The notes beneath the pieces were generated by a model. The model was not told where the DNA came from and ran no database searches. It saw only the letters and a list, made by a program, of their open reading frames with translations. Shown piece by piece: positions 1 to 64,000 of a DNA stretch of 64,000 bases. Each line of letters opens with the position of its first letter. The stretch's first letter is position 1. This stretch comes from Methanocella arvoryzae MRE50 (GTDB lineage: Archaea; Halobacteriota; Methanocellia; Methanocellales; Methanocellaceae), in contig NC_009464.1 of assembly GCF_000063445.1 (NCBI RefSeq), positions 3,038,001 to 3,102,000 on the forward strand, written 5' to 3'. Made by a program: the position numbers and the translations under genes.

Positions 1-352
1 CGCCTTCCTCCGCACTTGGCAGCTGGGTTCTCGACAGCGGCAGGCGCTGCCAAAGGCTAAGAAGGGCATGCTCTACTGTCATAGATAGCAGGTAGAGCCC
101 CATGATCACGATCATGGCTCCCGAGACAATCTTGATATAATCCATGTAGGTGAACAGAATAGATCCAATCATCGCCGAAGCTACGCCCATCGCCGTAAAC
201 GATATGGCCAGCCCAAAAACTATGGCCAGCGGCGTGAGCTTGCTCTTCTCCGTGGAGTACGCCATGACTCCGGGGAGCAGAGGCAAGACACACGGCGACA
301 TAATGCTCGCCACGCCGGCCAGCACTGCGGTACCAAATAATACAGTTTCCAC
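1..352 (-). CDS. CcdA/DsbD-type thiol transporter, N-terminal part
   Basis: The gene runs off the left edge; about 117 N-terminal codons are present. The translation starts at GTG and is strongly hydrophobic, with the CcdA signature SPCVLPLLPG near residue 20 and several predicted membrane helices. CcdA proteins carry reducing equivalents across the membrane to an extracytoplasmic thioredoxin. The GTG immediately abuts the stop codon of the thioredoxin-like gene upstream on the same strand, so the two are almost certainly co-transcribed and act together. The family call is firm; the C-terminal half cannot be judged. Confidence 0.85.
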   Translation of the reverse strand, partial: METVLFGTAVLAGVASIMSPCVLPLLPGVMAYSTEKSKLTPLAIVFGLAISFTAMGVASAMIGSILFTYMDYIKIVSGAMIVIMGLYLLSMTVEHALLSLWQRLPLSRTQLPSAEEG

Positions 353-877
353 TTATTGCCCTCTCATGCGCACCGCCGCATCGAGAGCCGTCTTCAACGT
401 GTCGCTCTGCGTCAGCCCGAGGAACTTTGAGCCCGCAATACTACTCGAAGTGCTGCCGTCCTTGCCGACGTAGGTATATCCTCCGTCAGCCTTCTGCGCG
501 ATGACGTTGATCTGGGGCACGCCGGAGACCTGGAAATACTTCGCCAGATCCCTGCTCTCAGCGACGTCTGCGAAGAAGAACGTCACTTTGCCCTGATAAT
601 CAGCAGCCAGCGCGTCGGAGATCGGCCTCTGCTCTTTACAGTAGGTGCACGTCTTCGATTCGAACTCAATGAACACAGGGCCTGACGCCAGCGCGTTATC
701 GATGTCTGCCATGGTGACCGGGCCGGATTTTACGGCTATGCCGGAAGTCCCGGGGGTTGTTGTTTCCATGGCCTGAGGGGCAGGTGCCGCTTGCTGTGCA
801 AAGGCAATGCCACCCAGAAGCATCGTGAAAACGACGGCTGATACGATCAGTACTGTTGTTCTACGATTTGCTGTCAT
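353..877 (-). CDS. Exported thioredoxin-fold protein
   Basis: The 174-residue protein has an N-terminal hydrophobic signal or anchor (residues 8-27), a short Pro/Thr-rich linker, and a thioredoxin domain with a CTYC redox pair at residues 77-80 and the cis-proline of GVPQ near residue 121. It should act outside the membrane as a disulfide reductase or isomerase and be re-reduced by the CcdA protein encoded directly downstream with no intergenic base. The exact substrate is unknown. The C-terminal part differs from classical thioredoxin and resembles thioredoxin-like lipoproteins. Confidence 0.85.
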   Translation of the reverse strand: MTANRRTTVLIVSAVVFTMLLGGIAFAQQAAPAPQAMETTTPGTSGIAVKSGPVTMADIDNALASGPVFIEFESKTCTYCKEQRPISDALAADYQGKVTFFFADVAESRDLAKYFQVSGVPQINVIAQKADGGYTYVGKDGSTSSSIAGSKFLGLTQSDTLKTALDAAVRMRGQ

Positions 878-938
878 CAGACCGATGTAGCCTTATAATT
901 TATAATCTTTTTGTAATCAATCCAGTGAATATATTTTA

Positions 939-1127
939 GATTGACCTCATCAAAAGTGAACTGGATAAAACGGCATACTATACCCATAACTGGTCGGAGC
1001 AGGCATGCAGGACGCTTCCTGCCGGCACGTTCTATTCAGGCCGGGTAACGATCGGACAGTGAGGATATTCCACCAGGGCAGCTATCACTGGCCGTATTAC
1101 GCAAAGACCTCGCTACTCTGGCTATAA
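939..1127 (+). pseudogene. Possible decayed gene remnant in the 878-1259 gap
   Basis: The 380-base gap between the divergent thioredoxin and flavodoxin genes has no intact gene. Two short frames joined by a frame change near 1062 read as protein-like: one passes through AYYTHNWSEQ and TLPAGTFYSGRV, the next through HQGSYHWPYYAKTSLLWL to a stop at 1125-1127. There is no start codon or ribosome site. The composition suggests the C-terminal remnant of a lost gene, but this rests on reading alone and the family is not recognised. Confidence 0.22.
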
Positions 1128-1259
1128 ACACCTTACTACATGCCATTACTGTCTATTTTACAATTTGAGGCCTGTATTAAACGTATTTTCACAGAAAGTT
1201 GATAAATAGAAGTAATAAAAATAAGTCCGAGTGATTTTAATCTGGAGTTGGGTCGCAGG

Positions 1260-1721
1260 ATGAAACGTATCCTGATCGTTTATGACACGAAAGGCGGGTC
1301 CACATGGGAGATCATCGGCTGGATCCGGGATGGGGCGATATCCCAGGGCGCTTCCGTAGACATCAAAAGCGTCAGGGAAGTTGACAACCTGGATTACGAT
1401 CTGATAGTTACTGGCTCGCCGATCTACGGTGAACAGCCTATGGGTAGCATCATCAACTTTCTCACCCGGGACGACCTGACGAACAAGAACATCGCCCTCT
1501 TCGTCGTGTGCTTCGCCGGCGTCTTCGGCCTCAGAAACTTCATGGTCAGGCGATACCTCGACGAAATGCGGAGCATATGCAAAGGCCACGTCGTCTCCAT
1601 GACATCGTTCGACGCAGCCACCGGGCCCTGGCGCAAGCTCAACCGGGAGATCTGCTACGACTACGGCCGGGAGATCGCGGGTGCACCAGTTCGAAGGCCC
1701 AAAGTGGTCGGAACAGCTTAA
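1260..1721 (+). CDS. Flavodoxin-like FMN protein
   Basis: The 153-residue protein is a single flavodoxin fold. It begins with a beta strand leading into the phosphate-binding loop YDTKGGST and has the second FMN loop region GSPIYGEQP. It should bind FMN and carry electrons or act as a small NAD(P)H-linked reductase; the partner is not evident. ATG at 1260 is preferred over the in-frame TTG at 1248 because the GGAG motif at 1244-1247 is suitably spaced only for the ATG. The C-terminal 15 residues are basic and probably disordered. Confidence 0.8.
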   Translation: MKRILIVYDTKGGSTWEIIGWIRDGAISQGASVDIKSVREVDNLDYDLIVTGSPIYGEQPMGSIINFLTRDDLTNKNIALFVVCFAGVFGLRNFMVRRYLDEMRSICKGHVVSMTSFDAATGPWRKLNREICYDYGREIAGAPVRRPKVVGTA

Positions 1722-1741
1722 GGCTAATAAAAAAATAGTGT

Positions 1742-1757
1742 GGCGGTTATCGCCGCC
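1742..1757. terminator. Hairpin between convergent genes
   Basis: A short GC-rich stem (GGCGG with CCGCC, six-base loop) lies between the flavodoxin stop and the serS stop. It follows an A-rich tract and could terminate both convergent transcripts. Confidence 0.5.
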
Positions 1758-1770
1758 TTATAACTTCTGC

Positions 1771-3048
1771 TTACAGGTACTCCAGCCCGTTCATGTAGGG
1801 CCTGAGTACCTCTGGTATGAGGACTGATCCGTCTTTCTGCTGGTTGTTCTCCAGTATCGCTCTCATAGCCCTTGACGTCGCGATGGCCGTGGAGTTGAGG
1901 GTGTGGACGTACCGCTTGCTCTCGAAGTCCTTCGGATCCCTTACCTTGATGTTCAGCCTCGTCGCCTGGTACGCGGTGCAGTTGGAGCAGGAGACGACTT
2001 CCTTGTACGTGTTCTCCCTCGGCATCCAGACCTCTATGTCGTACTTCTTGGCCGCTACGGTGCCGATGTCGCCGGTGCAGATGTTGACTACGTGGTAGGG
2101 CAGGCCCAGCTGCTGGAAGACTGCCTCAGCGTTGGCGAGGATCTCTTCGTGAATCTTCCACGAGTCTTCCGGCTTGCAGAAGACGAACTGCTCGATCTTG
2201 TGGAACTGGTGGACCCTGAACAGGCCTTTGGTGTCGAGGCCGTGGGCGCCGATCTCCCTGCGGAAGCAGGGCGATATGCCGGCTAGCCTCAATGGCAGGT
2301 CCTTCTCCTCAAATATCTCTCCCTGGTACATTGCTCCGATGGGGTGCTCGCTTGTGGCGATCAGGTACATGTCGTCGCCCTCGATCTTGTACATGACCTT
2401 CTCGAAGTCGGCTAAATCTGTGACCCCTTCGTAGGACTTGCGGTTCATCATGTACGGCGGGGTGACCGGGGTGAAGCCTCTCTTGACCAGCAGGTCCATC
2501 GCGAACCGCTGCAGAGCCATGTCCAGCAGCACCATGTTGCCCTTGAGGAAATAGAAGCCCGCTCCGGCTACCTTGGCTGCCCGCTCAAAGTCGGCCCAGC
2601 CGTGCTCGACTGCCAGCAGCCCGTGGTTCTTGATCTCGAAGTCCTTCTGCACGGGCTCGCCCCAGCGCTTGACCTCCACGTTTTCCGTGTCATCTTTGCC
2701 GACGGGGACCGAGTCGTCCAGAATATTCGGCAGGCGCATCAGGTAGTAGTGCACCTTGTTCCGGCTCTCTTCCATCTCGGTTTCCGCTTCCTTGATCTGC
2801 CTGGGAATGTCCCTGGCTTCGGCCATCAGGGCGGAGGTATCCTTGCCAGCCTTCCGGGCCTCGTTGATCTCCCTTGATATTTCGTTGCGGCGCCTGCGCA
2901 GTTCGTCTACTTTGACCTGCATTGCCCGGGCCTGGGAATCCTTCGCGAGGAGGTCGTCCACCCACGCGAGCTTCTCGAGATCGTTACGCTTGCGGAGATC
3001 TGCCCTGACCACGTCGGGGCTCTCTCTCACGAACCTGATGTCCAGCAT
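1771..3048 (-). CDS. serS: Seryl-tRNA synthetase (bacterial/eukaryotic type)
   Basis: The 425-residue protein charges tRNA-Ser with serine. The N-terminal ~110 residues form the long charged coiled-coil arm that grips the tRNA. The class II core follows, with motif 2 FRREIGAHGLDTKG and motif 3 around TAIATSRAMRAILE. It is the common SerRS, not the divergent form found in Methanocaldococcus-type methanogens, which fits a Methanosarcina/Methanocella-type host. Length and motifs are complete. It is monocistronic, converging on the flavodoxin gene. Confidence 0.97.
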   Translation of the reverse strand: MLDIRFVRESPDVVRADLRKRNDLEKLAWVDDLLAKDSQARAMQVKVDELRRRRNEISREINEARKAGKDTSALMAEARDIPRQIKEAETEMEESRNKVHYYLMRLPNILDDSVPVGKDDTENVEVKRWGEPVQKDFEIKNHGLLAVEHGWADFERAAKVAGAGFYFLKGNMVLLDMALQRFAMDLLVKRGFTPVTPPYMMNRKSYEGVTDLADFEKVMYKIEGDDMYLIATSEHPIGAMYQGEIFEEKDLPLRLAGISPCFRREIGAHGLDTKGLFRVHQFHKIEQFVFCKPEDSWKIHEEILANAEAVFQQLGLPYHVVNICTGDIGTVAAKKYDIEVWMPRENTYKEVVSCSNCTAYQATRLNIKVRDPKDFESKRYVHTLNSTAIATSRAMRAILENNQQKDGSVLIPEVLRPYMNGLEYL

Positions 3049-3123
3049 TATACCTTCCTTCCATCTGACTAGCGGCGAGGCCGCTTAATAATAAAACACT
3101 GTCAAGGCATATGGCTTTTACGT

Positions 3124-4052
3124 CTAATGTTGCTCCGGGCGGCCCAGAAGCCTGCCAATGACCTTCCTCAGCACCGGCACTTTGACCGAAACGGCGCTCT
3201 CAGGGCAGAGCTCCTGGCAGCAGTAGCACCTGATACACTTTTTATAGTCGATTTCCGGCAGGCGCCTCGGGGAAAAGAACATCGCCTTCGGCGGGCAGTC
3301 CCGTACGCATACTCCGCATTTCCTGCACCTCTGCACCTCTATAACTGGCCTGGTCGCCACCATCCCGCTGGCCAGGTTCAGCAGCGGTGCCGGCACTCTC
3401 GACAGGTCCATTGTCGCCGCCAGCTTGAAGTCTTTTACCATTACTGAATCAAGGCCTTCACCGTGTACCTTGATCTCGGACAGGCTCTTCGGCCCCAGGT
3501 TCCTGTCAGCGGCCCGCTTCACCGTCGGCACGGCCAGCGGATCCATGCCCACGATGTGCGTGGCCACGAAATCCAGCGCAGTACAGCTCTTGCTCGCCAG
3601 CACCAGGCCTATCCGCCGCGGGTTGCCAGCGGAAGGCCCTCGGCCTTCCATACCCACTATTGCATCCATGATCACCAGATCAGGCCTGCGCATCTCGTGC
3701 AAGTCCAGCAGCAGCTCGGCAAACAGCATCACATCCCGGCCTGCATGCCGGTAGTCTTCATCAGCGCCCTAATCGAGCCGGGCGTATTCCTGCCTCCGGG
3801 GGAGTCTCCGAGCACCGGAATGCCGCCGAGTTCCTGCACCATCCGAACTACGGCTTTTACTATCGCCGGATGCGTGGTCGTGGCCTCTTCCGGCATTTTC
3901 GATGACAGGAGGTTGAGCTTGAGGAGCACTCTGTCGCCCTTCTTGACCACGCTCTCCAGGCCGCCGAGCGGCCTGAGGCTCTCTTCGATGGCGGCTCTGA
4001 CCTTTACCTCATCGTACTCCTCGCATTTGATCACCGAGACTTCGCAGGCCAT
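3124..4052 (-). pseudogene. DUF362 / ferredoxin-domain gene with central deletion and frame change
   Basis: Two frames together make a shortened DUF362-type iron-sulfur protein. Positions 3729-4052 encode 107 residues of the N-terminal half (HPAIVKAVVRMVQELGG, GDSPGG). Positions 3124-3732 encode the C-terminal half (MDAIVGMEGRGPSAGNPR) and two 4Fe-4S motifs (CRKCGVCVRDCPP, CIRCYCCQELCP). Intact members carry roughly 80-90 further residues between these parts, including the lysine-rich metal-site region, so the middle appears deleted. The join is out of frame: the first half ends at a TGA two bases inside the second. The breakpoint lies at a CCGGC/GCCGG palindrome near 3736-3752. Two separately made halves are possible but unlikely to be functional. 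Confidence 0.75.
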
Positions 4053-4159
4053 ATTACTCTGAAGAAATAAGAGTCAGGCTTCATTAAAGCATTTATCTGC
4101 GAAACATTTTTCACGCTTTGCGGGCTACTCGTACATTAATAAAGCGAGGCATTCTACGC

Positions 4160-5272
4160 ATGGCCATCCACTTCGACAAGAGAGTCACGGAGATCAACAT
4201 CTCCGGCATACGCAAGATGTTCGAGGGCGCAGGGCCGGGGGCTATCAACCTGGGCCTGGGCCAGCCTGACTTCGACACGCCGCAGCACATCAAAGCAGCC
4301 GCCATCCAGGCGATCAACGAAGGCTTCACCGGCTACACTCACAACATGGGCATACCAGAGCTGCGGGAAGCGCTGGCAGCCAAGTTCAAGAGAGAAAATG
4401 GCCTGGACTATGACGCGGGCGAGATCATGATCACCGCCGGAGCCAGCGAGGCCATCCATATCGCTTTACAGGCGCTGTGCGGCTCTGGCGACGAAGTCCT
4501 CGTGCCCGACCCGGGTTTCGTATCCTACGCTACGCTGACAAAGCTGGCGGACGCAAAGCCTGTGGGAGTGCCGCTGGGAGAGTCGCTGAAATACGACCCG
4601 GAGAAGCTGAAAGAGTACATCACTAAAAAGACCAGGGTCATCGTTCTCAACTCGCCTTCCAACCCCACGGGCATGATTCAGTCGAAGGCTGAGGTAAAGG
4701 CGATCGCGGAAATTGCCGAAGACCACGACATCACACTGCTTTCGGACGAAGTCTACGAGCACTTCATCTACGACGGCGTGCACGTCAGCCCCGGGCAGTT
4801 TTCGGACAACGTCATCACTATAAACGCTACGTCCAAGACCTACGCGATGACCGGCTGGAGAATCGGCTACACTGCAGCGAGGCCTGAATACACGGAGCAG
4901 ATGCTGAAAGTTCACCAGAACGTGGTCGCCTGTGCCTGCTCGATCTCCCAGAAGGCTGCCCTGGCGGCAATCACCGGTCCCCAGGAGTCTGTCAGCGTGA
5001 TGAGGGACGAATTCAAGAGGAGGCGGGACTACCTGGTCAGGGAACTCCACGCCATGGGCGTCGACTGCGTGAAACCTCTGGGCGCTTTCTACGCTTTCCC
5101 TAAAGTCGGCGACGAAGCCGGCATTTCTGCCGGGCTGATCCGCAAGGGCGTAATCAGCACGCCGGGCACGGCGTTCGGCCAGCATGGAAAAGGCTATCTG
5201 AGGCTATGCTATGCGACTTCGATGCCCAACCTCGAGAAAGCGGTCTCGATAATGAGGACGGTTTTCCAGTAA
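4160..5272 (+). CDS. PLP-dependent aminotransferase, class I/II (aspartate aminotransferase family)
   Basis: The 370-residue protein is a complete fold-type I aminotransferase. It has SNPTG for substrate/cofactor contacts, LLSDEVYEHF with the PLP-pyridine aspartate, and the PLP-lysine motif SKTYAMTGWRIGY near residue 230. It most resembles aspartate or broad-specificity aminotransferases; the amino donor cannot be fixed from sequence. ATG at 4160 has GAGG ten bases upstream; an in-frame TTG at 4118 lacks a ribosome site and overlaps the AT-rich promoter region. It stands alone and ends in a strong hairpin. Confidence 0.92.
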   Translation: MAIHFDKRVTEINISGIRKMFEGAGPGAINLGLGQPDFDTPQHIKAAAIQAINEGFTGYTHNMGIPELREALAAKFKRENGLDYDAGEIMITAGASEAIHIALQALCGSGDEVLVPDPGFVSYATLTKLADAKPVGVPLGESLKYDPEKLKEYITKKTRVIVLNSPSNPTGMIQSKAEVKAIAEIAEDHDITLLSDEVYEHFIYDGVHVSPGQFSDNVITINATSKTYAMTGWRIGYTAARPEYTEQMLKVHQNVVACACSISQKAALAAITGPQESVSVMRDEFKRRRDYLVRELHAMGVDCVKPLGAFYAFPKVGDEAGISAGLIRKGVISTPGTAFGQHGKGYLRLCYATSMPNLEKAVSIMRTVFQ

Positions 5273-5277
5273 AATCT

Positions 5278-5304
5278 GGTGAACGGGGCTTTAGCCCCTT
5301 CACC
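5278..5304. terminator. Strong bidirectional hairpin
   Basis: GGTGAA-C-GGGGCT pairs with AGCCCC-TTCACC around a two-base apex with one bulged C. It sits between the convergent aminotransferase and small exported protein genes. Confidence 0.7.
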
Positions 5305-5327
5305 ATCTCTGCGGCAGCCCTGATAGT

Positions 5328-5687
5328 TTAGCTAGTTGGTTTCTTCTTATAGCCCCTCTCTACCAGTGCCGTAACATTTTGCGTGCCTATGCCCAGCGGC
5401 TCGCCGAGGTCCGACTTGGGGACTCCCTGAATATAGCTGTGCCTTGCCGGTGCCGTCTCGTTTGCTGCGGGCGTCTCGTTCGACATACTAACCTGCATCT
5501 TCATGACTGGCGTAGGTGTAATCTTCTTGGGCGTCGGCGATGCTTTCATCGTGGGGGTTGCCATCTGGGCCTTCTCCCCTTCAGCCGATCCTTTCAGCGC
5601 ATCCGGATAGGCCAGCGCAACGGGAGAGATTATTAGTCCCAGTACAGCGAGGCCTACAGCGATCAATGCAAATTTCTTACATTTCAT
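5328..5687 (-). CDS. Small exported Thr/Pro-rich protein
   Basis: The 119-residue protein starts at ATG 5687 with lysines followed by a hydrophobic signal segment ending in an ALAYP-type cleavage site. The mature part is rich in Thr, Pro, Met and Lys (KASPTPKKITPTP) and low in predicted structure. It is expected outside the membrane. No family is recognised. A longer in-frame extension to 5768 has no ribosome site and would bury the signal peptide. Confidence 0.6.
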   Translation of the reverse strand: MKCKKFALIAVGLAVLGLIISPVALAYPDALKGSAEGEKAQMATPTMKASPTPKKITPTPVMKMQVSMSNETPAANETAPARHSYIQGVPKSDLGEPLGIGTQNVTALVERGYKKKPTS

Positions 5688-5757
5688 GTTCCATCCCCAT
5701 TTGGCCTTTAATGATGGTAAGTATAAAAATTGAAGGGCTGCGATAGTGCGAACGGGT

Positions 5758-6603
5758 TTACTGTACAACGGCAGCGTGCTCCTTCTTCCACGCTTTCACC
5801 CTGAGCACGTCTTTCTCCTTCTCTTTCGTCTCCAGCATCACGTCGAACTCAAGGCCTTCCAGCGATTGCACGAAAACCCAGAAGTCGGCAGGATCGACTG
5901 GCAGGTGAGTGCCCCTGGTCGGAAGCGTGGTTGAATAGTGAAGGGTCGGAAACGTCGTGGCAGCCCGCCAGGTATCCAGAAAGCTGTCGGCAACCTCCCG
6001 GGCGGGAAGTTTTTTCTCCAGCGGATTGACCCGGTAGTGGGCGATGTCAAAGAGCAGCGGTATACCAGTTTCCCTGTTGATCTGCCTTAGCTCAGCAACC
6101 GTCCCTATCTTGCCCGGGTGCTCCTCGTTCTCCAGGCGGAGCATCTTAAAAATATCCTCATCCAGCGAAGTCACCACAGTTATAAACCTCTGTACTGCGG
6201 CCTCCCGCTCTCCATAGGATCCTCCTGCATGAAGCTCTATGTGATTGCCTCCGCCCGCGTATCGGTCGAAAAGCTGCAGGCACCGGAGCTCATCGATCGA
6301 CTTTTCTACCACCGTCCTGTCAGGGCTGTTCAGGATGCAGTAATAGGTGACATGGAAGCACGTCCTGATATTAAGTTTCCTGAACAGGTCCCCAAGCGCT
6401 TTGATCTCGTCCCGGGCCTCATCGATCGACTCCAGGCTCTCCATGGGCGATACGTTTGCCGGTATCCGGTAGAAGTCGATCCCCATGCGGTGGATATATC
6501 CTGCCACTGCCTTAAGGCGCTCTACTGTCTCGGCAGCGCTCTTCTTGCTTGTCACCGGCAGCAGGCGCTTATCAAAAGGTATGGCGGCGAAGCCGATTCT
6601 CAC
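5758..6603 (-). CDS. uvsE: UV damage endonuclease, UvdE/UvsE family
   Basis: The 281-residue protein matches the TIM-barrel UV-damage endonuclease family: IGFAAIP start, FYRIPANVSP, ELHAGGSYG, the metal-binding RLENEE segment and FDIAHYRVN. These enzymes nick DNA 5-prime of UV photoproducts using divalent metal ions and start an alternative excision repair. It is slightly shorter than bacterial homologues. A KGG stress-protein gene ends only three bases upstream on the same strand, which suggests a small stress operon. The family is clear; damage specificity is inferred. Confidence 0.88.
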   Translation of the reverse strand: MRIGFAAIPFDKRLLPVTSKKSAAETVERLKAVAGYIHRMGIDFYRIPANVSPMESLESIDEARDEIKALGDLFRKLNIRTCFHVTYYCILNSPDRTVVEKSIDELRCLQLFDRYAGGGNHIELHAGGSYGEREAAVQRFITVVTSLDEDIFKMLRLENEEHPGKIGTVAELRQINRETGIPLLFDIAHYRVNPLEKKLPAREVADSFLDTWRAATTFPTLHYSTTLPTRGTHLPVDPADFWVFVQSLEGLEFDVMLETKEKEKDVLRVKAWKKEHAAVVQ

Positions 6604-6606
6604 CGG

Positions 6607-6789
6607 CTATCCGCTCTTGCCGCCTTTCCGGCCGATGTCCTCGAAGAACTCCGTGCCGTGGCGGGCCGAAGTGCTACGGCCTCCACGAGCACCGATTTCC
6701 CTGTGGAAATCGCTGCCGTACCGCTCCTTGGCCGTGCGCGCCGCCTTTCTGCCTCCTTCTACCCTGCCGGGATCTTTCTCGGTTGCCAT
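6607..6789 (-). CDS. KGG-repeat stress-type protein
   Basis: The 60-residue, very basic and glycine-rich protein contains repeats of the KGG/con-10 type (GGRKAARTAKERYG, REIGARGGRS, EDIGRKGGKS). Small proteins of this kind accumulate under general stress in bacteria and fungi; their biochemical role is unsettled. ATG 6789 gives the normal compact length; an upstream in-frame start at 6816 adds an atypical nine-residue extension. The tight spacing to the UvsE gene suggests shared stress-responsive expression. Confidence 0.75.
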   Translation of the reverse strand: MATEKDPGRVEGGRKAARTAKERYGSDFHREIGARGGRSTSARHGTEFFEDIGRKGGKSG

Positions 6790-6997
6790 AATCTCACGTA
6801 ATAAGCATTCTGGCATGCGTGAGAATAATTCTTGGCTGCCGATAATACGGAAGTAAGGGGATGGGCGTCAGCCGGGCTGTGTTCGGGTGATAGAGGCAGA
6901 GAACTTTCTTGAACTGTTTCCAGGCACCTTCTCTAAGGCTGCTTTACCACAAACTTGAAAACCACTGCCATCCTTTATCGAATATACTATTGGTAGC

Positions 6998-7993
6998 ATG
7001 TCTTCAGAGATTCTCAGGCTGGATTGCGACAATCTCGTGATTGGCGCCGGTCTGGCAGGGCTGGTAGCCGCACTTCGCCTGACCGGCACAACAATCGTAG
7101 CATCGGCGGGCATGGGAGCCACCGCCATCTCCGGCGGTGTCCTTTCATCCCCGTGTCGCGACCCGGATGTTGATCAGTGGTTCCTGAGTACGATGAAAGC
7201 CTCGGATTGCAGGTATACGGAAGGCCGCTGTCTGACCGACCTTATGGCAGCTAAGGCCGGGATGATCCAGGAGAGCATGGATTTCGGGGAGGAGCAGCCT
7301 GTCCCTGTCTCCCTCGACGGCACAACACCTGCACAGGGGATGGCACTTGATATTCCCCGGTTCAGGGGGCGCTCCTGTACAGAGATCGCCCGGATACTCG
7401 ACACTGACGATACAGCAGTTGATCTGCTTTCGGCTGCGCTAAAAAACGTGGAGGCTTCTGCTATTCTGCTGCCGCCAGTGCTCGGGATCACCAGGGCCAG
7501 CGAGGTCCGCAGTTCTGTAGAGAATAACTCGGGTACCCGGGTGTTCGAGTACGTGACTGCTCCGTCAATCCACGGCATGCGGCTATTGGGGGCTCTCAGG
7601 AAGCTGGCAGGCAGCCGTAAGGCGATTACAGTGCTGGATATGTCCCGGGTAGACCGCATCAAAGGAGCCATTAGAGGACGTATGGGCACAAAAGGTAAGC
7701 GGGAGTTTACCGTCAGCGCCTCAAAGCTAATTCTGGCAACCGGCGGACCGCTGACCGGGCTAAAGGTAGATGGCGACCGGGTTATCGAGCCTCTCACCGG
7801 GCATGTGGTGGGCGATGTGAGCTCAGACTTCGACTTCAGGTTTCTGGCTGATCACCCCATTATGTACCGGGGGATAGGGCAAAAGCCAGGCGTATCCGCC
7901 ACGTGCAAGGACGTTCGGGCTGCCGGGGCCGTCTCGGTCGGGTACGGCCTGTATGAAGCGTTACGGACAGGCTATTACGCGGGGGCTTTATGA
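6998..7993 (+). CDS. FAD-dependent dehydrogenase, GlpB-like
   Basis: The 331-residue flavoprotein has an N-terminal Rossmann FAD motif (GAGLAG, residues 16-21), a central region with SIHGMRLLGAL, and a C-terminal FAD segment (KDVRAAGAVSVGYGLYEAL). The arrangement resembles GlpB of the anaerobic glycerol-3-phosphate dehydrogenase, though it is shorter. Its stop overlaps the start of the iron-sulfur/CCG gene by four bases, so they form an obligate pair equivalent to GlpB-GlpC. No GlpA-type catalytic subunit is adjacent, so glycerol-3-phosphate may not be the substrate. Confidence 0.75.
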   Translation: MSSEILRLDCDNLVIGAGLAGLVAALRLTGTTIVASAGMGATAISGGVLSSPCRDPDVDQWFLSTMKASDCRYTEGRCLTDLMAAKAGMIQESMDFGEEQPVPVSLDGTTPAQGMALDIPRFRGRSCTEIARILDTDDTAVDLLSAALKNVEASAILLPPVLGITRASEVRSSVENNSGTRVFEYVTAPSIHGMRLLGALRKLAGSRKAITVLDMSRVDRIKGAIRGRMGTKGKREFTVSASKLILATGGPLTGLKVDGDRVIEPLTGHVVGDVSSDFDFRFLADHPIMYRGIGQKPGVSATCKDVRAAGAVSVGYGLYEALRTGYYAGAL

Positions 7994-8982
7994 GCGACAG
8001 AGTCCCAATGAACGGGGAGATGTGCGTAAAGTGCGGCATCTGCGAAGCCGTATGCCCGTCGAGGCTAAGCTCGCTGCGATCGCTGGACCTCGACCGGTCT
8101 GGAGCCCTGCCGGAGGAGATCGTCAACTGCACGACCTGTAACAGGTGCGTGGCATCCTGCCCGCGCAGCGTTCCCATCACCAAGGCTATCGAGCGGATGC
8201 GCCAGTCTATGACTACGCAGGGCTACGCGGAGACGCTGGCCAACTTATCCGCGTATGGGACCTCTATTGTTCCGACGTCGCCATGTAACGTGGATGTGAA
8301 GAGCTGTAAAGTGGCCTACTTCGCGGGGTGCCTGACCAACCACCGGATGGGCGGCATTGCTGCGTCAGTGGAGTATACTCTGGACTACCTGGGCATCGAG
8401 TTTACCCGCATACCCGAGGTTTGTTGCGGCTCGCCGCTCAATCGCATTGGCAGGTTCGACCTCGCCCGGAAGATGCTGGAGAAAAACCTGGGGATGCTGA
8501 GATCACTCGGGGTGGAAACCGTCATCACGTCCTGCCCCGGGTGCACGTCCACCTTGATGGAGTATCAGGACGAGTTTGAAGTCCTCCACTATCTGGATCT
8601 CTACGATCGGCACCGGCTGTACACCGATGTCGATAAGTCCGATCGGGTAGCCACTATGCAGTTCCCCTGCCACCTTTACCGGAATGTATCTCCATATACA
8701 ATGATCATCGCAGAGCAGATTCTCTCCGCCATGTATGACTACCGACGCATGCCTGAGGCCGACCGGTGCTGCGGCGCCGGCGGTGGAGTCAGGCGGAACG
8801 ATCTGGCATTGTCCAGGCAATTGAAAGCGAGGAAAGTCGATGACATCCGTGCGATGGCGCCGGATATCGTGATTACTGCATGCCCCCAGTGCAAAGTGCA
8901 TCTGTCAGAGGATGTGCCCGGGATCGAGGACCTGTCCGTGGTGCTGGCCAGAGCGCTGGGTTTCAGCCAGCATGAATTTTAG
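7990..8982 (+). CDS. Iron-sulfur CCG-domain oxidoreductase, GlpC/HdrD-like
   Basis: The 330-residue protein has two 4Fe-4S motifs (C12/C15/C18/C22 and C47/C50/C53/C57), then two CCG domains (EVCCGSPLNR and DRCCGAGGGVRR, each with an upstream cysteine segment). This architecture is shared by GlpC, HdrD, TfrB and LldE-type subunits. In HdrD the CCG cysteines bind a special cluster that reduces heterodisulfides. Coupled with the flavoprotein upstream, it likely passes electrons between FAD and a membrane or thiol carrier. There is no membrane helix. It converges on an ABC permease gene with overlapping ends. Confidence 0.82.
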   Translation: MSDRVPMNGEMCVKCGICEAVCPSRLSSLRSLDLDRSGALPEEIVNCTTCNRCVASCPRSVPITKAIERMRQSMTTQGYAETLANLSAYGTSIVPTSPCNVDVKSCKVAYFAGCLTNHRMGGIAASVEYTLDYLGIEFTRIPEVCCGSPLNRIGRFDLARKMLEKNLGMLRSLGVETVITSCPGCTSTLMEYQDEFEVLHYLDLYDRHRLYTDVDKSDRVATMQFPCHLYRNVSPYTMIIAEQILSAMYDYRRMPEADRCCGAGGGVRRNDLALSRQLKARKVDDIRAMAPDIVITACPQCKVHLSEDVPGIEDLSVVLARALGFSQHEF

Positions 8983-9767
8983 CCCCATTTTGTCAGAATC
9001 TCTTCCCGCTTGAACAGCGCTGTCCCCGCCCGTATCAGGACTACGTCTACGATTAGTAGTCCTATGCTGACTACCACGAGCGTGAGCGTATCAAGAGTAA
9101 TCATGCCGAAGAGCTGGAGGACGAACACGGCCATGATAGGAACAACTATTACGGCGCTGACCTGCTGGGAAGCCCGGACGTCTGTCATGCGGGAGGATAC
9201 TAGGACTGTGGCATAGACTGACAGGATGGCGAGCAGGGGCGCAGTGATGAATACTGCTACGAGCCAGATTCCATTTGGTAGCAGGATGTACCCGAATGAA
9301 TTAAAAGTGGCCGCATCGATTAAGATCGCGTATATCAGGAACGAGATCCACGTGATCAATACTGCCGGTATGACTGCGGCCATCGTTTTGCCGAACAGTA
9401 TGTCCTGCGATGACACGGGTGTAGCCAGCAGAGGCTCAAGTGTGCCATTCTTTTTCTCCCCCACCATGCTGTACGAGGAGATCAACGTGGGCATCAGCCC
9501 CGGCATCAGTAAATAGAAAGGCAGGTTGCTCTGTACCAGAAAGTAGACGACAATCTGCCTTGGCGAGAGGGCTTCGAAATCCGGCACATGGCCGAAGAGC
9601 ATCGCTACATCGCTTTTAGTGAGATTCATGGGGATGGTCAAGAGATAGATCAGGGGAATTGCGATCGAAAAGATCAGGGGAAAGCTAGCCATGGTAGAGA
9701 GGATATACCTGTTCTTTCGCAGCTCTTCCAGCTCTTTCAGGACGATCGTGGCCACGTCAAAGTTCAC
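8979..9767 (-). CDS. ABC-2 type transporter permease (copy B)
   Basis: The protein of about 262 residues has six predicted membrane helices and the ABC-2/NatB-like signature NGTLEPLLATPVSSQDILFGK. It forms the membrane channel of an exporter with the ATPase encoded just upstream, whose last bases it overlaps. GTG 9767 is preferred because GGTGAT lies at the right distance; GTG 9776 overlaps that ribosome site. It is clearly paralogous to the permease at 11630-12433. The substrate is unknown. Confidence 0.85.
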   Translation of the reverse strand: MNFDVATIVLKELEELRKNRYILSTMASFPLIFSIAIPLIYLLTIPMNLTKSDVAMLFGHVPDFEALSPRQIVVYFLVQSNLPFYLLMPGLMPTLISSYSMVGEKKNGTLEPLLATPVSSQDILFGKTMAAVIPAVLITWISFLIYAILIDAATFNSFGYILLPNGIWLVAVFITAPLLAILSVYATVLVSSRMTDVRASQQVSAVIVVPIMAVFVLQLFGMITLDTLTLVVVSIGLLIVDVVLIRAGTALFKREEILTKWG

Positions 9768-10689
9768 AGCGATCACCGATCAGTTTGATGTAGACGTCTT
9801 CCATGGAGTGCCTCAGCTCGCCTACCGAGCGTATCCTGCCTCCGGCACGGATTATCGCGTCGACAATGTCAGGGCTATGTCGCTCCGGATCGTCCACCTG
9901 CAGTATGATCCTGTCGTCTTTTTTCTCGATGGCTTCCACCACGGGCATGTGGGACACTGCTTTGTAAACCGACGGGCTGACTGCCTCCAGCCGGACTACC
10001 AGCTTCCGCCCATATACGCTGTCCTTGAGCGATCCGGGGCTGCCGGCGTAGAGTATCCGGCGGTTAATAATCGCTACCTTATCGCAAAGCCGCTCCGCCT
10101 CGTCCAGGTTATGGGTGCAGAGAAATATCGTCCTGCCTTCCTTTTTCAGGCTCAGGATCGCGTCTCTCACTACCCGGGCGGATTCCGGGTCCAGGCCGGC
10201 CGTAGGCTCGTCCAGGAACAGGACTTCGGGCTCGTGCATCAGGCACCGGATCAGCGCCAGCTTCTGGCGCATGCCTTTTGAGAAGCCGCCGACTACCTGG
10301 TCCCTTTTATCGTACAGGCCGAAGAGCCGCAGGTACTGCTCGATCGTCTCGTTCGCTTTCTTACCGTCTACATGGTACAGATCGGCGAAAAATCGGAGGT
10401 TTTTCCGGACTGTAAGAGTTTCGTAGAAGCCCGGGCTTTCAGTCAGTATACCCGTTTTCCTCCTGATTGATGCAGCGGATTTCTTATCTTTTATGTCAAA
10501 GCCACAGACTGAAGCGCTACCGCTTGTCGGGCTGATGAGGCAGGTGAGCATCCTCACAGTCGTAGTCTTGCCTGCACCGTTAGGCCCTAAAAATCCGAAT
10601 ACCTCTCCCTTTCCGACGCTGATCGAGATGTCCTCCACCGCGGTAAACTTTCCGAACTGTCTGCCGAGCGACGAGGTCTCAATCACCAT
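9757..10689 (-). CDS. ABC transporter ATPase (copy B)
   Basis: The 310-residue ATPase has Walker A GPNGAGKTT, signature GGFSKGMRQ, Walker B VLFLDEPTAGLDPES and the H-loop CTHNLDEAE, followed by the ~85-residue C-terminal domain usual for drug or sodium exporters. ATG 10689 is chosen because a TATA-like box at 10718-10725 would start transcription about six bases upstream of it. The open frame continuing to 10788 lies behind that promoter. It is paralogous to the 12430 ATPase and functions with the overlapping permease. Confidence 0.92.
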   Translation of the reverse strand: MVIETSSLGRQFGKFTAVEDISISVGKGEVFGFLGPNGAGKTTTVRMLTCLISPTSGSASVCGFDIKDKKSAASIRRKTGILTESPGFYETLTVRKNLRFFADLYHVDGKKANETIEQYLRLFGLYDKRDQVVGGFSKGMRQKLALIRCLMHEPEVLFLDEPTAGLDPESARVVRDAILSLKKEGRTIFLCTHNLDEAERLCDKVAIINRRILYAGSPGSLKDSVYGRKLVVRLEAVSPSVYKAVSHMPVVEAIEKKDDRIILQVDDPERHSPDIVDAIIRAGGRIRSVGELRHSMEDVYIKLIGDRCEL

Positions 10690-10717
10690 AACCACAAGAT
10701 GATAAGCTATCACCAAA

Positions 10718-10725
10718 TATATAAA
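10718..10725 (-). promoter_or_regulatory. TATA-like box for ABC copy B
   Basis: TTTATATA on the minus strand lies about 30 bases upstream of ATG 10689, the normal archaeal TATA-to-start distance. It implies a nearly leaderless mRNA and decides the start codon. Confidence 0.5.
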
Positions 10726-10793
10726 TATTAACAAATAAAAGTATGTATGCCGGCCAATCCCTGTAATATATTGTCCGTTGCGTCTCATCAGCC

Positions 10794-11495
10794 TTATTTT
10801 CTGGCCACTATCGCATAGTCCTCGGCGCCGAAGAGCAGATCGTTAAGAATATCGACATTATGATTGTAGGCTACGGCGAACTCCGGAAACTTTATGCAGA
10901 CCTCTTCTCCGGCATTGATCTTTTTCAACCTTTTGCTACACGGAGTCCTGGCAAGGTACCGGATGTCGATTTCAGAGAAGCCGGCGTGTCTCAGGATAAA
11001 CTTCAGTGCTTCAGGATGAATTGCATTCGTGTGAGTCATGTCCAGGTAAAAGTCAGTAAAGGTGGCAAGCGACAGCGGGTTTATCGTCTTCACTACAATC
11101 CGGCCACCTGCCGGCAGCCTGTAGTGGCAAAGCTGGATTAGCCGGGTCAGGTACCGCGGCTCGAGATGTTCGACGACCTGATCCATGAAAATGCCGTCAA
11201 TACCTTCGTGTTGTTCCAGGTATGCTACTCCATCAGCCTCATCTACCTGAAGGCCACGGGAACGGCACAGCTTCACCATATCCGGATCAGTATCAATGCC
11301 AGCGGCCGGTATCCCCGCCTCGCGCAGCAATTCTAAAAATTCTCCTCTGCCGCACCCGATGTCGAGGACATTACTGCATCCCCTGAAGCAGTCAACGAAC
11401 ACCGACTGGTGTTGCTTCAGAATCTCCGGAGGGCTACGGAAGTGATTGTAAAACGCGAGATAGTCGAAAGATCGCCGTCCGTTCCCGTCATCCAC
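10794..11495 (-). CDS. Class I SAM-dependent methyltransferase
   Basis: The 233-residue protein has the SAM-binding motif I VLDIGCGRGEFLELL, the acidic motif II GIDTD, and FMDQVVEHL in the position of motif IV. It resembles methyltransferases of glycan or O-antigen modification, but the substrate cannot be assigned. GTG 11495 has a good GGAGA site just upstream. It lies between two paralogous ABC exporter pairs on the same strand, with a gap of about 105 bases on the downstream side, so it may belong to the same envelope-related cluster. Confidence 0.82.
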   Translation of the reverse strand: MDDGNGRRSFDYLAFYNHFRSPPEILKQHQSVFVDCFRGCSNVLDIGCGRGEFLELLREAGIPAAGIDTDPDMVKLCRSRGLQVDEADGVAYLEQHEGIDGIFMDQVVEHLEPRYLTRLIQLCHYRLPAGGRIVVKTINPLSLATFTDFYLDMTHTNAIHPEALKFILRHAGFSEIDIRYLARTPCSKRLKKINAGEEVCIKFPEFAVAYNHNVDILNDLLFGAEDYAIVARK

Positions 11496-11629
11496 TGAGA
11501 TTCTCCTGCGGCCACCGTACTGGCACGCAATTCACCATCGTACTGAGAATAAAAAAAGTAATGCCACGAGATGGGTGCCTGCCGGTGTGATGGGACCCAT
11601 CTAAGATGGGCTTTATCTGTGATGAGGCC

Positions 11630-12433
11630 TCATCTCCACCGGGTCAGAATCTCTTCCCTGTCGAAAAGTTTGCTGCCTATCCGGATTACTGCCAGGTCTG
11701 CGATGAATACTACGAGGCAGGCGATCAGGATCGTCCTTTCGTCAAGCATGAAGAACCCTGCCAGTTGTGCTATGAAAAGGCCTACCAGCGGCAGCACCAG
11801 AACGACGCTGACCTGCTGTGCGGTCCTCGGGTCGCTGACTCTCGACGATATGATGACCGTGATCATCACGCCCAGGAAGGCCAGCATAGGTGCCAGTATA
11901 AACAGGCCTATCAGCCATATCATGTCGGGCACCAGAACCTCATGAACGATGTCCCTGGTGAGGAACCAGACTACGGCTGAGTAAATGACTGCGGCAATCC
12001 AGGTTGCGGCGAGCGCCGGCAGCAAGGCAGATATGGCTTTGCCGATCATGATGTCCTGTACCGACACCGGCGCTGCGAGCAGAGGCTCCAGCGTGCGGTT
12101 TTTCTTCTCTCCTATGATACTGTATGAGGAGATGATGGTCGGCAGCATGGCCGGCAGCATCATGAAGAATGGCAAGGTCGCCCTGACCATGAACGAGATC
12201 ATGCCTTCCTGGGTGGTTATTGCCGAGATACCGCCGTCAAAGTTCAGCGATCCGGTGCCGCTGGCGTTCAGCGACTGGTTAAACTCCTCCGGGGATATGA
12301 TCATCGGGACGAGCATTGCCGAGGGTATGAATACTGAGAAGATGAAGGGCATGAAGAGTATGGAGAACAGGATAATCTTGTTTTTCATGATCTCTTCGAA
12401 TTCCTTCTCTATGATGAGCCATATCTTGTTCAC
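11630..12433 (-). CDS. ABC-2 type transporter permease (copy A)
   Basis: The 267-residue protein has six predicted membrane helices, a large loop after helix 1, and the conserved segment RTLEPLLAAPVSVQDIMIGK, nearly matching the copy at 8979. Its GTG start overlaps the ATPase stop by four bases, so it is translationally coupled to it. It should form the membrane part of an ABC exporter. The C-terminus (KLFDREEILTRW) is also almost identical to copy B, which supports a local duplication. Confidence 0.87.
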   Translation of the reverse strand: MNKIWLIIEKEFEEIMKNKIILFSILFMPFIFSVFIPSAMLVPMIISPEEFNQSLNASGTGSLNFDGGISAITTQEGMISFMVRATLPFFMMLPAMLPTIISSYSIIGEKKNRTLEPLLAAPVSVQDIMIGKAISALLPALAATWIAAVIYSAVVWFLTRDIVHEVLVPDMIWLIGLFILAPMLAFLGVMITVIISSRVSDPRTAQQVSVVLVLPLVGLFIAQLAGFFMLDERTILIACLVVFIADLAVIRIGSKLFDREEILTRWR

Positions 12434-13353
12434 TGCTTCACCCCCATGATGTTGAAGTACACATCTTCCAGTGACCTGCTAGCCTCGGACACGAACTGTA
12501 TGTCCGCTCCTGCCGCGACCAGGGCCCGCACCAGCGCAGGATTATCTGACTCGGGCGAGTTCACCCTGACCAGCAGCTCTTTGCCGTTCACTTCAACTCC
12601 TCCTACATAGTTCTGGGCCTTCACGGTATTCACCAGGGTCGGAGTAACCTCTTTCAGCTTCACCACGACCTGCCTGCCGTACAGCTTATCCTTGAGGCGG
12701 GACGGCGAGTCCACGCTCAGCAGGTGTCCCCTGAAAATGCCGATCCTGTCGCAGAGCCTGTCTGCCTCGTCCAGGTTATGAGTACACAGGAAGATCGTTC
12801 TGCCTTCCTTCTTCAGCTCGGAGATGAAGTCCCTGACCAGGTGCGACGCTTCAGGATCTAAGCCGGACGTCGGCTCGTCGAGGAAGAGCACCTTCGGGTC
12901 GTGCAGCAGGCACCGGGCGATGGCGATCTTCTGCCTCATGCCCTTGGAGTAGCCGCCCACTGCCTGGTCCCTCTTTTCCCACAGCCCCAGCAGCTTCAGG
13001 TAATACTCGATCCGATCGTTCAGCCTCTGCTCCGGGACGTCATACAGCCTGCCATAAAATCTCAGGTTTTTATAAGCGCTCAGCGTATCATACAGGCCCG
13101 GCGTCTCGGTCAGCAAGCCCACCCGGCTGCGCACCTGCATGGCGTCTTTCTCGTCTGTCACGTCCAGGCCGTCGACGGTGGCCGTTCCGCCGCTAGGCTT
13201 TATGAGGCAGGCGAGCATCCTCACCGTGGTGGTCTTACCGGCGCCGTTCGGCCCCAGAAATCCGAACACCTCTCCCGAAGGGATCGACATATTCAAATGG
13301 TCTACAACTGTCACGCTGCCAAAGGAGCGTGATAAATCTTTGGTCTCAATCAC
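12430..13353 (-). CDS. ABC transporter ATPase (copy A)
   Basis: The protein of about 307 residues has Walker A GPNGAGKTT, signature GGYSKGMRQ, Walker B VLFLDEPTSGLDPEAS and the H-loop CTHNLDEAD. The GTG at 13353 matches the start of the paralogue (VIET) and lies about 30 bases after a TATA-like run near 13377; TTG 13368 is an alternative start. It drives export with the overlapping permease. Substrate unknown; antibiotic, lipid or sodium export are typical of the subfamily. Confidence 0.92.
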   Translation of the reverse strand: MIETKDLSRSFGSVTVVDHLNMSIPSGEVFGFLGPNGAGKTTTVRMLACLIKPSGGTATVDGLDVTDEKDAMQVRSRVGLLTETPGLYDTLSAYKNLRFYGRLYDVPEQRLNDRIEYYLKLLGLWEKRDQAVGGYSKGMRQKIAIARCLLHDPKVLFLDEPTSGLDPEASHLVRDFISELKKEGRTIFLCTHNLDEADRLCDRIGIFRGHLLSVDSPSRLKDKLYGRQVVVKLKEVTPTLVNTVKAQNYVGGVEVNGKELLVRVNSPESDNPALVRALVAAGADIQFVSEASRSLEDVYFNIMGVKQ

Positions 13354-13606
13354 ACCGATCACCGGCAATAGAATATCGCATATTTAGCGCTGCTGACTAA
13401 TACGTTTTGTGGCTTACAACCGCCGTATGCAAGCCGGCTCGAGAACAAACGCACCGCAGAATCCGGGCCGGCCAGAAAATTTCTGCCGCCATTATCTATA
13501 AATATACTGTTTCATAAATATTCATAAAAACGGCAAACCAGCCAAATTTATAATAATGCTTATCAACCTGCAGGTAAATCACTACTACGGGTTAAGAGGT
13601 TCGTTA

Positions 13607-13957
13607 ATGATGAGGGTAGTGATCATTAATATCGTGTTAGCGCTGGCGCTGGCCTGCATCACGCAGGCGGCGAGCGCGGAGATCGCCGTTCCGATCAACA
13701 TTGGGATTCCCTACGTTGTCGGGCCCGGGTTCACTCTGGCAGCCCCATTCTCCCAGGGCTCTTACATAATCAACGCATTCAACACGAGTACGCAGGCATA
13801 TACGGGCATAAAAAGCCTGTCTATCTCGCTCGCACCTGCCGATGCGGGCTCCGGGCGCGGTCTGTTTGCGGTGAGCCCGGCCATCTCCCAGGCCAGCACA
13901 GAAACCATGGTACTGGACCGGTCGTACTTCTTTAACGACTACGTTTCGACTGCGTAA
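13607..13957 (+). CDS. Small exported protein
   Basis: The 116-residue protein starts at ATG 13607 (or 13610) behind AGAGGT. It has a clear signal peptide ending near AASAEIA and a mature domain rich in Gly, Ala, Ser and Thr. No family is recognised. The stop TAA is followed by a GC-rich hairpin (14007-14030). The gene stands alone among several unrelated exported proteins. The C-terminus (SYFFNDYVSTA) ends abruptly, so a shortened version of a longer ancestor cannot be excluded. Confidence 0.6.
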   Translation: MMRVVIINIVLALALACITQAASAEIAVPINIGIPYVVGPGFTLAAPFSQGSYIINAFNTSTQAYTGIKSLSISLAPADAGSGRGLFAVSPAISQASTETMVLDRSYFFNDYVSTA

Positions 13958-14006
13958 AGCAATCTGACGGTCTCGCGCAAGGCCATTCAGATGGTGGTGG
14001 CCTCTG

Positions 14007-14030
14007 CCGGCCTTACCGGCCCGGCAGATG
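14007..14030 (+). terminator. GC-rich hairpin after the exported-protein gene
   Basis: TGCCGG pairs with CCGGCA about 50 bases past the TAA stop at 13957. A T-run follows at 14044-14050. Confidence 0.4.
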
Positions 14031-14198
14031 TTGTGCCCCGGTCATTTTTTCCGCCACCCTTATTATAGTGCGTACAAAATTGTTCCGGACGGCAATATAT
14101 CTGCGTAATGCCCGGTAATACCTTCCTTTTTAAGAATATCTGCGGGTAATCCTCAAATACCCGGCATCTGCAAACCTCCACATAGAGGGATGACCAGG

Positions 14199-14524
14199 AT
14201 GGGCACAATCAGTCTGCAGCTCACGCCGGAGGAGGTTACCGAAGTGCTTGGCAAAGGTAAAACCTGCGTAATCAAAGAACCTGCGTAATCAAAGATCACC
14301 CGTGCGGCAAGGCCGGGGATAGATTTTTCATAAATGGCAGGGCCTATGAGCTTATCGATGTAAGCGAAAGATCTCTGGACATGATCACCCGATATTGCCA
14401 CACGATAGACGGCCAGCCCACATCAGCCGATTTCATCTCGAAGTGGAAGGCGACCCACAATGGCCAGTGGTACCCTGAAGCAAAAATGTACGTCCACTGG
14501 TTCAGGGACGTTACCCCCAGCTGA
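14199..14524 (+). pseudogene. Small gene broken by a 17-bp tandem duplication
   Basis: Reading from ATG 14199 (GAGGG nine bases upstream) gives MGTISLQLTPEEVTEVLGKG then CVIKE and a stop inside a 17-bp duplication at 14262-14295. Removing one copy restores a single frame to the TGA at 14522-14524. That encodes about 103 residues, including GDRFFINGRAYELIDVSERS and WYPEAKMYVHWFRD. The restored protein looks like a small ASCH/PUA-type domain, though that assignment is tentative. The rest of the frame is undamaged, so the mutation is recent or possibly phase-variable. Confidence 0.72.
14262..14295. repeat. Perfect 17-bp tandem duplication
   Basis: ACCTGCGTAATCAAAGA occurs twice head to tail. 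The length is not a multiple of three, so it shifts the frame of the small gene that contains it. Confidence 0.95.
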
Positions 14525-14571
14525 CCAATGATCTGATCTAATTAAGAAAAATTTTACGGGTACGGCTTACT

Positions 14572-15132
14572 TTAGTACTCGTACCCGATCGATTTTATGC
14601 CGATACTCACACTTCTGCCATCCGGCATCCTGAGCCCCGTCAGCTTTCCGTAAACCGCAGCCGCCTCTACCGGATACTCGTTCAGGATGCCCGGGTACGG
14701 GCTGCCATAAGTGAATATTCCCGGCTCTCCGCCGATCTTCAGGCCGGAAGTAGAGTTACTGGCTGTGCTCTCCGGGGCCTGGCCAGGGTACTGCGCACCG
14801 TCTATAGTGATCACACCCTGGAGAACGTAGTCAGGGTAAAGTGTTTCATCTTCCGTAGTATTATTCGTGATAGCAGAGACATTGCCATCTCCGATCCCTG
14901 TGTTCCCTATCCCCTGTACGCCCTTCCAGCTGCAAATCTGGCCCGCGCATGTACCGTCAGTATTGTAGTCAGCCGGCGCGACGAGCCTCGAACTCCTGTT
15001 GGCCCAGGTAGAAAAATCTGCCCTGGCGTCAGCCCCGCAGGTGCAAAGGCACACGATCGCCGGCAGCAGCGTGCAGGTTAACAACAGAACGATGAAGCAT
15101 GTACGGACTATTTCTGACAACCCCCATCTCAT
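14572..15132 (-). CDS. Exported protein of unknown function
   Basis: The 186-residue protein has a long hydrophobic signal region with several cysteines (VCLCTCG near residue 30). The polar mature part has two further cysteines (DGTCAGQICSW) and is rich in Gly, Thr, Asn and Ser with many possible N-glycosylation sites. It is expected at the cell surface. No domain is recognised. The Cys pattern in the signal region could be a lipid-attachment site or a disulfide. Confidence 0.6.
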   Translation of the reverse strand: MRWGLSEIVRTCFIVLLLTCTLLPAIVCLCTCGADARADFSTWANRSSRLVAPADYNTDGTCAGQICSWKGVQGIGNTGIGDGNVSAITNNTTEDETLYPDYVLQGVITIDGAQYPGQAPESTASNSTSGLKIGGEPGIFTYGSPYPGILNEYPVEAAAVYGKLTGLRMPDGRSVSIGIKSIGYEY

Positions 15133-15343
15133 GCCAGCTAGCTTCCTTCTTCCTGTACTAATGGGTATGTACGCATAATCACGGCAGGTGGTGGCTCCTG
15201 CAGTAAAATCGACCTGATGAGCTGGCCACGGGTCTGCTCCGGCCAGAGGTTCCTGCCTACGGTACTCCTTTTTTCATTTATGGAAAGATAGATATAACCT
15301 AAAAGCTATTACTCTATAAGTTTTTAACCGGGAGGATTACCGA

Positions 15344-16258
15344 ATGAAGATCAACAACGTCGAGATCGAGGACACCTACGCAGAGGCGTTCCCCATCCAG
15401 GTATCGAGAGTACTGATTACCGCGGCTACCGAGTACTACGCGAGGATCGCCGCAACTGAGGCAACCGGCTTCGGCACGTCCGTCATCGGCTGCCCCGCCG
15501 AGGCAGGCATCGACTGCTTTGTCCCGTCCACGAAAACCCCGGACGGCAGGCCAGGCTATGTCATCATGATCTGCCACCCAAAGAAGGACCACGTCAAGGA
15601 ACAGCTCGTCGAGAGGCTCGGCGAATGTGTCCTGACCGCTCCGACCACCGCAATCTTCAACTGGCTGCCCTTCGAGCGCATGGAAGACAAGACCCTCGAA
15701 AAGAAGGTCGACGTCAAGCTGCACTTCTTCGGCGACGGCTTTGAGTCCAAGCAGGTCGTCGGCGGCAGGAACGTCTACGCCATCCCCATCATGGAAGGCG
15801 ACTTCATCTGCGAAGAGGAGTACGGCGTCCAGAAGGGTGTCGCAGGCGGCAACTTCTTCATTATGGCTGAAACTCAGGGCTCTGCACTGATGGCTGCCCA
15901 GGCGGCAGTCGACGCGATCAACCAGGTCGAGGGCTGCATCCTGCCGTTCCCCGGCGGCATCGTCGCCTCCGGCAGCAAGGTCGGCTCCCTCAAGTACAGC
16001 AAGTTCATGAAGGCATCCACCAACCACAGGATGGCCCCGACCCTGAAGAGCAAGGTCGAGGACACCCAGATGCCGGCCAACGTCAACGCTGCTTACGAGA
16101 TCGTCATCGACGGCATCGACGAGGCAACCGTGGCCAAGGCCATGACCGTGGGCATCAAGGCGGCCTGCACCATCCCGGGCGTCGTCAAGATCTCCGCAGG
16201 CAACTACGGCGGCAAACTCGGGCCCTACAAGTTCGAGCTCACCAAGCTGCTCCAGTAA
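15344..16258 (+). CDS. ftr: Formylmethanofuran:tetrahydromethanopterin formyltransferase
   Basis: The 304-residue protein transfers the formyl group from formylmethanofuran to tetrahydromethanopterin (or sarcinapterin), the second step of CO2 reduction to methane. The sequence is full length and typical, from [18 protein letters not shown] to [26 protein letters not shown] lies eight bases before ATG. It is monocistronic, with a TA-rich promoter region upstream and a strong terminator downstream. The soluble cytoplasmic enzyme normally forms a tetramer. Confidence 0.98.
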
Positions 16259-16266
16259 GCTAAAAT

Positions 16267-16297
16267 GCCGGGGAAATCCCCGGCCCTTCTCTTTTTA
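16267..16297 (+). terminator. ftr terminator
   Basis: GCCGGGGA/TCCCCGGC forms a perfect eight-base stem with a two-base loop, followed by CTTCTCTTTTT. It begins eight bases past the ftr stop. Confidence 0.8.
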
Positions 16298-16328
16298 TAA
16301 GCGATAGTAAAACGCAAATGGCAATTAT

Positions 16329-16594
16329 TTACCACAGAGGCTCACAGGGTTACTGTTTTAACACAGAGGCACAGAGATGCACAGAGGTTCACAGAGATTT
16401 TTCTATAAATAGTGCTATCGTATCTACATAGTAATTATCGCAATTGTTCTGTAATGTCAGATCCATAGACTCGACGCATAGATCGACCCTCAGATTAATA
16501 GACAAATATGGTCTCGTCTTCCACTTATCGAATAGGTCTCTGTGTTTCTCTGTGCCTCTGTGGTTGACCGTTCGCTGTGCGTCTCTGCGGTGAG
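16329..16594. repeat. Inverted-repeat element, CACAGAGG type
   Basis: The left arm (16329-16396) consists of degenerate CACAGAGG/CACAGAGA units. The right arm (about 16536-16594) is its imperfect reverse complement (TCTGTGCCTCTGTGG, TGTGCGTCTCTGCGG). A roughly 140-base AT-rich centre separates them. The size and plan match the elements at 36801 and 39634. No coding frame is present. It fills the ftr-ferredoxin gap. Confidence 0.8.
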
Positions 16595-16630
16595 AAATAT
16601 TTCGCAGAGCTCAAGTGGAAAAAAGTGGCG

Positions 16631-16861
16631 TTACTGGCCAGCTGCTTCGCTCGCCTCTGCGCCGCCGCTTTCCTTGATGGTGATGGCGTTGGTCGGGCAG
16701 GAGTCGGCCGCTTCCTGGCAGTCGGGACATTTAGTTCCGCAACCGTTGGGGTCGATGACCTCAGCTTTGTCGTCCACGTCCCAGTTGAACACGTCCGGGC
16801 AGATATCGACGCAGTTGCCGCATGAAATGCAGAGTTCCTTGTCTATGACTGGAATTACCAT
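16631..16861 (-). CDS. 4Fe-4S ferredoxin
   Basis: The 76-residue protein has one classical cluster motif, CISCGNCVDICP (C11/C14/C17/C21), and a second cysteine set (CGTKCPDC, DSCP) in the position where single-cluster ferredoxins keep their last ligand; the extra cysteines may bind a second cluster or form a disulfide. It has an acidic core with an Ala/Glu-rich tail. It probably serves as a low-potential electron carrier. It is encoded alone, divergent from mmp8. Confidence 0.9.
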   Translation of the reverse strand: MVIPVIDKELCISCGNCVDICPDVFNWDVDDKAEVIDPNGCGTKCPDCQEAADSCPTNAITIKESGGAEASEAAGQ

Positions 16862-16985
16862 GATTATCCCTCCTGAAATTTCGCGAGATGCGTATTTAAA
16901 ATCTGGCCTGTTTTTATGATGCTCACAGTGTCGCAGGCATGCGCCAGCGGCTATCAGGCCTGCCAGACTTATATCAGCATCAAAG

Positions 16986-16993
16986 TATATAAT
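16986..16993 (+). promoter_or_regulatory. TATA-like box for mmp8
   Basis: TATATAAT lies about 50 bases before the mmp8 ATG, predicting transcription start near 17015 and a leader of about 20 bases containing GAGGT. Confidence 0.45.
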
Positions 16994-17035
16994 ATGGAAA
17001 AGAACAGGTAAATGTAATTAAAACGAGGTACGCAA

Positions 17036-17869
17036 ATGGACGAGCACGTCATGGAGGCGCTGGGCAGGGCCCGCGTCGTTATCAGGGATGGAAAGGTCGT
17101 GGAAGTGGGCGAGCCGGAGCTCAAGTACTGCCCGATTTTCGACAAGTTCCGGGGCATCAAAGAGTTGACCAAAGAGGAGATCCGGAAGAACATGCAGTTC
17201 CGGATCGACGATTTCGGCATGTGCAAAGCAGACCGGAAGCTGCGGATGAGAGACTACCTGTCCTTCGGTGTCTCGGAGATGATCAGCACTGCCATGGCTA
17301 ATGGCATGATGGACGCTGCCGTGATCGTGTGCGAAGGCTGCGGCACGGTCGTGTTAGACGAGCCTGACATGGTGCAGGGCATCGGCGGCCGGGTTTCCGG
17401 CCTGGTCAGCACCACTCCCATCCCGGAGCTGATCCAGCGGATCGGCAAAGACCGGGTGCTGGAGCCGGAGACGGCAAAGATCGACCAGATCGAAGGCGCG
17501 AAGAAAGCCATCGCCATGGGCTACAAGAACATCGCTGTATCAGTCGCCAAAGGCTCCCAGGCGAAGAAGATAAAGGAACTGGAAAAAGCCAATCCCGGCG
17601 TAAACCTGTATACCTTCGTAGTCCACACCTCTGGCATGTCCGAGGATGAGGCTGTCGAAGTCTTCAACTACGCTGACATCGCGACAGGATGCGCTTCTAA
17701 GCATATCCGCGGCATCGGCCACGGCAAACAGGTCTACTATGTAGGTGACTCTGTACCCATTTTCGGCATCACCGCCAGGGGCCGGCAGATCATCGAAGCC
17801 CGCCTCAGGGCCACCGGAAAGAAAGCAGAACACAAGCCCGACGCACCGCAGCCGGATAAGCTGCTTTAA
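17036..17869 (+). CDS. mmp8: Methanogenesis marker protein 8 (DUF2099)
   Basis: The 277-residue protein matches the DUF2099/methanogenesis marker 8 family, including ELKYCPIFDKFRG, the conserved VIVCEGCGTVV and FNYADIATGCASKHIRG. The family is nearly confined to methanogens. Its biochemical role is unknown; the conserved cysteines suggest a metal or cluster site. GAGGT lies six bases before ATG. Here it is separate from the large marker operon at 40-47 kb. Confidence 0.88.
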   Translation: MDEHVMEALGRARVVIRDGKVVEVGEPELKYCPIFDKFRGIKELTKEEIRKNMQFRIDDFGMCKADRKLRMRDYLSFGVSEMISTAMANGMMDAAVIVCEGCGTVVLDEPDMVQGIGGRVSGLVSTTPIPELIQRIGKDRVLEPETAKIDQIEGAKKAIAMGYKNIAVSVAKGSQAKKIKELEKANPGVNLYTFVVHTSGMSEDEAVEVFNYADIATGCASKHIRGIGHGKQVYYVGDSVPIFGITARGRQIIEARLRATGKKAEHKPDAPQPDKLL

Positions 17870-17888
17870 CGACTATTTTGTAGGCAGG

Positions 17889-17910
17889 CCGGCAGCAACG
17901 TTGCTGCCGG
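17889..17910 (+). terminator. mmp8 terminator hairpin
   Basis: A perfect 22-base palindrome, CCGGCAGCAAC/GTTGCTGCCGG, begins about 20 bases past the mmp8 stop. Confidence 0.65.
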
Positions 17911-18017
17911 TGTCTTTATCCAGGCCGTTTTTCACACTCTACTACTGGATAAACCTCGTGGAAATGATTACTCGCCGATATATCTCTGCAGGCCAGACTT
18001 GAACTGGGAGAGGTAAG

Positions 18018-18455
18018 ATGAGGTGGATCCTGATACCCTTACTGTTAGTGTTAGCCATGCTTATATCAATCTGCCCGGTAGCAGCCGAATACGACCCCTG
18101 CGACCCCGCTCAGCGAGGCCCGGAAGCAGTGAAGATTGCTCAGCTCAGAGAGTGCCCGGCTTCGACGACCTGGGGCTATGAATACCCATATACAATGGCC
18201 TACGGCACCGGAACGCCATACTACGTAGGACACAACTACGGCCTGCCTTCGGGGGCTATCTATGAAAATCCTGCAAACTATCCCTACGGCATACCTGAAC
18301 CAGCCGTCATCTACGGAGACCCTGAGTACGCCATGTTCCTGAACTACGGCTACTCCTTCCCGTTCCACGGTCCGACTAATCTGGTAGTGACCGGGCCATT
18401 GTACGGGTGCCTCAACAGCCCGTTCGCCTTCATGGGCGATCCATCCCTGTGTTGA
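18018..18455 (+). CDS. Exported Tyr/Gly/Pro-rich protein
   Basis: The 145-residue protein starts behind GGGAGAGG, has a signal peptide (residues 1-23, ending VAAEYD), and a mature part very rich in Tyr, Gly and Pro with spaced aromatic motifs (YEYPYTMAYGTG, NYPYGIPEP, LNYGYSFPFHG). Four cysteines lie near its two ends. No family is recognised. It converges on the radical SAM gene 35 bases away, so it could be a secreted substrate of that enzyme, but only proximity supports this. Confidence 0.65.
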   Translation: MRWILIPLLLVLAMLISICPVAAEYDPCDPAQRGPEAVKIAQLRECPASTTWGYEYPYTMAYGTGTPYYVGHNYGLPSGAIYENPANYPYGIPEPAVIYGDPEYAMFLNYGYSFPFHGPTNLVVTGPLYGCLNSPFAFMGDPSLC

Positions 18456-18490
18456 TACGCACCGTAAACAAAACGTACTGGCTACCTGTG

Positions 18491-19609
18491 CTAAGGTATG
18501 ATCTCGCAGCTATTGTAGCGCATGTGCTCAAAGTCGCTCATCTGGACGCGTCCTTCTGCGATGAGCCGCCTCACTTCAGGCAACGCTTGCTGCATCTCGC
18601 CGATCAGGTGCCTGATCGTGCCGCAGACCTCGTCGAAGCCGTCGTCGCCCCACTTCATAGTGACGTTAGCATACAGGCACCTGCCGCCGCAAATGCCTCT
18701 GATGTCGCATTTGGCGCACCTGCCGCCGATCTGTATCTCCCTGATGCTGTCGTGGCCTTCGGCTATGTGGCCGGCGTAGAAATCCTTCATCCCGGACATC
18801 ACCGGGCACGGGGACAGATGGCCGTCAGTCTGCACGTTATACTCTGCCCAGCCAGCCCCGCACCGGAGGTGCGTGTGCTCGCCCAGGAGCAGAGATTCCA
18901 TGATTCCCACAAAGGGGTACATCTTCAGCACCCGGCCTTCATCTCTCATGACCCGGAGCCATTCCCGGACTAAACGTGTAATGCCGGGATTATAGCTGTC
19001 TCTGGCCCACTGCGCGAAGTGTCTCTTCTTCAGGTCGTTTCTCCAGAACAGCGCATTGAGCTGCCAGTGGACGCTCGGGAAGGAAAATTCCGGGTTTTTC
19101 AGCAGGTGCATCACCTGCCTGTAAATGTCCGTGTCCTCCATGACCGTCATCCGTGCGATGATCTCGCCAGTAAAGCCCTTATCCCGGGCAATTTTTGCGT
19201 TGGCGGTGATTTTATCGTAGACGCCGCTGCCTCGATAGTAGTCGGTCGTCTCCCGGTCCCCGTCGATAGAGATCGAGATCGTATGCAGCCGCTTCAGGTA
19301 CTCTGCAGGCACCTTATCCAGCATGGTGCCGTTAGTGTGGAGCAAAAAGCGCCGTGCCGGCAGCTCATCCATGAGCTCCAGCATCTTCGGCAATTCCAGC
19401 AACGGCTCGCCGCCGTAGAAGATGACCGTTCTGTCCGGGTCCTGCGCAATAAACTGCTTCAGAACCTCGGTGGGGTACGAGATCGTCCGGGGCAGGAAAT
19501 AGTCGTAGTCGAGCCCGTCGTCGTAGTCGTCGAAATCGTCGCAGCACTCCCCGTAGCAGTACCTGCATTCGAGATCGCAGCCCGTGGTCAGCGTGACGAA
19601 ATAGTTCAT
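18491..19609 (-). CDS. Radical SAM/SPASM enzyme, putative peptide-modifying (AF0577-like)
   Basis: The 372-residue protein has the radical SAM cluster motif CDLECRYCYG (C11/C15/C18) at its extreme N-terminus. It carries the glycine-rich FYGGEPLLEL and a C-terminal SPASM-type auxiliary cluster region (LRCGAGWAEYNV, CAKCDIRGICGGRC). An acidic insert (DDFDDYDDG) follows the cluster. It resembles the archaeal AF0577 family of predicted peptide-modifying enzymes. Such enzymes cross-link or epimerise residues in ribosomal peptides; the substrate here is unknown. Confidence 0.85.
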   Translation of the reverse strand: MNYFVTLTTGCDLECRYCYGECCDDFDDYDDGLDYDYFLPRTISYPTEVLKQFIAQDPDRTVIFYGGEPLLELPKMLELMDELPARRFLLHTNGTMLDKVPAEYLKRLHTISISIDGDRETTDYYRGSGVYDKITANAKIARDKGFTGEIIARMTVMEDTDIYRQVMHLLKNPEFSFPSVHWQLNALFWRNDLKKRHFAQWARDSYNPGITRLVREWLRVMRDEGRVLKMYPFVGIMESLLLGEHTHLRCGAGWAEYNVQTDGHLSPCPVMSGMKDFYAGHIAEGHDSIREIQIGGRCAKCDIRGICGGRCLYANVTMKWGDDGFDEVCGTIRHLIGEMQQALPEVRRLIAEGRVQMSDFEHMRYNSCEIIP

Positions 19610-19694
19610 AGTCCCACCGGTGACAGGATACCGAATTAGCCATGCGGGTATTTAAGTATATCGGGCCGGGGGCCGATCTGGCTGCCTGATAAGC

Positions 19695-19838
19695 TCAGCG
19701 TCGCTGCAATTTTTTCAACGTCGCGTTATAGTCCGCCAGAAACTTCAGGGCAAAGTAAGTCAGGATGACGGCGATTGTCATAAATACGATAAAAAGTACC
19801 ACTGCCAGTAGCAGCACGTATACTGGATCGGACGCCAT
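19695..19838 (-). CDS. 47-residue single-span membrane protein
   Basis: ATG 19838 has GAGG six bases upstream. The product begins MASDPVYVLLLAVVLF, has one strongly hydrophobic helix (residues about 6-33), and a basic cytoplasmic tail (ATLKKLQRR). It lies just downstream of the gene at 19871 on the same strand and is probably co-transcribed. The composition and ribosome site support a real gene; the function is unknown. Confidence 0.6.
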   Translation of the reverse strand: MASDPVYVLLLAVVLFIVFMTIAVILTYFALKFLADYNATLKKLQRR

Positions 19839-19870
19839 CGCTGCCTCAAAAAGGGAAAGTGATATAACTA

Positions 19871-20512
19871 TCACTTTCGGTTATGCCGGTTAAAGCGCAG
19901 GCCGGTTCCCAGAATTACCACGCCGCCGATGAGGAGTGGCAGAGCCCACGAGCCCATGCAGAACTGGGTCGGTGTACTGGTGCCTGCAGGCTGAGTGGGG
20001 GTGGTAGTACCAGTCGGAGCGGCAGTAGGTGCGCTGGTGGCCGTCGCATAAGTCAGATCGTACGGGTACTCGTCAAAGCCCTTGATCACCGTCATACGCA
20101 CGACTTTCCTGTCTTTGGGAATGCCGACGTTCAGGGTCCGTTCGCCGCTTTTACCGCCCGGGCTGATCTTATCGAAAGTGCCGGCATCAGAGACCTTGTA
20201 TTCATCTCCCCTGTCATCAGTAAACCTGATAGTTATGCGGCCGGTTTCCGCTTCCGTACCAGTATTTTCATAGTAGTAATACAGTGTTGGCCAGAGATAG
20301 TCTCCCGGGTCGCCCTCTACCCAGTATTCATTACTGATCGGAGCGCCTTTCACTACTACCTGAACAAGATGAGCTTTAATGTTATCCGAAATACGCTGAT
20401 CCTTGTTGATCGGTATGACCGCCTCATCTGCCGCTGCCAGCGGAGCCGAAACGATAATCAGGAGCACTGCCACTACCAGCGCTCTACTTAGAGCCACAGT
20501 CAGAGTTCGCAT
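19871..20512 (-). CDS. Exported domain with Thr/Pro linker and C-terminal anchor
   Basis: The 213-residue protein has a signal peptide (residues 1-28), one beta-rich domain containing LYYYYENTGTEAETGRITIR, a Thr/Pro/Ala linker, and a C-terminal hydrophobic helix followed by basic residues. It is paralogous to the protein at 38869-39513: same plan, same length within one residue, shared YENTG core and the R-x-G-F/Y element. It should be displayed on the outer face of the membrane. No named domain is recognised. Confidence 0.72.
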   Translation of the reverse strand: MRTLTVALSRALVVAVLLIIVSAPLAAADEAVIPINKDQRISDNIKAHLVQVVVKGAPISNEYWVEGDPGDYLWPTLYYYYENTGTEAETGRITIRFTDDRGDEYKVSDAGTFDKISPGGKSGERTLNVGIPKDRKVVRMTVIKGFDEYPYDLTYATATSAPTAAPTGTTTPTQPAGTSTPTQFCMGSWALPLLIGGVVILGTGLRFNRHNRK

Positions 20513-20664
20513 GGTCGATACTTGATACTGCAGATATTTTAGCTTTATCTAATCATCAGTAAAGTAAAATATGTAAAAGAGAGCCGGGTTCTGTGAATTC
20601 ATAAAAATAAGATGCGGGAGCATGTTGCTCCCAGTTACATATTATGAGGCGCCAGCCTTCGCAC

Positions 20665-21594
20665 TTATTGCCCGATCTCGGTGCGGAGCTTGCCCATTGT
20701 GGTAGAGAGCTCTGCGAACGCGTTGTGCTGGTGGATACTTTCCTCGTTGATCTGCTTGATCTTGACCACCGCATCGTCGGGCAGGTCCTTGAACTCGGTG
20801 ACCACCCGCCGGGCCATGTCCCTCACGCAGTCCTCGACGAACTTAGGGTTCGCGTGGGCGTTGCGGACGACCTCATACTCATCCCCTCTCTTGAGCAACT
20901 CGAAGCTCATAGTGCTCATGGACTGTTCGATGATGTTAATCAGGGTGTTCAGAGGCACTTCATACTCACCGGCAGTCTCGATCGAGACAATCCCTCTGCC
21001 CCGCTGGTTGTGCGTGGCCATGGGTATCTTATTCAGGAACGCGTCGATCTTCTCCTGCGGGACGCCGAGGTTCTGCAGCTCGTTTTCCGCCGAGACTCTC
21101 ATGATCTCCTGGGCGCATGGACACGCGGTGATGCCGATCACTTCTGATCCGATGACTCTGCGAACCTTGATGGCCTCCCCCCTCTCTGCGATCGCCTTTG
21201 CGAAGACCTTGACCACCTTCTGCGACTGCATTTCGGTCTGAGGAGTCTTCCGCTTGACAATAAGCTCGCTGTCCATGTGGACTTCGGAGCGAGTCGCATA
21301 CTCGTGGCGGTTCAGCAGCCGCCTGGCCACTTCGCCGCACAGGTCCTCGATCTCGTACACCGGGGACTTCACCATGTCTTCCAGCACTTCGTCGATGACC
21401 TCGAAGTTCCTGGAAAGGTTCGCGCCCCGCCTCTCGGACGGGAGATCCACGTACATATTAAAAGTGGAGATGAGAATAATGGGCCTCTTGTCTGGCCGGG
21501 CTACCTTCACGAGCTTTTTCACGTTCGTGACGCCCACGCGGGACAGGTTGATCGCCACCTCAGACTTGGTGGCCTGTACATCCGGTAAAATCAT
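20665..21594 (-). CDS. mptA: GTP cyclohydrolase MptA (methanopterin biosynthesis)
   Basis: The 309-residue protein belongs to the COG1469/FolE2-type GTP cyclohydrolases, with [11 protein letters not shown], the metal-site cysteine region ITACPCAQE and [10 protein letters not shown]. MptA opens GTP and forms 7,8-dihydroneopterin 2',3'-cyclic phosphate using Fe(II), the first pterin step of tetrahydromethanopterin synthesis. ATG 21594 is preferred because GAGATGAT, close to the archaeal anti-SD complement, sits just upstream; ATG 21603 overlaps it. The pathway partner MptG is encoded at 29361. Confidence 0.93.
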
Positions 21595-21829
21595 GATGAT
21601 CATCTCTGCATGAAGCTGTAAACATATCCTTTTATCTCATTAATAAGTTTCCGCCTGACATGCAAATGCGACTGTGCACCGATCGGACTGTGTTGCCTGC
21701 TCTGCGGAAAAATCTAAGAGCCAGCCCCTGCCCGCCAGATTTTTATATCCGGCACCAATAACGATTAAGTATTATACCATCAACCCTGCAGGGCATGATC
21801 TTCAGGTGTGGGGCAAGGGTGGAGGGGTT

Positions 21830-22627
21830 ATGATGAAACATGGACTTGTAATACTAATACTGACTATACTGGCGATCGCACTATTGTCCGGCCACGCATC
21901 TGCTGAAGCAATCCCCATAGGACCGCAGGACAGCTCCGGCGCTATGCTCCAATCTGTGGACGGCAGCAATTACCGTTCGGCATCAATATCCGGTTTCTTT
22001 CAGGGCCTGATGGACTTTGTCAGCGGCCTGATCCAGAGTTTGACCGGCAACCGCCAGCCGCAGGTACCGCAGGGGTCCGGCTATAAAGATCCTGTTGATA
22101 AACCGGGCGTCACGGTAACTCCTAAACCACTGTTTGACCAGTCAACCCTTCACTTCTACGAGTACGTGACGACGGTGGAGGACTCAAAAGGCACTAAAAC
22201 AAGCGGGCTCAGGATCGAAAAGTCCGGGGACGGCAGGGGAAAAACGATAATCACGCAGACTTTTACCGGGGGAGAGAATGACCCCACTATTTTTACTTAC
22301 CACTTTGGTGAGGATGGTTATATGATCAGCGGTACCGCAAGCGACCGCACCGGATCAGCGTCGCTGCCGCTTGACGAGACCCTCGACATAGCAGAAGCGT
22401 TCGGCGAAATCGAAGTGACGGACCCGGACTCCGGCCCGTTCCCCGGGGCGGACGTCTCATCCAGCGCAGTCTATACGAACAACCAGTCCGTCGGATGCAA
22501 GATGTTTACATGGGATCTGGGGGATTCCACCAACACCGCTTATGTGGCCAGCAATGGTATAGTGCTGAAAAGAGTCATAGCCGATAAGGAAAGCACTTTC
22601 ACAAAAGTGCTGACAAGCTGGGGCTGA
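21830..22627 (+). CDS. Exported protein of unknown function
   Basis: The 265-residue protein starts at ATG 21830/21833 behind the strong site GGAGGGG. It has a signal peptide ending near HASAEA, a Ser/Pro-rich linker, and a beta-rich domain of about 150 residues (LHFYEYVTTVEDSKG, IFTYHFGEDGYMISG, CKMFTWDLGDS). The pattern resembles extracytoplasmic lipoprotein-like or LolA-like beta folds, but no family is assigned. An upstream in-frame extension lacks a start context. Confidence 0.65.
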   Translation: MMKHGLVILILTILAIALLSGHASAEAIPIGPQDSSGAMLQSVDGSNYRSASISGFFQGLMDFVSGLIQSLTGNRQPQVPQGSGYKDPVDKPGVTVTPKPLFDQSTLHFYEYVTTVEDSKGTKTSGLRIEKSGDGRGKTIITQTFTGGENDPTIFTYHFGEDGYMISGTASDRTGSASLPLDETLDIAEAFGEIEVTDPDSGPFPGADVSSSAVYTNNQSVGCKMFTWDLGDSTNTAYVASNGIVLKRVIADKESTFTKVLTSWG

Positions 22628-22772
22628 ACAGGCACTGAACCAGAATCACGGGCAGGGCAGCCAGGCCAGACGGTCATCCCTGCCTGACTTTTATATAAGC
22701 CGGACATACCCTGGCAGCAAGCGTTTAACCCCTAAGGGAAAACATTAAAATCATAGGCCAGCCATAAACCTT

Positions 22773-22780
22773 TAGGTGAT
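22773..22780 (+). promoter_or_regulatory. Ribosome site fixing the TTG start of mch
   Basis: TAGGTGAT is a near-perfect complement of the 16S 3-prime end and lies five bases before TTG 22786. No ATG or GTG in frame offers comparable spacing. Confidence 0.75.
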
Positions 22781-22785
22781 ATTTC

Positions 22786-23742
22786 TTGATTAGCATCAAC
22801 GAGATTTCTTACTCTATCGTAGAGGAGATGCTCGACTTTGCGGAGGATTACAGGATCGAGCCTCACACCCTCGCTAACGATTCCGTCGTCATCGACTGCG
22901 GCGTGAAGGCGAAAGCTGGTTATGAAGCAGGACTGCTGTTTACCCAGGTATGCATGGGAGGCCTGGCCCAGACCAGCCTGACTCACAAGAAGCTCAAGCA
23001 CGAAGTCTTCTACCCGTTCATCGAGGTGTCCACGGACTTCCCGGCCATCGCCTGTCTGGCAGCCCAGAAGGCCGGCTGGAGGATCTCCCAGGACGGCTAC
23101 TTCGCCATGGGCTCCGGTCCCGCAAGGGCACTTGCGCTCAAGCCCAAGCACACCTATGAAGTCATCGAGTACGAGGACGACTACGACTTCGCAGTCATCG
23201 CCCTCGAAGCTGACAAGCTGCCCAACGAGAAAGTCATGGACTACATTGCCAGCGAATGCGGCGTAGACTCCTCTGACGTCGTCGCGCTCGTCGCACCGAC
23301 CAACAGCCCCGTAGGCTCCGTCCAGATCGCCGGCAGGGTCGTCGAGATGGCCATCTACAAGCTCGCAGAGCTCGGCTTCGACACCAGGCACATCGTCAGC
23401 GCCTTCGGCAGCGCACCCATTCCGCCCGTCAAGAAGGACGCGGCAGTCGCCATGGGCACCACCAACGATGCCTCGATCTACCACGGCAGCGTCACTCTGA
23501 CCGTAGACGGCGGCAACATCAAGGACTTCGTCCCCAAGATTCCGTCCTCCACCTCGAAGGACTACGGCAAGCCGTTCTACACCGTGTTCAAGGAAGCCAA
23601 GTTCGACTTCTACAAGCTCGACCCCGGCATCTTCGCCCCGGCCGAAGTCGTCGTCAACGACATCTCCACTGGCGAGACCTACATCGCCGGCAAGATCAAC
23701 GCCGACGTCTGCATGGAATCCTTTGGCTTTAAGAAGCTCTGA
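22786..23742 (+). CDS. mch: Methenyl-tetrahydromethanopterin cyclohydrolase
   Basis: The 318-residue protein hydrolyses/condenses between formyl- and methenyl-tetrahydromethanopterin, the step after Ftr. The sequence is typical throughout (GVKAKAGYEAG, QVCMGGLAQTSL, AMGSGPARALA, MGTTNDASIYHG). It starts with the rare codon TTG: TAGGTGAT ends five bases before it and family members begin at this residue. A terminator follows. The soluble cytoplasmic enzyme forms a trimer. Confidence 0.98.
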   Translation: MISINEISYSIVEEMLDFAEDYRIEPHTLANDSVVIDCGVKAKAGYEAGLLFTQVCMGGLAQTSLTHKKLKHEVFYPFIEVSTDFPAIACLAAQKAGWRISQDGYFAMGSGPARALALKPKHTYEVIEYEDDYDFAVIALEADKLPNEKVMDYIASECGVDSSDVVALVAPTNSPVGSVQIAGRVVEMAIYKLAELGFDTRHIVSAFGSAPIPPVKKDAAVAMGTTNDASIYHGSVTLTVDGGNIKDFVPKIPSSTSKDYGKPFYTVFKEAKFDFYKLDPGIFAPAEVVVNDISTGETYIAGKINADVCMESFGFKKL

Positions 23743-23755
23743 GGGCGACCTGGTG

Positions 23756-23786
23756 TGCCCGGAACGGGCATACTTCTCCTTTTTTA
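23756..23786 (+). terminator. mch terminator
   Basis: TGCCCG/CGGGCA with a GAA loop is followed by a pyrimidine run ending in six T. Confidence 0.75.
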
Positions 23787-23910
23787 AGCAAAAAAGGCTT
23801 TTTATGCATGAGCCCATGGCTCACACCAGTTTGTAAAATCGGCACTAAAATTATACGATTCTGAGAGAATCTATATCTAAGCTTCCGCAGATTAATCGTC
23901 TGGCGATGAA

Positions 23911-25989
23911 ATGAAGCGAGACAAAGTCTTCAGCGTAATAATCATTGCACTCCTGCTCTTTCTCTCCGTAACCCTGGGCATGACGGTGCTCTCGGAAAAC
24001 GAGATTAAAGCCAGCGAATGGTCACTTAACACCTCCTTACAGAGAACCGATACCATGTACGTCGGGAACAATGACACGTTCATCACCATCGACGGCAACC
24101 TGATGTACGCCATAGGGGCGAATGGGGAGTTAAAATGGAATCTCCGGCTCCCCGAGCCCGAAGGTGGCCTGGCTGACTTTTCCGACGTCAGCATCTACCA
24201 GGCAGCAACAATCGGCGACTGCACCTACTTTTTAATAAGGCCCAAAGATCTCGTGCTCTGGCAGGGTGAAGGTGAAATCGTCGCAATCTCCAGTGAAGGT
24301 CAACTGCTCTGGAGCAAGCCTTGCTATACTCTATACAACGCCCAGCTATACGCGGCAAATCATACCATCTATCTCTATAATACTCACGACATAACTGCCA
24401 TTGACCAGGACGGCACCACTCTCTGGAAAGTCGGCAGTATCTTTTATCCCCAGGCCGTTGCAGAATCGGGCGATATTTACGCTATCCAGTATCAGTATCC
24501 GGACGGGGGCTGGATTCTTCAAGCATATACTTCCGATGGCAGGATTGCCTGGAACAGGAATCTTTCAGAGCTTGGCATGGGCACTGTGTATAGTACTTCA
24601 ATCTACTCGATCAACAGTCGTAATAGCATGGTTTACGTATTCCTGAACAACGGCGTCGCAGCCCTGGATAGCGCTGGCAACCTGGCGTGGACAAAATCTT
24701 ACGGGGTCTCCACGTTCCTGATGGGTTTCGACTCTGCCGATCGCATCTACCTCGGACAAGCTTACCCATCCGATCGTGATTACTATTACAAGATCAGAGC
24801 CCTCACCCCCAATGGTAACGAATTGGCTGTCAGAGACCTCTCATCCAGCTACTATTTCAACAGCCTGCTCTCGAATGGGACACTCTACGAGATGACTCCC
24901 GGGCGCACTCCGGATGCCGGCCTCGACGATCTTAGTACTCTGACACTCAGTGCCTATGATGTCATCGAAGGAGGGCGCTTATGGGACCAGGAAATCTCGC
25001 CCGGGCACGGGAGAACTGTGACTCTCGACGGTAAATCGGCCAGTATGATCTTCCCCTGGTACCAGTTCGAACCCGATTTTACCGCAAACCTGTCGGTCGA
25101 CGAAATTGAGACATATTCTCCGGCGCCAGACTATCCCGGAGTTAAAAACCTGACGTACCAGCAAATACTGGCAGGAGATCAAATCGTCTACGTGAACTTC
25201 TGGGCTTTCAACTACGAGACTCCCGTGGTCTATGGCGAATCGAAATGTACGTACGCAGGAGGCTTATACGCTTACGACCGGGAAGGTAACCTGCTGTGGA
25301 AAAAACAGACCGATTCCTACGTCATTAAAATGACCGAGCAAAACGGTACCGTTTACTATGAAACCCGCGACGGAGGATTCTCTGCGGCTACAGTCAACGT
25401 GTCGGCAGGCTTGATCGCAGCAACCGTGTATCTAATATTGCGCTTTTTAGCGGCCGGCACAGTCACCCGGGCCCGGACGAAGCTCGACAGTAATAGCAAC
25501 AGGAACGCCCTGCTTAAGCTTATTTATGAAACGCCCGGCCTGACCCAGCACGACCTGGCAAGGAAACTGGGCATGAATCTCGGAACCGTACGCTACCACC
25601 TGCTGGTCCTCAAGCTAAACCACAAGATATCGGAGCATACCGACGCCACCAAGTTCGTCCGCTACTTTAAAAATTCCCACAGTTATTCGGAAGATGAAAA
25701 ACGGGCTATCGCCTTGGTCCGGAGGGAGCCGATGAGGAGGCTGCTGGCATTGATCGCCGAAGGGCGATGCTCCAGCAACATCGAGATCGCGCAAGAGCTG
25801 GACATGCCGCAGAGTGCAGTAAGCAAGTATCTTCGAGAGCTTCAGGACGGCGGAGTGATTATGAAAAATCCCCTGAAGGATGGGAGGCCAATATATACGA
25901 TTAACGAACGATACCGTCCGACGCTCAATTCATACCTCAGAGCGGCGGAGTATGCCCCGGATCACATGGCTTATAGGGAGATGGCTTAA
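23911..25989 (+). CDS. Membrane-anchored beta-propeller / double winged-helix regulator
   Basis: The 692-residue protein has an N-terminal membrane helix (residues 6-27). About 480 extracytoplasmic residues follow with repeating PQQ/pyrrolo-quinoline-like propeller blades (LMYAIGANGELKWNL, VALDSAGNLAWTK, YAYDREGNLLWKK). A second membrane helix (about residues 507-524) leads to two cytoplasmic winged-helix domains (TQHDLARKLGMNLGTVRYHL and SNIEIAQELDMPQSAVSKYL). This is the plan of a one-component transmembrane transcription regulator: outside sensing, direct DNA binding inside. The soluble protein at 27102 is a close paralogue of the C-terminal part. The ligand is unknown. Confidence 0.82.
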   Translation: MKRDKVFSVIIIALLLFLSVTLGMTVLSENEIKASEWSLNTSLQRTDTMYVGNNDTFITIDGNLMYAIGANGELKWNLRLPEPEGGLADFSDVSIYQAATIGDCTYFLIRPKDLVLWQGEGEIVAISSEGQLLWSKPCYTLYNAQLYAANHTIYLYNTHDITAIDQDGTTLWKVGSIFYPQAVAESGDIYAIQYQYPDGGWILQAYTSDGRIAWNRNLSELGMGTVYSTSIYSINSRNSMVYVFLNNGVAALDSAGNLAWTKSYGVSTFLMGFDSADRIYLGQAYPSDRDYYYKIRALTPNGNELAVRDLSSSYYFNSLLSNGTLYEMTPGRTPDAGLDDLSTLTLSAYDVIEGGRLWDQEISPGHGRTVTLDGKSASMIFPWYQFEPDFTANLSVDEIETYSPAPDYPGVKNLTYQQILAGDQIVYVNFWAFNYETPVVYGESKCTYAGGLYAYDREGNLLWKKQTDSYVIKMTEQNGTVYYETRDGGFSAATVNVSAGLIAATVYLILRFLAAGTVTRARTKLDSNSNRNALLKLIYETPGLTQHDLARKLGMNLGTVRYHLLVLKLNHKISEHTDATKFVRYFKNSHSYSEDEKRAIALVRREPMRRLLALIAEGRCSSNIEIAQELDMPQSAVSKYLRELQDGGVIMKNPLKDGRPIYTINERYRPTLNSYLRAAEYAPDHMAYREMA

Positions 25990-26005
25990 AGCAATAGCGT
26001 TGATA

Positions 26006-26263
26006 TCATTTAAACGACTTATACCATTTCTCATACTCTTTGTGAGACGTAAAACACCTTATAATGTATAGTGTATCACTGTTATATTGAAATATAATTC
26101 TGCCCTGCCCCACTTCCTCTACGTTGAAGGGCAGTCCGAACTTAAGGTGCCTGCGAGGCGGCATCTGCGCTATCTTATCGATGTGCTTGTTAAACAGGTC
26201 ATAGATGGCATTATCCATCCGATCCAGGTCTTCTTCCGCCTCTTCAAATAGCCTGATTTCCAC
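26006..26263 (-). CDS. RelE/ParE-like toxin
   Basis: The 85-residue protein has the small RelE/ParE-type layout: a helical hairpin (EEAEEDLDRMD, IDKIAQMPP), then beta strands (GQGRIIFQYNSDTLYIIRCF) and a C-terminal HKEYEKWYKSF. Toxins of this fold cleave mRNA at the ribosome or poison gyrase. It lies four bases after the antitoxin gene on the same strand, the usual order. It resembles the toxin encoded at 33720-33998. Activity is not shown. Confidence 0.75.
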   Translation of the reverse strand: MEIRLFEEAEEDLDRMDNAIYDLFNKHIDKIAQMPPRRHLKFGLPFNVEEVGQGRIIFQYNSDTLYIIRCFTSHKEYEKWYKSFK

Positions 26264-26267
26264 GGTA

Positions 26268-26522
26268 TCACGGGCAGCGTTTCCTGGCCTGTCTCTTCCT
26301 TACCTCTTCCAGGGAAGACGTTTTCGCCTGGCCGCTCTCTATCCTTGCCATAGCGTCCTCGATACCCTTATTCACTAGCCTGACTTCCTCTTCCTCAATG
26401 TATCGCTCGTAGAACGCGAGGGCATGTCTAATCGCTTCCGCCTGGGTTCCTGCATAACCCTTTCTTATGAGGTTTTCTATGATAGCCTCATAGGGAGTGC
26501 CTAGATTTACTGTCAGGGCCAT
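26268..26522 (-). CDS. Antitoxin, ribbon-helix-helix type
   Basis: The 84-residue protein (ATG 26522) begins with a short beta strand and helix pair (ALTVNLGTPYEAIIENLIRK, GTQAEAIRHALAFYERY) like DNA-binding antitoxins. An acidic-basic C-terminal helix follows that would wrap the toxin. It precedes the toxin gene by four bases and probably autoregulates the pair. An in-frame ATG five codons upstream is the alternative start. Confidence 0.75.
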   Translation of the reverse strand: MALTVNLGTPYEAIIENLIRKGYAGTQAEAIRHALAFYERYIEEEEVRLVNKGIEDAMARIESGQAKTSSLEEVRKRQARKRCP

Positions 26523-26615
26523 ATTTTCGCCATACATAATTAATACTTAATAACTATTTAATTTTTATGTATCATTCTCGCTATTCCTGTGCCTCCATAT
26601 CTGGCAATCTGTATC

Positions 26616-26690
26616 TCCGACAGAGTGCAGCGTTCGTTTGCAGATCGCCTTACAGAACGCCTGCATTCGCAGGCGTTCAAAAGGCGAACT
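26616..26690. repeat. Hairpin-bearing repeat with CAGCGTTCG tag
   Basis: GAACGCCTGC (26655-26664) and GCAGGCGTTC (26669-26678) form a perfect ten-base stem with an ATTC loop, itself nested in TCGCCTT/AAGGCGA. The flanking GTGCAGCGTTCG matches the end tag of the 36801 and 39634 elements. A degenerate copy of the whole stretch lies at 39949-40022. Confidence 0.7.
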
Positions 26691-26769
26691 CCCATACACA
26701 GAAACTGTCAAAATAGTTTTAAGAACGATGCGTGAATGAAAAGGGTATTTTCAAGTAGGGGTATTAAAA

Positions 26770-26945
26770 AAGAAAGTTGGTCCTGTATATGTTGAAAATA
26801 CCGCCAGGCACGCCAAGGTGCCAGGCTCGCCAAGAGCTATCTTTCATGGAACGCCAGGGTGCCAGGCTCGACAGGCCATATTTAGCTATTTGTAGTGATC
26901 CTGATCAAAAAGTCCTTGGCGTGCCTGGCGGCCCTATAACCATGT
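26770..26945. repeat. CGCCAAGG-type inverted repeat element
   Basis: The left part has CGCCAGGCACGCCAAGG-like units. The right end has CTTGGCGTGCCTGGCGG, the imperfect reverse complement. The left edge (AGTTGGTCCTGTATATG) is the reverse complement of the edge repeated in the 35018-35408 cluster, so this is an inverted dispersed copy of that family. Confidence 0.7.
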
Positions 26946-27101
26946 CCGATATACCCCATTTTTCGTAAGACTATACTCCGTGTAAACGGTGCCGGATCGA
27001 CCTAAAATTTTCAGGAATAACTCTAAAATAGGTCTATAATTAACAGATTATGACAGAAACTATATATTAACCGTCGCATGTTTTACGATTGGTGAGCAAT
27101 C

Positions 27102-27608
27102 GTGTTACGAAGGGGTCTGTCTCTTCTGGGGGTAGGGACTCTGACGATCCTGGACCGGGGTGGAAACAGGAACAGGATCATGAAGCTGATCGAAGACCAG
27201 CCCGGCCTGACGCTGTCCGACATCAAGCGAAGCCTCAATATGAACATAGGCACCGTCAGATATCACCTGTTCATCCTTTCCCTGCACCACTGCATATCCT
27301 CCTTTAACGACGGCACCAAGTACGTCCGGTACTTCAAGAACTCAGACACCTATTCCTATGCGGAAATGATGATCATCTCTATGCTGCGACGGTCTCACGT
27401 AAAAGAAATACTTAATATGGTTATGGCACAGCCCGGGATCCAGAGTGTCGAAATAGCTGCCTCGCTTGGGGTGCAGGAGGGCGTAGTAAGCCGGTGTATG
27501 CGCATGCTGGCCGTGCGAGGGATCGTGGTTAAGACGAGCGCCAAGGGGGAGAAGGCGGCGTATAAAATCGCTGATGCTTATAAACAGTTGATCCTGTCCA
27601 ATATTTAG
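27102..27608 (+). CDS. Soluble double winged-helix regulator
   Basis: The 168-residue protein aligns throughout with the cytoplasmic part of the membrane regulator at 23911: IKRSLNMNIGTVRYHL corresponds to its first winged helix, KYVRYFKNS is nearly identical, and EIAASLGVQEGVVSRCMRML matches the second. It lacks a sensor and membrane part. GTG 27102 has GGTGAGC just upstream and a TATA-like run at 27059-27070. It may compete with or modulate its membrane paralogue at shared operators; that role is inferred. Confidence 0.8.
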   Translation: MLRRGLSLLGVGTLTILDRGGNRNRIMKLIEDQPGLTLSDIKRSLNMNIGTVRYHLFILSLHHCISSFNDGTKYVRYFKNSDTYSYAEMMIISMLRRSHVKEILNMVMAQPGIQSVEIAASLGVQEGVVSRCMRMLAVRGIVVKTSAKGEKAAYKIADAYKQLILSNI

Positions 27609-27736
27609 GATATGGATCAGATTTTCTACTTCTTAACTACTCGAATAACTACTCGTATATACTATCTCATTATTCTATTACTCTCCGCTAACAATTAATT
27701 ATAAATCTTAAGCTTACGTAACATCTACGACCAGCC

Positions 27737-29359
27737 ATGGGAAACGTACCTGAAAAGATAAGTAATAATGCCTTTTATGGTATTGATCTGCAAAAAAATG
27801 GATTGCTAATCATCATTGGTATTTTCATAATTCTCGTGGTTGTTAAATCTTTCATCTCGCTAGATTTTTACGCGCCTTTCATCTCTGATGAACATGTATA
27901 TGATAAAGAAGCAAAAATCCTGGCGAGCGGGAAATTATATCCTGGTATCGGCCAGCAGCCCCCTCTTTACATCGCATTTCAATCGATAGGGTATATACTA
28001 TCTGATAATCCTTTAGTAGCCTACGACATAATGTTGATTATTGGGTGCATTTTTTCTTCGACGATCATTTTTCCAGCTTATCTAATACTAAAGAAATATG
28101 TTGAGCCTTTATACTCAATTCTTGGGGCTGTAGCTATATCCACCTGCCTCGCTCTGAACTATTTTTCCTTTACGCTGATGCAGGAGAATCTGTATCTGCC
28201 TTTAGTTCTCTTTTCCATCCTGGCTATCATCGAAGCATTTGAAACTAACCTTCTGAAATGGCAAATCGCGGCAGGCGCTTCAATCGTTATTCTTGAAATG
28301 ACCAAATCGATCGCGCAAATGGCCGAGATGGCTTTTATCGGGACGATTGTACTTTATCTCCTGATTAATTGGAAAAAGGGCATTATCAATGTACTAAAAA
28401 GTAAAGCGGCATTGATCGCAAGTTTCATCATATCTTATGCTGCATGGCATTTCTTCCTGTCTAATGCAGGCAAAATAAATGCAATATTAACTGGCCAGAG
28501 CGTGAAACCGGGTATTGGCTCTACATATAATACTGTGGGAATTACTAACCGGGCTGTATATGCTGTGAGCAATTTAGAAGAGTATCTTCGCTTAGTGCAG
28601 ACATTCCTCAATCATATCGACTACCTCCTGCTCGCTTCGTTCATGCTGTTCGCAATATTGATATTCTTCTTTTTCACAGAGCTTAATACAAAGCTCCGTC
28701 TCGGTGAAGGCTTCAAAGTCAGTGAAATCTTCATCTTCCAGATGATCCTGTTCTCCATCATAGGTGTCACAATAATTGCTATCAGCCTGCGGTCATCTGG
28801 CTCCGCTTACTTCACGACAATCGGACGATACCTCGAACCAGTAGTACCCCCAGTCATCTTACTGGGCTTGATCTACATTTGCAATGTTAAAGTAAGCGAT
28901 TTCAAGAAATATCTGGGAGTCTATGTAGCGTTTTCGGCAATAGTCACTCTATTTTTCCTGATTACGAATAGTACGCCAAATAACATGTTTTCGTATGATC
29001 AGATAATAAATAACCCATCTTCCGGCTTTTACTATAACCTGAAAGCAATAGGTTTACTGCCATATTCTCTTGGACTATTGTCCATTATGTCCTTCGGGAT
29101 GTTCTATTTAGCTTTGACAAATAAAAAGTTCATTACCCTGCTGATGGTGCTATTGATAATAGTTTCTATCCTGGTATCAGTAATACCTCATATGAACAAT
29201 CTAAAATATTCACAGAAACCGCTCAAAGATAGTATCGAGCAGTCGTTGCTTAATAATAGCACTGTAACTACTGTGTCTAATGAAATGAATATGACCGATG
29301 TGACCAATGATCATTCTGTCTCAAGCAATACTGCTAATCTAACAGGTGGCACAAGTTAA
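27737..29359 (+). CDS. Multi-span GT-C-like membrane protein
   Basis: The 540-residue protein has about eleven predicted membrane helices. The first outer loop carries an acidic motif (FISDEHVYDKEAK) in the position of the catalytic Asp/Glu of lipid-phosphate-sugar-dependent GT-C glycosyltransferases, followed by QQPPLYIAFQSIGY. It probably glycosylates surface proteins or glycans from a dolichyl-phosphate donor, but the motif match is partial. It is much richer in A/T at the third codon position than its neighbours, which suggests transfer. The polar tail is Thr/Asn/Ser-rich. Confidence 0.62.
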   Translation: MGNVPEKISNNAFYGIDLQKNGLLIIIGIFIILVVVKSFISLDFYAPFISDEHVYDKEAKILASGKLYPGIGQQPPLYIAFQSIGYILSDNPLVAYDIMLIIGCIFSSTIIFPAYLILKKYVEPLYSILGAVAISTCLALNYFSFTLMQENLYLPLVLFSILAIIEAFETNLLKWQIAAGASIVILEMTKSIAQMAEMAFIGTIVLYLLINWKKGIINVLKSKAALIASFIISYAAWHFFLSNAGKINAILTGQSVKPGIGSTYNTVGITNRAVYAVSNLEEYLRLVQTFLNHIDYLLLASFMLFAILIFFFFTELNTKLRLGEGFKVSEIFIFQMILFSIIGVTIIAISLRSSGSAYFTTIGRYLEPVVPPVILLGLIYICNVKVSDFKKYLGVYVAFSAIVTLFFLITNSTPNNMFSYDQIINNPSSGFYYNLKAIGLLPYSLGLLSIMSFGMFYLALTNKKFITLLMVLLIIVSILVSVIPHMNNLKYSQKPLKDSIEQSLLNNSTVTTVSNEMNMTDVTNDHSVSSNTANLTGGTS

Positions 29360-29360
29360 T

Positions 29361-30392
29361 TTATTGAATCATAGCAGTGTTCTTCAATACTGCGCGGTTA
29401 TGTCCATGACCGCTGATCAAAACGCCATTATTATTAGGCTCACTAATCCAGCTCTGGCACTCGATATCCAGGTCGCTTAAGTAGTCGCAGACTGTCTTCT
29501 GGATCTCTTCTGCTTTCCTGTCGTTGTCCGTGAGGCCGAACACTGTCGGCCCAAAAGAGCTCATGCCGCTGCCATATGAGCCGGCGCTGTCCATAATGGT
29601 CAGCATATTCGGCACCAGCGGCGACTTGATCTTGACCTCTATATTCTTGAAGCCGATCGACTGGATGCCGTTAATCGCCTTTCCAAAAGTTTCGATGTCC
29701 TTCTCGAGGATGCCGGGCACCATCTGCATTAAAACAATCCTGCAGATACGGTCTACCTGAGCAGCCTTAATGGGGAACGATGATTTGAATATGTCAACTT
29801 CTGACTTGCCATGAGATCCCTCATCGTACAGCGGCGTCACCAGCACGAACCGCCAGTGATCCGGCACGTCGCACCTCATTACGAGGGGTGCGAGCTTAGC
29901 ATTCGATGCAGACGAAGGTAAACAGGATGTCTTCTCCTTGCCCGGGCCATAGCTGTGGCCGCAGTCGAGAATGAAACCTCCACGATCGAAAGCCCTGACG
30001 CCTATGCCCGAGGTGCCGCCTCTGTTGACTAACCTTGCAAGCTCTTCGATGCTGGCATAGGTGATGCCATACTCCTGGCAGATCGCATACGCCAGCGCCA
30101 GGCTGATCTGCGTTTTCGAACCGAAGCCAGCATGCTTGTGGATCTCTTCTTCAACGGTGACTTCAAAATTCGGCAGGGGCTTCCCCAGGTTATCACAAAT
30201 TTTCCTGGCAATGCCCTCGATCAGTTCAGGTTCAGAAGAGTTAACCTTAAAAGCGTCCGAGTCCCGAACCTCTAACACGTTCCGAGGACTGCTAATGGCA
30301 ACACCAGCACCGCCATCGATACGGCCAAGAGCGCCGTTAAAATCGATCAGACCGAAATGCAGACGTGAAGGCGTCGTAATCTTCATTCTCAT
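29361..30392 (-). CDS. mptG: Beta-ribofuranosylaminobenzene 5'-phosphate synthase (RFAP synthase)
   Basis: The 343-residue GHMP-kinase-fold protein has the family hallmarks PSRLHFGLIDFNG, LGRIDGGAGVAI, HKHAGFGSKTQ and GGTSGIGVRAF. RFAP synthase joins p-aminobenzoic/hydroxybenzoic acid derivatives to PRPP with loss of CO2 and pyrophosphate, the first committed step to the arylamine half of tetrahydromethanopterin. It is full length. It converges on the GT-C-like gene with one base between their stops. It is a core gene embedded in an otherwise accessory stretch. Confidence 0.93.
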   Translation of the reverse strand: MRMKITTPSRLHFGLIDFNGALGRIDGGAGVAISSPRNVLEVRDSDAFKVNSSEPELIEGIARKICDNLGKPLPNFEVTVEEEIHKHAGFGSKTQISLALAYAICQEYGITYASIEELARLVNRGGTSGIGVRAFDRGGFILDCGHSYGPGKEKTSCLPSSASNAKLAPLVMRCDVPDHWRFVLVTPLYDEGSHGKSEVDIFKSSFPIKAAQVDRICRIVLMQMVPGILEKDIETFGKAINGIQSIGFKNIEVKIKSPLVPNMLTIMDSAGSYGSGMSSFGPTVFGLTDNDRKAEEIQKTVCDYLSDLDIECQSWISEPNNNGVLISGHGHNRAVLKNTAMIQ

Positions 30393-31140
30393 GGGTCAGT
30401 CAACCTGCATTTAAGTGGCAATTATTTGTCGTTAATTACATTTATAGTTAGTTATCGACGTTTGTCGAAACGGCAAGATTCTCCCAAAAATAATTAAGGA
30501 GCTGCCGAGGTAACCGGCTATCCGTTTTGCGCATCTTTTTCCAGACGCGTAAACATATCATATAATATTATCATTAGGCTTAGAGTTTTCGGAGAATAAG
30601 CGCGGTGGGATCTATATGGAATCAGTTTTTCATTCGTAAAACGGCAAATTATGGATAGTATAAGCGATTGAGGGTAAATCAGTTTACGATTCAATGCTGA
30701 CTGCTATTACACTTTTAGGCTTCACTAAATGATACGACTTCCTGACTATATTAAGTTGAACAAAATTTCGCACTTCAGGCTTTTCAAATGGAACATTATT
30801 CCAGTAATGGTAAACGAAATCAAAATTTGGCATTCTCGTAATGAAATAGGCCTAAATGTACAATGATTTTTAAAACAGACCCTTATTAAGAAAGCTTTAT
30901 ATATCCAAACTCTTATAGTACATTTTACTGTAATACTCGGGAATGTAATTAATTATATTTCCGGGCCTTAAGTGTGGAATATTGCGTTGAAGTGGGGGGA
31001 TCGCAATAGTGCAAACTGTTACCAGTCAGGTAATGGGATGCAGAAACTGCTTTTCCTAATCAACAATTTGTACACACTTCTAAGGATGTTACATTACATA
31101 TGACTCCGACCATCCGGCCGGAGATCAGGTGGAGATATAT
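30393..31140 (+). promoter_or_regulatory. Upstream region and long leader of pilin 1
   Basis: This 750-base gap holds no gene I can support. It is AT-rich. A TATA-like TTTATATAT at 30896-30904 predicts a transcript starting near 30926 and a leader of about 215 bases before pilin ATG 31141. The last 40 bases (GGCCGGAGA, GGTGGAGATATAT) are shared with the leader of the second pilin. Confidence 0.5.
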
Positions 31141-31632
31141 ATGGTTAGGAAATACTCAAAGAATGATGAAGGTGTATCGGCCGTTATTGGCGTCATCTTA
31201 ATGGTTGCCATTACGGTCATCCTTGCAGCAGTTATTGCTGCCTTCGTGTTCAGCATGTCGAACGGTGTCAGCAAGCCCTACACGGTTGGTATCACCATCA
31301 AGAAGACTACAAGCGGTGCTGTATCGATTGTCAACTCGGGAGGCCCGGATGTTGGACAGCTTGAACATGTGTATGTTACTTATCAGCCTGTAAATGGTGC
31401 AGCAATCAATGCTTATAATGGTGAAGTACCAGCTGATGGTCCTGATACAGACACTTTATTTGATTACATCGAAAAATTTGATGCACTAAAGACTGTTGGT
31501 GGATCCTTTACTATTCCTGCTGAAGGCGTAGGTTCACCTAATAAGGTGCCGCCGACAACTCCGACTCACGTTATTGTAACCGGCTACTTCAAGGACGGTA
31601 AACAGCAGGTAATAGGCGAAGCAGACGTATAA
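31141..31632 (+). CDS. Archaeal type IV pilin 1
   Basis: The 163-residue prepilin has a short charged leader (VRKYSKNDEG) ending in glycine, cut by a PibD/EppA-type peptidase. A hydrophobic helix follows (VSAVIGVILMVAITVILAA) that packs into the pilus core, then a beta-rich Thr/Gly/Val domain ending QQVIGEADV. It matches the archaeal type IV pilin N-terminal family. GGTGGAG lies seven bases before ATG 31141. The first ~60 residues are nearly identical to the pilin at 32155; the outer domains diverge, with an acidic insert here. Confidence 0.88.
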   Translation: MVRKYSKNDEGVSAVIGVILMVAITVILAAVIAAFVFSMSNGVSKPYTVGITIKKTTSGAVSIVNSGGPDVGQLEHVYVTYQPVNGAAINAYNGEVPADGPDTDTLFDYIEKFDALKTVGGSFTIPAEGVGSPNKVPPTTPTHVIVTGYFKDGKQQVIGEADV

Positions 31633-32154
31633 TCCGTCTGATTACTTTTTTCTATTTTTTTAATTAACTCTTGTTTAAGTTATTAGCCATCATCTCACAA
31701 TATCTATCGAAACCAAGTTTAACTTCTACTTTTGTAATTAAACTTCTATATTTTACTCACCAGGTCTATCTGGAATAATTTTTCGACCTGTCAGTAAATA
31801 CTCAAAAAGATTTTATTCAATAAGAAAATTGTGTTTATTTCAAGCTTAAATTTTGTAAAACTTGTGAATTTAAAATCTATTTTCCAAACAGAGGCCGTAT
31901 AGGAAAGTTATTTATAGACAGAAGCTAAATAAGCAAGTAGGCAAAGTCGCATGGAATAAGTTGGAACCAATCCAATTTATACCCATTAATATGGGCAATA
32001 TGCGCTTGTGCAGGATCGTCAAACAAAGGGTGAGTAAATGCCTGTTGAAAAACGGGCAAAGTATTGACGAAACCTGTAACCGGCGCAAAATGCGATTTCG
32101 CATAAGAAATGGTCACTCTGGCTATCAGGCCGGAGACCAATGGTGGAGATATAT
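31633..32154 (+). promoter_or_regulatory. Upstream region and long leader of pilin 2
   Basis: No gene is seen. A TATA-like ATTTATAG at 31920-31927 predicts a leader of about 205 bases, almost as long as that of pilin 1. Only the final ~40 bases around the ribosome site are similar between the two leaders. Confidence 0.45.
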
Positions 32155-32568
32155 ATGGTTAAGAAATTCGCAAAGAATGATGAAGGCGTATCGGCCGTTA
32201 TCGGCGTTATCCTGATGGTCGCCATTACGGTCATCCTCGCAGCAGTTATTGCTGCCTTCGTGTTCAGCATGTCGAACGGTGTCAGCAAGCCCTACACTGT
32301 AGGCATCACCATCAAGAAGACTACTTCTGGTGACGTACTGATTACTAACGTCGGTGGACCGGATGTAGGTCAGATGCAGTCGGTTACTGTCAGCTACCAG
32401 CCTTCCGGTTCTACTGTGGTCGGCCCGACTGATGCTACCACTGAGTTAAAGGATGTTGGTGGATCGTACACAATTGATGGTACAAGCGCACCGACCCCAA
32501 CGCACGTTATCGTCACGGCTACCTTTGCTGACGGCAAGACCCAGGTAATCGGCGAAGCGGACGTATAA
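32155..32568 (+). CDS. Archaeal type IV pilin 2
   Basis: The 137-residue prepilin has leader VKKFAKNDEG, the same hydrophobic helix as pilin 1 and the shared segment KPYTVGITIKKTTSG. Its outer domain is shorter (ending TQVIGEADV). The near-identity of the N-terminal part against divergence outside suggests tandem duplication followed by diversification of the exposed face. ATG 32155 carries the same GGTGGAG-ATATAT site as its neighbour. The protein should assemble in a pilus, alone or with pilin 1. Confidence 0.88.
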   Translation: MVKKFAKNDEGVSAVIGVILMVAITVILAAVIAAFVFSMSNGVSKPYTVGITIKKTTSGDVLITNVGGPDVGQMQSVTVSYQPSGSTVVGPTDATTELKDVGGSYTIDGTSAPTPTHVIVTATFADGKTQVIGEADV

Positions 32569-32762
32569 GCCCGCTTCTCTAACTTTTTTATCTTTTTCTA
32601 TAGATCCTCTATTCCTCATTTTCCAGATTCTCTTTCGAACTCCCTTTTCATTTCTGCAATTACAACAACAATACAGAACCTTCATTACCCCCAACCACAT
32701 ACTCTAAAAACAGGACTTGCAGTAGCAATCCTGAGAAGTGGTAAGAAAACAACAAATGTAGT

Positions 32763-32801
32763 TGCCTTAAGCCGGTCATGGGTCGATGTCGGCTTAAGGC
32801 A
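32763..32801. other. Isolated 12-bp perfect hairpin
   Basis: TGCCTTAAGCCG and CGGCTTAAGGCA enclose a 15-base loop, about 190 bases past pilin 2. There is no T-run. It could be a late terminator or a regulator-binding site. Confidence 0.55.
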
Positions 32802-33059
32802 CCTGCTTTATTCATCTCATTCTAACTACTATACTTTAGAACCCTTCTACCCCGTCCAACTACTCACTTAATATTTTAGCAACCGACTAATAAGCAACCT
32901 TTATATACTATAATATTTATTATATTAATTGTCAACAGCACTGACCAAATATTCAGTCAAGCCCTGCAAGCCCTCCAATCTATCAACCTGTGCGTCAGAC
33001 ACGTCAGTTTACATAACTCTAAATCATAATTTTAACGCACAGCCATTTATCGGCCATAT

Positions 33060-33420
33060 CTATCCTCTCCTGCCTGCAGGGCGTCGGTGCATTCTGGCAA
33101 TTATTTTGCATGACCGTCGATCACATCGCTGCCGGCACCGGCACGGGCACGGGTTTTATCTTCCTCGAAAACATGGGCAGCAGCATGAACTCAGAAACGC
33201 TTCGGCAGGGCGCGCTTGGCACGGATGCATCACCATCTTCGTGAGCGAGGTCCAGGCTTGTACTGTTACATATTTGGCCGGTGTTTCGCCAATCTCATAT
33301 TCCGGCCACCAGCCCCGCACGATCCAGTAATTCCAGGTCGACTCCGGGGTTGAAGTGATCGTTATAGTGTTCTATACTGCAAACACTGATTACCCAGTTT
33401 GGGTGGGGGCTGTTCCATAA
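33060..33420 (+). pseudogene. Possible remnant of an exported-protein gene
   Basis: This GC-richer block lies in an AT-rich gap (32569-33501). Protein-like stretches appear in changing frames (GVGAFWQL, HIAAGTGTGTGFIFLENMGS, later FYTANTDYPVWVGAVP before a stop at about 33418). No start or continuous frame exists. It looks like an eroded gene of unknown family. Confidence 0.25.
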
Positions 33421-33501
33421 ATGGTACTTGACAAGATATTTTATTGCAGAAACTATTTACGTACAGAATCTTACATAAAATTACAATAGAGTGTGCGCTG
33501 T

Positions 33502-33723
33502 ATGATGTCATGGGCTGCAATAGGGCATTATATCTCTTCCTTTACATCAATTGTAACTAAACCTAAAGATGCTAATCAGGCATGGGTTGAGCGCACACCT
33601 GAAAGTGAAGATGAACGTGCTGGCGTGATTAATGCTATCAATAAAGACGTAGAAGATATGAAAAGTGGCAAAATTGAAACTAATACCTATTCATTATCTG
33701 AGTTTGAAGAAAAGTTTTCTTAA
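33502..33723 (+). CDS. Small acidic protein, possible antitoxin
   Basis: The 73-residue protein has an acidic helical C-terminal half (DERAGVINAINKDVEDMKSG) ending YSLSEFEEKFS. This resembles the toxin-wrapping tail of small antitoxins. Its stop overlaps the stop of the RelE-like gene on the other strand by four bases. A convergent toxin and antitoxin would be unusual, so the pairing is only suggested. The family is not recognised. Confidence 0.45.
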   Translation: MMSWAAIGHYISSFTSIVTKPKDANQAWVERTPESEDERAGVINAINKDVEDMKSGKIETNTYSLSEFEEKFS

Positions 33724-33998
33724 TTCATCTTTTCCTTCCACCATTTATCATAGTCTTTATGATTGTCGAAACAATGCGGTATGTATAGCTTACCATTTTC
33801 AATATAGTATGGTAAGCGTTTCTCACTGCCGATCTCATCAACGCACCATATCCGATCATTTAAGTGCAAGAACTTAGTAGGTGGTGGCTGCTTCTCTGCT
33901 ATCTGAGCAATACGATGGATGAATATCTTCCTTATTGACCCATCCATCTTGTATAGTTCTTTCTCAGCATCAGCAGAGAGTACGATCTGAAGTGGCAT
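33720..33998 (-). CDS. RelE/ParE-like toxin, second copy
   Basis: The 92-residue protein (ATG 33998) follows the plan of the toxin at 26006: ADAEKELYKMD for EEAEEDLDRMD, HRIAQIAEKQPP for DKIAQMPP, KLYIPHCFDNHKDYDKWWKE for TLYIIRCFTSHKEYEKWYKS. It lacks an antitoxin gene on its own strand; the only small neighbour is the convergent gene at 33502. It may be an orphan toxin silenced in trans or by antisense transcription. An upstream 24-codon extension is unlikely. Confidence 0.65.
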   Translation of the reverse strand: MPLQIVLSADAEKELYKMDGSIRKIFIHRIAQIAEKQPPPTKFLHLNDRIWCVDEIGSEKRLPYYIENGKLYIPHCFDNHKDYDKWWKEKMN

Positions 33999-34193
33999 TT
34001 TATTAGTCGATAGTCGATTGCTATCATAGCCTATATACATTTCCACAATAGTGAAAAAAAGATGTGCCATTAGTTATGGGGCTGTCACAACTCTCTGATT
34101 AATGAGGGTTCAAGCGAAGCAGAGATCAGAAAAATTTTTAACTCCATTATCTAATAATTACCCTTTTCATACCCTGTAATTATTGACCCATAA

Positions 34194-34502
34194 CTATGTC
34201 AGCGGAGATTTCTCCTCCGCCTTCACCCGGTTCGCCTGCTCTAAATACGTGACGTAGAAGACAAAGGATCTGACGTACAGGTTGATAGTATCCCCTGTAA
34301 GCCCTAAGCCTCTCATGTAGACCCGGATTCTGTCGATGTCTGATAAGCTCATGGTCAGGTTGTTGATCCGCCGCAGGATCATGCCGTTGCACGCTATGAT
34401 ACCTCTCACCTGCTCTTCCGGGAACCTGTACATGACCTTCAGGTACTGGTAAAAGCCCGAGAGGCTCGCGTGCAGCATATGGTCTGTTTTTACGTCCTCC
34501 AT
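34194..34502 (-). CDS. Small helical protein resembling a recombinase core-binding domain
   Basis: The 102-residue, all-helical protein contains DIDRIRVYMRGLGLTGDTIN and YVRSFVFYVTYLEQA. This pattern is like the SAM-like N-terminal domain of archaeal tyrosine recombinases, where such helices clamp DNA. No catalytic domain (R..H-x-x-R..Y) follows on either strand. It may be a remnant of an integrase or a stand-alone DNA-binding protein. ATG 34502 starts inside a GGAGGAC context. The assignment is tentative. Confidence 0.45.
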   Translation of the reverse strand: MEDVKTDHMLHASLSGFYQYLKVMYRFPEEQVRGIIACNGMILRRINNLTMSLSDIDRIRVYMRGLGLTGDTINLYVRSFVFYVTYLEQANRVKAEEKSPLT

Positions 34503-34710
34503 GATACCATCTATGATTGGCGAATTTTAATACGGGAGTACAAGAAAACACGGGTTGAACTGGAGGGCAAGCTGCAATCATCGAATAAATTTAGGGGGGA
34601 CTGGCCATTCTCCTTGCACGATCAGCGGCGGCTCTACTGTTGTACTACAAACAAACAGTTTGTGCGTTTATTGTCCTTATTGATACGTTTTGTATGAGTG
34701 CCCGTACCAT

Positions 34711-34829
34711 TTACACGAAGTACGCGAAGTTCTCAAAGTACAGCAAAAACGGCATGCTGGAAAGAGATCTTAATATAGTATTAATTTGAATATTTTGCGT
34801 ACTTTTCTTACTTTACGTACTTCGTGTAA
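34711..34829. repeat. CACGAAGTACGCGAAGT-type inverted repeat
   Basis: TTACACGAAGTACGCGAAGT with CTCAAAGTAC on the left is answered by GCGTACTTTTCTTACTTTACG and TACTTCGTGTAA on the right, about 56 bases apart. The centre is AT-rich and has no gene. Confidence 0.75.
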
Positions 34830-35017
34830 TTGTAGCTGACCGTCCTAAAAGTTAAGAATAACTCGCGAAAAGTTGTGTTTTCAAGTAGAAGATAAGAATA
34901 ATGGAAATAACTCGGCACCAGGAGGCCTCGTTTTTTTATTAGCTAAGAGTCAGGTGATGATCGGAGCTTTGATCAGGCATAAGTGATGAAACCCTGGCAG
35001 TTCTCAGTTTCTCCGCT

Positions 35018-35408
35018 TGTAAAGCCGCCAGGCTCGCCAAGAGGCCAAGCTCGCCAAGCTATATTTTTAGTGATCGACGTGGTTCCGATCGAAAAAGCCA
35101 TTGGCGTGTCTAGTTCAATGGGGTCCCATCAAAATTAGCTCTTGGCGTGCCTGGCTCCTTGGCGGGCTTGGCGGCATTTTCGACCTATACAGTGCCAACT
35201 TACAATTTCCGATCGAAAATGTCCTTGGCGTTCCATGAAAAATTAGCTCTTGGCGGGCTTGGCTCCTTGGCGGGCTTGGCGGTGTTTTCGACCTATACGG
35301 AGCCAACTATTAATTTTTCATAGCCTCTACCTGAATATTCCATTTTTCATGAGGCAAGTGCCTGGCGGTATTTTCGACCTATACAGGGCCAACTACTAAT
35401 TTTTCACA
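35018..35408. repeat. Cluster of CTTGGCG-type repeats in a 980-base gene-free gap
   Basis: A longer unit recurs: GGCGG(T/C)(A/G)TTTTCGACCTATAC with AG(T/A/G)GCCAACT at about 35170-35201, 35279-35311 and 35364-35395. The first two copies are preceded by TTAGCTCTTGGCG(T/G)GC and CTCCTTGGCGGGCTTGGCGG. The left side holds the complementary GCCAGGCTCGCCAAGAGG. The rest of 34503-35482 shows nothing else. Confidence 0.8.
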
Positions 35409-35482
35409 GGACTATAATCGCTCCCGCTCTTTCCGTATAACGAAAACTGTTAATACCCTCCCCCACTATATTTCTCCTCATC

Positions 35483-36769
35483 ATGGTTGAGGTTCTCGCG
35501 GACGTGGGCGGGAGCCCGGGGAAGGATTGCCGGGGCTTCTGTAAGTACTGCTATTTCAAGCTCGTGAAGGACGTGCCTGCCTTTGGGTGTAAGTATTGTA
35601 TGCCTTTCCAGAAGGGCTGCGACTACTGTACCCGGGGCGTGAAAGAGCAGTACCCGGGATTCAAGCCTTTGATGATGGTGGTCGCGGAGGTCCAGCAGGC
35701 GCTCATGTTCAACCGGGGATGTGTGGATAAGATCACGATCAGCGGCGGCGGCGACGTGAGTTGCTATCCGGAGCTGAAAGAACTTGTCAAGTACTTAGGG
35801 CAGTTCGGGATTCCCATCCACCTGGGCTACACCAGCGGCAAAGGTTTCGAGGGAGCCGACGATGCGGACTTCTTCATAGAGAACGGGGTGACAGAGGTCA
35901 CGTTCACCGTCTTCTCGGCCGACCCGAAAAAGCGCAGGGAGTACATGAACGATAAGCAGCCGAAAGAGTCGCTCGAGGCGCTGCGCCGGTTCTGTAAAGC
36001 GTGCGACGTCTATGCCGCCTCCGTTCTTATTCCCGGGGTGAACGACGGCGAGGACTTGATCAAGACCTGTGATCTGCTGCAAAAGTGGGGCGTCAGGGGT
36101 GTCATCCTGATGCGTTTCGCCAACTCCGAGGAACAGGGCCTGATCCTGAAGAACGGCCCCCTGATCAAAGGCGTGAAGCCCCACACCATCGAGGAGTTCG
36201 AAGATCTCGTCCACGACATCGCCTCAAGGTACAAATTCAGAGTGACCGGCACGCCGCTCGGCGATCCCCTGATCGGCTCCCCCTTCGCCATCGCGCACTA
36301 TCCTAAGCTGTTGAAGAAACTCCCCCCGGTCACAAAGGAGGCGACGCTCATCACCGGCACAGTAGCCGCCCCTATGCTCGCCAGTATCTTTGCACAGCTG
36401 GGAGGCACCGTCAACGTAGTGGCAGCGAAGAAAGATATCGCCTGCCTTCTCACTATAGATGACCTCAAGGGCGTCGATCTGAGGAAGGTCAAAGATACCG
36501 TGATCCTGCCAGGCCGCTCTTTCGTCTGGGATAAGGAAGCCGAGGAAGTACTTTCCGCCGATGGCGTCGAGCGCTTCGTCCGCAGAGGCCCGGACCGGCT
36601 GACTGCTGACGGAGAGATGACTATTGGCATGTCGAGGAAAGAGGTTCTGGAGATCGAAATCGAGGCGTTCACCGAGCTGATCCAGATGATCAACGTCTAC
36701 GGGCTGGAGCCGGTGAAAAAAGTCGCTAAGCCAAAACCTGTCCAGCGGCGAAAGCAGGTTAAAAGCTAA
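35483..36769 (+). CDS. mmp10: Methanogenesis marker protein 10, radical SAM arginine methyltransferase of McrA
   Basis: The 428-residue protein has the cluster motif [10 protein letters not shown] (C16/C20/C23), a cysteine-rich segment [14 protein letters not shown], and the radical SAM barrel ([13 protein letters not shown]). A conserved C-terminal domain follows ([19 protein letters not shown]). Mmp10 methylates a buried arginine near the active site of methyl-CoM reductase using cobalamin and SAM. It belongs functionally with the marker operon at 40-47 kb. The tail is lysine-rich. It starts about 75 bases after a repeat cluster. Confidence 0.93.
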
Positions 36770-36800
36770 GAATATTATGCGAACTTCCTGATGACTCATG

Positions 36801-37099
36801 TGTGGTGAGATAGCAAGACGAACGCTGCGCTGTGCCAAACCTCACTGATTTCACAGATTGAAACAGATTCCACAGATTCCTATTGGATACCACGGATGGC
36901 GACGGATTTCACAGGTAACCAAAAATTATTCTGTCGATTATCTTATGATTGCTATCGTTGATCGACTAATATTAGCGTATTCCTTCTGTGATATCGAGTG
37001 GTAATCTGTGGATTCAGCAGAGGAATCTGTGGAATCAAACGTAATCTGTGGCATCTGTGAGGATTAGCACAGCGCAGCGTTCGATTTGCTGTCTCGTGG
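36801..37099. mobile_element. ~300-bp non-coding element with terminal inverted repeats, copy A
   Basis: The ends match as inverted repeats of at least 24 bases (AGCAAGACGAACGCTGCGCT onward at 36812-36835; its complement at 37067-37090, two mismatches), continuing imperfectly to GTGGTGAGA/TCTCGTGG. Subterminal arms are CACAGATT-type units on the left and AATCTGTGG units on the right. The AT-rich centre has no coding frame. By eye it is about 85% identical to copy B at 39634. It looks like a MITE, although no transposase is present here. Confidence 0.78.
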
Positions 37100-37232
37100 A
37101 GCCTGTGCAATTACGTCCGGCGCATCATAGCGTTCTTGTACGTTCACCGACACAGAAACAACAGATTGCGAATTTTCTTTTCACCATAAACATCAGTATA
37201 CCATATATTATCCCTCATCCGAACCATGATCG

Positions 37233-37832
37233 ATGCAGATCTCTCCCCTCCAGTTCGAGGTTAAGAACCGGGACGGTTACGTTCGATGTGAGTTCTACGA
37301 GGGCGGTTCGGACAAAGGCGTCATCTACATGCATGGGGTGGGCGGCGGCACTCATGGCCCGTCTGACATCTATCACCCGCTGGCTGAGGACCTTCAAAAA
37401 TCGGGCATCTCTTCGTTGTTGATAAACTGCCGGTATGATTCTGCGCTGGATGAGTGCATCTCTGACCTCCTGGCCTGTATCGAGTACATGGACCAGGAAC
37501 TGCACATCGACAAGATCGGGCTTATCGGATGGTCTTTCGGGGGTGCGGTGGTCATCTCTGCCGCAGCATTAGATCAGCGGGTTAGAACTGTGGTGACCGT
37601 AGCCAGCCAGTCATATGGGACTGACGGCGTGGCAGACATTGCCCCAAGGCCTGTCCTGCTCATTCACGGCACCGGCGATAAGACTTTGACCTACCGGTGC
37701 TCGGTCGATATTGCCCGGAGGGCTGGCGAGCCGAAAAAGCTGGTGCTGTTCGAGAATGCCGATCACGGGATCAGCCAGAATAGAAAAGAAATGTATGATC
37801 TGATCCGTAACTGGTTCCTGGAGAATCTATGA
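37233..37832 (+). CDS. Alpha/beta hydrolase, dienelactone-hydrolase-like
   Basis: The 199-residue protein has the nucleophile elbow GWSFGG near residue 95, an oxyanion-strand segment YMHGVGGG, LLIHGTGDKT carrying the acid Asp, and the catalytic His in NADHGI. It should cleave esters or peptides in the cytoplasm; the substrate is unknown. The fold is complete though compact. It converges on the CMD-family gene with no gap between their stops. Confidence 0.82.
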   Translation: MQISPLQFEVKNRDGYVRCEFYEGGSDKGVIYMHGVGGGTHGPSDIYHPLAEDLQKSGISSLLINCRYDSALDECISDLLACIEYMDQELHIDKIGLIGWSFGGAVVISAAALDQRVRTVVTVASQSYGTDGVADIAPRPVLLIHGTGDKTLTYRCSVDIARRAGEPKKLVLFENADHGISQNRKEMYDLIRNWFLENL

Positions 37833-38324
37833 TCAGTCCGTCTTATCGTTCCCGTTCAGATTTTTGTGGTTGTTCTCGTAGACGATGCAGCCCGGGCATT
37901 CGTCCTTGAACGCCTCGGTATCCCGGTGCTCTTCCTTGTCCGCCTCGAACACCCTCATCGCCTGGGCGAGGGCTGCGGTATTTGACAGCGCGCTGGCCAG
38001 AAGGATGGTTTCGAACACTTTCTCTTCAGGGATGCCTTTTCGCCTGGCGACTCTCAGGTGCATCTTCAGGCAGTGGTCGCACTTCAGGGCGGTTGCAACA
38101 CCAATAGTTATAAGCTCTACCGTCGTCTCGTCGAGGTGCTCTGGATTGCGGAGCACTGCATCGTCGTAGATGATCTTGGGGAGCAGCACGTTCGGCCTGT
38201 CGCTCATCGCCTTGAGGATGAACGGGACTTCACCATAGTCGTCCTCGATGTTCTTGAGCAGTTCCTGTACTGCGTCGTCAGGCTCTTTTCCGAAGATTCC
38301 CTTTAGCGTGTTTTCGAACTTCAC
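37833..38324 (-). CDS. Carboxymuconolactone decarboxylase / AhpD-like protein
   Basis: The protein of about 163 residues has the redox motif CDHCLKMH of the AhpD/CMD family and the flanking helices (ELITIGVATALK and ETILLASALSN). Such proteins act as thiol peroxidase or reductase partners. A C-terminal extra pair DECPGC may also be redox active. GTG 38324 is chosen from the conserved start KFENTLKGIFG; the open frame reaches 38426 but the extra part is not family-like. Exact reaction unknown. Confidence 0.8.
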   Translation of the reverse strand: MKFENTLKGIFGKEPDDAVQELLKNIEDDYGEVPFILKAMSDRPNVLLPKIIYDDAVLRNPEHLDETTVELITIGVATALKCDHCLKMHLRVARRKGIPEEKVFETILLASALSNTAALAQAMRVFEADKEEHRDTEAFKDECPGCIVYENNHKNLNGNDKTD

Positions 38325-38434
38325 CCTTATCCCTGCTATGAAAATGATAGTGTAGTTATCCGTCCAGGAGTATTTATAGTAACCGGAACACACGGGCGGA
38401 ATGCTTTTGTGTCCGGACTGACACATTCCTACCG

Positions 38435-38809
38435 ATGACGCTACAGCGGCTAATGCCCTTTATCTCGATGTTCATCTACTCCCTCATCATCGTCGTCGCC
38501 AGCCTCCTGCTGGCAGGCCTCTACATCATCCTGACCGGGGGAGGAAACCTAATCGTAGCCCTTTCGAACCTGTTATTCATCGAGAGCGGCATCATACTCC
38601 TGATCGGCGCCTCAATAGAGTTCTTCCATCTCGCAGGCCGGGACGATCGGGTGGTTGTGTCTACTAAGGTCCTCTTTCCCATAAGAGCCGGCGAGAGTAA
38701 GGCTGATGCCCATAACGTTGAGTTACACAACCCGGGGTGGCTGCTTATTTTTCTTGGAGCGCTGCTCTTCGCATACTCACTTACTTTAGTCCTGCTTTTC
38801 GCAAAATAG
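38435..38809 (+). CDS. Small membrane protein
   Basis: The 124-residue protein has three predicted membrane helices (about residues 9-32, 39-63, 101-122) with a polar segment between the last two containing LFPIRAGESKADAHN. No family is recognised. It lies divergently from the CMD gene and 60 bases before the exported-domain gene, possibly in one transcript with it. Confidence 0.65.
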   Translation: MTLQRLMPFISMFIYSLIIVVASLLLAGLYIILTGGGNLIVALSNLLFIESGIILLIGASIEFFHLAGRDDRVVVSTKVLFPIRAGESKADAHNVELHNPGWLLIFLGALLFAYSLTLVLLFAK

Positions 38810-38868
38810 GGTGGTGCTTACAGGACTATTTCAAAAAGTATAAATCCTTATATCAGGATGTTTAATCT

Positions 38869-39513
38869 ATGCTCGGCCGTACTACCTCGATTCTCATCGC
38901 GGTGTTCGTCTTCCTGGCTCTGACAGCTCCGGCTGCCACTGCAGATCAAAACATACCTTTGCCACAGACAGAGGAATTTTTATACAAGGACAAGCAACGG
39001 CCGGTTATCATCCACCTGCTCGTGATCAACACGACTGACAAGCCACTCAGCAACGTCTTCCCGCCGGAGAATTCCCAGAACCTCAAGTGGGTACGCCTGT
39101 TCTACAGCTATGAGAATACCGGTGATTCGCAGGTCAAGGCCTTCATCAAGGTCATCTTTGTGGATAGCAATGGCAATCAGTACCAGAACGATAATGATGA
39201 GTACACTGGTGAATCTGTCCTGCCTCATACTATCACAGACCCCATGTTTATCGAAGTGCCGGTGCCTAAGAATGCCGAGATCACCCAGTTCATCATCCGT
39301 CAGGGCTTCTACGAGACTGTTTACCAGATTCCCAGGGTTACGGCAACTCCGACACCCTCCTTACAGATAACGCCCACTGCTGCAGGCACTCCCACGACTG
39401 ATGCAGGCAACCGGGGCTTCGACGGGTGCCTGCCCTTCATTCCCTTCGCTATGGCAGGAGGCCTGGCGGCGGCAGGAATGGTTATCAACCGCGGTGGATT
39501 CCGCAGAAGATAA
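38869..39513 (+). CDS. Exported domain with Thr/Pro linker and C-terminal anchor, paralogue of 19871
   Basis: The 214-residue protein has a signal peptide (residues 1-25, ending ATADQ), one beta-rich domain with LFYSYENTGDSQVKAFIKV and FIIRQGFYETVYQ, a Thr/Pro linker, a C-terminal helix and a basic RRR end. The plan and core match the protein at 19871-20512, encoded 18 kb away on the other strand. It is probably membrane-anchored and faces outward. Domain family and ligand are unknown. Confidence 0.72.
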   Translation: MLGRTTSILIAVFVFLALTAPAATADQNIPLPQTEEFLYKDKQRPVIIHLLVINTTDKPLSNVFPPENSQNLKWVRLFYSYENTGDSQVKAFIKVIFVDSNGNQYQNDNDEYTGESVLPHTITDPMFIEVPVPKNAEITQFIIRQGFYETVYQIPRVTATPTPSLQITPTAAGTPTTDAGNRGFDGCLPFIPFAMAGGLAAAGMVINRGGFRRR

Positions 39514-39633
39514 CTATTATATCTTTACTCGGTTTTTCAACTGTTGTCCGATCAAGTCGTCGTGCGTATACTATAGCATATCCTCGTATGAACGTTGTCA
39601 AACGCTGTGCTGTGCCTCACTTGATAGTACAGG

Positions 39634-39935
39634 CTCCTCGAGAAAGCAAAACGAACGCTGCGCTGTGCAAAACCTCACAGATTTCACGGATTGAAACAGA
39701 ATCCACAGATTTCTAATTGATAGCACAGATTACGATTGATTTCACAGATAACTAAAAATATTCTGATCGATTGTCTTGCGATTGCCATCGGTGATCGATT
39801 ATTATTATAGTATTCCTTCTGTGATATCGTGTAGTAATCTGTGGATTCAGCAGAGGGAATCTGTGGAATCAGTCAGAATCTGTGGCATCTGTGTGGATTG
39901 GCACAGCGCAGCGTTCGTCTTGCAATCTCACCACA
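39634..39935. mobile_element. ~300-bp non-coding element with terminal inverted repeats, copy B
   Basis: The terminal repeats are at 39645-39668 and 39901-39924 (CGAACGCTGCGCTGTGC and its exact complement). The right edge runs on through TCTTGCAATCTCACCACA, which is the complement of the left edge of copy A. The internal arms carry CACAGATTT/AATCTGTGG units; TATTCCTTCTGTGATATCG in the centre-right is shared with copy A. No coding potential. A partial extra tag (AACGCTGTGCTGTGCCTCAC) lies just before it at 39601. Confidence 0.78.
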
Positions 39936-39948
39936 TAAGAGCAATTAG

Positions 39949-40022
39949 AGAATGCACAGCGAAGCATTCGTCTTCTAGATCGTCTTCCAGGACGCCTGCA
40001 TGCGCTGACTTTTAAAAGGCTA
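39949..40022. repeat. Degenerate copy of the 26616 repeat
   Basis: GCACAGCGAAGCATTCGTCTT followed by TTCCAGGACGCCTGCATGCG and AAAAGGCTAAC parallels the 26616-26690 stretch in order and spacing, but the hairpin has decayed. It adjoins copy B of the ~300-bp element. Confidence 0.5.
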
Positions 40023-40081
40023 ACATCTGGGCACAGACACATGTCCAGAAAGTTCCAGGAGCGACAATAAATAGAAGAACA

Positions 40082-40100
40082 GGCCACAGCGCTCGTGGCC
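40082..40100 (-). terminator. Terminator of the mmp operon
   Basis: GGCCAC/GTGGCC with a seven-base loop lies just beyond the mmp7 stop on the minus strand, followed by TGTTCTTC. Confidence 0.6.
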
Positions 40101-40110
40101 TTCAATCTTC

Positions 40111-41031
40111 TTATATAACGAACCCGGTCTCTGACTTTGGCAGAATTCTCAGGATGATGTAATCCTTCATCCTCGAGCGGTAGAGTTTCGCTACCTCGCG
40201 CATGTAGATTCCCTCGTCGAATTTGACGTTGAGGATGCGCTCTGCGTACTCGTCGTAGGGTACCTTGATGCGGCAGCCGTTGAGCTGCAGCGTGATCGGC
40301 GTCGGGGCCAGCGACTCCGGAATGTCCGGGATCTGCTTTTCAATCTCGTGCATCACCCTTGGCGGGCTGACGCTGAGGGGGTCCTTATCCAGTTCTGCCC
40401 TGCGCTCGTCCAGGACTTTGCCAGTGGCATCCACCAGCCTGTCCAGGATCGCCAGCTCGTCTTTCTGCCTGGTCCTGTGCATCACTCTGCCGAGGCCTCC
40501 GATGTAGGCGACGCATCCCGGTACCTCGACTACGTCCATATTCGGGCCTCCGGTCACCACGATCGGTACTTCGATGTCCCGGAAGAGTTTGGTCTTCTCC
40601 TTGATGCACTCCCGGAAATTGCCGTACGTGAAGACTGCGCAGTCATGCTCGTTGATCAGGTCGATTTCAGTCGCCTTGAGCTGTGCCACGCGCTTGCCCA
40701 CGCCTCTGGCCAGGCCTATCATGTTTGTCTTGGAGCCCGCCCTGCGGAGATATTCCGCAATGTCGCAGGCTAAGTGGGGCAAGTGCTGGTAAGCCAGCGT
40801 TGGCGTGACCACGGCTATCTCGGCGCCGGCGAGAGGTGCTTTGGTGAGCTTGCCCAGCAGTTCTTTTGCCTTGGCCTCGATCAGCGGCAGGTCTGCGTTA
40901 GGCACCAGCATGACTACGATGACGTCCAGCTGGAGCACGTTTTTCTGCAGGATGTAGCCGCCGAGGTCTTCGACCAGCTCGATCATCTGCTCGTGCTTAT
41001 ATATGCCACCCTGGAAGATCAGTGGTTCCAT
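40111..41031 (-). CDS. mmp7: Methanogenesis marker protein 7
   Basis: The 306-residue protein matches the marker 7 family (IFQGGIYKHEQMIELVEDLG, QKNVLQLDVIVVMLVPN, GGPNMDVVEVPGCVAYIGG). Mmp7 has been found with Mmp3, Mmp17, McrC and component A2 in the ATP-dependent complex that activates methyl-CoM reductase. It is the last gene of the operon, six bases after mmp17. There is no membrane segment. The individual biochemical role is not known. Confidence 0.92.
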   Translation of the reverse strand: MEPLIFQGGIYKHEQMIELVEDLGGYILQKNVLQLDVIVVMLVPNADLPLIEAKAKELLGKLTKAPLAGAEIAVVTPTLAYQHLPHLACDIAEYLRRAGSKTNMIGLARGVGKRVAQLKATEIDLINEHDCAVFTYGNFRECIKEKTKLFRDIEVPIVVTGGPNMDVVEVPGCVAYIGGLGRVMHRTRQKDELAILDRLVDATGKVLDERRAELDKDPLSVSPPRVMHEIEKQIPDIPESLAPTPITLQLNGCRIKVPYDEYAERILNVKFDEGIYMREVAKLYRSRMKDYIILRILPKSETGFVI

Positions 41032-41037
41032 GCCCGG

Positions 41038-41649
41038 TCAGTCCTCCTTATCATGTTTGATCTCTTCTCTTATGCGGTGGCAGACGTTCATCCACTCGGG
41101 CTTTATCGGGTCTTCGGAGGCGATGAAGGCGAGCATATGTTCTGAAATGTAATGTTTGCGCACCCTGAATCCCTCCGGCGCTATCCTGATCAGCGCGTCG
41201 ATCACGGCTTTCTTGAGCTCGTCCTTGGGGTCGTAGACCACGATGGAGGAGATCTCGTCGTGCTGGCGGGCGTAGTCGCCGTCTACGGGGACGATGACCG
41301 ACGTTCTGTCGGTGGGGATGATCCGGTCGCGGCCGTACTTGAGGTAGAGCTTTCCGACAGCCGTGGAAGCATACTGTTCTTCCCTGACCGATACCATGAT
41401 GCCTTCGTTGACGCTGTTGATGTCGGCTACGTCTCCGAGGGTGATGGTCGGCAGGCCCTGCCTGAATATGCCTACAATGATGAAGACAGGCTCTTTAGGA
41501 TCTATGTAGACTCGCAGGCGGCCGATTGCCCGTACTAAGTTCAGGTCTGTGAGCACGTCCCTGATGACGCCCTCGTACTTCTGAGCGCCTTCCTCGTCAA
41601 GGCATTCGACTTTGAAGACTTCGAGAGGCTCCATTATGTCAGTGTTCAT
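41038..41649 (-). CDS. mmp17: Methanogenesis marker protein 17
   Basis: The 203-residue protein fits marker 17 ([52 protein letters not shown]). It is part of the methyl-CoM reductase activation complex described in methanogens. ATG 41649 has GGAGG six bases upstream; the upstream in-frame start reads only arginines from the mmp15 end and is rejected. The start overlaps the end of mmp15, so translation is coupled. Confidence 0.9.
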
Positions 41650-42895
41650 CCTGCGCCTCCTCACTCCCTCCCCTTAGCCCGGAGACGAGGAGGGCGGCGC
41701 CTACCGCGCCGATGTGCTGGGAGTAAGGCGGGACGATGACGTCCATCTTCAGCAGGTCGCCCATTGCCTTGACGAGGCCGATGTTAAGCGAAGATCCTCC
41801 CACCATGATCACCGGCTTCTTTACCTCTATCTCCTGCAGCTGCTGCTCGAAAACCTGCTCTGCAACGCTGTAGCAGGCTGCTGCGGCCACGTCTTCTCTG
41901 GCGTTGCCCTTGGACAGCGAGTTGATCAGGCTCTGGGTGCCGAAGACGATACAGTAGCTGTTCATGGTTACTTTTGAGTGGTCGCCCTTGACGGCCAGTG
42001 CTCCCATGTCTCCGATCTCTACGCCCAGCCTGTTGGCGGACTGCTCGAGGAACCTGCCGGATGCGCCTGCGCAAATGCCGCCCATCGTGAAGCTGCCGGG
42101 GATGCCGTCCTGGACTGAGATGGCCTTGTTGTCCATGCCGCCGATGTCGATGACCGTGGCCGGACCCTTCTGTTTTCCGGCCAGGTAGACGGCGCCTTTG
42201 GAGTTGACCGTCAGCTCTTCCTGCACGAGGTCGGCGTTGTAGTGCTTGCCGATCAGGAACCTGCCGTAGCCGGTGGTGCCGATGCCTTCCAGATCTTCTC
42301 TCTTGACGCCGGCTTCTGCCAGCGCCTTGCTGAAGGCTTCCTCGGCGCTCTTGAGGACGTCGGTGGACTTGACCCAGCCCGTGCCGATAATTTTGTTGTC
42401 CCTCATGATGACGGCCTTGGTGGTGCTCGATCCAGAGTCTATGCCCGCGGTCAGGCCGGACTGCTCTTCTCTGGCGAGCAGGCTGCGGCGGAGCGCAGTG
42501 GTCGACAGGGCTTCCATTCTCGTGAGAAGCGTCTCGTGGGAAGTCCTCTCGGTGAAAGAATAGCTGATGACCGGTAAGCCGGACTGCTGGTGAATGTAGT
42601 CTCTCAGGGCGTTCCTGACGATGGCGCCTTCGGCGCACCGGAAGCAGGTCGTGATGAAGACGGCGTCTGCCTTGGTATCGCCTTTGACGATGCTCTTCGC
42701 CCTGGCGATCATCAGGCGCAGGTCCGGACTGGCCACCTGCAGGCCGAACGCGTTGGCGTTCTCTTTCACGTTGCCGATCTCTACCTCGGGGAAGACGATC
42801 TGGGCCTGGACCTGCTCTGCGGCCTTCTCGATCTCAGATTGCACGCCGCTGTGCTCCGAGCCGCAGGTGAGGTGGGCTATGCGTATCTTTCTCAC
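41639..42895 (-). CDS. mmp15: Methanogenesis marker protein 15 (BadF/HgdC-type ATPase)
   Basis: The 418-residue protein has an N-terminal ~140-residue methanogen-specific domain with cysteines ([20 protein letters not shown]). A BadF/BadG/HgdC-type ASKHA ATPase follows ([41 protein letters not shown]). Proteins of the ATPase family hydrolyse ATP to push electrons into iron-sulfur or corrinoid partners, so a reductive role in methyl-CoM reductase maturation is plausible. GTG start overlaps mmp5 by four bases. Confidence 0.92.
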
Positions 42896-43359
42896 TGGCT
42901 TCCCTCCGCATCAGGCGCTTGTTCTTTTGTAAGCTTACGAAGGAACTCGTTTACGTATAACACGAAGTTTTTCGCCTCGTTCTCATTTTTGGGGTACTGC
43001 AGTTCCAGGACTGGCACACCCTTCTTTCTTACCACGTACTTCAGCAGTTCGTTCGTCCGGGCGCAGCCCATACATCCGAACATGTATTCTGCATCCTCTA
43101 CAATGATGGCTGCCTCGGCCTGCTCGATCAGCGGGTCCATGAGGGCCATGCGGCCCCTGACGCCCGAGGGGATCTCGATGGCGGCGTATTTCAGGCCTTT
43201 CTTCGGGTCGTCCGGCGTCATGTTCATGGGAGGGGAGTCCAGACTGGGGCTGGTCACCTTCTTGCGGACCTCGCTCATGAGCGTCAGCGGCTCGTGGCCG
43301 AAGCGCTCGACAAGATCTGCTAATATGAGGCTGTTAGGGGGATAGATGAATATTTTCAT
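42892..43359 (-). CDS. mmp5: Methanogenesis marker protein 5
   Basis: The 155-residue protein fits marker 5 ([39 protein letters not shown]). The CMGC motif suggests a redox or metal site. Function unknown; distribution is restricted to methanogens and relatives. It overlaps mmp6 and mmp15 by four bases each, so it is translated as part of a coupled series and its dosage should follow theirs. Confidence 0.88.
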
Positions 43360-43811
43360 TGCGCATCTCCTTCTGCGATAGTAGAATTAATGATTTCCTT
43401 GAACCTGTCAACGTCAATATTTTTAGGCCTCGGCTGGGGTACGGGCGTGAAACCTCTCTCTACGAGTACCAGTCCTTTGGCGATATCCGGCAGGATGTCC
43501 AGCTCCTCTTTCAGCTGGTGGAAGCCCGGCCTGGGGCCTCCTCCCCTGTTAGCCCGGCAACGCCTTTTGTCGCCCGACGGGTAACCTCGCTCCTTGATGA
43601 ATATCTTGTGAGGGTGTTCGTTCCGGAGCTCTTCGGCCAGCCGGTTTACCTCGCTTCTCTTTCCGGTTATCATTAGCCCGTAGCAGGTTTCCTTGATTAC
43701 AACGTCGCTCGTAATCTTGTAAGCGCTGATCGCCACCTCTGCAGGCAGCAGCGAATCAGATATGACCACCATTTTTGTTATGACATCTTCCTGCTGTCCT
43801 TCACTCGCCAT
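43356..43811 (-). CDS. mmp6: Methanogenesis marker protein 6
   Basis: The 151-residue protein fits marker 6 ([52 protein letters not shown]). The arginine/cysteine-rich middle is conserved in the family. ATG 43811 sits six bases after GGAGGT and overlaps the mmp3 stop; GTG 43814 is an alternative. Role unknown; the operon context points to methyl-CoM reductase maturation. Confidence 0.88.
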
Positions 43812-45346
43812 CACCGCACCTCCGTGAAATAGACGGTCTCCTTCTCCTTAGTTTTCCTCAGCTTTTCCATGTTCAGCACCCTGCCGATGATGTTGGTGGA
43901 GGTGTATTTCTCCCCTGTCGGGCCGAACTTGCTGCTGTCTCCGAACCTCACGCCCACCATGCCTGCATACCGGGCAGCCATGTTGGTCATACCGATCTCG
44001 CCTGCCGCCACGATCGAGCCCTCTTCCGGCTTGTTCTCCGGTATAAGCTCGCCGACGTGTACTGTCTTGCCCTTGAAGAGCAGCGTATCCTCGTACTTGA
44101 AGAACACGTTGAGCGATCCCACGTGCTGCTCTTTCAACCCCGACGCCCGGCGGAAGTATTCTACCGACTGGGGGGCTCTGTCATCGTATAATTCGATCTC
44201 AACAAGGCCGTCCCTTGGAATCGCTGTGATTTTGACGCTGCCCGAGCTGACGATCTCCATTGTAGTCCGCGGCGTCTGGTCGACGACTACTGCATCTTCG
44301 CCCTGGTGGCCGGCTTTCTCGTACCTGATGCCCCGCCGTGTCAGAAATTCTTCGGCGGCTTTAAGATCCATGCCCAGCACACTAAGGCGGTCGGGCACAG
44401 TCGTGACAGCGATGCGCTGGCCGGGGCTGACGATCTTCACCAGTTCGATGCCGTTGATCACTCTGCCGACGATCGAGTGATAGATGCTCGATGTCAGGTC
44501 TGCTCTGGAAATGTAGATCCGGCCTTTGCCGCTGCCGTCTGTCCGGATGCTTACCGCGCCTTCGCTCCTGGCCCCGAGGTTTTCGTACGGGCAGACCTCT
44601 CCCAGCATGACGTCGCTGGATATGAACGTGCTGGCGGCAAAGTCCACCGGGAATGTCCCGTCCTTGACCGCCGCGTAGAAATGCTCTGCTCCGTCTTTGG
44701 CTTTAGGCATCATTTCTACCTGCAGGGCAGTGTGTATCTCCATGCCCTCCTCCACCGGCATCGAAGTATCCGTCGTGACAGTCTTGTTGGCGAACTTCTC
44801 CAGCTTCACGACCGGCTCGATGGACTTGATGCTGTCGTCCTGACCCAGGCTTGCCAGCACCTTTTTGCCCGAGATGATCTTCCCGAAAGCTCCGCCACCC
44901 CTGACACCGTAGTCAGAAGTGTGGTCTGCTTTAGAGATGATTAGATAAGTGTTCTTTGCATCGTAGCCGCCAGTACCAAAGGACACGTCCCAGCGCCGGT
45001 ATTCCGTCTCTGTCTTGCCGGCTGGCACTCCTGTCGGGGCCGGTCCGAAGGCTATTGCATAGCCTGTTGTCCACTTGGTTTCCGTGCCTGCGAACTTGCT
45101 GTAGCTGTCGAGCCAGGCCTGCTTGAGCGCTCCTCCGGTCAGCTCTAACCGTATCTCGCCCCGGGTTGTCAGTATCTTGAACTCAGTGGCTACTTCTTTC
45201 CGGGCTTCTTCCCTGCCGCTGATGATACCTATGACTGTGCCCGGGTGATGGCTGACACCTGCCGCCGCCAGCGCGTCGGCTACAGTTGCTCCCTCTCGGA
45301 CCGCAACCTTTTTCCCGTCGACATCTACGACATATTTTACGCTCAA
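43811..45346 (-). CDS. mmp3: Methanogenesis marker protein 3 (UPF0288)
   Basis: The 511-residue protein fits UPF0288/marker 3: an N-terminal ubiquitin-like segment (YVVDVDGKKVAVREGATVAD), repeated cyclophilin-like or peptidyl-prolyl-isomerase-like segments, and EYFRRASGLKEQHVGSLNVF. It belongs to the activation complex of methyl-CoM reductase. It begins with TTG; GAGGG lies five bases upstream and no ATG offers a better start. It is 100 bases downstream of atwA on the same strand. Confidence 0.9.
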   Translation of the reverse strand: MSVKYVVDVDGKKVAVREGATVADALAAAGVSHHPGTVIGIISGREEARKEVATEFKILTTRGEIRLELTGGALKQAWLDSYSKFAGTETKWTTGYAIAFGPAPTGVPAGKTETEYRRWDVSFGTGGYDAKNTYLIISKADHTSDYGVRGGGAFGKIISGKKVLASLGQDDSIKSIEPVVKLEKFANKTVTTDTSMPVEEGMEIHTALQVEMMPKAKDGAEHFYAAVKDGTFPVDFAASTFISSDVMLGEVCPYENLGARSEGAVSIRTDGSGKGRIYISRADLTSSIYHSIVGRVINGIELVKIVSPGQRIAVTTVPDRLSVLGMDLKAAEEFLTRRGIRYEKAGHQGEDAVVVDQTPRTTMEIVSSGSVKITAIPRDGLVEIELYDDRAPQSVEYFRRASGLKEQHVGSLNVFFKYEDTLLFKGKTVHVGELIPENKPEEGSIVAAGEIGMTNMAARYAGMVGVRFGDSSKFGPTGEKYTSTNIIGRVLNMEKLRKTKEKETVYFTEVR

Positions 45347-45447
45347 AGTACCCTCTTCTCCAGACTAAAATGATATATCAGCTCAAATACTTTCTTTTTA
45401 GCGAAATAAAAGAAAACACTTCCTCTGCCAGTATAAAGAGATGGGCC

Positions 45448-47070
45448 TTACTGGCCCTGCGCCATAATCTGACGCTCCTGCTCTGTGACCTTTGAGAGCA
45501 CCGTTTCAACATCACCGATGTCGACGATCTTGCCTGCGCGCATCAGCATGACGCGGTCGCAGACCATGCGGACGAACTCCATGTCGTGGGAGACGATGAC
45601 GAACGTCTCTCCGATCTCGTCTCTCGAAGACAGGATCGAGTTAGCCACATCGCGCTTGGTGAACGGGTCCATGGTGCCCGTCGGCTCGTCTAAGACGACG
45701 ATGCGGGGCTCCCTGATCAGCACCTGTGCCAGCGCTACCCTGTGGCGTTCGCCCTCTGACAGCTCGTGCGGATACTGGGGCAGGACGTCTGCGCTCTTCT
45801 CCTCGCTGAAGCCGGCGATCTGCAGGGTGTGAATCGCCTTCCGTTCCGCCAGCTCAGCCGGGAAGTCCAGGCCGATCGCGTCGGTCAGGTTGTCCACGAC
45901 AGTCCTGTGCGGATACAGGTCATATTCCTGGTGCAGCAGGCCTACGTACTGTTTTGCCCTGCCTCTGGCATAGTAGCCAGGCTCCAGCATGTTGACCCAG
46001 TCGTCTCCGATCCTCACTTCGCAGATGCCGTGAGTCTCTTCGAGATTGCCGGTGATCGCGTTGGACAGGGATGTCTTGCCGGCGCCGCTGACGCCGACCA
46101 CGCCGAAAATCTCTCCTTCTTTTACCTCGAAGCTTATCTTGTTAATAGCTTTGATAATGCCCCGGTCGATGGAGAGGTAAATTTTCTCCAGGTCCTGTAC
46201 CCTGATGATCGGCTCGCCGGCCGTGAACTCTTTCTTCTCCACCGTCTTCGAAAACTTCATGAACTCCTTGATCACGTCGTCCGGAGCGCCGTCCATCTTG
46301 ATCTCGCCGTTGTCTAAGAGGATGGCTCTGGTGGCCATGTCTTTGATGGTTTCCTGGAAGTGCGAGGTGATGAGCACAGTCATGTTATGGTCTTTTGCCG
46401 CCTGGACGATGCCGTTATGGACGATCCCCGCAGTCTTGGGGTCGAGCGTACCGGTAGGCTCGTCTGCCAGCAGCATCATAGGCTCTTTGGCCAGTTGTCT
46501 GGCCAGGACCACACGCTGCTTTTCGCCACCCGACAGGTCTCTGGCGATGTGCATCATGCGATGGGACAGCTTCACCTGATCGATCAGGTCTGCAGCCCGC
46601 TGGACAAGCTGGCTCTGGGTGTGATCTTTAGAGTAGTTCACGTCCTCCAGCGCCCTCATCACGTTCTCGATGACGCGGTCGTCGCCGTACAGGGCAAAGG
46701 TACGCTGGATCATGATGGCGATCCTCGTAGAAATGTTCCTGCGGTCCCTGTCTGTCATGTCGGGTGACAGAGTGTCTATGTCCCGTGCTTTCATCATGCC
46801 GCCGCACTTCGGGCAGGCTTTGCCAGTCCATGACGGCGGGTTGGCGTAGCCGCAGTTCTCGCAGCTTGCCAGGTGGAATACGATGCTGCCTGACGCAGGG
46901 ATGTCCTCGTCCAGGCCCCGGATCACGTGTAACAGGATAGTCTTACCGGCTCCGCTACGGCCGATGATGCCGAGCACCTCGCCTTCGTTAATGGTGAGGT
47001 TGATGTTTTTAAGTACGCTTTTATCCCCGTATTTTACGTTCAGGTTTTTAACTTCAATAAAGGCAGTCAC
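45448..47070 (-). CDS. atwA: Methyl-CoM reductase activation component A2 (double ABC ATPase)
   Basis: The 540-residue protein has two complete ATP-binding cassettes: first GRSGAGKTILL with LSGGEKQRVVLARQL, second GVSGAGKTSLSN with LSEGERHRVALAQVL, each with Walker B and H-loop. No membrane partner is encoded. A four-cysteine zinc-ribbon-like insert (CENCGYANPP, CPKCGG) follows the first Walker A. Component A2 supplies ATP for the reductive activation of the nickel site of methyl-CoM reductase. It opens the marker operon. Confidence 0.95.
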   Translation of the reverse strand: MTAFIEVKNLNVKYGDKSVLKNINLTINEGEVLGIIGRSGAGKTILLHVIRGLDEDIPASGSIVFHLASCENCGYANPPSWTGKACPKCGGMMKARDIDTLSPDMTDRDRRNISTRIAIMIQRTFALYGDDRVIENVMRALEDVNYSKDHTQSQLVQRAADLIDQVKLSHRMMHIARDLSGGEKQRVVLARQLAKEPMMLLADEPTGTLDPKTAGIVHNGIVQAAKDHNMTVLITSHFQETIKDMATRAILLDNGEIKMDGAPDDVIKEFMKFSKTVEKKEFTAGEPIIRVQDLEKIYLSIDRGIIKAINKISFEVKEGEIFGVVGVSGAGKTSLSNAITGNLEETHGICEVRIGDDWVNMLEPGYYARGRAKQYVGLLHQEYDLYPHRTVVDNLTDAIGLDFPAELAERKAIHTLQIAGFSEEKSADVLPQYPHELSEGERHRVALAQVLIREPRIVVLDEPTGTMDPFTKRDVANSILSSRDEIGETFVIVSHDMEFVRMVCDRVMLMRAGKIVDIGDVETVLSKVTEQERQIMAQGQ

Positions 47071-47115
47071 TCCAGTTTCCTCCGGGTTATAATGGTAAGG
47101 GTTTGAATGTAAACG

Positions 47116-47931
47116 TCATTTTCCTTCGGGTAACCTTCTGCTTATCACTTCTTCGACGCTCCCGATGTCGTCGATCACGAAATCTGCCGAGTCGTAAAGC
47201 ACCTGCGGTCGCGGGCCCGCCTGCTGTACGGTAAGCACGCCGATGTCCGCCGCTTCGATCGCCTGGTAGTCGTTGATGCCGTCTCCGACCATCACTACCA
47301 GGTCATACTTCTCCCGGAGCTTCAGGACCAGCTCCTTTTTACCCGCCGGTGACAGGGCGTCGTAAGCCCTCGATTCGGGCAGGCCGAGTTCCCGGGAAAG
47401 CGCAGACAGTGATTTTCTGTTGTCTCCGGATGCGATGTAGACGTCGACCTTCAGTTCCCCCAGTCTCTGGATCAGCCGCCTGGCACCTGAGAAAAGCCGG
47501 CCGCCAGTGGCCAGCACGTAGGGTATCTCTGAACGGGGCACGTCGACAACGAAACCCATATTGACATAATATATATCTTTACACTTAAGCTTAACCGCGG
47601 CGACCGCATCCCGCATATCGCCTATTGTGGCCAGCGTATCTTTTTTCGCCGCCGATGCTATGCGCTCCGTCGTGCACTTGCTTCGTCGGCAGATGACGTC
47701 GAGGCTGATGCTGGAAGAAGCCAGGAATGTCGAGATGGTAGTCGATGCGTCGAGGTTATCCAGGAAATCGGCTGAGTCTGCCCTGATGGCAACCAGAGCG
47801 CATCCCGGGTGTTGCAGGACCATGTTGGTCGAGGCCACGTTTTCGACGATCTCTCCGCTGCGGACGTTCTTGGCCACTCTGTACGCCTTTAGCAAGGTGC
47901 CTGCGCTATCGAAGATTACGGCAGTTTTCAT
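47116..47931 (-). CDS. HAD-superfamily phosphatase, soluble P-type-ATPase-like
   Basis: The 271-residue protein has the HAD nucleophile motif FDSAGTL, where the usual second Asp is Ala. Motif II is YIASGDN, followed by the conserved lysine and motif IV VVMVGDGINDYQA of the P-type ATPase/HAD kind. A large N-terminal cap domain with three cysteines sits between. Loss of the second Asp normally slows phosphatase turnover, as in P-type ATPases and phosphonatase. It is encoded just upstream of atwA on the same strand, 45 bases away, and may be transcribed with it. Confidence 0.8.
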   Translation of the reverse strand: MKTAVIFDSAGTLLKAYRVAKNVRSGEIVENVASTNMVLQHPGCALVAIRADSADFLDNLDASTTISTFLASSSISLDVICRRSKCTTERIASAAKKDTLATIGDMRDAVAAVKLKCKDIYYVNMGFVVDVPRSEIPYVLATGGRLFSGARRLIQRLGELKVDVYIASGDNRKSLSALSRELGLPESRAYDALSPAGKKELVLKLREKYDLVVMVGDGINDYQAIEAADIGVLTVQQAGPRPQVLYDSADFVIDDIGSVEEVISRRLPEGK

Positions 47932-48102
47932 GATATCTATCCCGGTCAGAGTCTATATACTTAACGGCGTTAAGGGCCGCCGTCCGGCCGCAGTCACTTA
48001 AAAAAGTATATGGAATCTATAAGATTAGTAGTTTATGATATTTTAAGATCCGGCGGCAGGGCGACCGCCCGGCCGAATACCGGCCTCATTGTCTCAGCAC
48101 GC

Positions 48103-49503
48103 CTATTTCGGCAGCCCTTCGTCAAACCGGCCGCTGAACTCGCCGAGATCGAAGACCCTGATCAACGAGCCGTTCTGAAGCATAATAATGTAGCCCCTGT
48201 TGCGGAGCATGTCCAGGCTTTCCCGCAGAGCCGCATCATCCATTGCCAGAGCTTTTTTCAGCTCCGCTCTCTTGACGTACTGTCCCCCTGACTCCTGCAT
48301 CAAGCGCCGAATTTCGAGGTATACGGAGATATCGCGGCGGGACAGGTTCGCGTCGAAACTGCTGATGCTGACGGATCGCTTCTTGCCTGCCACCTGCACG
48401 CCTTTGATCTCCATGCCGTCGAAGGCGCTGCGAAGGTCCTCGTACGCCTCGACCTGACGGTTCCACAGGTCGTGGTACAGGTCTTCTGTGGCCTTACGCT
48501 GGGAATCGAGCAGCTTTGTCGCACCATCGAGGTACCTGTAGATCGCGTTGTTCTGCACCAGGCGCATGCGGGCAAATGCCTCCGCGATCTTAACTTCGGC
48601 CAGCGGAGTCATGTTGATGTCGACGGACATCTTTTCCATACGCTTGCGAGCCTTCTTGATCGAGCTTTCGATGGGCTTGATGTCCTCTCTCCTCAGGTGG
48701 GGCTGGCAGATCAGTGCCGTCAGCTGGTAGGACACGACGTCCGCCGAGAGCTGCTGCCTGAACTGGTACCTGGACTGAAGGTGGATCATCGGCAGGTGGA
48801 TGCTCAGCGAAGTGCCAGGGTCTGTCATCAGGTTCACTTCTCTTACCTTCTTCCTGAGCCGCTCCATGCTTGCTTCCTTGCCGGGCGTGACCATCATGTA
48901 AAAGTAAGAGGGATTTACGATCTTGAACCCCGTCGGAATGCAGTCCAGCACGCCGTCCTTGAACTGCCGCACGATGTCCGCCTGGCCGGGCTCGTTCTCG
49001 AGGAAAGACTCCCGCCTGACCGTCAGGCCGCCTAAGCCAGTCTCGTTCGACGGGCAGCTGACAAGCTGCAAAGGCAGGACTACGTCCAGGTTGTCTTTCT
49101 CGGCATTGACAAAGTTCACTGTCGCTTCATGCCGGAATTCCTCAAGGTACAGCTTGGGGTGCGGTAAAATGTTCAGGAGCTCCCGGTCCGGGATCGTTTC
49201 CACGGACTTCACTGTGTAGGACTTATAATGCTCCGGGAACTTTTCCTCATGGGGTAAGCCGTCTACTTGGACTCGGACGAACTGGTTTTCCGTCAGGAGC
49301 CTGTCGTAGCCCTCCGGCAAAATATAATAAGTTGGAATGCCTGTTTTGCCCAGGAACGGGCTTTTAGACAGGGTAAAAATTCTGTTTCCACCCTCCGGCA
49401 GCCACTTGAGCCAGCCCCAGTGCTGCTTGTCCTGATCGTACAGCAGCGCCCGCTCGAAGTCCGCGAGCCCGCTGCCCAGCCAGTCCCGGATCAAACCCGC
49501 CAT
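48103..49503 (-). CDS. Large soluble protein of unknown function with C-terminal helix-turn-helix
   Basis: The 466-residue protein has no membrane segment. Residues 1-200 are beta-rich (GNRIFTLSKSPFLGKTG, EVHPK-type loops), 215-345 are mostly helical and highly charged (KPIESSIKKARKRMEKMSVD), and the last ~70 form a probable winged helix (VKRAELKKALAMDDAALRES). No family is recognised. Its size, clean codon usage and complete start (ATG 49503) support a real gene. Confidence 0.7.
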   Translation of the reverse strand: MAGLIRDWLGSGLADFERALLYDQDKQHWGWLKWLPEGGNRIFTLSKSPFLGKTGIPTYYILPEGYDRLLTENQFVRVQVDGLPHEEKFPEHYKSYTVKSVETIPDRELLNILPHPKLYLEEFRHEATVNFVNAEKDNLDVVLPLQLVSCPSNETGLGGLTVRRESFLENEPGQADIVRQFKDGVLDCIPTGFKIVNPSYFYMMVTPGKEASMERLRKKVREVNLMTDPGTSLSIHLPMIHLQSRYQFRQQLSADVVSYQLTALICQPHLRREDIKPIESSIKKARKRMEKMSVDINMTPLAEVKIAEAFARMRLVQNNAIYRYLDGATKLLDSQRKATEDLYHDLWNRQVEAYEDLRSAFDGMEIKGVQVAGKKRSVSISSFDANLSRRDISVYLEIRRLMQESGGQYVKRAELKKALAMDDAALRESLDMLRNRGYIIMLQNGSLIRVFDLGEFSGRFDEGLPK

Positions 49504-49568
49504 GGTGGTACTGTAAGCCCGGCAGGCATATCAAAATTGTGTTCAGTGCAATGCACTGCGCTCACCGC

Positions 49569-51101
49569 TCATAACTTCGGCGGCATGTAGCGTATTGCCA
49601 GCACGAGCAGGCCTGCGCAAATAATGGCAATGACTGCAATAGACACACCGTATGTTTTCAGCAGGTTCTCCGGCGTGAGCGGGAATGGCGTCGGGGTAGG
49701 AGGCTTCGGCGTAACTGTCTTGCCCGTGGCGTTGCCTGGTGAAGCAGGCTTGACTGTAGGGGTGACAGTGACGTTAGCGGACGTAGTATTGTTAGCACCT
49801 GGCGTGGGAACCAGCGTAGGTGTCGTATTAGCTTTCCGCAGGTTCATGGCTGCGGTTGCCTTCGATGAATCCAGCACTATCGGGAGGTCGGCGGTCTCAT
49901 TTCCTGCGGATGCCTGCAGGTTGTATCTGCCATACCATATATCGTCAAAGCTGAAGCTTCCGTCTTCGTCCGATACTGTAACAGCCATCTCAGACAGCCT
50001 GCCTTCGTAGACCCTGAACAGCTTGACCTGGACTCCGGGCACCAGAGTGCCATCCGGATCGCTGACGTACCCTTTGATGCTGCCCCGGCTCATCGGGAGG
50101 ATGATGTCCACGTTGTAGGTGCCCCGTATGACCTGCACCTTCGTAGAGTTATTAAACGAGGACTCGTTAGCCGTGATCATGTAGTCGCCCGCCGGCATGA
50201 CTGTAAAGCGATAGTTGCCGTTAGCGTCAGCCCGGCCGCTGCCGTCCGTCGAGTCGCCATCCTCGGTGCTGTTATATCCAGTATACTTGCCTACGCCGTC
50301 CCACCGGGACAGGTAGACTCCTGCATAAGGTACCGGTTGCATGGTCATATCATACACTGTACCTGTGATTGTGTTGGGCTTCACGAGGTCTATGGAAAGG
50401 GCGGTCGAACCATTCCCCGCAGACTGGACGCACTCGGCGTTGATCTTTACGGTCCGGGCCAGGGAGTCGCCGGGTATGTCTCCGTACTGCACCTCTACTT
50501 TTCCGCCGCTGGTGGGTAGCAGCAGTTCAGTGCCATTCTGCCCTCCGGCGAAAAATTTGCCCGGGTTGGGGTAGTAGCTGTCCTGTGACAATACCACGTG
50601 CATGTTATCGGGCACCGGCTTGCCATCGATATCGTAGAGCCTGACCACGATGTTCGCCCGGGAGGTCTCGTCAGCGCTGATGACTGCCTTATCGCTCTCC
50701 ACCGTCATCCGGCTGATGTGGGGGAAAATTCGGACCGTCACGACCGTCGAAGTGCCTTCTATGATTGAGAAATGCTGGGTCACGCTCTGGCCCCAGTCGC
50801 CTTTTTTGACAACTAGCCTGTAGCCCCAGGACTCGTCGTTCGGCTCGAGGTTGGTGATATAAAAGTTACCCTGGGCATCCGTGGTCACTTTAGCCATGCC
50901 GACGTCCGTGCCTGTCACGTCCTTTTGCAGCTCGACTTCCGCGTTGGGTATGCCCGTCTGCTGGTCTGGCATAGTGACCCGGCCCATAAGGTACCCAGTT
51001 CCTTCGGCGCTGGCGCTGGTTATACATAGGGAGTACAATATCAGTAAGTTCAAAATAATAATTACTGTTGTGAAATAAACCCTATTCATCCCTGATTTCA
51101 T
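49569..51101 (-). CDS. Surface protein with carboxypeptidase-regulatory-like repeats
   Basis: The 510-residue protein has a signal peptide (residues 8-30) and successive beta-sandwich modules of the CarboxypepD-regulatory/Ig type, each beginning with a TGT- or KGYVSD-like strand (YLMGRVTMPDQQTGIPNAEV, GTVYDMTMQPVPYAGVYL, GYVSDPDGTLVPGVQVKLF). A long Thr/Pro linker and a C-terminal membrane helix follow. It should stand on the outer face of the membrane, anchored at its C-terminus, in adhesion or as an S-layer-associated protein. Confidence 0.8.
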   Translation of the reverse strand: MKSGMNRVYFTTVIIILNLLILYSLCITSASAEGTGYLMGRVTMPDQQTGIPNAEVELQKDVTGTDVGMAKVTTDAQGNFYITNLEPNDESWGYRLVVKKGDWGQSVTQHFSIIEGTSTVVTVRIFPHISRMTVESDKAVISADETSRANIVVRLYDIDGKPVPDNMHVVLSQDSYYPNPGKFFAGGQNGTELLLPTSGGKVEVQYGDIPGDSLARTVKINAECVQSAGNGSTALSIDLVKPNTITGTVYDMTMQPVPYAGVYLSRWDGVGKYTGYNSTEDGDSTDGSGRADANGNYRFTVMPAGDYMITANESSFNNSTKVQVIRGTYNVDIILPMSRGSIKGYVSDPDGTLVPGVQVKLFRVYEGRLSEMAVTVSDEDGSFSFDDIWYGRYNLQASAGNETADLPIVLDSSKATAAMNLRKANTTPTLVPTPGANNTTSANVTVTPTVKPASPGNATGKTVTPKPPTPTPFPLTPENLLKTYGVSIAVIAIICAGLLVLAIRYMPPKL

Positions 51102-51279
51102 CTAATACCGTTAATGATTGCTTATCTCTTAAACGTTTCGATAAACCGGGGTCAGTGCCGTGACCGTTTAGTAGTGCTGGAAAAATCCGGATTATTTTCA
51201 AGCTATGCCGTGTACTGTCACCTGAATGCAGCCGAGATACTATCATTCCAAAACGGCCAACTGTGATAGGTGGAGTATG

Positions 51280-51810
51280 ATGAATATAAATGTGCTATTG
51301 CTTACATTACTGCTGTCTGTAACCATGGTCGCCGGCGCCTATGTTCAGGGCGGCCAAATCGATCAGGCCACAGCAGTCCTTAAAAATGCCGAAGGCAAAG
51401 ATGTCGGAATCGCCCGCTTTACCGAAGTCAGCCCGGGCACGGTGCAGATCAACGTCAGCGTAGATGGCTTGCCCCCTGGCAGACACGGCATCCACATTCA
51501 CGCCGTGGGGAACTGTACCCCGCCGTTCACCGGGGCTGGAGACCACTACAACCCGCTTGGTAAGCAGCATGGGCTCGACAACCCTCAGGGCCCTCATGCC
51601 GGAGACCTGCCTGATATCCGGGTAAACCGGGCGGGCACCGGTCGGCTGAACGTGACCACTGATCGAGTGACACTGTCACCAGGTCCTGTCACTCTGTTCG
51701 ATGCTGACGGCAGCGCTATCATAATACACGCAGGGTCGGACGACCAGATGACTGACCCTTCAGGCGGCAGCGGCGCCCGTATTGCCTGCGGTGTCATCGA
51801 GAAAGCCTGA
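51280..51810 (+). CDS. sodC: Copper/zinc superoxide dismutase, exported
   Basis: The 176-residue protein has a signal peptide and a complete Cu/Zn-SOD domain: copper/zinc ligands in HGIHIH, GDHYNP and PQGPHAGD, the last copper ligand in IIIHAGSDD, and the disulfide cysteines in GNCTPP and RIACGV. It converts superoxide to peroxide and oxygen outside the membrane. GGTGGAG lies just before the tandem ATGs at 51277/51280. Cu/Zn-SOD is rare in strict anaerobes and fits the oxygen tolerance reported for Methanocella. Confidence 0.92.
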   Translation: MNINVLLLTLLLSVTMVAGAYVQGGQIDQATAVLKNAEGKDVGIARFTEVSPGTVQINVSVDGLPPGRHGIHIHAVGNCTPPFTGAGDHYNPLGKQHGLDNPQGPHAGDLPDIRVNRAGTGRLNVTTDRVTLSPGPVTLFDADGSAIIIHAGSDDQMTDPSGGSGARIACGVIEKA

Positions 51811-51812
51811 AT

Positions 51813-52358
51813 TCACAGCCCTATGCGGCAGGTCGACCCGGCCATGATGTCCTGGTTACGGATATACAGGCCGACGTCGGCCTCGTTGGTAACTGTAACC
51901 TTATCTGCCTTTAGCCCGGCGTAGTCGTACCTCGCCCGGCCTACGCCGATGGCTTCCCCGAACTTGTTGGCGATGATGACGCGCTCGTTCTGCTTTATGC
52001 TCTCGTCCGCCCAGGTGATGGAAGTCCCGAAGACGTCTCTGCCATAGAGCACAAGTGACTCTGCCTGGCCGACGACCTCGACTTTCTTCTTGTCCGAAGC
52101 CCGGGCGATCAGGTACAGCCCCTCCAGCGTCGGCAGGAACTGCTTTTTCCCGACCTCGCCGATGCAGAGCCCTGCTGTCAGGGGCTCCGGGTCTCTGCCG
52201 ATCGCGAAGAACTTCACCTCAGGCGTGGTGGTAAAGATCTCGACCTTATCACCCTGCCGGGCGATCAGGTTCAGCTCTTTAGAGAGATCGAAAGCGCCCC
52301 AGTAGTCCAGCCCCCGCCGGACCAGCGTCAGCTCGTTTTTCTTCAGTCCCCTATACAT
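51813..52358 (-). CDS. PUA-domain RNA-binding protein (Nip7-like)
   Basis: The 181-residue protein has an N-terminal domain with FTTTPEVKFFAIGRDPEP and a C-terminal PUA domain (SLVLYGRDVFGTSITWADES, GEAIGVGRARYDY). It overlaps the stop of the cytosine methyltransferase gene by eight bases and is probably an RNA-binding partner for it or a ribosome-assembly factor. The nearest description is archaeal Nip7-like or PUA protein; the target RNA is unknown. Confidence 0.8.
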   Translation of the reverse strand: MYRGLKKNELTLVRRGLDYWGAFDLSKELNLIARQGDKVEIFTTTPEVKFFAIGRDPEPLTAGLCIGEVGKKQFLPTLEGLYLIARASDKKKVEVVGQAESLVLYGRDVFGTSITWADESIKQNERVIIANKFGEAIGVGRARYDYAGLKADKVTVTNEADVGLYIRNQDIMAGSTCRIGL

Positions 52359-53316
52359 AGCGCAGCCTCGCTACAAAGAATCCTGTCGTATTATGTATGT
52401 GTGGATACATGCGCCTGGCGTTTTTCACTTCGGGAGCAAACGTCAGGCTTCCGAACTTCTCGATACCCGGCACCCCATACGGCACCGGATCCACTTTCAG
52501 CCCGTATTTCTTCACTGCATAGTCAATGATCAGCTCGTTCTCTTCCGGAGCGTAAGAGCATGTGGAGTAGACGAGAGTCCCGCCGGGCTTGAGGACTTTC
52601 AGCGCAGCGTCGATCAGCTCATGCTGGACCGTGGAGCAGAACTGGATGTCCGCCTCTTCCCTGCTGGTCTTCCTGCTCCGGTCCCGGGCGATCACGCCTT
52701 CTCCGGTACACGGGGCGTCCAGCAGAATCTTGTCCGCCTTTACCCCGATCTTGTCAGCTTCCAGCGCATCCATATTGTAGATGGCTGTGTTCATTACCCC
52801 GCACCGGCCGATGTTGGTCCGCAGCGACGGGATCCTGCCGGGCTCTTTCTCGATCGCCACGATCAGCCCTTCGTTGTTCATAAGCTGGGCGATATGGGTG
52901 GTCTTGCCTCCCGGCGAGGCGGCCATGTCGATGACTGTATCCCCCGGGTTCGGCGCCAGCGCCAGGGGCGGGATCATAGAGGACTTGTCCTGCACGTAAA
53001 AGTAGCCGAGCAGGTGCTCGGCCGAGGCGCCGATCGAGTACGGCTCGCCGGTGACCTCAAAGCAGTCCGGTATATCGGCTGGCTTCAGGGTAAAGCCCTT
53101 ATCTGTCAGCCTCTTCAGCAGCGCGTTCGGGGCGATCTTGAGCGTGTTCACCCTGATGTAGGTGGCGGGGGGAGCCTCCATGCTCTCCAGAAACTTTTCC
53201 AGATCGGGCACAAGCCTGGCAAACCTCGCCACCATGTACTCGTTATACTTGTACTTCTTCGCCAGCTCGGATATGCGGGCGTCTGCAGGGAACTCCTGAA
53301 TTACAACACTTTCCAC
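52351..53316 (-). CDS. NOL1/NOP2/Sun-family RNA cytosine-5 methyltransferase
   Basis: The 321-residue protein has an N-terminal substrate domain (AEHLLGYFYVQDKSSM), the SAM-binding region VIDMAASPGGKTTHIAQL, and the two catalytic cysteines in DAPCTGEGV and VYSTCSYAPEENE. It methylates a cytosine in tRNA or rRNA. Co-translation with the PUA protein downstream is suggested by overlap, and its start overlaps the riboflavin-pathway gene upstream by 16 bases. Confidence 0.92.
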   Translation of the reverse strand: MESVVIQEFPADARISELAKKYKYNEYMVARFARLVPDLEKFLESMEAPPATYIRVNTLKIAPNALLKRLTDKGFTLKPADIPDCFEVTGEPYSIGASAEHLLGYFYVQDKSSMIPPLALAPNPGDTVIDMAASPGGKTTHIAQLMNNEGLIVAIEKEPGRIPSLRTNIGRCGVMNTAIYNMDALEADKIGVKADKILLDAPCTGEGVIARDRSRKTSREEADIQFCSTVQHELIDAALKVLKPGGTLVYSTCSYAPEENELIIDYAVKKYGLKVDPVPYGVPGIEKFGSLTFAPEVKNARRMYPHIHNTTGFFVARLRYV

Positions 53317-53981
53317 GTTAAAACGATCCCCTCGTCCATCTGTTCGTATTTCATCAGCCTCAGCTCGACAGCCTCGCTCCGCTCGGCGATACCCGGCCCG
53401 TCCATGAAGGTCGGAGCGTCCTTGCCGCCGATGATCAGGTTGCCCACGAACACCGAAATCTCATCTACGAGCCTGCGGCTGACCATTGCATAATTCAGCG
53501 TGGCTCCGCCCTCGATCATGAGCCTGTTGATGCCCCGCTTCTTCAGCTCGACAGACATCTGCTCCAGGTCTACTTCGTCTTTCCCGCAGACTATGATCTC
53601 CGCCTTCTCCTTCAGCGCCGCAACCCTGTCGGCAGGCGCGGCCTGCGAGACTACAACGATTCTCTTGCCTGTGCCTTTTTTAAAGATATCTGCCGTCGGC
53701 GGCGTCCTGGCCTGCGAGTCTACGACGACGCGGGCAGGGTTCTCGTCCTTCCCTTCGGCAACCCGGCGCTTTCGGCGCTCCTCCGACTTGACCGTCAGGC
53801 TGGGGTCGTCGGCCAGCACCGTGCCGATGCCGACCATGACCGCATCGCTGCCGGCCCGGAGCTCGTCGACCCGGTCAAAGTCTGTCTTGCCGGAGATCTT
53901 GACCTGCTTCCGCTTTTTCGTCGAGATCTTGCCGTCCGCGCTCATGGCTGAGTTGATGAACGTGTATGGCCTGTCTAGCAT
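53301..53981 (-). CDS. arfC: 2,5-diamino-6-ribosylamino-pyrimidinone 5'-phosphate reductase
   Basis: The 226-residue protein (start LDRPYTFINSAMSADGKIS) is the archaeal RibD-C/RIB7-like reductase. It has GSDAVMVGIGTVLADDPSLT for substrate contacts, INRLMIEGGATLNY for NADPH, and a C-terminal segment. It reduces the ribose of the GTP-derived pyrimidine on the way to riboflavin and F420's deazaflavin. ATG 53981 is the family-like start; a longer frame to 54020 lacks support. Confidence 0.88.
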   Translation of the reverse strand: MLDRPYTFINSAMSADGKISTKKRKQVKISGKTDFDRVDELRAGSDAVMVGIGTVLADDPSLTVKSEERRKRRVAEGKDENPARVVVDSQARTPPTADIFKKGTGKRIVVVSQAAPADRVAALKEKAEIIVCGKDEVDLEQMSVELKKRGINRLMIEGGATLNYAMVSRRLVDEISVFVGNLIIGGKDAPTFMDGPGIAERSEAVELRLMKYEQMDEGIVLTWKVL

Positions 53982-54106
53982 GATTAAGCCATGGGCCGGT
54001 ACATGTATAAAGTTTGCCACAGCCGATAGCTATGCAATCGCTGCATGCGTAAATGCCGCTATTATATTTGGTAGCATATATAAAAATACGAAACATTGAC
54101 AGAATA

Positions 54107-54544
54107 GTGAAGTGGAGCAGGTATCTACTGGTGAGCGCCATCGTGTTCTACGTACTGTATGACATAGTATCCACGCTGGCGGCATACAACTTTCTCGGCA
54201 GCTTCGAGTATGAAAAGAGCTTCCTGATCAAAGCCGCATATGACGTGGCCGGCGTGCCCGGCTTCATCACTCTCAAGATCGTCATGTCCGCCGCAGCCAT
54301 ATCTGCCGCATACCTGCTGATGGAACACTATACCAGGCTACGGGCCTTCGGCGCAGGCATCCTCGGCGGCGCCACCGTCGCCGGCTTCTTCGTCGGCACG
54401 TCCAACTTCAACATTTTGCTTAACGGCAGCTCTATCTGGATCCTCGGCCTCGACAGCGGGACCATCGCTGCCATCATCATCGTCGTCTCCGCGGGCGCAG
54501 GGCTACTAATGTCTCGGCCGGAGCCTGCAAGAGTTGCTCGTTGA
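54107..54544 (+). CDS. Small membrane protein (DUF5658-like)
   Basis: The 145-residue protein has four predicted membrane helices with the motif YDIVSTLAAYNFLGSFEYEK before helix 2 and AGVPGFITLK before helix 3. The D..ST and G/P pattern recalls DUF5658-type proteins. GTG 54107 is preferred: a TATA-like ATATATAAAA lies about 30 bases upstream and would make the ATG at 54053 non-transcribed. No function is known. Confidence 0.62.
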   Translation: MKWSRYLLVSAIVFYVLYDIVSTLAAYNFLGSFEYEKSFLIKAAYDVAGVPGFITLKIVMSAAAISAAYLLMEHYTRLRAFGAGILGGATVAGFFVGTSNFNILLNGSSIWILGLDSGTIAAIIIVVSAGAGLLMSRPEPARVAR

Positions 54545-54574
54545 CCTTAATGAAATATAAATAAGAAGAAAAGT

Positions 54575-55014
54575 TTGAACCACAGCGTCACATCGACACA
54601 GAGACAGGGAGATCCACGACAGGCCAGATGGTAACTCGAACCACGGCGGCACGGCGACACAGAGACAATGGTGAACCGGTAAAAGCGACCTTCTTTTTAT
54701 GTCCACGGCGACACGGAGACAGCGCATTAACCATAGGCTTACTACTCAATCGTTTCAGTCTGACTTTTGATCAATAGCCTGAAGGAAGTAGAAAATACTA
54801 TTGTCTCCGTGCCGTCAGCCCGCTGTGCCGCCGTGGATCTAAAAAAAGAATGCCTTGCTATTCTGGTGCGGGTTGTCTCCGTGCCGCCGTGCCGCCGTGG
54901 TATGAATAACCATCCTGCTATTGTTTCTCGAATCGTCTCCGTGCCGCCGTGTCGCTGTGGTTAGAACCTTTGCTCTATAGTTGTCAGAATAGGGAGTCGT
55001 GCCGCCGTGGTTTA
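54575..55014. repeat. Inverted array of ~60-base units, CACGGCGACACGGAGAC type
   Basis: The left side has three units beginning CCACRGCGNCAC and containing CGACACRGAGAC (54577, 54638, 54701). The right side has four complementary units with GTCTCCGTGCCG and CCGCCGTGG (about 54802, 54875, 54933, 54995), spaced about 60-70 bases. Between right-hand units a weakly conserved TGCTATT stretch recurs. It fills the gap before polB. No CRISPR-like exact repeat or spacer structure. Confidence 0.8.
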
Positions 55015-55092
55015 TTATCCTCGAACTGTATTACTTTTGCAGAGCAAGCATCAGGTATATATCGTCTCACCTCTAATGGCAAGTCGGTGCTT

Positions 55093-57849
55093 ATGGTTCA
55101 GGCGACTTTTGATGTGCGGCTTCTGGATTCGACGTACTCGGTCACGCCGAAGAAGGGCGTGGAGGGCAGCAAGGATCGGGAAGATGTCAACGTTCGCCTG
55201 TACGGAAAGACCAGGGAAAACCAGAGCATTACTATCATCTGCCCGGACTTCAAGCCCTACTTCCACATCTTCTGGCCTACCGATGCGCTGCGGAAAAAGC
55301 TGGAAGAGCACGAAGATGTTCTCTCAATAAAGGAGGTCAAGAAAGAGTACAAGGGCTCGATCGAGGATTTCCTTGAGGTAAGAGTCAGGGCGCCGTGGCT
55401 GGTCCCTAAATTCAGGACGGAGTTCGAGCTGCAGCACAAGACTCTCGTCGTGAAAAATATTCCCGAAGAGATCCTCGAGCAGGTCCGTGCTGACCCCGAG
55501 TTCACTGTCACAGGTGACGCTCGTCTTGCGAGGCTGACCCCTACTGACCGGGTCTATTCCCAGAAGCTCATCCGAACCTACAACCTGTTCCAGTACATGG
55601 ATAAGGAAGAGATAGAGAAGTTCGAGCTAAAAAGCGTGTTCTTCGCGGCCGACATTGTGTTCACTAACCGCTTCATCTACGACTACGATCTGGATACCTG
55701 CGTCCGGGTGACGGGTGAGCTGGTGGATGATCCTGGTGAGTATACCACTGAAATTGTGTTAAAGGCCGAAAAGTTCGAGCAGTGCCCGATCTTTACTCCG
55801 AAGCTGAAGATCATGAGCTTCGACATTGAAAGCTCGATCAAGTACGGTAACATCTACTGTATCTGTTTCACCGTCTACAATGAGGTGGACGGCACGAAAG
55901 AGGATCGCCAGTTCGTCTCAAAATTCGGGGTACGGGGCGATAACATGTCTCCTGCGGAGGAGGCCGAACGAAATGAGGACGAACGCAGGCTGCTCGCAGA
56001 CTTCGTGGCTGAGGTGCGCAAGCTCGATCCGGACGTGATCACCGGCTACAACATCAACAATTTCGACCTGCAGATGCTGTACGATCGATCTAATGCCCTG
56101 AACCCGCCTCCGGAAGGCAGGAAAGCCACCGCCGGCGAATACATGAACTTCGGCCGGGACTCTTTAGGAATGAGCCGCAGGGAGAATCGGACGACCGGCT
56201 TCGTCACATGGGACATCAAAGGCAGGCTGCTACAGGATGCCTGGCTGTCGGTGAAAAAAGAGCTGAGGCCGAAGAGAGAGGGTTTAGGCTACGTGTCCCA
56301 GCAGCTGTTCGGGGACACGAAGGATAATATTAATTCGACCCGCATTGACGAGGAATGGACCAACAGACGCGATGAGGTGGTAAAGTATTGTCTCAAGGAC
56401 GCCGAGCTTGCCCTCCGGATTCTTATGCACCCCCGGATCAATACTCTCAACAAGCTCATGGACGTCGCCATTCCTTCCAGGCTGCCGGTGAAAGAGGTCT
56501 CCGGCGGCCAGAACCGGATGATCGAGAGCCTGATGATCCGGATGGTCGACAGGGAAAATGTCATCGTTCCTATGGCCAGCGGCGAGACCAACGACTACGA
56601 GGGTGGCTTCGTGTACGATACTAAGCCCGGCCTCTGGGAATGGGTAATCGGCCTGGACTTTTCATCCATGTACCCCTCCCAGATCATCAAGCACAACATC
56701 TGCTTCACCACGCTCGTTAAAAACAAGGCGGAAGCCGCCCACGAATCGCCCATAGGGGCGTGCTTTGTCTCGAAGGAAAAGCGGTACGGCATCACCCCCC
56801 GGATGGTAGAGGGGCTCCTGAACTCTCGTAAGGAGGCAAAGGCGCTCATGAAGAAGGCCAGACAGGACGGCGACATGGATGCGGCCGACTATTACAACCG
56901 ACTGCAGAACGCGATCAAGATCCTGGCCAACGCGACCTATGGGTACTTCGGCGCCAAATTCTGCCGGTGGCCGTACAGCAGGTACATCGCACCGAGCATC
57001 ACTTCCTGGGCCAGAGATGAAATTCGTACCGTTGTAGCATCCCTCGAAAGCAGGGGCTTCACCGTCATCGCCGGAGATACCGATTCGGTCTTCTTTACTT
57101 CTAAAAATCACCGGGATCTGGACTCCTGCAAGATGCTGGGCTTCCAGGTGCAGGCCGAATTCTCCGCGGGCAACATGCACCTCGAGCTGGAGAAAGTCAT
57201 GGAGAGGTTCTTCGCACACGCCAAGAAGAGGTACTTCGGCAAGATCATCTGGCCCGAAGAAACGCTGCTGGTCAGAGGCTATGAGCCGAGAAGAACCGAT
57301 TCTTTCGACCTGCAGAGCGAGACCATGACCCAGGTCTTCCAGATCGTGCTTGAAGGCAGGCCGGACGAAGCGGTCAGGTTCAGCAAGGACATCATTGATA
57401 AAACCCTGAAAGGCAAAGTCGACCTCTCCAAGCTGATCATTTCCAAGAGCGTCAACGACTTCAGCTCTTACGACAACCCCGACTCCCTCGTCCACGTCAA
57501 CGTGGCCAAACGCCTGCAGGAGATGGGCTACGAATTCACCCCCGGCATGAAAACTCCGTTCGTGATCACCAACGGCTCGGCACAGCCGATCAGGGCAGAG
57601 CCCGTCATCGAGGGGCTGGAGTTCACCGCCCGGCCCGACTACCGGTATTACGCCGAGAGGCTGGCGATGGGGCTGGCTCGTATTACAGAAGCGTTCGGGT
57701 GCGATGAACGCACTCTGATGCAGGGTAACTCCCAGAGGACGCTGGACCTGTTTGGGGAGGAAAAGCCTGCGCCGGTCGCGGCGCCGCTGGTGCAGAAGGA
57801 AGTTGTGAAGAAGGTAAAGACGATGTCGACGCTGGACATGTTCATGTGA
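55093..57849 (+). CDS. polB: Family B replicative DNA polymerase
   Basis: The 918-residue protein has the 3'-5' exonuclease motif SFDIESS, then DVITGYNINNFDL. The polymerase motifs are DFSSMYPSQI (A), KILANATYGYFGA (B) and IAGDTDSVFF (C). A PCNA-binding-like QRTLDLF lies near the C-terminus and a second TLDMFM is at the very end. It copies DNA with proofreading. It has no intein. ATG 55093 is the first family-like start; the frame upstream crosses the repeat array. Confidence 0.95.
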   Translation: MVQATFDVRLLDSTYSVTPKKGVEGSKDREDVNVRLYGKTRENQSITIICPDFKPYFHIFWPTDALRKKLEEHEDVLSIKEVKKEYKGSIEDFLEVRVRAPWLVPKFRTEFELQHKTLVVKNIPEEILEQVRADPEFTVTGDARLARLTPTDRVYSQKLIRTYNLFQYMDKEEIEKFELKSVFFAADIVFTNRFIYDYDLDTCVRVTGELVDDPGEYTTEIVLKAEKFEQCPIFTPKLKIMSFDIESSIKYGNIYCICFTVYNEVDGTKEDRQFVSKFGVRGDNMSPAEEAERNEDERRLLADFVAEVRKLDPDVITGYNINNFDLQMLYDRSNALNPPPEGRKATAGEYMNFGRDSLGMSRRENRTTGFVTWDIKGRLLQDAWLSVKKELRPKREGLGYVSQQLFGDTKDNINSTRIDEEWTNRRDEVVKYCLKDAELALRILMHPRINTLNKLMDVAIPSRLPVKEVSGGQNRMIESLMIRMVDRENVIVPMASGETNDYEGGFVYDTKPGLWEWVIGLDFSSMYPSQIIKHNICFTTLVKNKAEAAHESPIGACFVSKEKRYGITPRMVEGLLNSRKEAKALMKKARQDGDMDAADYYNRLQNAIKILANATYGYFGAKFCRWPYSRYIAPSITSWARDEIRTVVASLESRGFTVIAGDTDSVFFTSKNHRDLDSCKMLGFQVQAEFSAGNMHLELEKVMERFFAHAKKRYFGKIIWPEETLLVRGYEPRRTDSFDLQSETMTQVFQIVLEGRPDEAVRFSKDIIDKTLKGKVDLSKLIISKSVNDFSSYDNPDSLVHVNVAKRLQEMGYEFTPGMKTPFVITNGSAQPIRAEPVIEGLEFTARPDYRYYAERLAMGLARITEAFGCDERTLMQGNSQRTLDLFGEEKPAPVAAPLVQKEVVKKVKTMSTLDMFM

Positions 57850-57900
57850 TCCGAATGCGAAGACCTATTTTCTTTTTCTTCTGAAAGCTATGGAAGCCCG

Positions 57901-59451
57901 TTACAGATTATACTCATAGATCGTATAATTCTGATAATAATGCGTATTGTTCAGGACACCTGCCCTGATTACTTTTTGAGCATCTATGTATAGTGGATCG
58001 TTTTCGCCGACCAGCACGTGGAGTCTATGCTGTTCATTGACCACGTCATACCAGCGCTGCGTCATCAGCATGCCTTCGACGAAGAACTGGTCGTCGACAA
58101 TCTTCACCTTCGGGTAAAGCACTTCCTGCTTCGACAGGTAAATCAGCTTATTCGCTCTATTGAAATCCGTATACCCGTACGTCATGCTATTATTTTTCAG
58201 GTAGTCGATAAGCTCGTAGTCTTCCTTGTTCGGCTGGTAGTCATATCCTGCTATAGTACCTATGTTTGAGGCAATCGTCGCAAGGATTAGTATGATCACT
58301 GCAGCCAGTAACATCGTATTCACATTCAGCCCCGGAGTTTCCGGCCTGTATGCTAAGGCTATCGTGGCGAATACTCCGACAGCTACGAATAAGAGGAACC
58401 TGGCAGACCCGCCGTCGCCCAGGGTCGTGAAGGTAAAAGCCACGAACGTGAACCCAGCTGACAGCATGAACATCCAGTAGAGGTAGTTTGCCTTCGGATT
58501 CCTCCGGACGAGCGAGTAGGCGGCGGCCATCAGAAAGATGGCTCCGATGGCGATATCGTACAAGTTAATGCCTGTGTTCAAGAGGCTGAGCAGATTATGG
58601 TTCAGCAGCAGGAGCAACGACTCTACTAAAAGCGTCAGGCGTTCGCCGATCCCGCCCACGTCTCCTGTCTTGGTGGTTATTAAAAAGACGCGTAAGCCGT
58701 CCATGAAGAAGTTATTCATCTTCAACACGTAAGCGGCGACCGTCGAAATTCCAAGTACGACGAGCACGTTCGTAATCTTTGAGACCTCTTTCTCCCGGCT
58801 CTCTGCCTCTGCCACCCTCTGCTTTTTACTACCCTCGGTGGGCACTTCTGCTCTTTTGGTCCAGAAATAGTAGATGCAGTAGCCAATATACGGTACGATG
58901 AAGAAGGCCAGGATGATCGAGTCAGACAGGACGATGAGCCCTACTACAAAAGCCAGCGCAGCGACGGCGTAGAAGGGCAGTTTTTGTATGGCTTCCGTGT
59001 GGAACAGGAGGATAAATAATCCGGCGAAAAGCAGGGAGCCGACGTGATATTCCGGTGACAGGAACAGGTAAGACGCCCCAGGCTGGATGTTGGTGAAGAG
59101 CGCTGCAAAAATGAGGGCGCTGGTGAGGTTAGAGAACCTGTAGATCATATACGTGAATACCGATACGACGAGCAGAAACACGAAGAACGCCGTGAGCCTC
59201 AACACTGTCGGGTCAAATCCTGAGAGGACCTGCGGCAGGAAATGAAATGTAAATATGTCGGTGAACAGGTAAGGATCATCTACGGGGTAGGTAAAACCAA
59301 AGTTGCCGTATTTGACGATCTCCATGGCGACCAGCCCCGGGACCACCGTATCGCTGTCCAGCTCCAGGTTGAGGGAGGCCAGCAGGCTGCTGAGGAGGCC
59401 GACTGCTATGAGGATTATGAGTATCAGGTTGACGGCTTTCCTGTCTGACAT
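57901..59451 (-). CDS. Multi-span membrane protein, GT-C-like
   Basis: The 516-residue protein has about ten predicted membrane helices, an acidic first outer loop (PVDDPYLFTDIFTFHFLP) and a C-terminal soluble domain of about 110 residues (ELIDYLKNNSMTYGYTDFNR). The shape recalls GT-C sugar transferases that use lipid-phosphate sugars, but no catalytic motif is certain. A charged cytoplasmic loop (EGSKKQRVAEAESREK) lies in the middle. It converges on polB. Confidence 0.6.
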   Translation of the reverse strand: MSDRKAVNLILIILIAVGLLSSLLASLNLELDSDTVVPGLVAMEIVKYGNFGFTYPVDDPYLFTDIFTFHFLPQVLSGFDPTVLRLTAFFVFLLVVSVFTYMIYRFSNLTSALIFAALFTNIQPGASYLFLSPEYHVGSLLFAGLFILLFHTEAIQKLPFYAVAALAFVVGLIVLSDSIILAFFIVPYIGYCIYYFWTKRAEVPTEGSKKQRVAEAESREKEVSKITNVLVVLGISTVAAYVLKMNNFFMDGLRVFLITTKTGDVGGIGERLTLLVESLLLLLNHNLLSLLNTGINLYDIAIGAIFLMAAAYSLVRRNPKANYLYWMFMLSAGFTFVAFTFTTLGDGGSARFLLFVAVGVFATIALAYRPETPGLNVNTMLLAAVIILILATIASNIGTIAGYDYQPNKEDYELIDYLKNNSMTYGYTDFNRANKLIYLSKQEVLYPKVKIVDDQFFVEGMLMTQRWYDVVNEQHRLHVLVGENDPLYIDAQKVIRAGVLNNTHYYQNYTIYEYNL

Positions 59452-59788
59452 TTACTAATGTGGATACTTGAGGTGTTATTTAATGCTTGTGTCGGGCAGC
59501 CATAGATGGTGGAAATGTCAATACAGTATCACTCACCCTCTACTCGTCCTGACCATAACTGCTATGTGGCAATGCTGGCAACAGATCCTGGGCATATTAC
59601 CGAAGCGATATGATATGCTGAGCCAGTATTAATCCACCATTAAATTGCGCTCATTTTTCTATTTAGCCAATAATACGGCCTCTAAATGAAACTATTTATA
59701 TCATTTCGCCCTCTTACTCATATTAAACAATATATCGGCTGTTTTACTACAAAATAGCCATGTATTACCCCCAAGGTGACTAAAAACG
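59452..59788. other. Gene-free gap before the PKD protein
   Basis: About 340 bases, AT-rich toward the right (TATTTATATC near 59692-59701 could serve the PKD gene). No gene, repeat or RNA is seen. Confidence 0.4.
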
Positions 59789-60361
59789 ATGAAACTGTTT
59801 AGATTTCTGCAAATAGCCATGATTTTGGCCCTTGTAGCCTCGCTGATCCCCGCCGCAGTAGCCCACCCTGAAGAAGCTACTCTGACGGCAAGCTTCAGCT
59901 CCGACGTCACGACTGGCGCTGCCCCGCTCACCGTCCACTTCATGGACCGTAGCACGGGCAACCCCACCGGCTGGCAGTGGGACTTCGGCGACGGCAGCTC
60001 CTCGACCCGGCAGGACCCGACCTACACTTTCCAGGCTCCCGGCACTTACAACGTAACGCTGACCGTAACTGACGGCTATGTGAACAGCACGGCCAGCAGC
60101 GAGATCGTCGTAACCCCGGCCCCGTCGGCCACGCCCCAGCCTATCCGTGTAGTGCCTGTGCCGGTTCACCCGGTCAAGCCAGGCGACGGCCCGGATAAGG
60201 TCAAGAAGCCTGACTTTGGCAAGAAGCCGGATAAGGTGAAGAAGCCTGACTTTGGCAAGAAGCCGGATAAGGTCAAGAAGCCGGATAAGGTGAAGAAGCC
60301 CGACAGGCAGAAGCGCGGTGGCGAAAAGGGTAATTCTGACAACCCCGTCCGTCACTTTTAG
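59789..60361 (+). CDS. Exported PKD-domain protein with Lys-Pro repeat tail
   Basis: The 190-residue protein has a signal peptide (ending VAHPEEA), one PKD domain (GAAPLTVHFMDRS, GWQWDFGDGSSS, YTFQAPGTYNVTLTVTD), a Pro-rich linker, and a very basic tail. The tail repeats KKPDKV and KKPDFG-type units about eight times. PKD domains are common on archaeal surfaces. The tail could bind anionic wall polymers, DNA or the S-layer. The repeats are exact enough to expand or shrink. Confidence 0.85.
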   Translation: MKLFRFLQIAMILALVASLIPAAVAHPEEATLTASFSSDVTTGAAPLTVHFMDRSTGNPTGWQWDFGDGSSSTRQDPTYTFQAPGTYNVTLTVTDGYVNSTASSEIVVTPAPSATPQPIRVVPVPVHPVKPGDGPDKVKKPDFGKKPDKVKKPDFGKKPDKVKKPDKVKKPDRQKRGGEKGNSDNPVRHF

Positions 60362-60404
60362 TTTAAATCATGTAAGCGCGGCTATGCCGTAGCTGCATAT
60401 TTTT

Positions 60405-60749
60405 TTAAATGCTCCCGGCATGATACCTCTCATGCCCGGCCTGCGGCTTTTCTTCTTTGAACAGCTTCGACAGCCCACCGAGGTTGACCCCGTATCTCAT
60501 GTGCAATACTGCAAGGGTGCACCACGGGAAAAAGTGAACGATCGGTATGAAATCAATGATGCCGGCGATGATCGTCCGGGAGGGGGCTACGCCGAGGTAC
60601 ATCAGGAATACCGCTTCTATCGCTGATACTGGCAGATTGAACGGTATGAAGTCTGCCACGTCGATGAAGATCGCCAGTGCCAGTAGTAAGTTGTCCCACG
60701 AGTCCCAGCGGTGGCCGAGAATCCTGTGCGGTATATTGACCATATTCAC
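60405..60749 (-). CDS. Small membrane protein
   Basis: The 114-residue protein has three predicted helices (around residues 20-40, 45-58, 62-82) containing IDVADFIPFNLPVSAIEAVF and IIDFIPIVHFFPWCT. The repeated D-F-I-P pattern suggests an internally duplicated small membrane fold. The C-terminal tail is charged and histidine-bearing. No family is assigned. It is encoded alone on the minus strand. Confidence 0.6.
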   Translation of the reverse strand: MNMVNIPHRILGHRWDSWDNLLLALAIFIDVADFIPFNLPVSAIEAVFLMYLGVAPSRTIIAGIIDFIPIVHFFPWCTLAVLHMRYGVNLGGLSKLFKEEKPQAGHERYHAGSI

Positions 60750-61006
60750 AGCTGGATTGACCCGCCGGAGAATAAAGTTGAGTCGGGATTACGGTGGCAT
60801 GCATTGATTGATACAGTACGTATACTCATTCTTGATAGGTATCACGCTGTCGAGCAGCTACATAGCCTGCCGGACTGTACAACATGTTTCACGAAGGACT
60901 ATAGTTGCAAATGCCTGAGCTATAATCGCATATTGCTGACGGAACGTAAGATAACGTTTATAAACAGGGAGGGCTTTTGATTCATTCGATCAGGAGGGGT
61001 GAGACT

Positions 61007-61642
61007 GTGAAAAAAATTGGATTAGTTCTAATTATTGCCCTGCTTACGCTGTCTGCTGCAGGCTGTACCCTGCCATCCGGTACTGATGGCAAGGCTTCTC
61101 CCACTCCGACGCCTTATCCGACCGATATCACGCCGGGGGTCATTACCACTCAGCAGCCGCCTGTCACTGCGACTCCGGTATCGTCGGACTGGCTGAGCGG
61201 CTATCAGGAAACCACTTTAGAGCGGTCGCAGTCGCTGCCCAACGGTGTTAAAGTCACCTACAGCAAATATTACAAGACTGACGACTGGATGATGCCTTTC
61301 CCTCTTGGGGGGCCCAGGGTGAACCAGGCAAACCACGGGGCTGTAATGCTGGTCAAGTTCTATAACCCGACCTCTTCGACGCAGTCGATCGTGCTGGATT
61401 CGGACGTGAAAGCGGCCTTCTCCTACCTGGATGCGAACGGGGTGAGGCGTGGCCTGGTCACTGCCGACGTATTCTATGACAAGGACACCGGCAAGCAGTT
61501 CACGGAGATCTCCATAGCGCCCAACGAGACCAGGACTTTGTATATCCTCGCTTACGTGTCGAGCGATGCCGACTACGAGAAGACTGCCGGCCGGCTGGAC
61601 TGGCCGACGCTGGACGCGAACCCGGGCTACGTGCAGGGTTAA
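61007..61642 (+). CDS. Lipoprotein of unknown function
   Basis: The 211-residue protein starts at GTG 61007, six bases after AGGAGGGGTGAG. It has a lipobox (LSAAGC) that would lipidate the cysteine near residue 22, a Thr/Pro linker, and a beta-rich domain (MLVKFYNPTSSTQSIVLDSD, ISIAPNETRTLYILAYVSSD). The domain recalls DUF4352/FxLYD-type beta sandwiches, though this is tentative. It is expected on the outer face of the membrane. Confidence 0.72.
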   Translation: MKKIGLVLIIALLTLSAAGCTLPSGTDGKASPTPTPYPTDITPGVITTQQPPVTATPVSSDWLSGYQETTLERSQSLPNGVKVTYSKYYKTDDWMMPFPLGGPRVNQANHGAVMLVKFYNPTSSTQSIVLDSDVKAAFSYLDANGVRRGLVTADVFYDKDTGKQFTEISIAPNETRTLYILAYVSSDADYEKTAGRLDWPTLDANPGYVQG

Positions 61643-61756
61643 GTCTCTTTTTTCCAGTTTTTTGCCGCCTGTCCCGGGATCGGGCCGTTTCAGTAAAAAC
61701 TGTGAAAAGATACATAGACCTGCCGCGCTCACAGGATTTTTACAGGGAGGTATCAC

Positions 61757-61945
61757 ATGGTTTCTACCGCTAAAGTTTCCAAGTACCTGAAGGGCATTCA
61801 CTTTCCCGCAAACAAGCGGGAGTGCGTGAATTATGCCCGGCAGCACGATGCCCCGGAGGATGTGATGGGCGCTCTGTCAGGCATGCCCGACGAGGACTAC
61901 GACAGCATGGCCGGAGTCTGGCACGCTGTCGGAAAAAAGAGATGA
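61757..61945 (+). CDS. DUF2795 protein
   Basis: The 62-residue protein has the DUF2795 pattern: KYLKGIHFPANKRECVNYAR followed by DAPEDVMGALSGMPDEDYDS. The family is small, helical and of unknown role, often near stress or DNA-binding genes. GGGAGG precedes ATG by a few bases. It ends in a basic HAVGKKR. Confidence 0.82.
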   Translation: MVSTAKVSKYLKGIHFPANKRECVNYARQHDAPEDVMGALSGMPDEDYDSMAGVWHAVGKKR

Positions 61946-62039
61946 GAGCCATTTTGAAGGCACGGCACCGGCGGAGCTGATTATTTGCTCCGCCAGGTTC
62001 CGATAAGAATTTTATAGGAATACCTCCTACAGATAAGGG

Positions 62040-62267
62040 ATGATTAAGGTCAACAGCCTGGTCGTAAAGATCGTAGGAGTCATTCTGGCTGTCGTCGGCT
62101 TACTGCTGCTGTTGTTCGGCCTCGTGACCTGGAACAAGCAGGTGATGGCTACTGGCTTTATCGCATGCCTTATCGCCGTGACTCTTCTCTACTACGGCTG
62201 GCGCATGAGGCCGGCGAAAGAAAGCGGCTCAACCGATGCCGTAGCCGGCTCAAAGCAAAAGATTTAA
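62040..62267 (+). CDS. Two-span small membrane protein
   Basis: The 75-residue protein has two hydrophobic helices (about 8-28 and 35-52) joined by a short loop (TWNKQVMA), and a polar tail. No family is recognised. AAGGGATG at the start gives a weak ribosome site. It stands between the DUF2795 gene and the ribosomal operon. Confidence 0.6.
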   Translation: MIKVNSLVVKIVGVILAVVGLLLLLFGLVTWNKQVMATGFIACLIAVTLLYYGWRMRPAKESGSTDAVAGSKQKI

Positions 62268-62352
62268 AATGTATCCCGATATTATAGGGACACGCTTGAT
62301 CGACATTATGTTGTCGACAGGCCTGTTCGTTTAATCTTTACTTTAGGTTAAA

Positions 62353-62400
62353 CCTGATGAATGATGAAGAGGCTTCCTGATAGAAGCCTTCGAAGGAGGA
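62353..62400 (+). promoter_or_regulatory. Structured leader of the L7Ae operon
   Basis: A seven-base stem AGGCTTC/GAAGCCT (62370-62389) encloses CTGATA. It is preceded by two TGATGA motifs (62355, 62362) and followed at once by the ribosome site AAGGAGG, which overlaps CCTTCGAAGG. Because L7Ae binds kink-turns built from TGATGA and CTGA, the leader may allow autoregulation; the geometry is not a clean kink-turn. Confidence 0.4.
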
Positions 62401-62407
62401 AATTAAC

Positions 62408-62779
62408 ATGGCAAAACCAACTTACGTTAAGATGGACTTCCCGCAGGAATTACAGGACAAGGCTCTCGAGGCACTCGAGCTCGCCAGGGACACCGGCAAG
62501 ATCAGGAAAGGCACCAACGAGGTCACCAAGGCCATCGAGAGGGGCGTTGCTCAGCTCGTCATCGTCGGCGAAGATGTCACCCCCGAGGAGATCGTCGCTC
62601 ACATCCCGGCACTGTCCGACGAGAAGAAGATCCCGTACGTCTTTGTAAAGAAGCAGCAGGAACTCGGCGCCGCATCCGGCCTCGAAGTAGGCTGTGCGAC
62701 CTCCGCCATCGTGGACGCAGGCAAGGCTAAGGCCCTGGTCGACGAGATCACACAGAAGTTCAGCGCTCTGAAGGCATAA
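62408..62779 (+). CDS. rpl7ae: Ribosomal protein L7Ae / kink-turn RNA-binding protein
   Basis: The 123-residue protein is L7Ae, with [18 protein letters not shown], the K-turn-reading [11 protein letters not shown] and [18 protein letters not shown]. In archaea it serves in the large ribosomal subunit and in C/D and H/ACA RNP particles and RNase P. It heads an operon with S28e, L24e, ndk and aIF5B. A strong GAAGGAGG site precedes ATG. Confidence 0.97.
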
Positions 62780-62795
62780 GCACAGGTGATTCACA

Positions 62796-63008
62796 ATGGC
62801 TGAAGAGACAGGCGTTCCGGCTGAAGTCATCGAGATCATTGGCGTCACCGGCATGCACGGAGAAGCAGTCCAGGTCAAGTGCAAGATCCTGGAAGGCAGC
62901 AACAAGGGCAGAATTATCACCCGCAACACCGTGGGCCCGATCAGGCTTGGCGACATCGTCATCCTCATGGAGACCGCGAGAGAAGCCAAGAAGATGTCCT
63001 CGAGGTAA
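62796..63008 (+). CDS. rps28e: Ribosomal protein S28e
   Basis: The 70-residue protein is S28e ([44 protein letters not shown]-like end). It binds the platform of the small ribosomal subunit near the E site. AGGTGAT lies before ATG. It is 16 bases after L7Ae and five before L24e, the usual archaeal order. Confidence 0.96.
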
Positions 63009-63013
63009 CAAAA

Positions 63014-63232
63014 ATGGTAGACAACAAGAAGTGCACGTTCTGTGGAACTCAGATAGAGCCGGGCACCGGCAAGATGCTCGTCAAGAAGGACGGCTCGATC
63101 CACTACTACTGTTCCTCGAAGTGCGAGAACAACGCGAAACTGGGCCGCATCCCCAGGCTCACCGAGTGGGTCAAGGGTCCGGCCAAGGCGCCTTCGAAGA
63201 AGGCGGAACAGAAAACCGCAAAGAAAGAGTGA
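63014..63232 (+). CDS. rpl24e: Ribosomal protein L24e
   Basis: The 72-residue protein has the four-cysteine zinc site (CTFCGTQIEPGTG and YYCSSKCENN) of L24e, followed by a basic tail (KAPSKKAEQKTAKKE). It sits on the large subunit near the subunit interface. It is five bases after S28e and six bases before ndk, so it is translated with the operon. Confidence 0.96.
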   Translation: MVDNKKCTFCGTQIEPGTGKMLVKKDGSIHYYCSSKCENNAKLGRIPRLTEWVKGPAKAPSKKAEQKTAKKE

Positions 63233-63238
63233 TCACAT

Positions 63239-63697
63239 ATGGTTGAGCGTGAGCGGACATTCGTCATGGTCAAGCCCGACGGCGTCCAGCGTGGGCTCGT
63301 GGGAGAGATCATCTCCCGGTTCGAGCGCCGCGGCCTGAAGATCGTCGGCATGAAAATGCTCGAAGTCAGCGAAGAGCTGGCTAAGCAGCATTACGCTGAG
63401 CACGCAGCCAAGCCGTTCTTCCCCGGCCTGGTCAGCTTCATCAGGTCCGGCCCGACGGTGGCCATGGTCATCGAAGGCAAGGACGCTGTGAGCATGGTTC
63501 GCTCCATGCTCGGCAAGACCAAGCCTATCGAGTCTGCGCCCGGCACCATCAGGGGCGACTTCGCGCTGGACATGGGGAGAAACGTGATACACGCTTCCGA
63601 TTCGCCGGAATCGGCAAAAAGGGAAATATCCCTGTACTTCAAAACATCGGAAATAGCCACTTACGCCCGCATCGACGAGCAGTGGCTGTACGAATAA
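63239..63697 (+). CDS. ndk: Nucleoside diphosphate kinase
   Basis: The 152-residue protein has the full NDK fold, starting [19 protein letters not shown], with the catalytic histidine in [17 protein letters not shown]. It equalises nucleoside triphosphate pools by phosphate transfer through that histidine. It lies between L24e and aIF5B, a conserved archaeal arrangement. Confidence 0.97.
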
Positions 63698-63712
63698 GCG
63701 CAGGGATACGAT

Positions 63713-64000
63713 ATGGCCACCGCCACTGAAATCAGGAAGGACCTCAGGACGCCGATCGTGTGCGTCATGGGACACGTTGACCACGGAAAGACTTCGCTGC
63801 TGGACCGGATCCGGGGCACGGCCGTGGTAGATAAGGAGGCGGGTGCCATCACCCAGCATATTGGTGCGACCGAGGTGCCGCTGCAGACCATACAGACTCT
63901 CTGTAAGGGTATGATCGGCGGCAACATCGTCGTCCCCGGCTTACTTTTCATCGATACCCCCGGGCATCACGCGTTTACTAATCTGCGGAGCAGAGGCGGC
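63713..64000 (+). CDS. infB: Translation initiation factor aIF5B (IF-2 family), N-terminal part
   Basis: The first 96 codons are present; the gene runs off the right edge. The GTPase motifs G1 (GHVDHGKTS), switch I ([11 protein letters not shown]) and G3 (DTPGHHAF) are in place. aIF5B joins the ribosomal subunits and places initiator tRNA. Unlike many bacterial IF-2 there is no long N-terminal extension before the G domain, which is normal for archaea. Confidence 0.95.

Follow-up and report, generated by a model that had tools for sequence, protein, structure and literature searches.

The two repeated elements at positions 36819-37083 (copy 1) and 39652-39917 (copy 2) of a 64,000-nucleotide stretch of the Methanocella arvoryzae MRE50 genome, referred to here as the window, are most probably copies of a species-specific, non-autonomous, nested, BIME-like fold-back family of the MITE type, built of interchangeable parts; the probability that we assign to this reading is about 0.74. 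The members of the family have the appearance of mobile DNA parasites. Each element is a long imperfect palindrome, in which inward-facing 17-bp tags bound ACAGATT/AATCTGT arms, and further tag units of types A, B and C are located outside the core, at steps of 51-54 or 73-76 nt.

Both window elements are imperfect palindromes from end to end, contain no genes, and are bounded by CGAACGCTGCGCTGTGC and its complement, with the exact tags being located at positions 36819-36835(+) and 37067-37083(-) in copy 1, and at positions 39652-39668(+) and 39901-39917(-) in copy 2; the two D-type cores, delimited by alignment, folding and tag search, include these inner tags. The copies are spaced 2833-2834 nt apart and match without gaps over 217 and 74 nt, with 84% and 86% identity, in agreement with the sequence-only reading that preceded this analysis, which had described two near-identical elements with common inverted ends and an identity of ~85%. 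Folding gives -153 kcal/mol (z -15.4) for copy 1 and -136 kcal/mol (z -11.5) for copy 2, and no shuffled sequence was as good in either case. Allowing up to 3 mismatches, the tag occurs 7 times in the window, against 0.73 occurrences expected. Neither copy contains a transposase, as had already been noticed, and a known structured RNA was rejected, as the window has no Rfam match.

The repeated region extends past the ends at which the elements had previously been placed, reaching about 36779-37162 in copy 1 and about 39518-40069 in copy 2. The core of copy 1 is preceded by a degenerate left outer unit of type B (36779-36818, plus strand) and followed by right outer units (37084-37162, minus strand), which comprise an A spacer up to position 37119, a degenerate outer tag (37120-37136) and a C-type terminus that ends with ACAAC at position 37162. 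The core of copy 2 is flanked by a left outer tag (39599-39615) with an A spacer (39616-39651) on the plus strand (39599-39651), and by a B spacer (39918-39953) with a right outer tag (39954-39970) on the minus strand (39918-39970), in both cases at a step of 53 nt; the tags near 39601 and 39949 that had been taken for solitary belong to copy 2 as its outer tags, with the usual 53-nt spacing of the family. The core of copy 2 is inverted relative to its own A and B units. Both copies belong to subfamily D, and copy 2 additionally has decayed ends of the F frame, a left one of the TATAGT...GGAC type (39518-39556, plus strand) and a right one (40040-40069, minus strand), with scores of 26 and 32, whereas shuffled sequences reached at most 23. 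A third family member of the window is located at positions 26596-26725, where an F-type element is represented by its right half, in a decayed state (77% identity to an F-type copy over 131 bp, E 8e-20), with a tag with 2 mismatches at positions 26621-26636; this is the tag near 26616 that had also been considered to be solitary.

The search of the organism's own genome, a single contig of 3,179,916 bp, has revealed at least 40 near-full-length D-like copies, with identities of 76-88% and in both orientations. With up to 2 mismatches, the tag has 256 matches (128 + 128) in the whole genome, against none for the reversed control, while at least 265 tags with up to 3 mismatches form 98 clusters, i.e. 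at least 92 loci after joining the clusters that are split by an insertion sequence. The census was conducted on stretches fetched around the listed tags, its total is about 92 with a few loci possibly missing, and the 92 loci correspond to about 0.96% of the contig. The distance of 2.8 kb between the two window copies could point to a single local segmental duplication, but the copies are not unique in the genome, their flanking genes differ and were not duplicated along with them, and the two resemble each other about as much as either resembles distant copies; this origin, refuted by the genome-wide copies, retains next to no probability.

The order of the tags is the same at every locus: tags on the plus strand always precede tags on the minus strand, and no outward-facing pair occurs. 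Same-strand tags keep the 51-54 or 73-76 nt spacing with a single exception (275 nt), while the inward tag-to-tag spans cluster at 152-171 nt in subfamilies E and F, and at 244-250, 262-269 or 281-303 nt in subfamily D. Repeats of ACAGATT/AATCTGT make up the hairpin arms, between which the centre is variable; the outer units fall into the sequence types A, B and C, and roughly a quarter of the loci have a MITE frame with its own terminal inverted repeats (TIRs). Conservation continues past the outermost tag and stops after 25-28 nt, at RTTG; the tag, which had been taken for the end of the element, is therefore an internal repeated block of a terminal unit of roughly 44 nt. The 17-bp inward-facing tags are probably protein-binding sites. 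At positions 526881-527272 (L076), six C-type tag units are arranged in tandem beside one core, at 75-nt steps, an array that is likely to be variable in number and of use for strain typing. We have rejected a CRISPR, because the spacers, too, are conserved repeats and because the tags stand in inverted orientation, and we have also rejected, by eye, long tag-to-tag inserts as autonomous copies: the 133-aa ORF of one of them (L036) does not resemble a transposase, and another (L035) has no substantial ORF.

The suggestion that the elements are MITEs or folded elements stands as far as a dispersed MITE-like, fold-back family is concerned, with ~92 loci, TIRs and 4-bp target duplications in subfamily E, and subfamily F inserted into a repeat that also has empty copies; it does not extend to a target duplication of the D type. 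The longest words shared by the flanks of 49 D loci are not above those of cross-pairs, in line with the earlier remark that no target duplication was visible, and subfamily D is therefore filed as MITE-like and not as a proven MITE. Among 24 D copies, identity reaches 99% in the tags, 84% in the left arm, 91% in the right arm and 82% in the centre; the outer arms have been swapped in five of these copies and made identical in four, which, together with the inverted core of copy 2, suggests recombination between inverted arms. None of 64 stem pairs shows a compensatory change; on this basis, we have rejected selection on stem pairing, and do not claim that the structure as such is under selection.

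In the stretches analysed around the elements, no transposase that mobilises subfamily D was found, and a motif search of the surroundings of the loci yielded no Y1-like ORF with an HUH motif within 3 kb of any locus. The latter result bears on the possibility that subfamily D is an archaeal counterpart of the REPINs, i.e. an inverted-tag hairpin that a Y1 (RAYT/IS200-like) transposase would move in single-stranded form without duplicating the target, with E and F being later captures by DDE-type MITEs. The inverted tag doublets, with the tags being the most conserved part, are consistent with such an origin, as are the ordered tandem clusters, the intergenic location and the lack of target duplication, all of which are REPIN traits (PMC3116915); RAYTs, however, normally adjoin their REPs (PMC3116915), and neither the cores of ~266 nt nor the E and F frames, with their TIRs and 4-bp duplication, fit this origin, which we regard as improbable.

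Subfamily E is a clear MITE. The E element has a length of 488 bp, its tags read CGATCG, and it carries the 18-bp TIR CAGGCTGTCTCATAATTC on both sides; at least one E end is found at about 20 loci, and exact 4-bp target duplications flank six of the ten two-ended E copies, compared with 0.6% for cross-paired flanks. An autonomous partner with this TIR was not found in the genome, where the TIR occurs at E elements and at one unpaired site only; the TIR-like site in question, at genome position 2545228, was rejected as a partner, having no transposase beside it. An autonomous insertion sequence (IS) with E ends may lie in other strains, and we therefore infer that the partner of subfamily E acts in trans. 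In the metagenome-derived genome of Methanocella sp. PtaU1.Bin125, we have identified a 148-bp MITE (L137:366-513) with the same TIR and the target duplication CAAG, but with an unrelated interior that lacks both the tag and the palindromic core; because this element shares the TIR without the tag, the E frame would be a MITE of the genus Methanocella that carries the tagged palindrome in the present species. The same 18-mer, CAGGCTGTCTCATAATTC, is also contained in a common repeated stretch ending with GTCTCGTAAGAATTATGAGACAGCCTGCC, on three contigs of a Nanoarchaeota metagenome-assembled genome (L139:2515-2595, L141:3423-3503 and L144:5116-5196).

In subfamily F, three near-identical tagged palindromes with TATAGT...ACTATA ends (L038, L040 and L053) are inserted in a second repeat, G, and empty G copies of the same genome align across the insertion point, so that filled and empty targets can be compared. 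A 7-bp target duplication, CTTCGTG, is exact in one of the three copies (L038), and is weak evidence, because the target, i.e. the arms of G, consists of 10-bp tandem repeats. F ends are present on both sides at six loci, copy 2 of the window among them. The G repeat is itself a MITE-type family, with GTACACGAA-like arms, ends that resemble those of the F type, and some ten copies or more genome-wide (including L127-L135); in the window, a G-type MITE with 10-bp tandem arms, of the kind that hosts F insertions elsewhere, is located at positions 34669-34863 on the minus strand, and a G-type fragment at positions 26974-27025. An intergenic stretch of the window at about 35302-35409, just upstream of the gene at 35483, matches 12 other fetched loci and represents a further repeat family, while positions 60191-60300 hold an 18/36-bp tandem repeat, CCGGATAAGGTCAAGAAG, that is possibly coding; at positions 3163220-3163541 (L150) of the genome of a different archaeon of the phylum, ACAGATTCA is repeated as a 9-bp tandem array.

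In three pairs of tags, the two tags are separated by about 1.56-1.6 kb, and the interval holds a near-identical DDE insertion sequence of 1393 bp, with CAGT ends, 4-6 bp duplications and a single DDE gene (PF01609). These traits correspond to those of the ISH3 elements, which have CRGT ends, lengths of 1225-1500 bp and repeats of about 5 bp (PMC2266710), and the archaeal host agrees as well; the best NCBIfam family of the transposase is ISH3, but with 97.7 bits against a cut-off of 225, and we therefore call this divergent relative “ISH3-like”. The genome contains five copies (at genome positions 237718, 951103, 1859877, 2123401 and 2643478; L091-L095), which are 99.9-100% identical and have probably been active recently. 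All five are located inside tagged palindromes, and four of them, judged from the duplications, split an arm repeat as AATC/TGT. A second, single-copy ISH3-like element (1265861-1267267, L160), with a 378-aa transposase, is located in an E-type palindrome, with the duplication TCTGT recognised by eye. Even with insertion restricted to intergenic DNA, whose share (about 19%) was taken from the window, six out of six such elements would fall within the loci by chance with a probability of about 2e-8. The ISH3-like element was rejected as the parent of the family with the tags as its ends: it has CAGT ends and duplications of its own, its insertion points differ between subfamilies, and the subtraction of its length leaves a core of normal length in two E copies.

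The family is essentially entirely intergenic, with only 2 of 259 tags of the extended loci being located inside predicted genes (genes were predicted by codon usage). Convergent gaps account for 42 of 90 gaps with tags, compared with 36 of the 252 tag-free gaps in their neighbourhood (odds ratio 5.25, p 2.8e-9). The outer tag lies at a median of 80 nt from 3' ends and of 154 nt from 5' ends. Among the genomes searched, the family is species-specific, its occurrence in the species being based on one genome: the core has no match in 40 relatives, one of the same genus included, the tag with up to 1 mismatch has 0-1 copies in each of 20 relatives against 225 in Methanocella arvoryzae MRE50, and arms with triplets of ACAGATT occur 28 times here, whereas of 294 other genomes from the phylum 13 contain them, at low numbers. 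No exact match to the core end is present in a collection of 84,980 species genomes, from which records of the organism's own genome were possibly excluded.

This context could also be expected of structures that are under selection in the service of the host, e.g. bidirectional terminators, stabilisers of mRNA 3' ends or sites for nucleoid proteins, with dispersal being secondary. The very stable hairpins, the enrichment between convergent genes close to 3' ends and the high conservation of the tags are compatible with such a role, but the same bias is expected if selection purges insertions in promoters, the stems lack compensatory changes and Rfam matches, the family is absent from all relatives searched, whose orthologous genes do without it, and many copies are decayed or deleted; we consider host service to be a quite improbable primary explanation.

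Compared with known systems, the family shares with prokaryotic MITEs, which are known in archaea, its short, gene-less and multicopy elements with TIRs, target duplications and long hairpins, mostly intergenic and sometimes inserted into each other, as is known in pneumococcus (PMC10969869); it differs from them in its modular inward tag arrays and in its three nested layers (G, the F/E frame and the tagged palindrome), in that no partner IS was found, and in that type D has no target duplication. With BIMEs/REPs and REPINs (PMC2817692, PMC3116915), it shares short, conserved tags that are paired as inverted doublets, standard spacers, an arrangement in ordered clusters, an intergenic location and being targeted by IS, whereas its tags never alternate outward, its core is a palindrome of ~266 nt (or ~166 nt), its host is archaeal, and no Y1 transposase is seen beside the elements. 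Several IS families insert into palindromic REPs in bacteria, e.g. IS1397, ISPa11 and ISPpu9, with every copy of one IS being located in a palindromic repeat at a preferred point (PMC1525189); the element that behaves similarly here is an archaeal, ISH3-like DDE element, which lands in AATCTGT arm repeats.

The fold-back family that we propose would have spread through transposases acting in trans, lost or unseen today, which would have moved the tagged palindromes as well as the frames by which these had been captured; subfamily D, both window copies included, would have moved in a comparable way. Recombination between inverted arms would have flipped or homogenised the arms, and local tandem duplication may have lengthened the outer arrays. 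Copies would persist near the 3' ends of genes, foremost between convergent genes, where they presumably do least harm, and resident ISH3-like IS would land in their arms. We also entertain, as a speculative extension that is unlikely to hold, that subfamily D is an archaeal hairpin family, unlike known MITE and RAYT systems, spread without target duplication by an enzyme that reads the inward tag arrays, with the palindromes having become, between convergent genes, a safe harbour as well as a bidirectional barrier to transcription, and with an ISH3-type transposase that targets the AATCTGT arms.

MITEs and nested elements are already known, and no published description of the present family was found in the open-access literature; we therefore regard the nested, BIME-like fold-back family of the MITE type as new. 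It accounts for about 1% of the genome of a cultured methanogen, and documents in an archaeon modular palindromes that are nested and BIME-like. In addition, it provides an apparent case of an archaeal ISH3-type element that targets a palindromic repeat, a habit that has been described for bacterial IS in the literature searched. Lastly, the filled and empty target repeats found in one genome offer a readable history of insertions, and make the mobility of the family testable.
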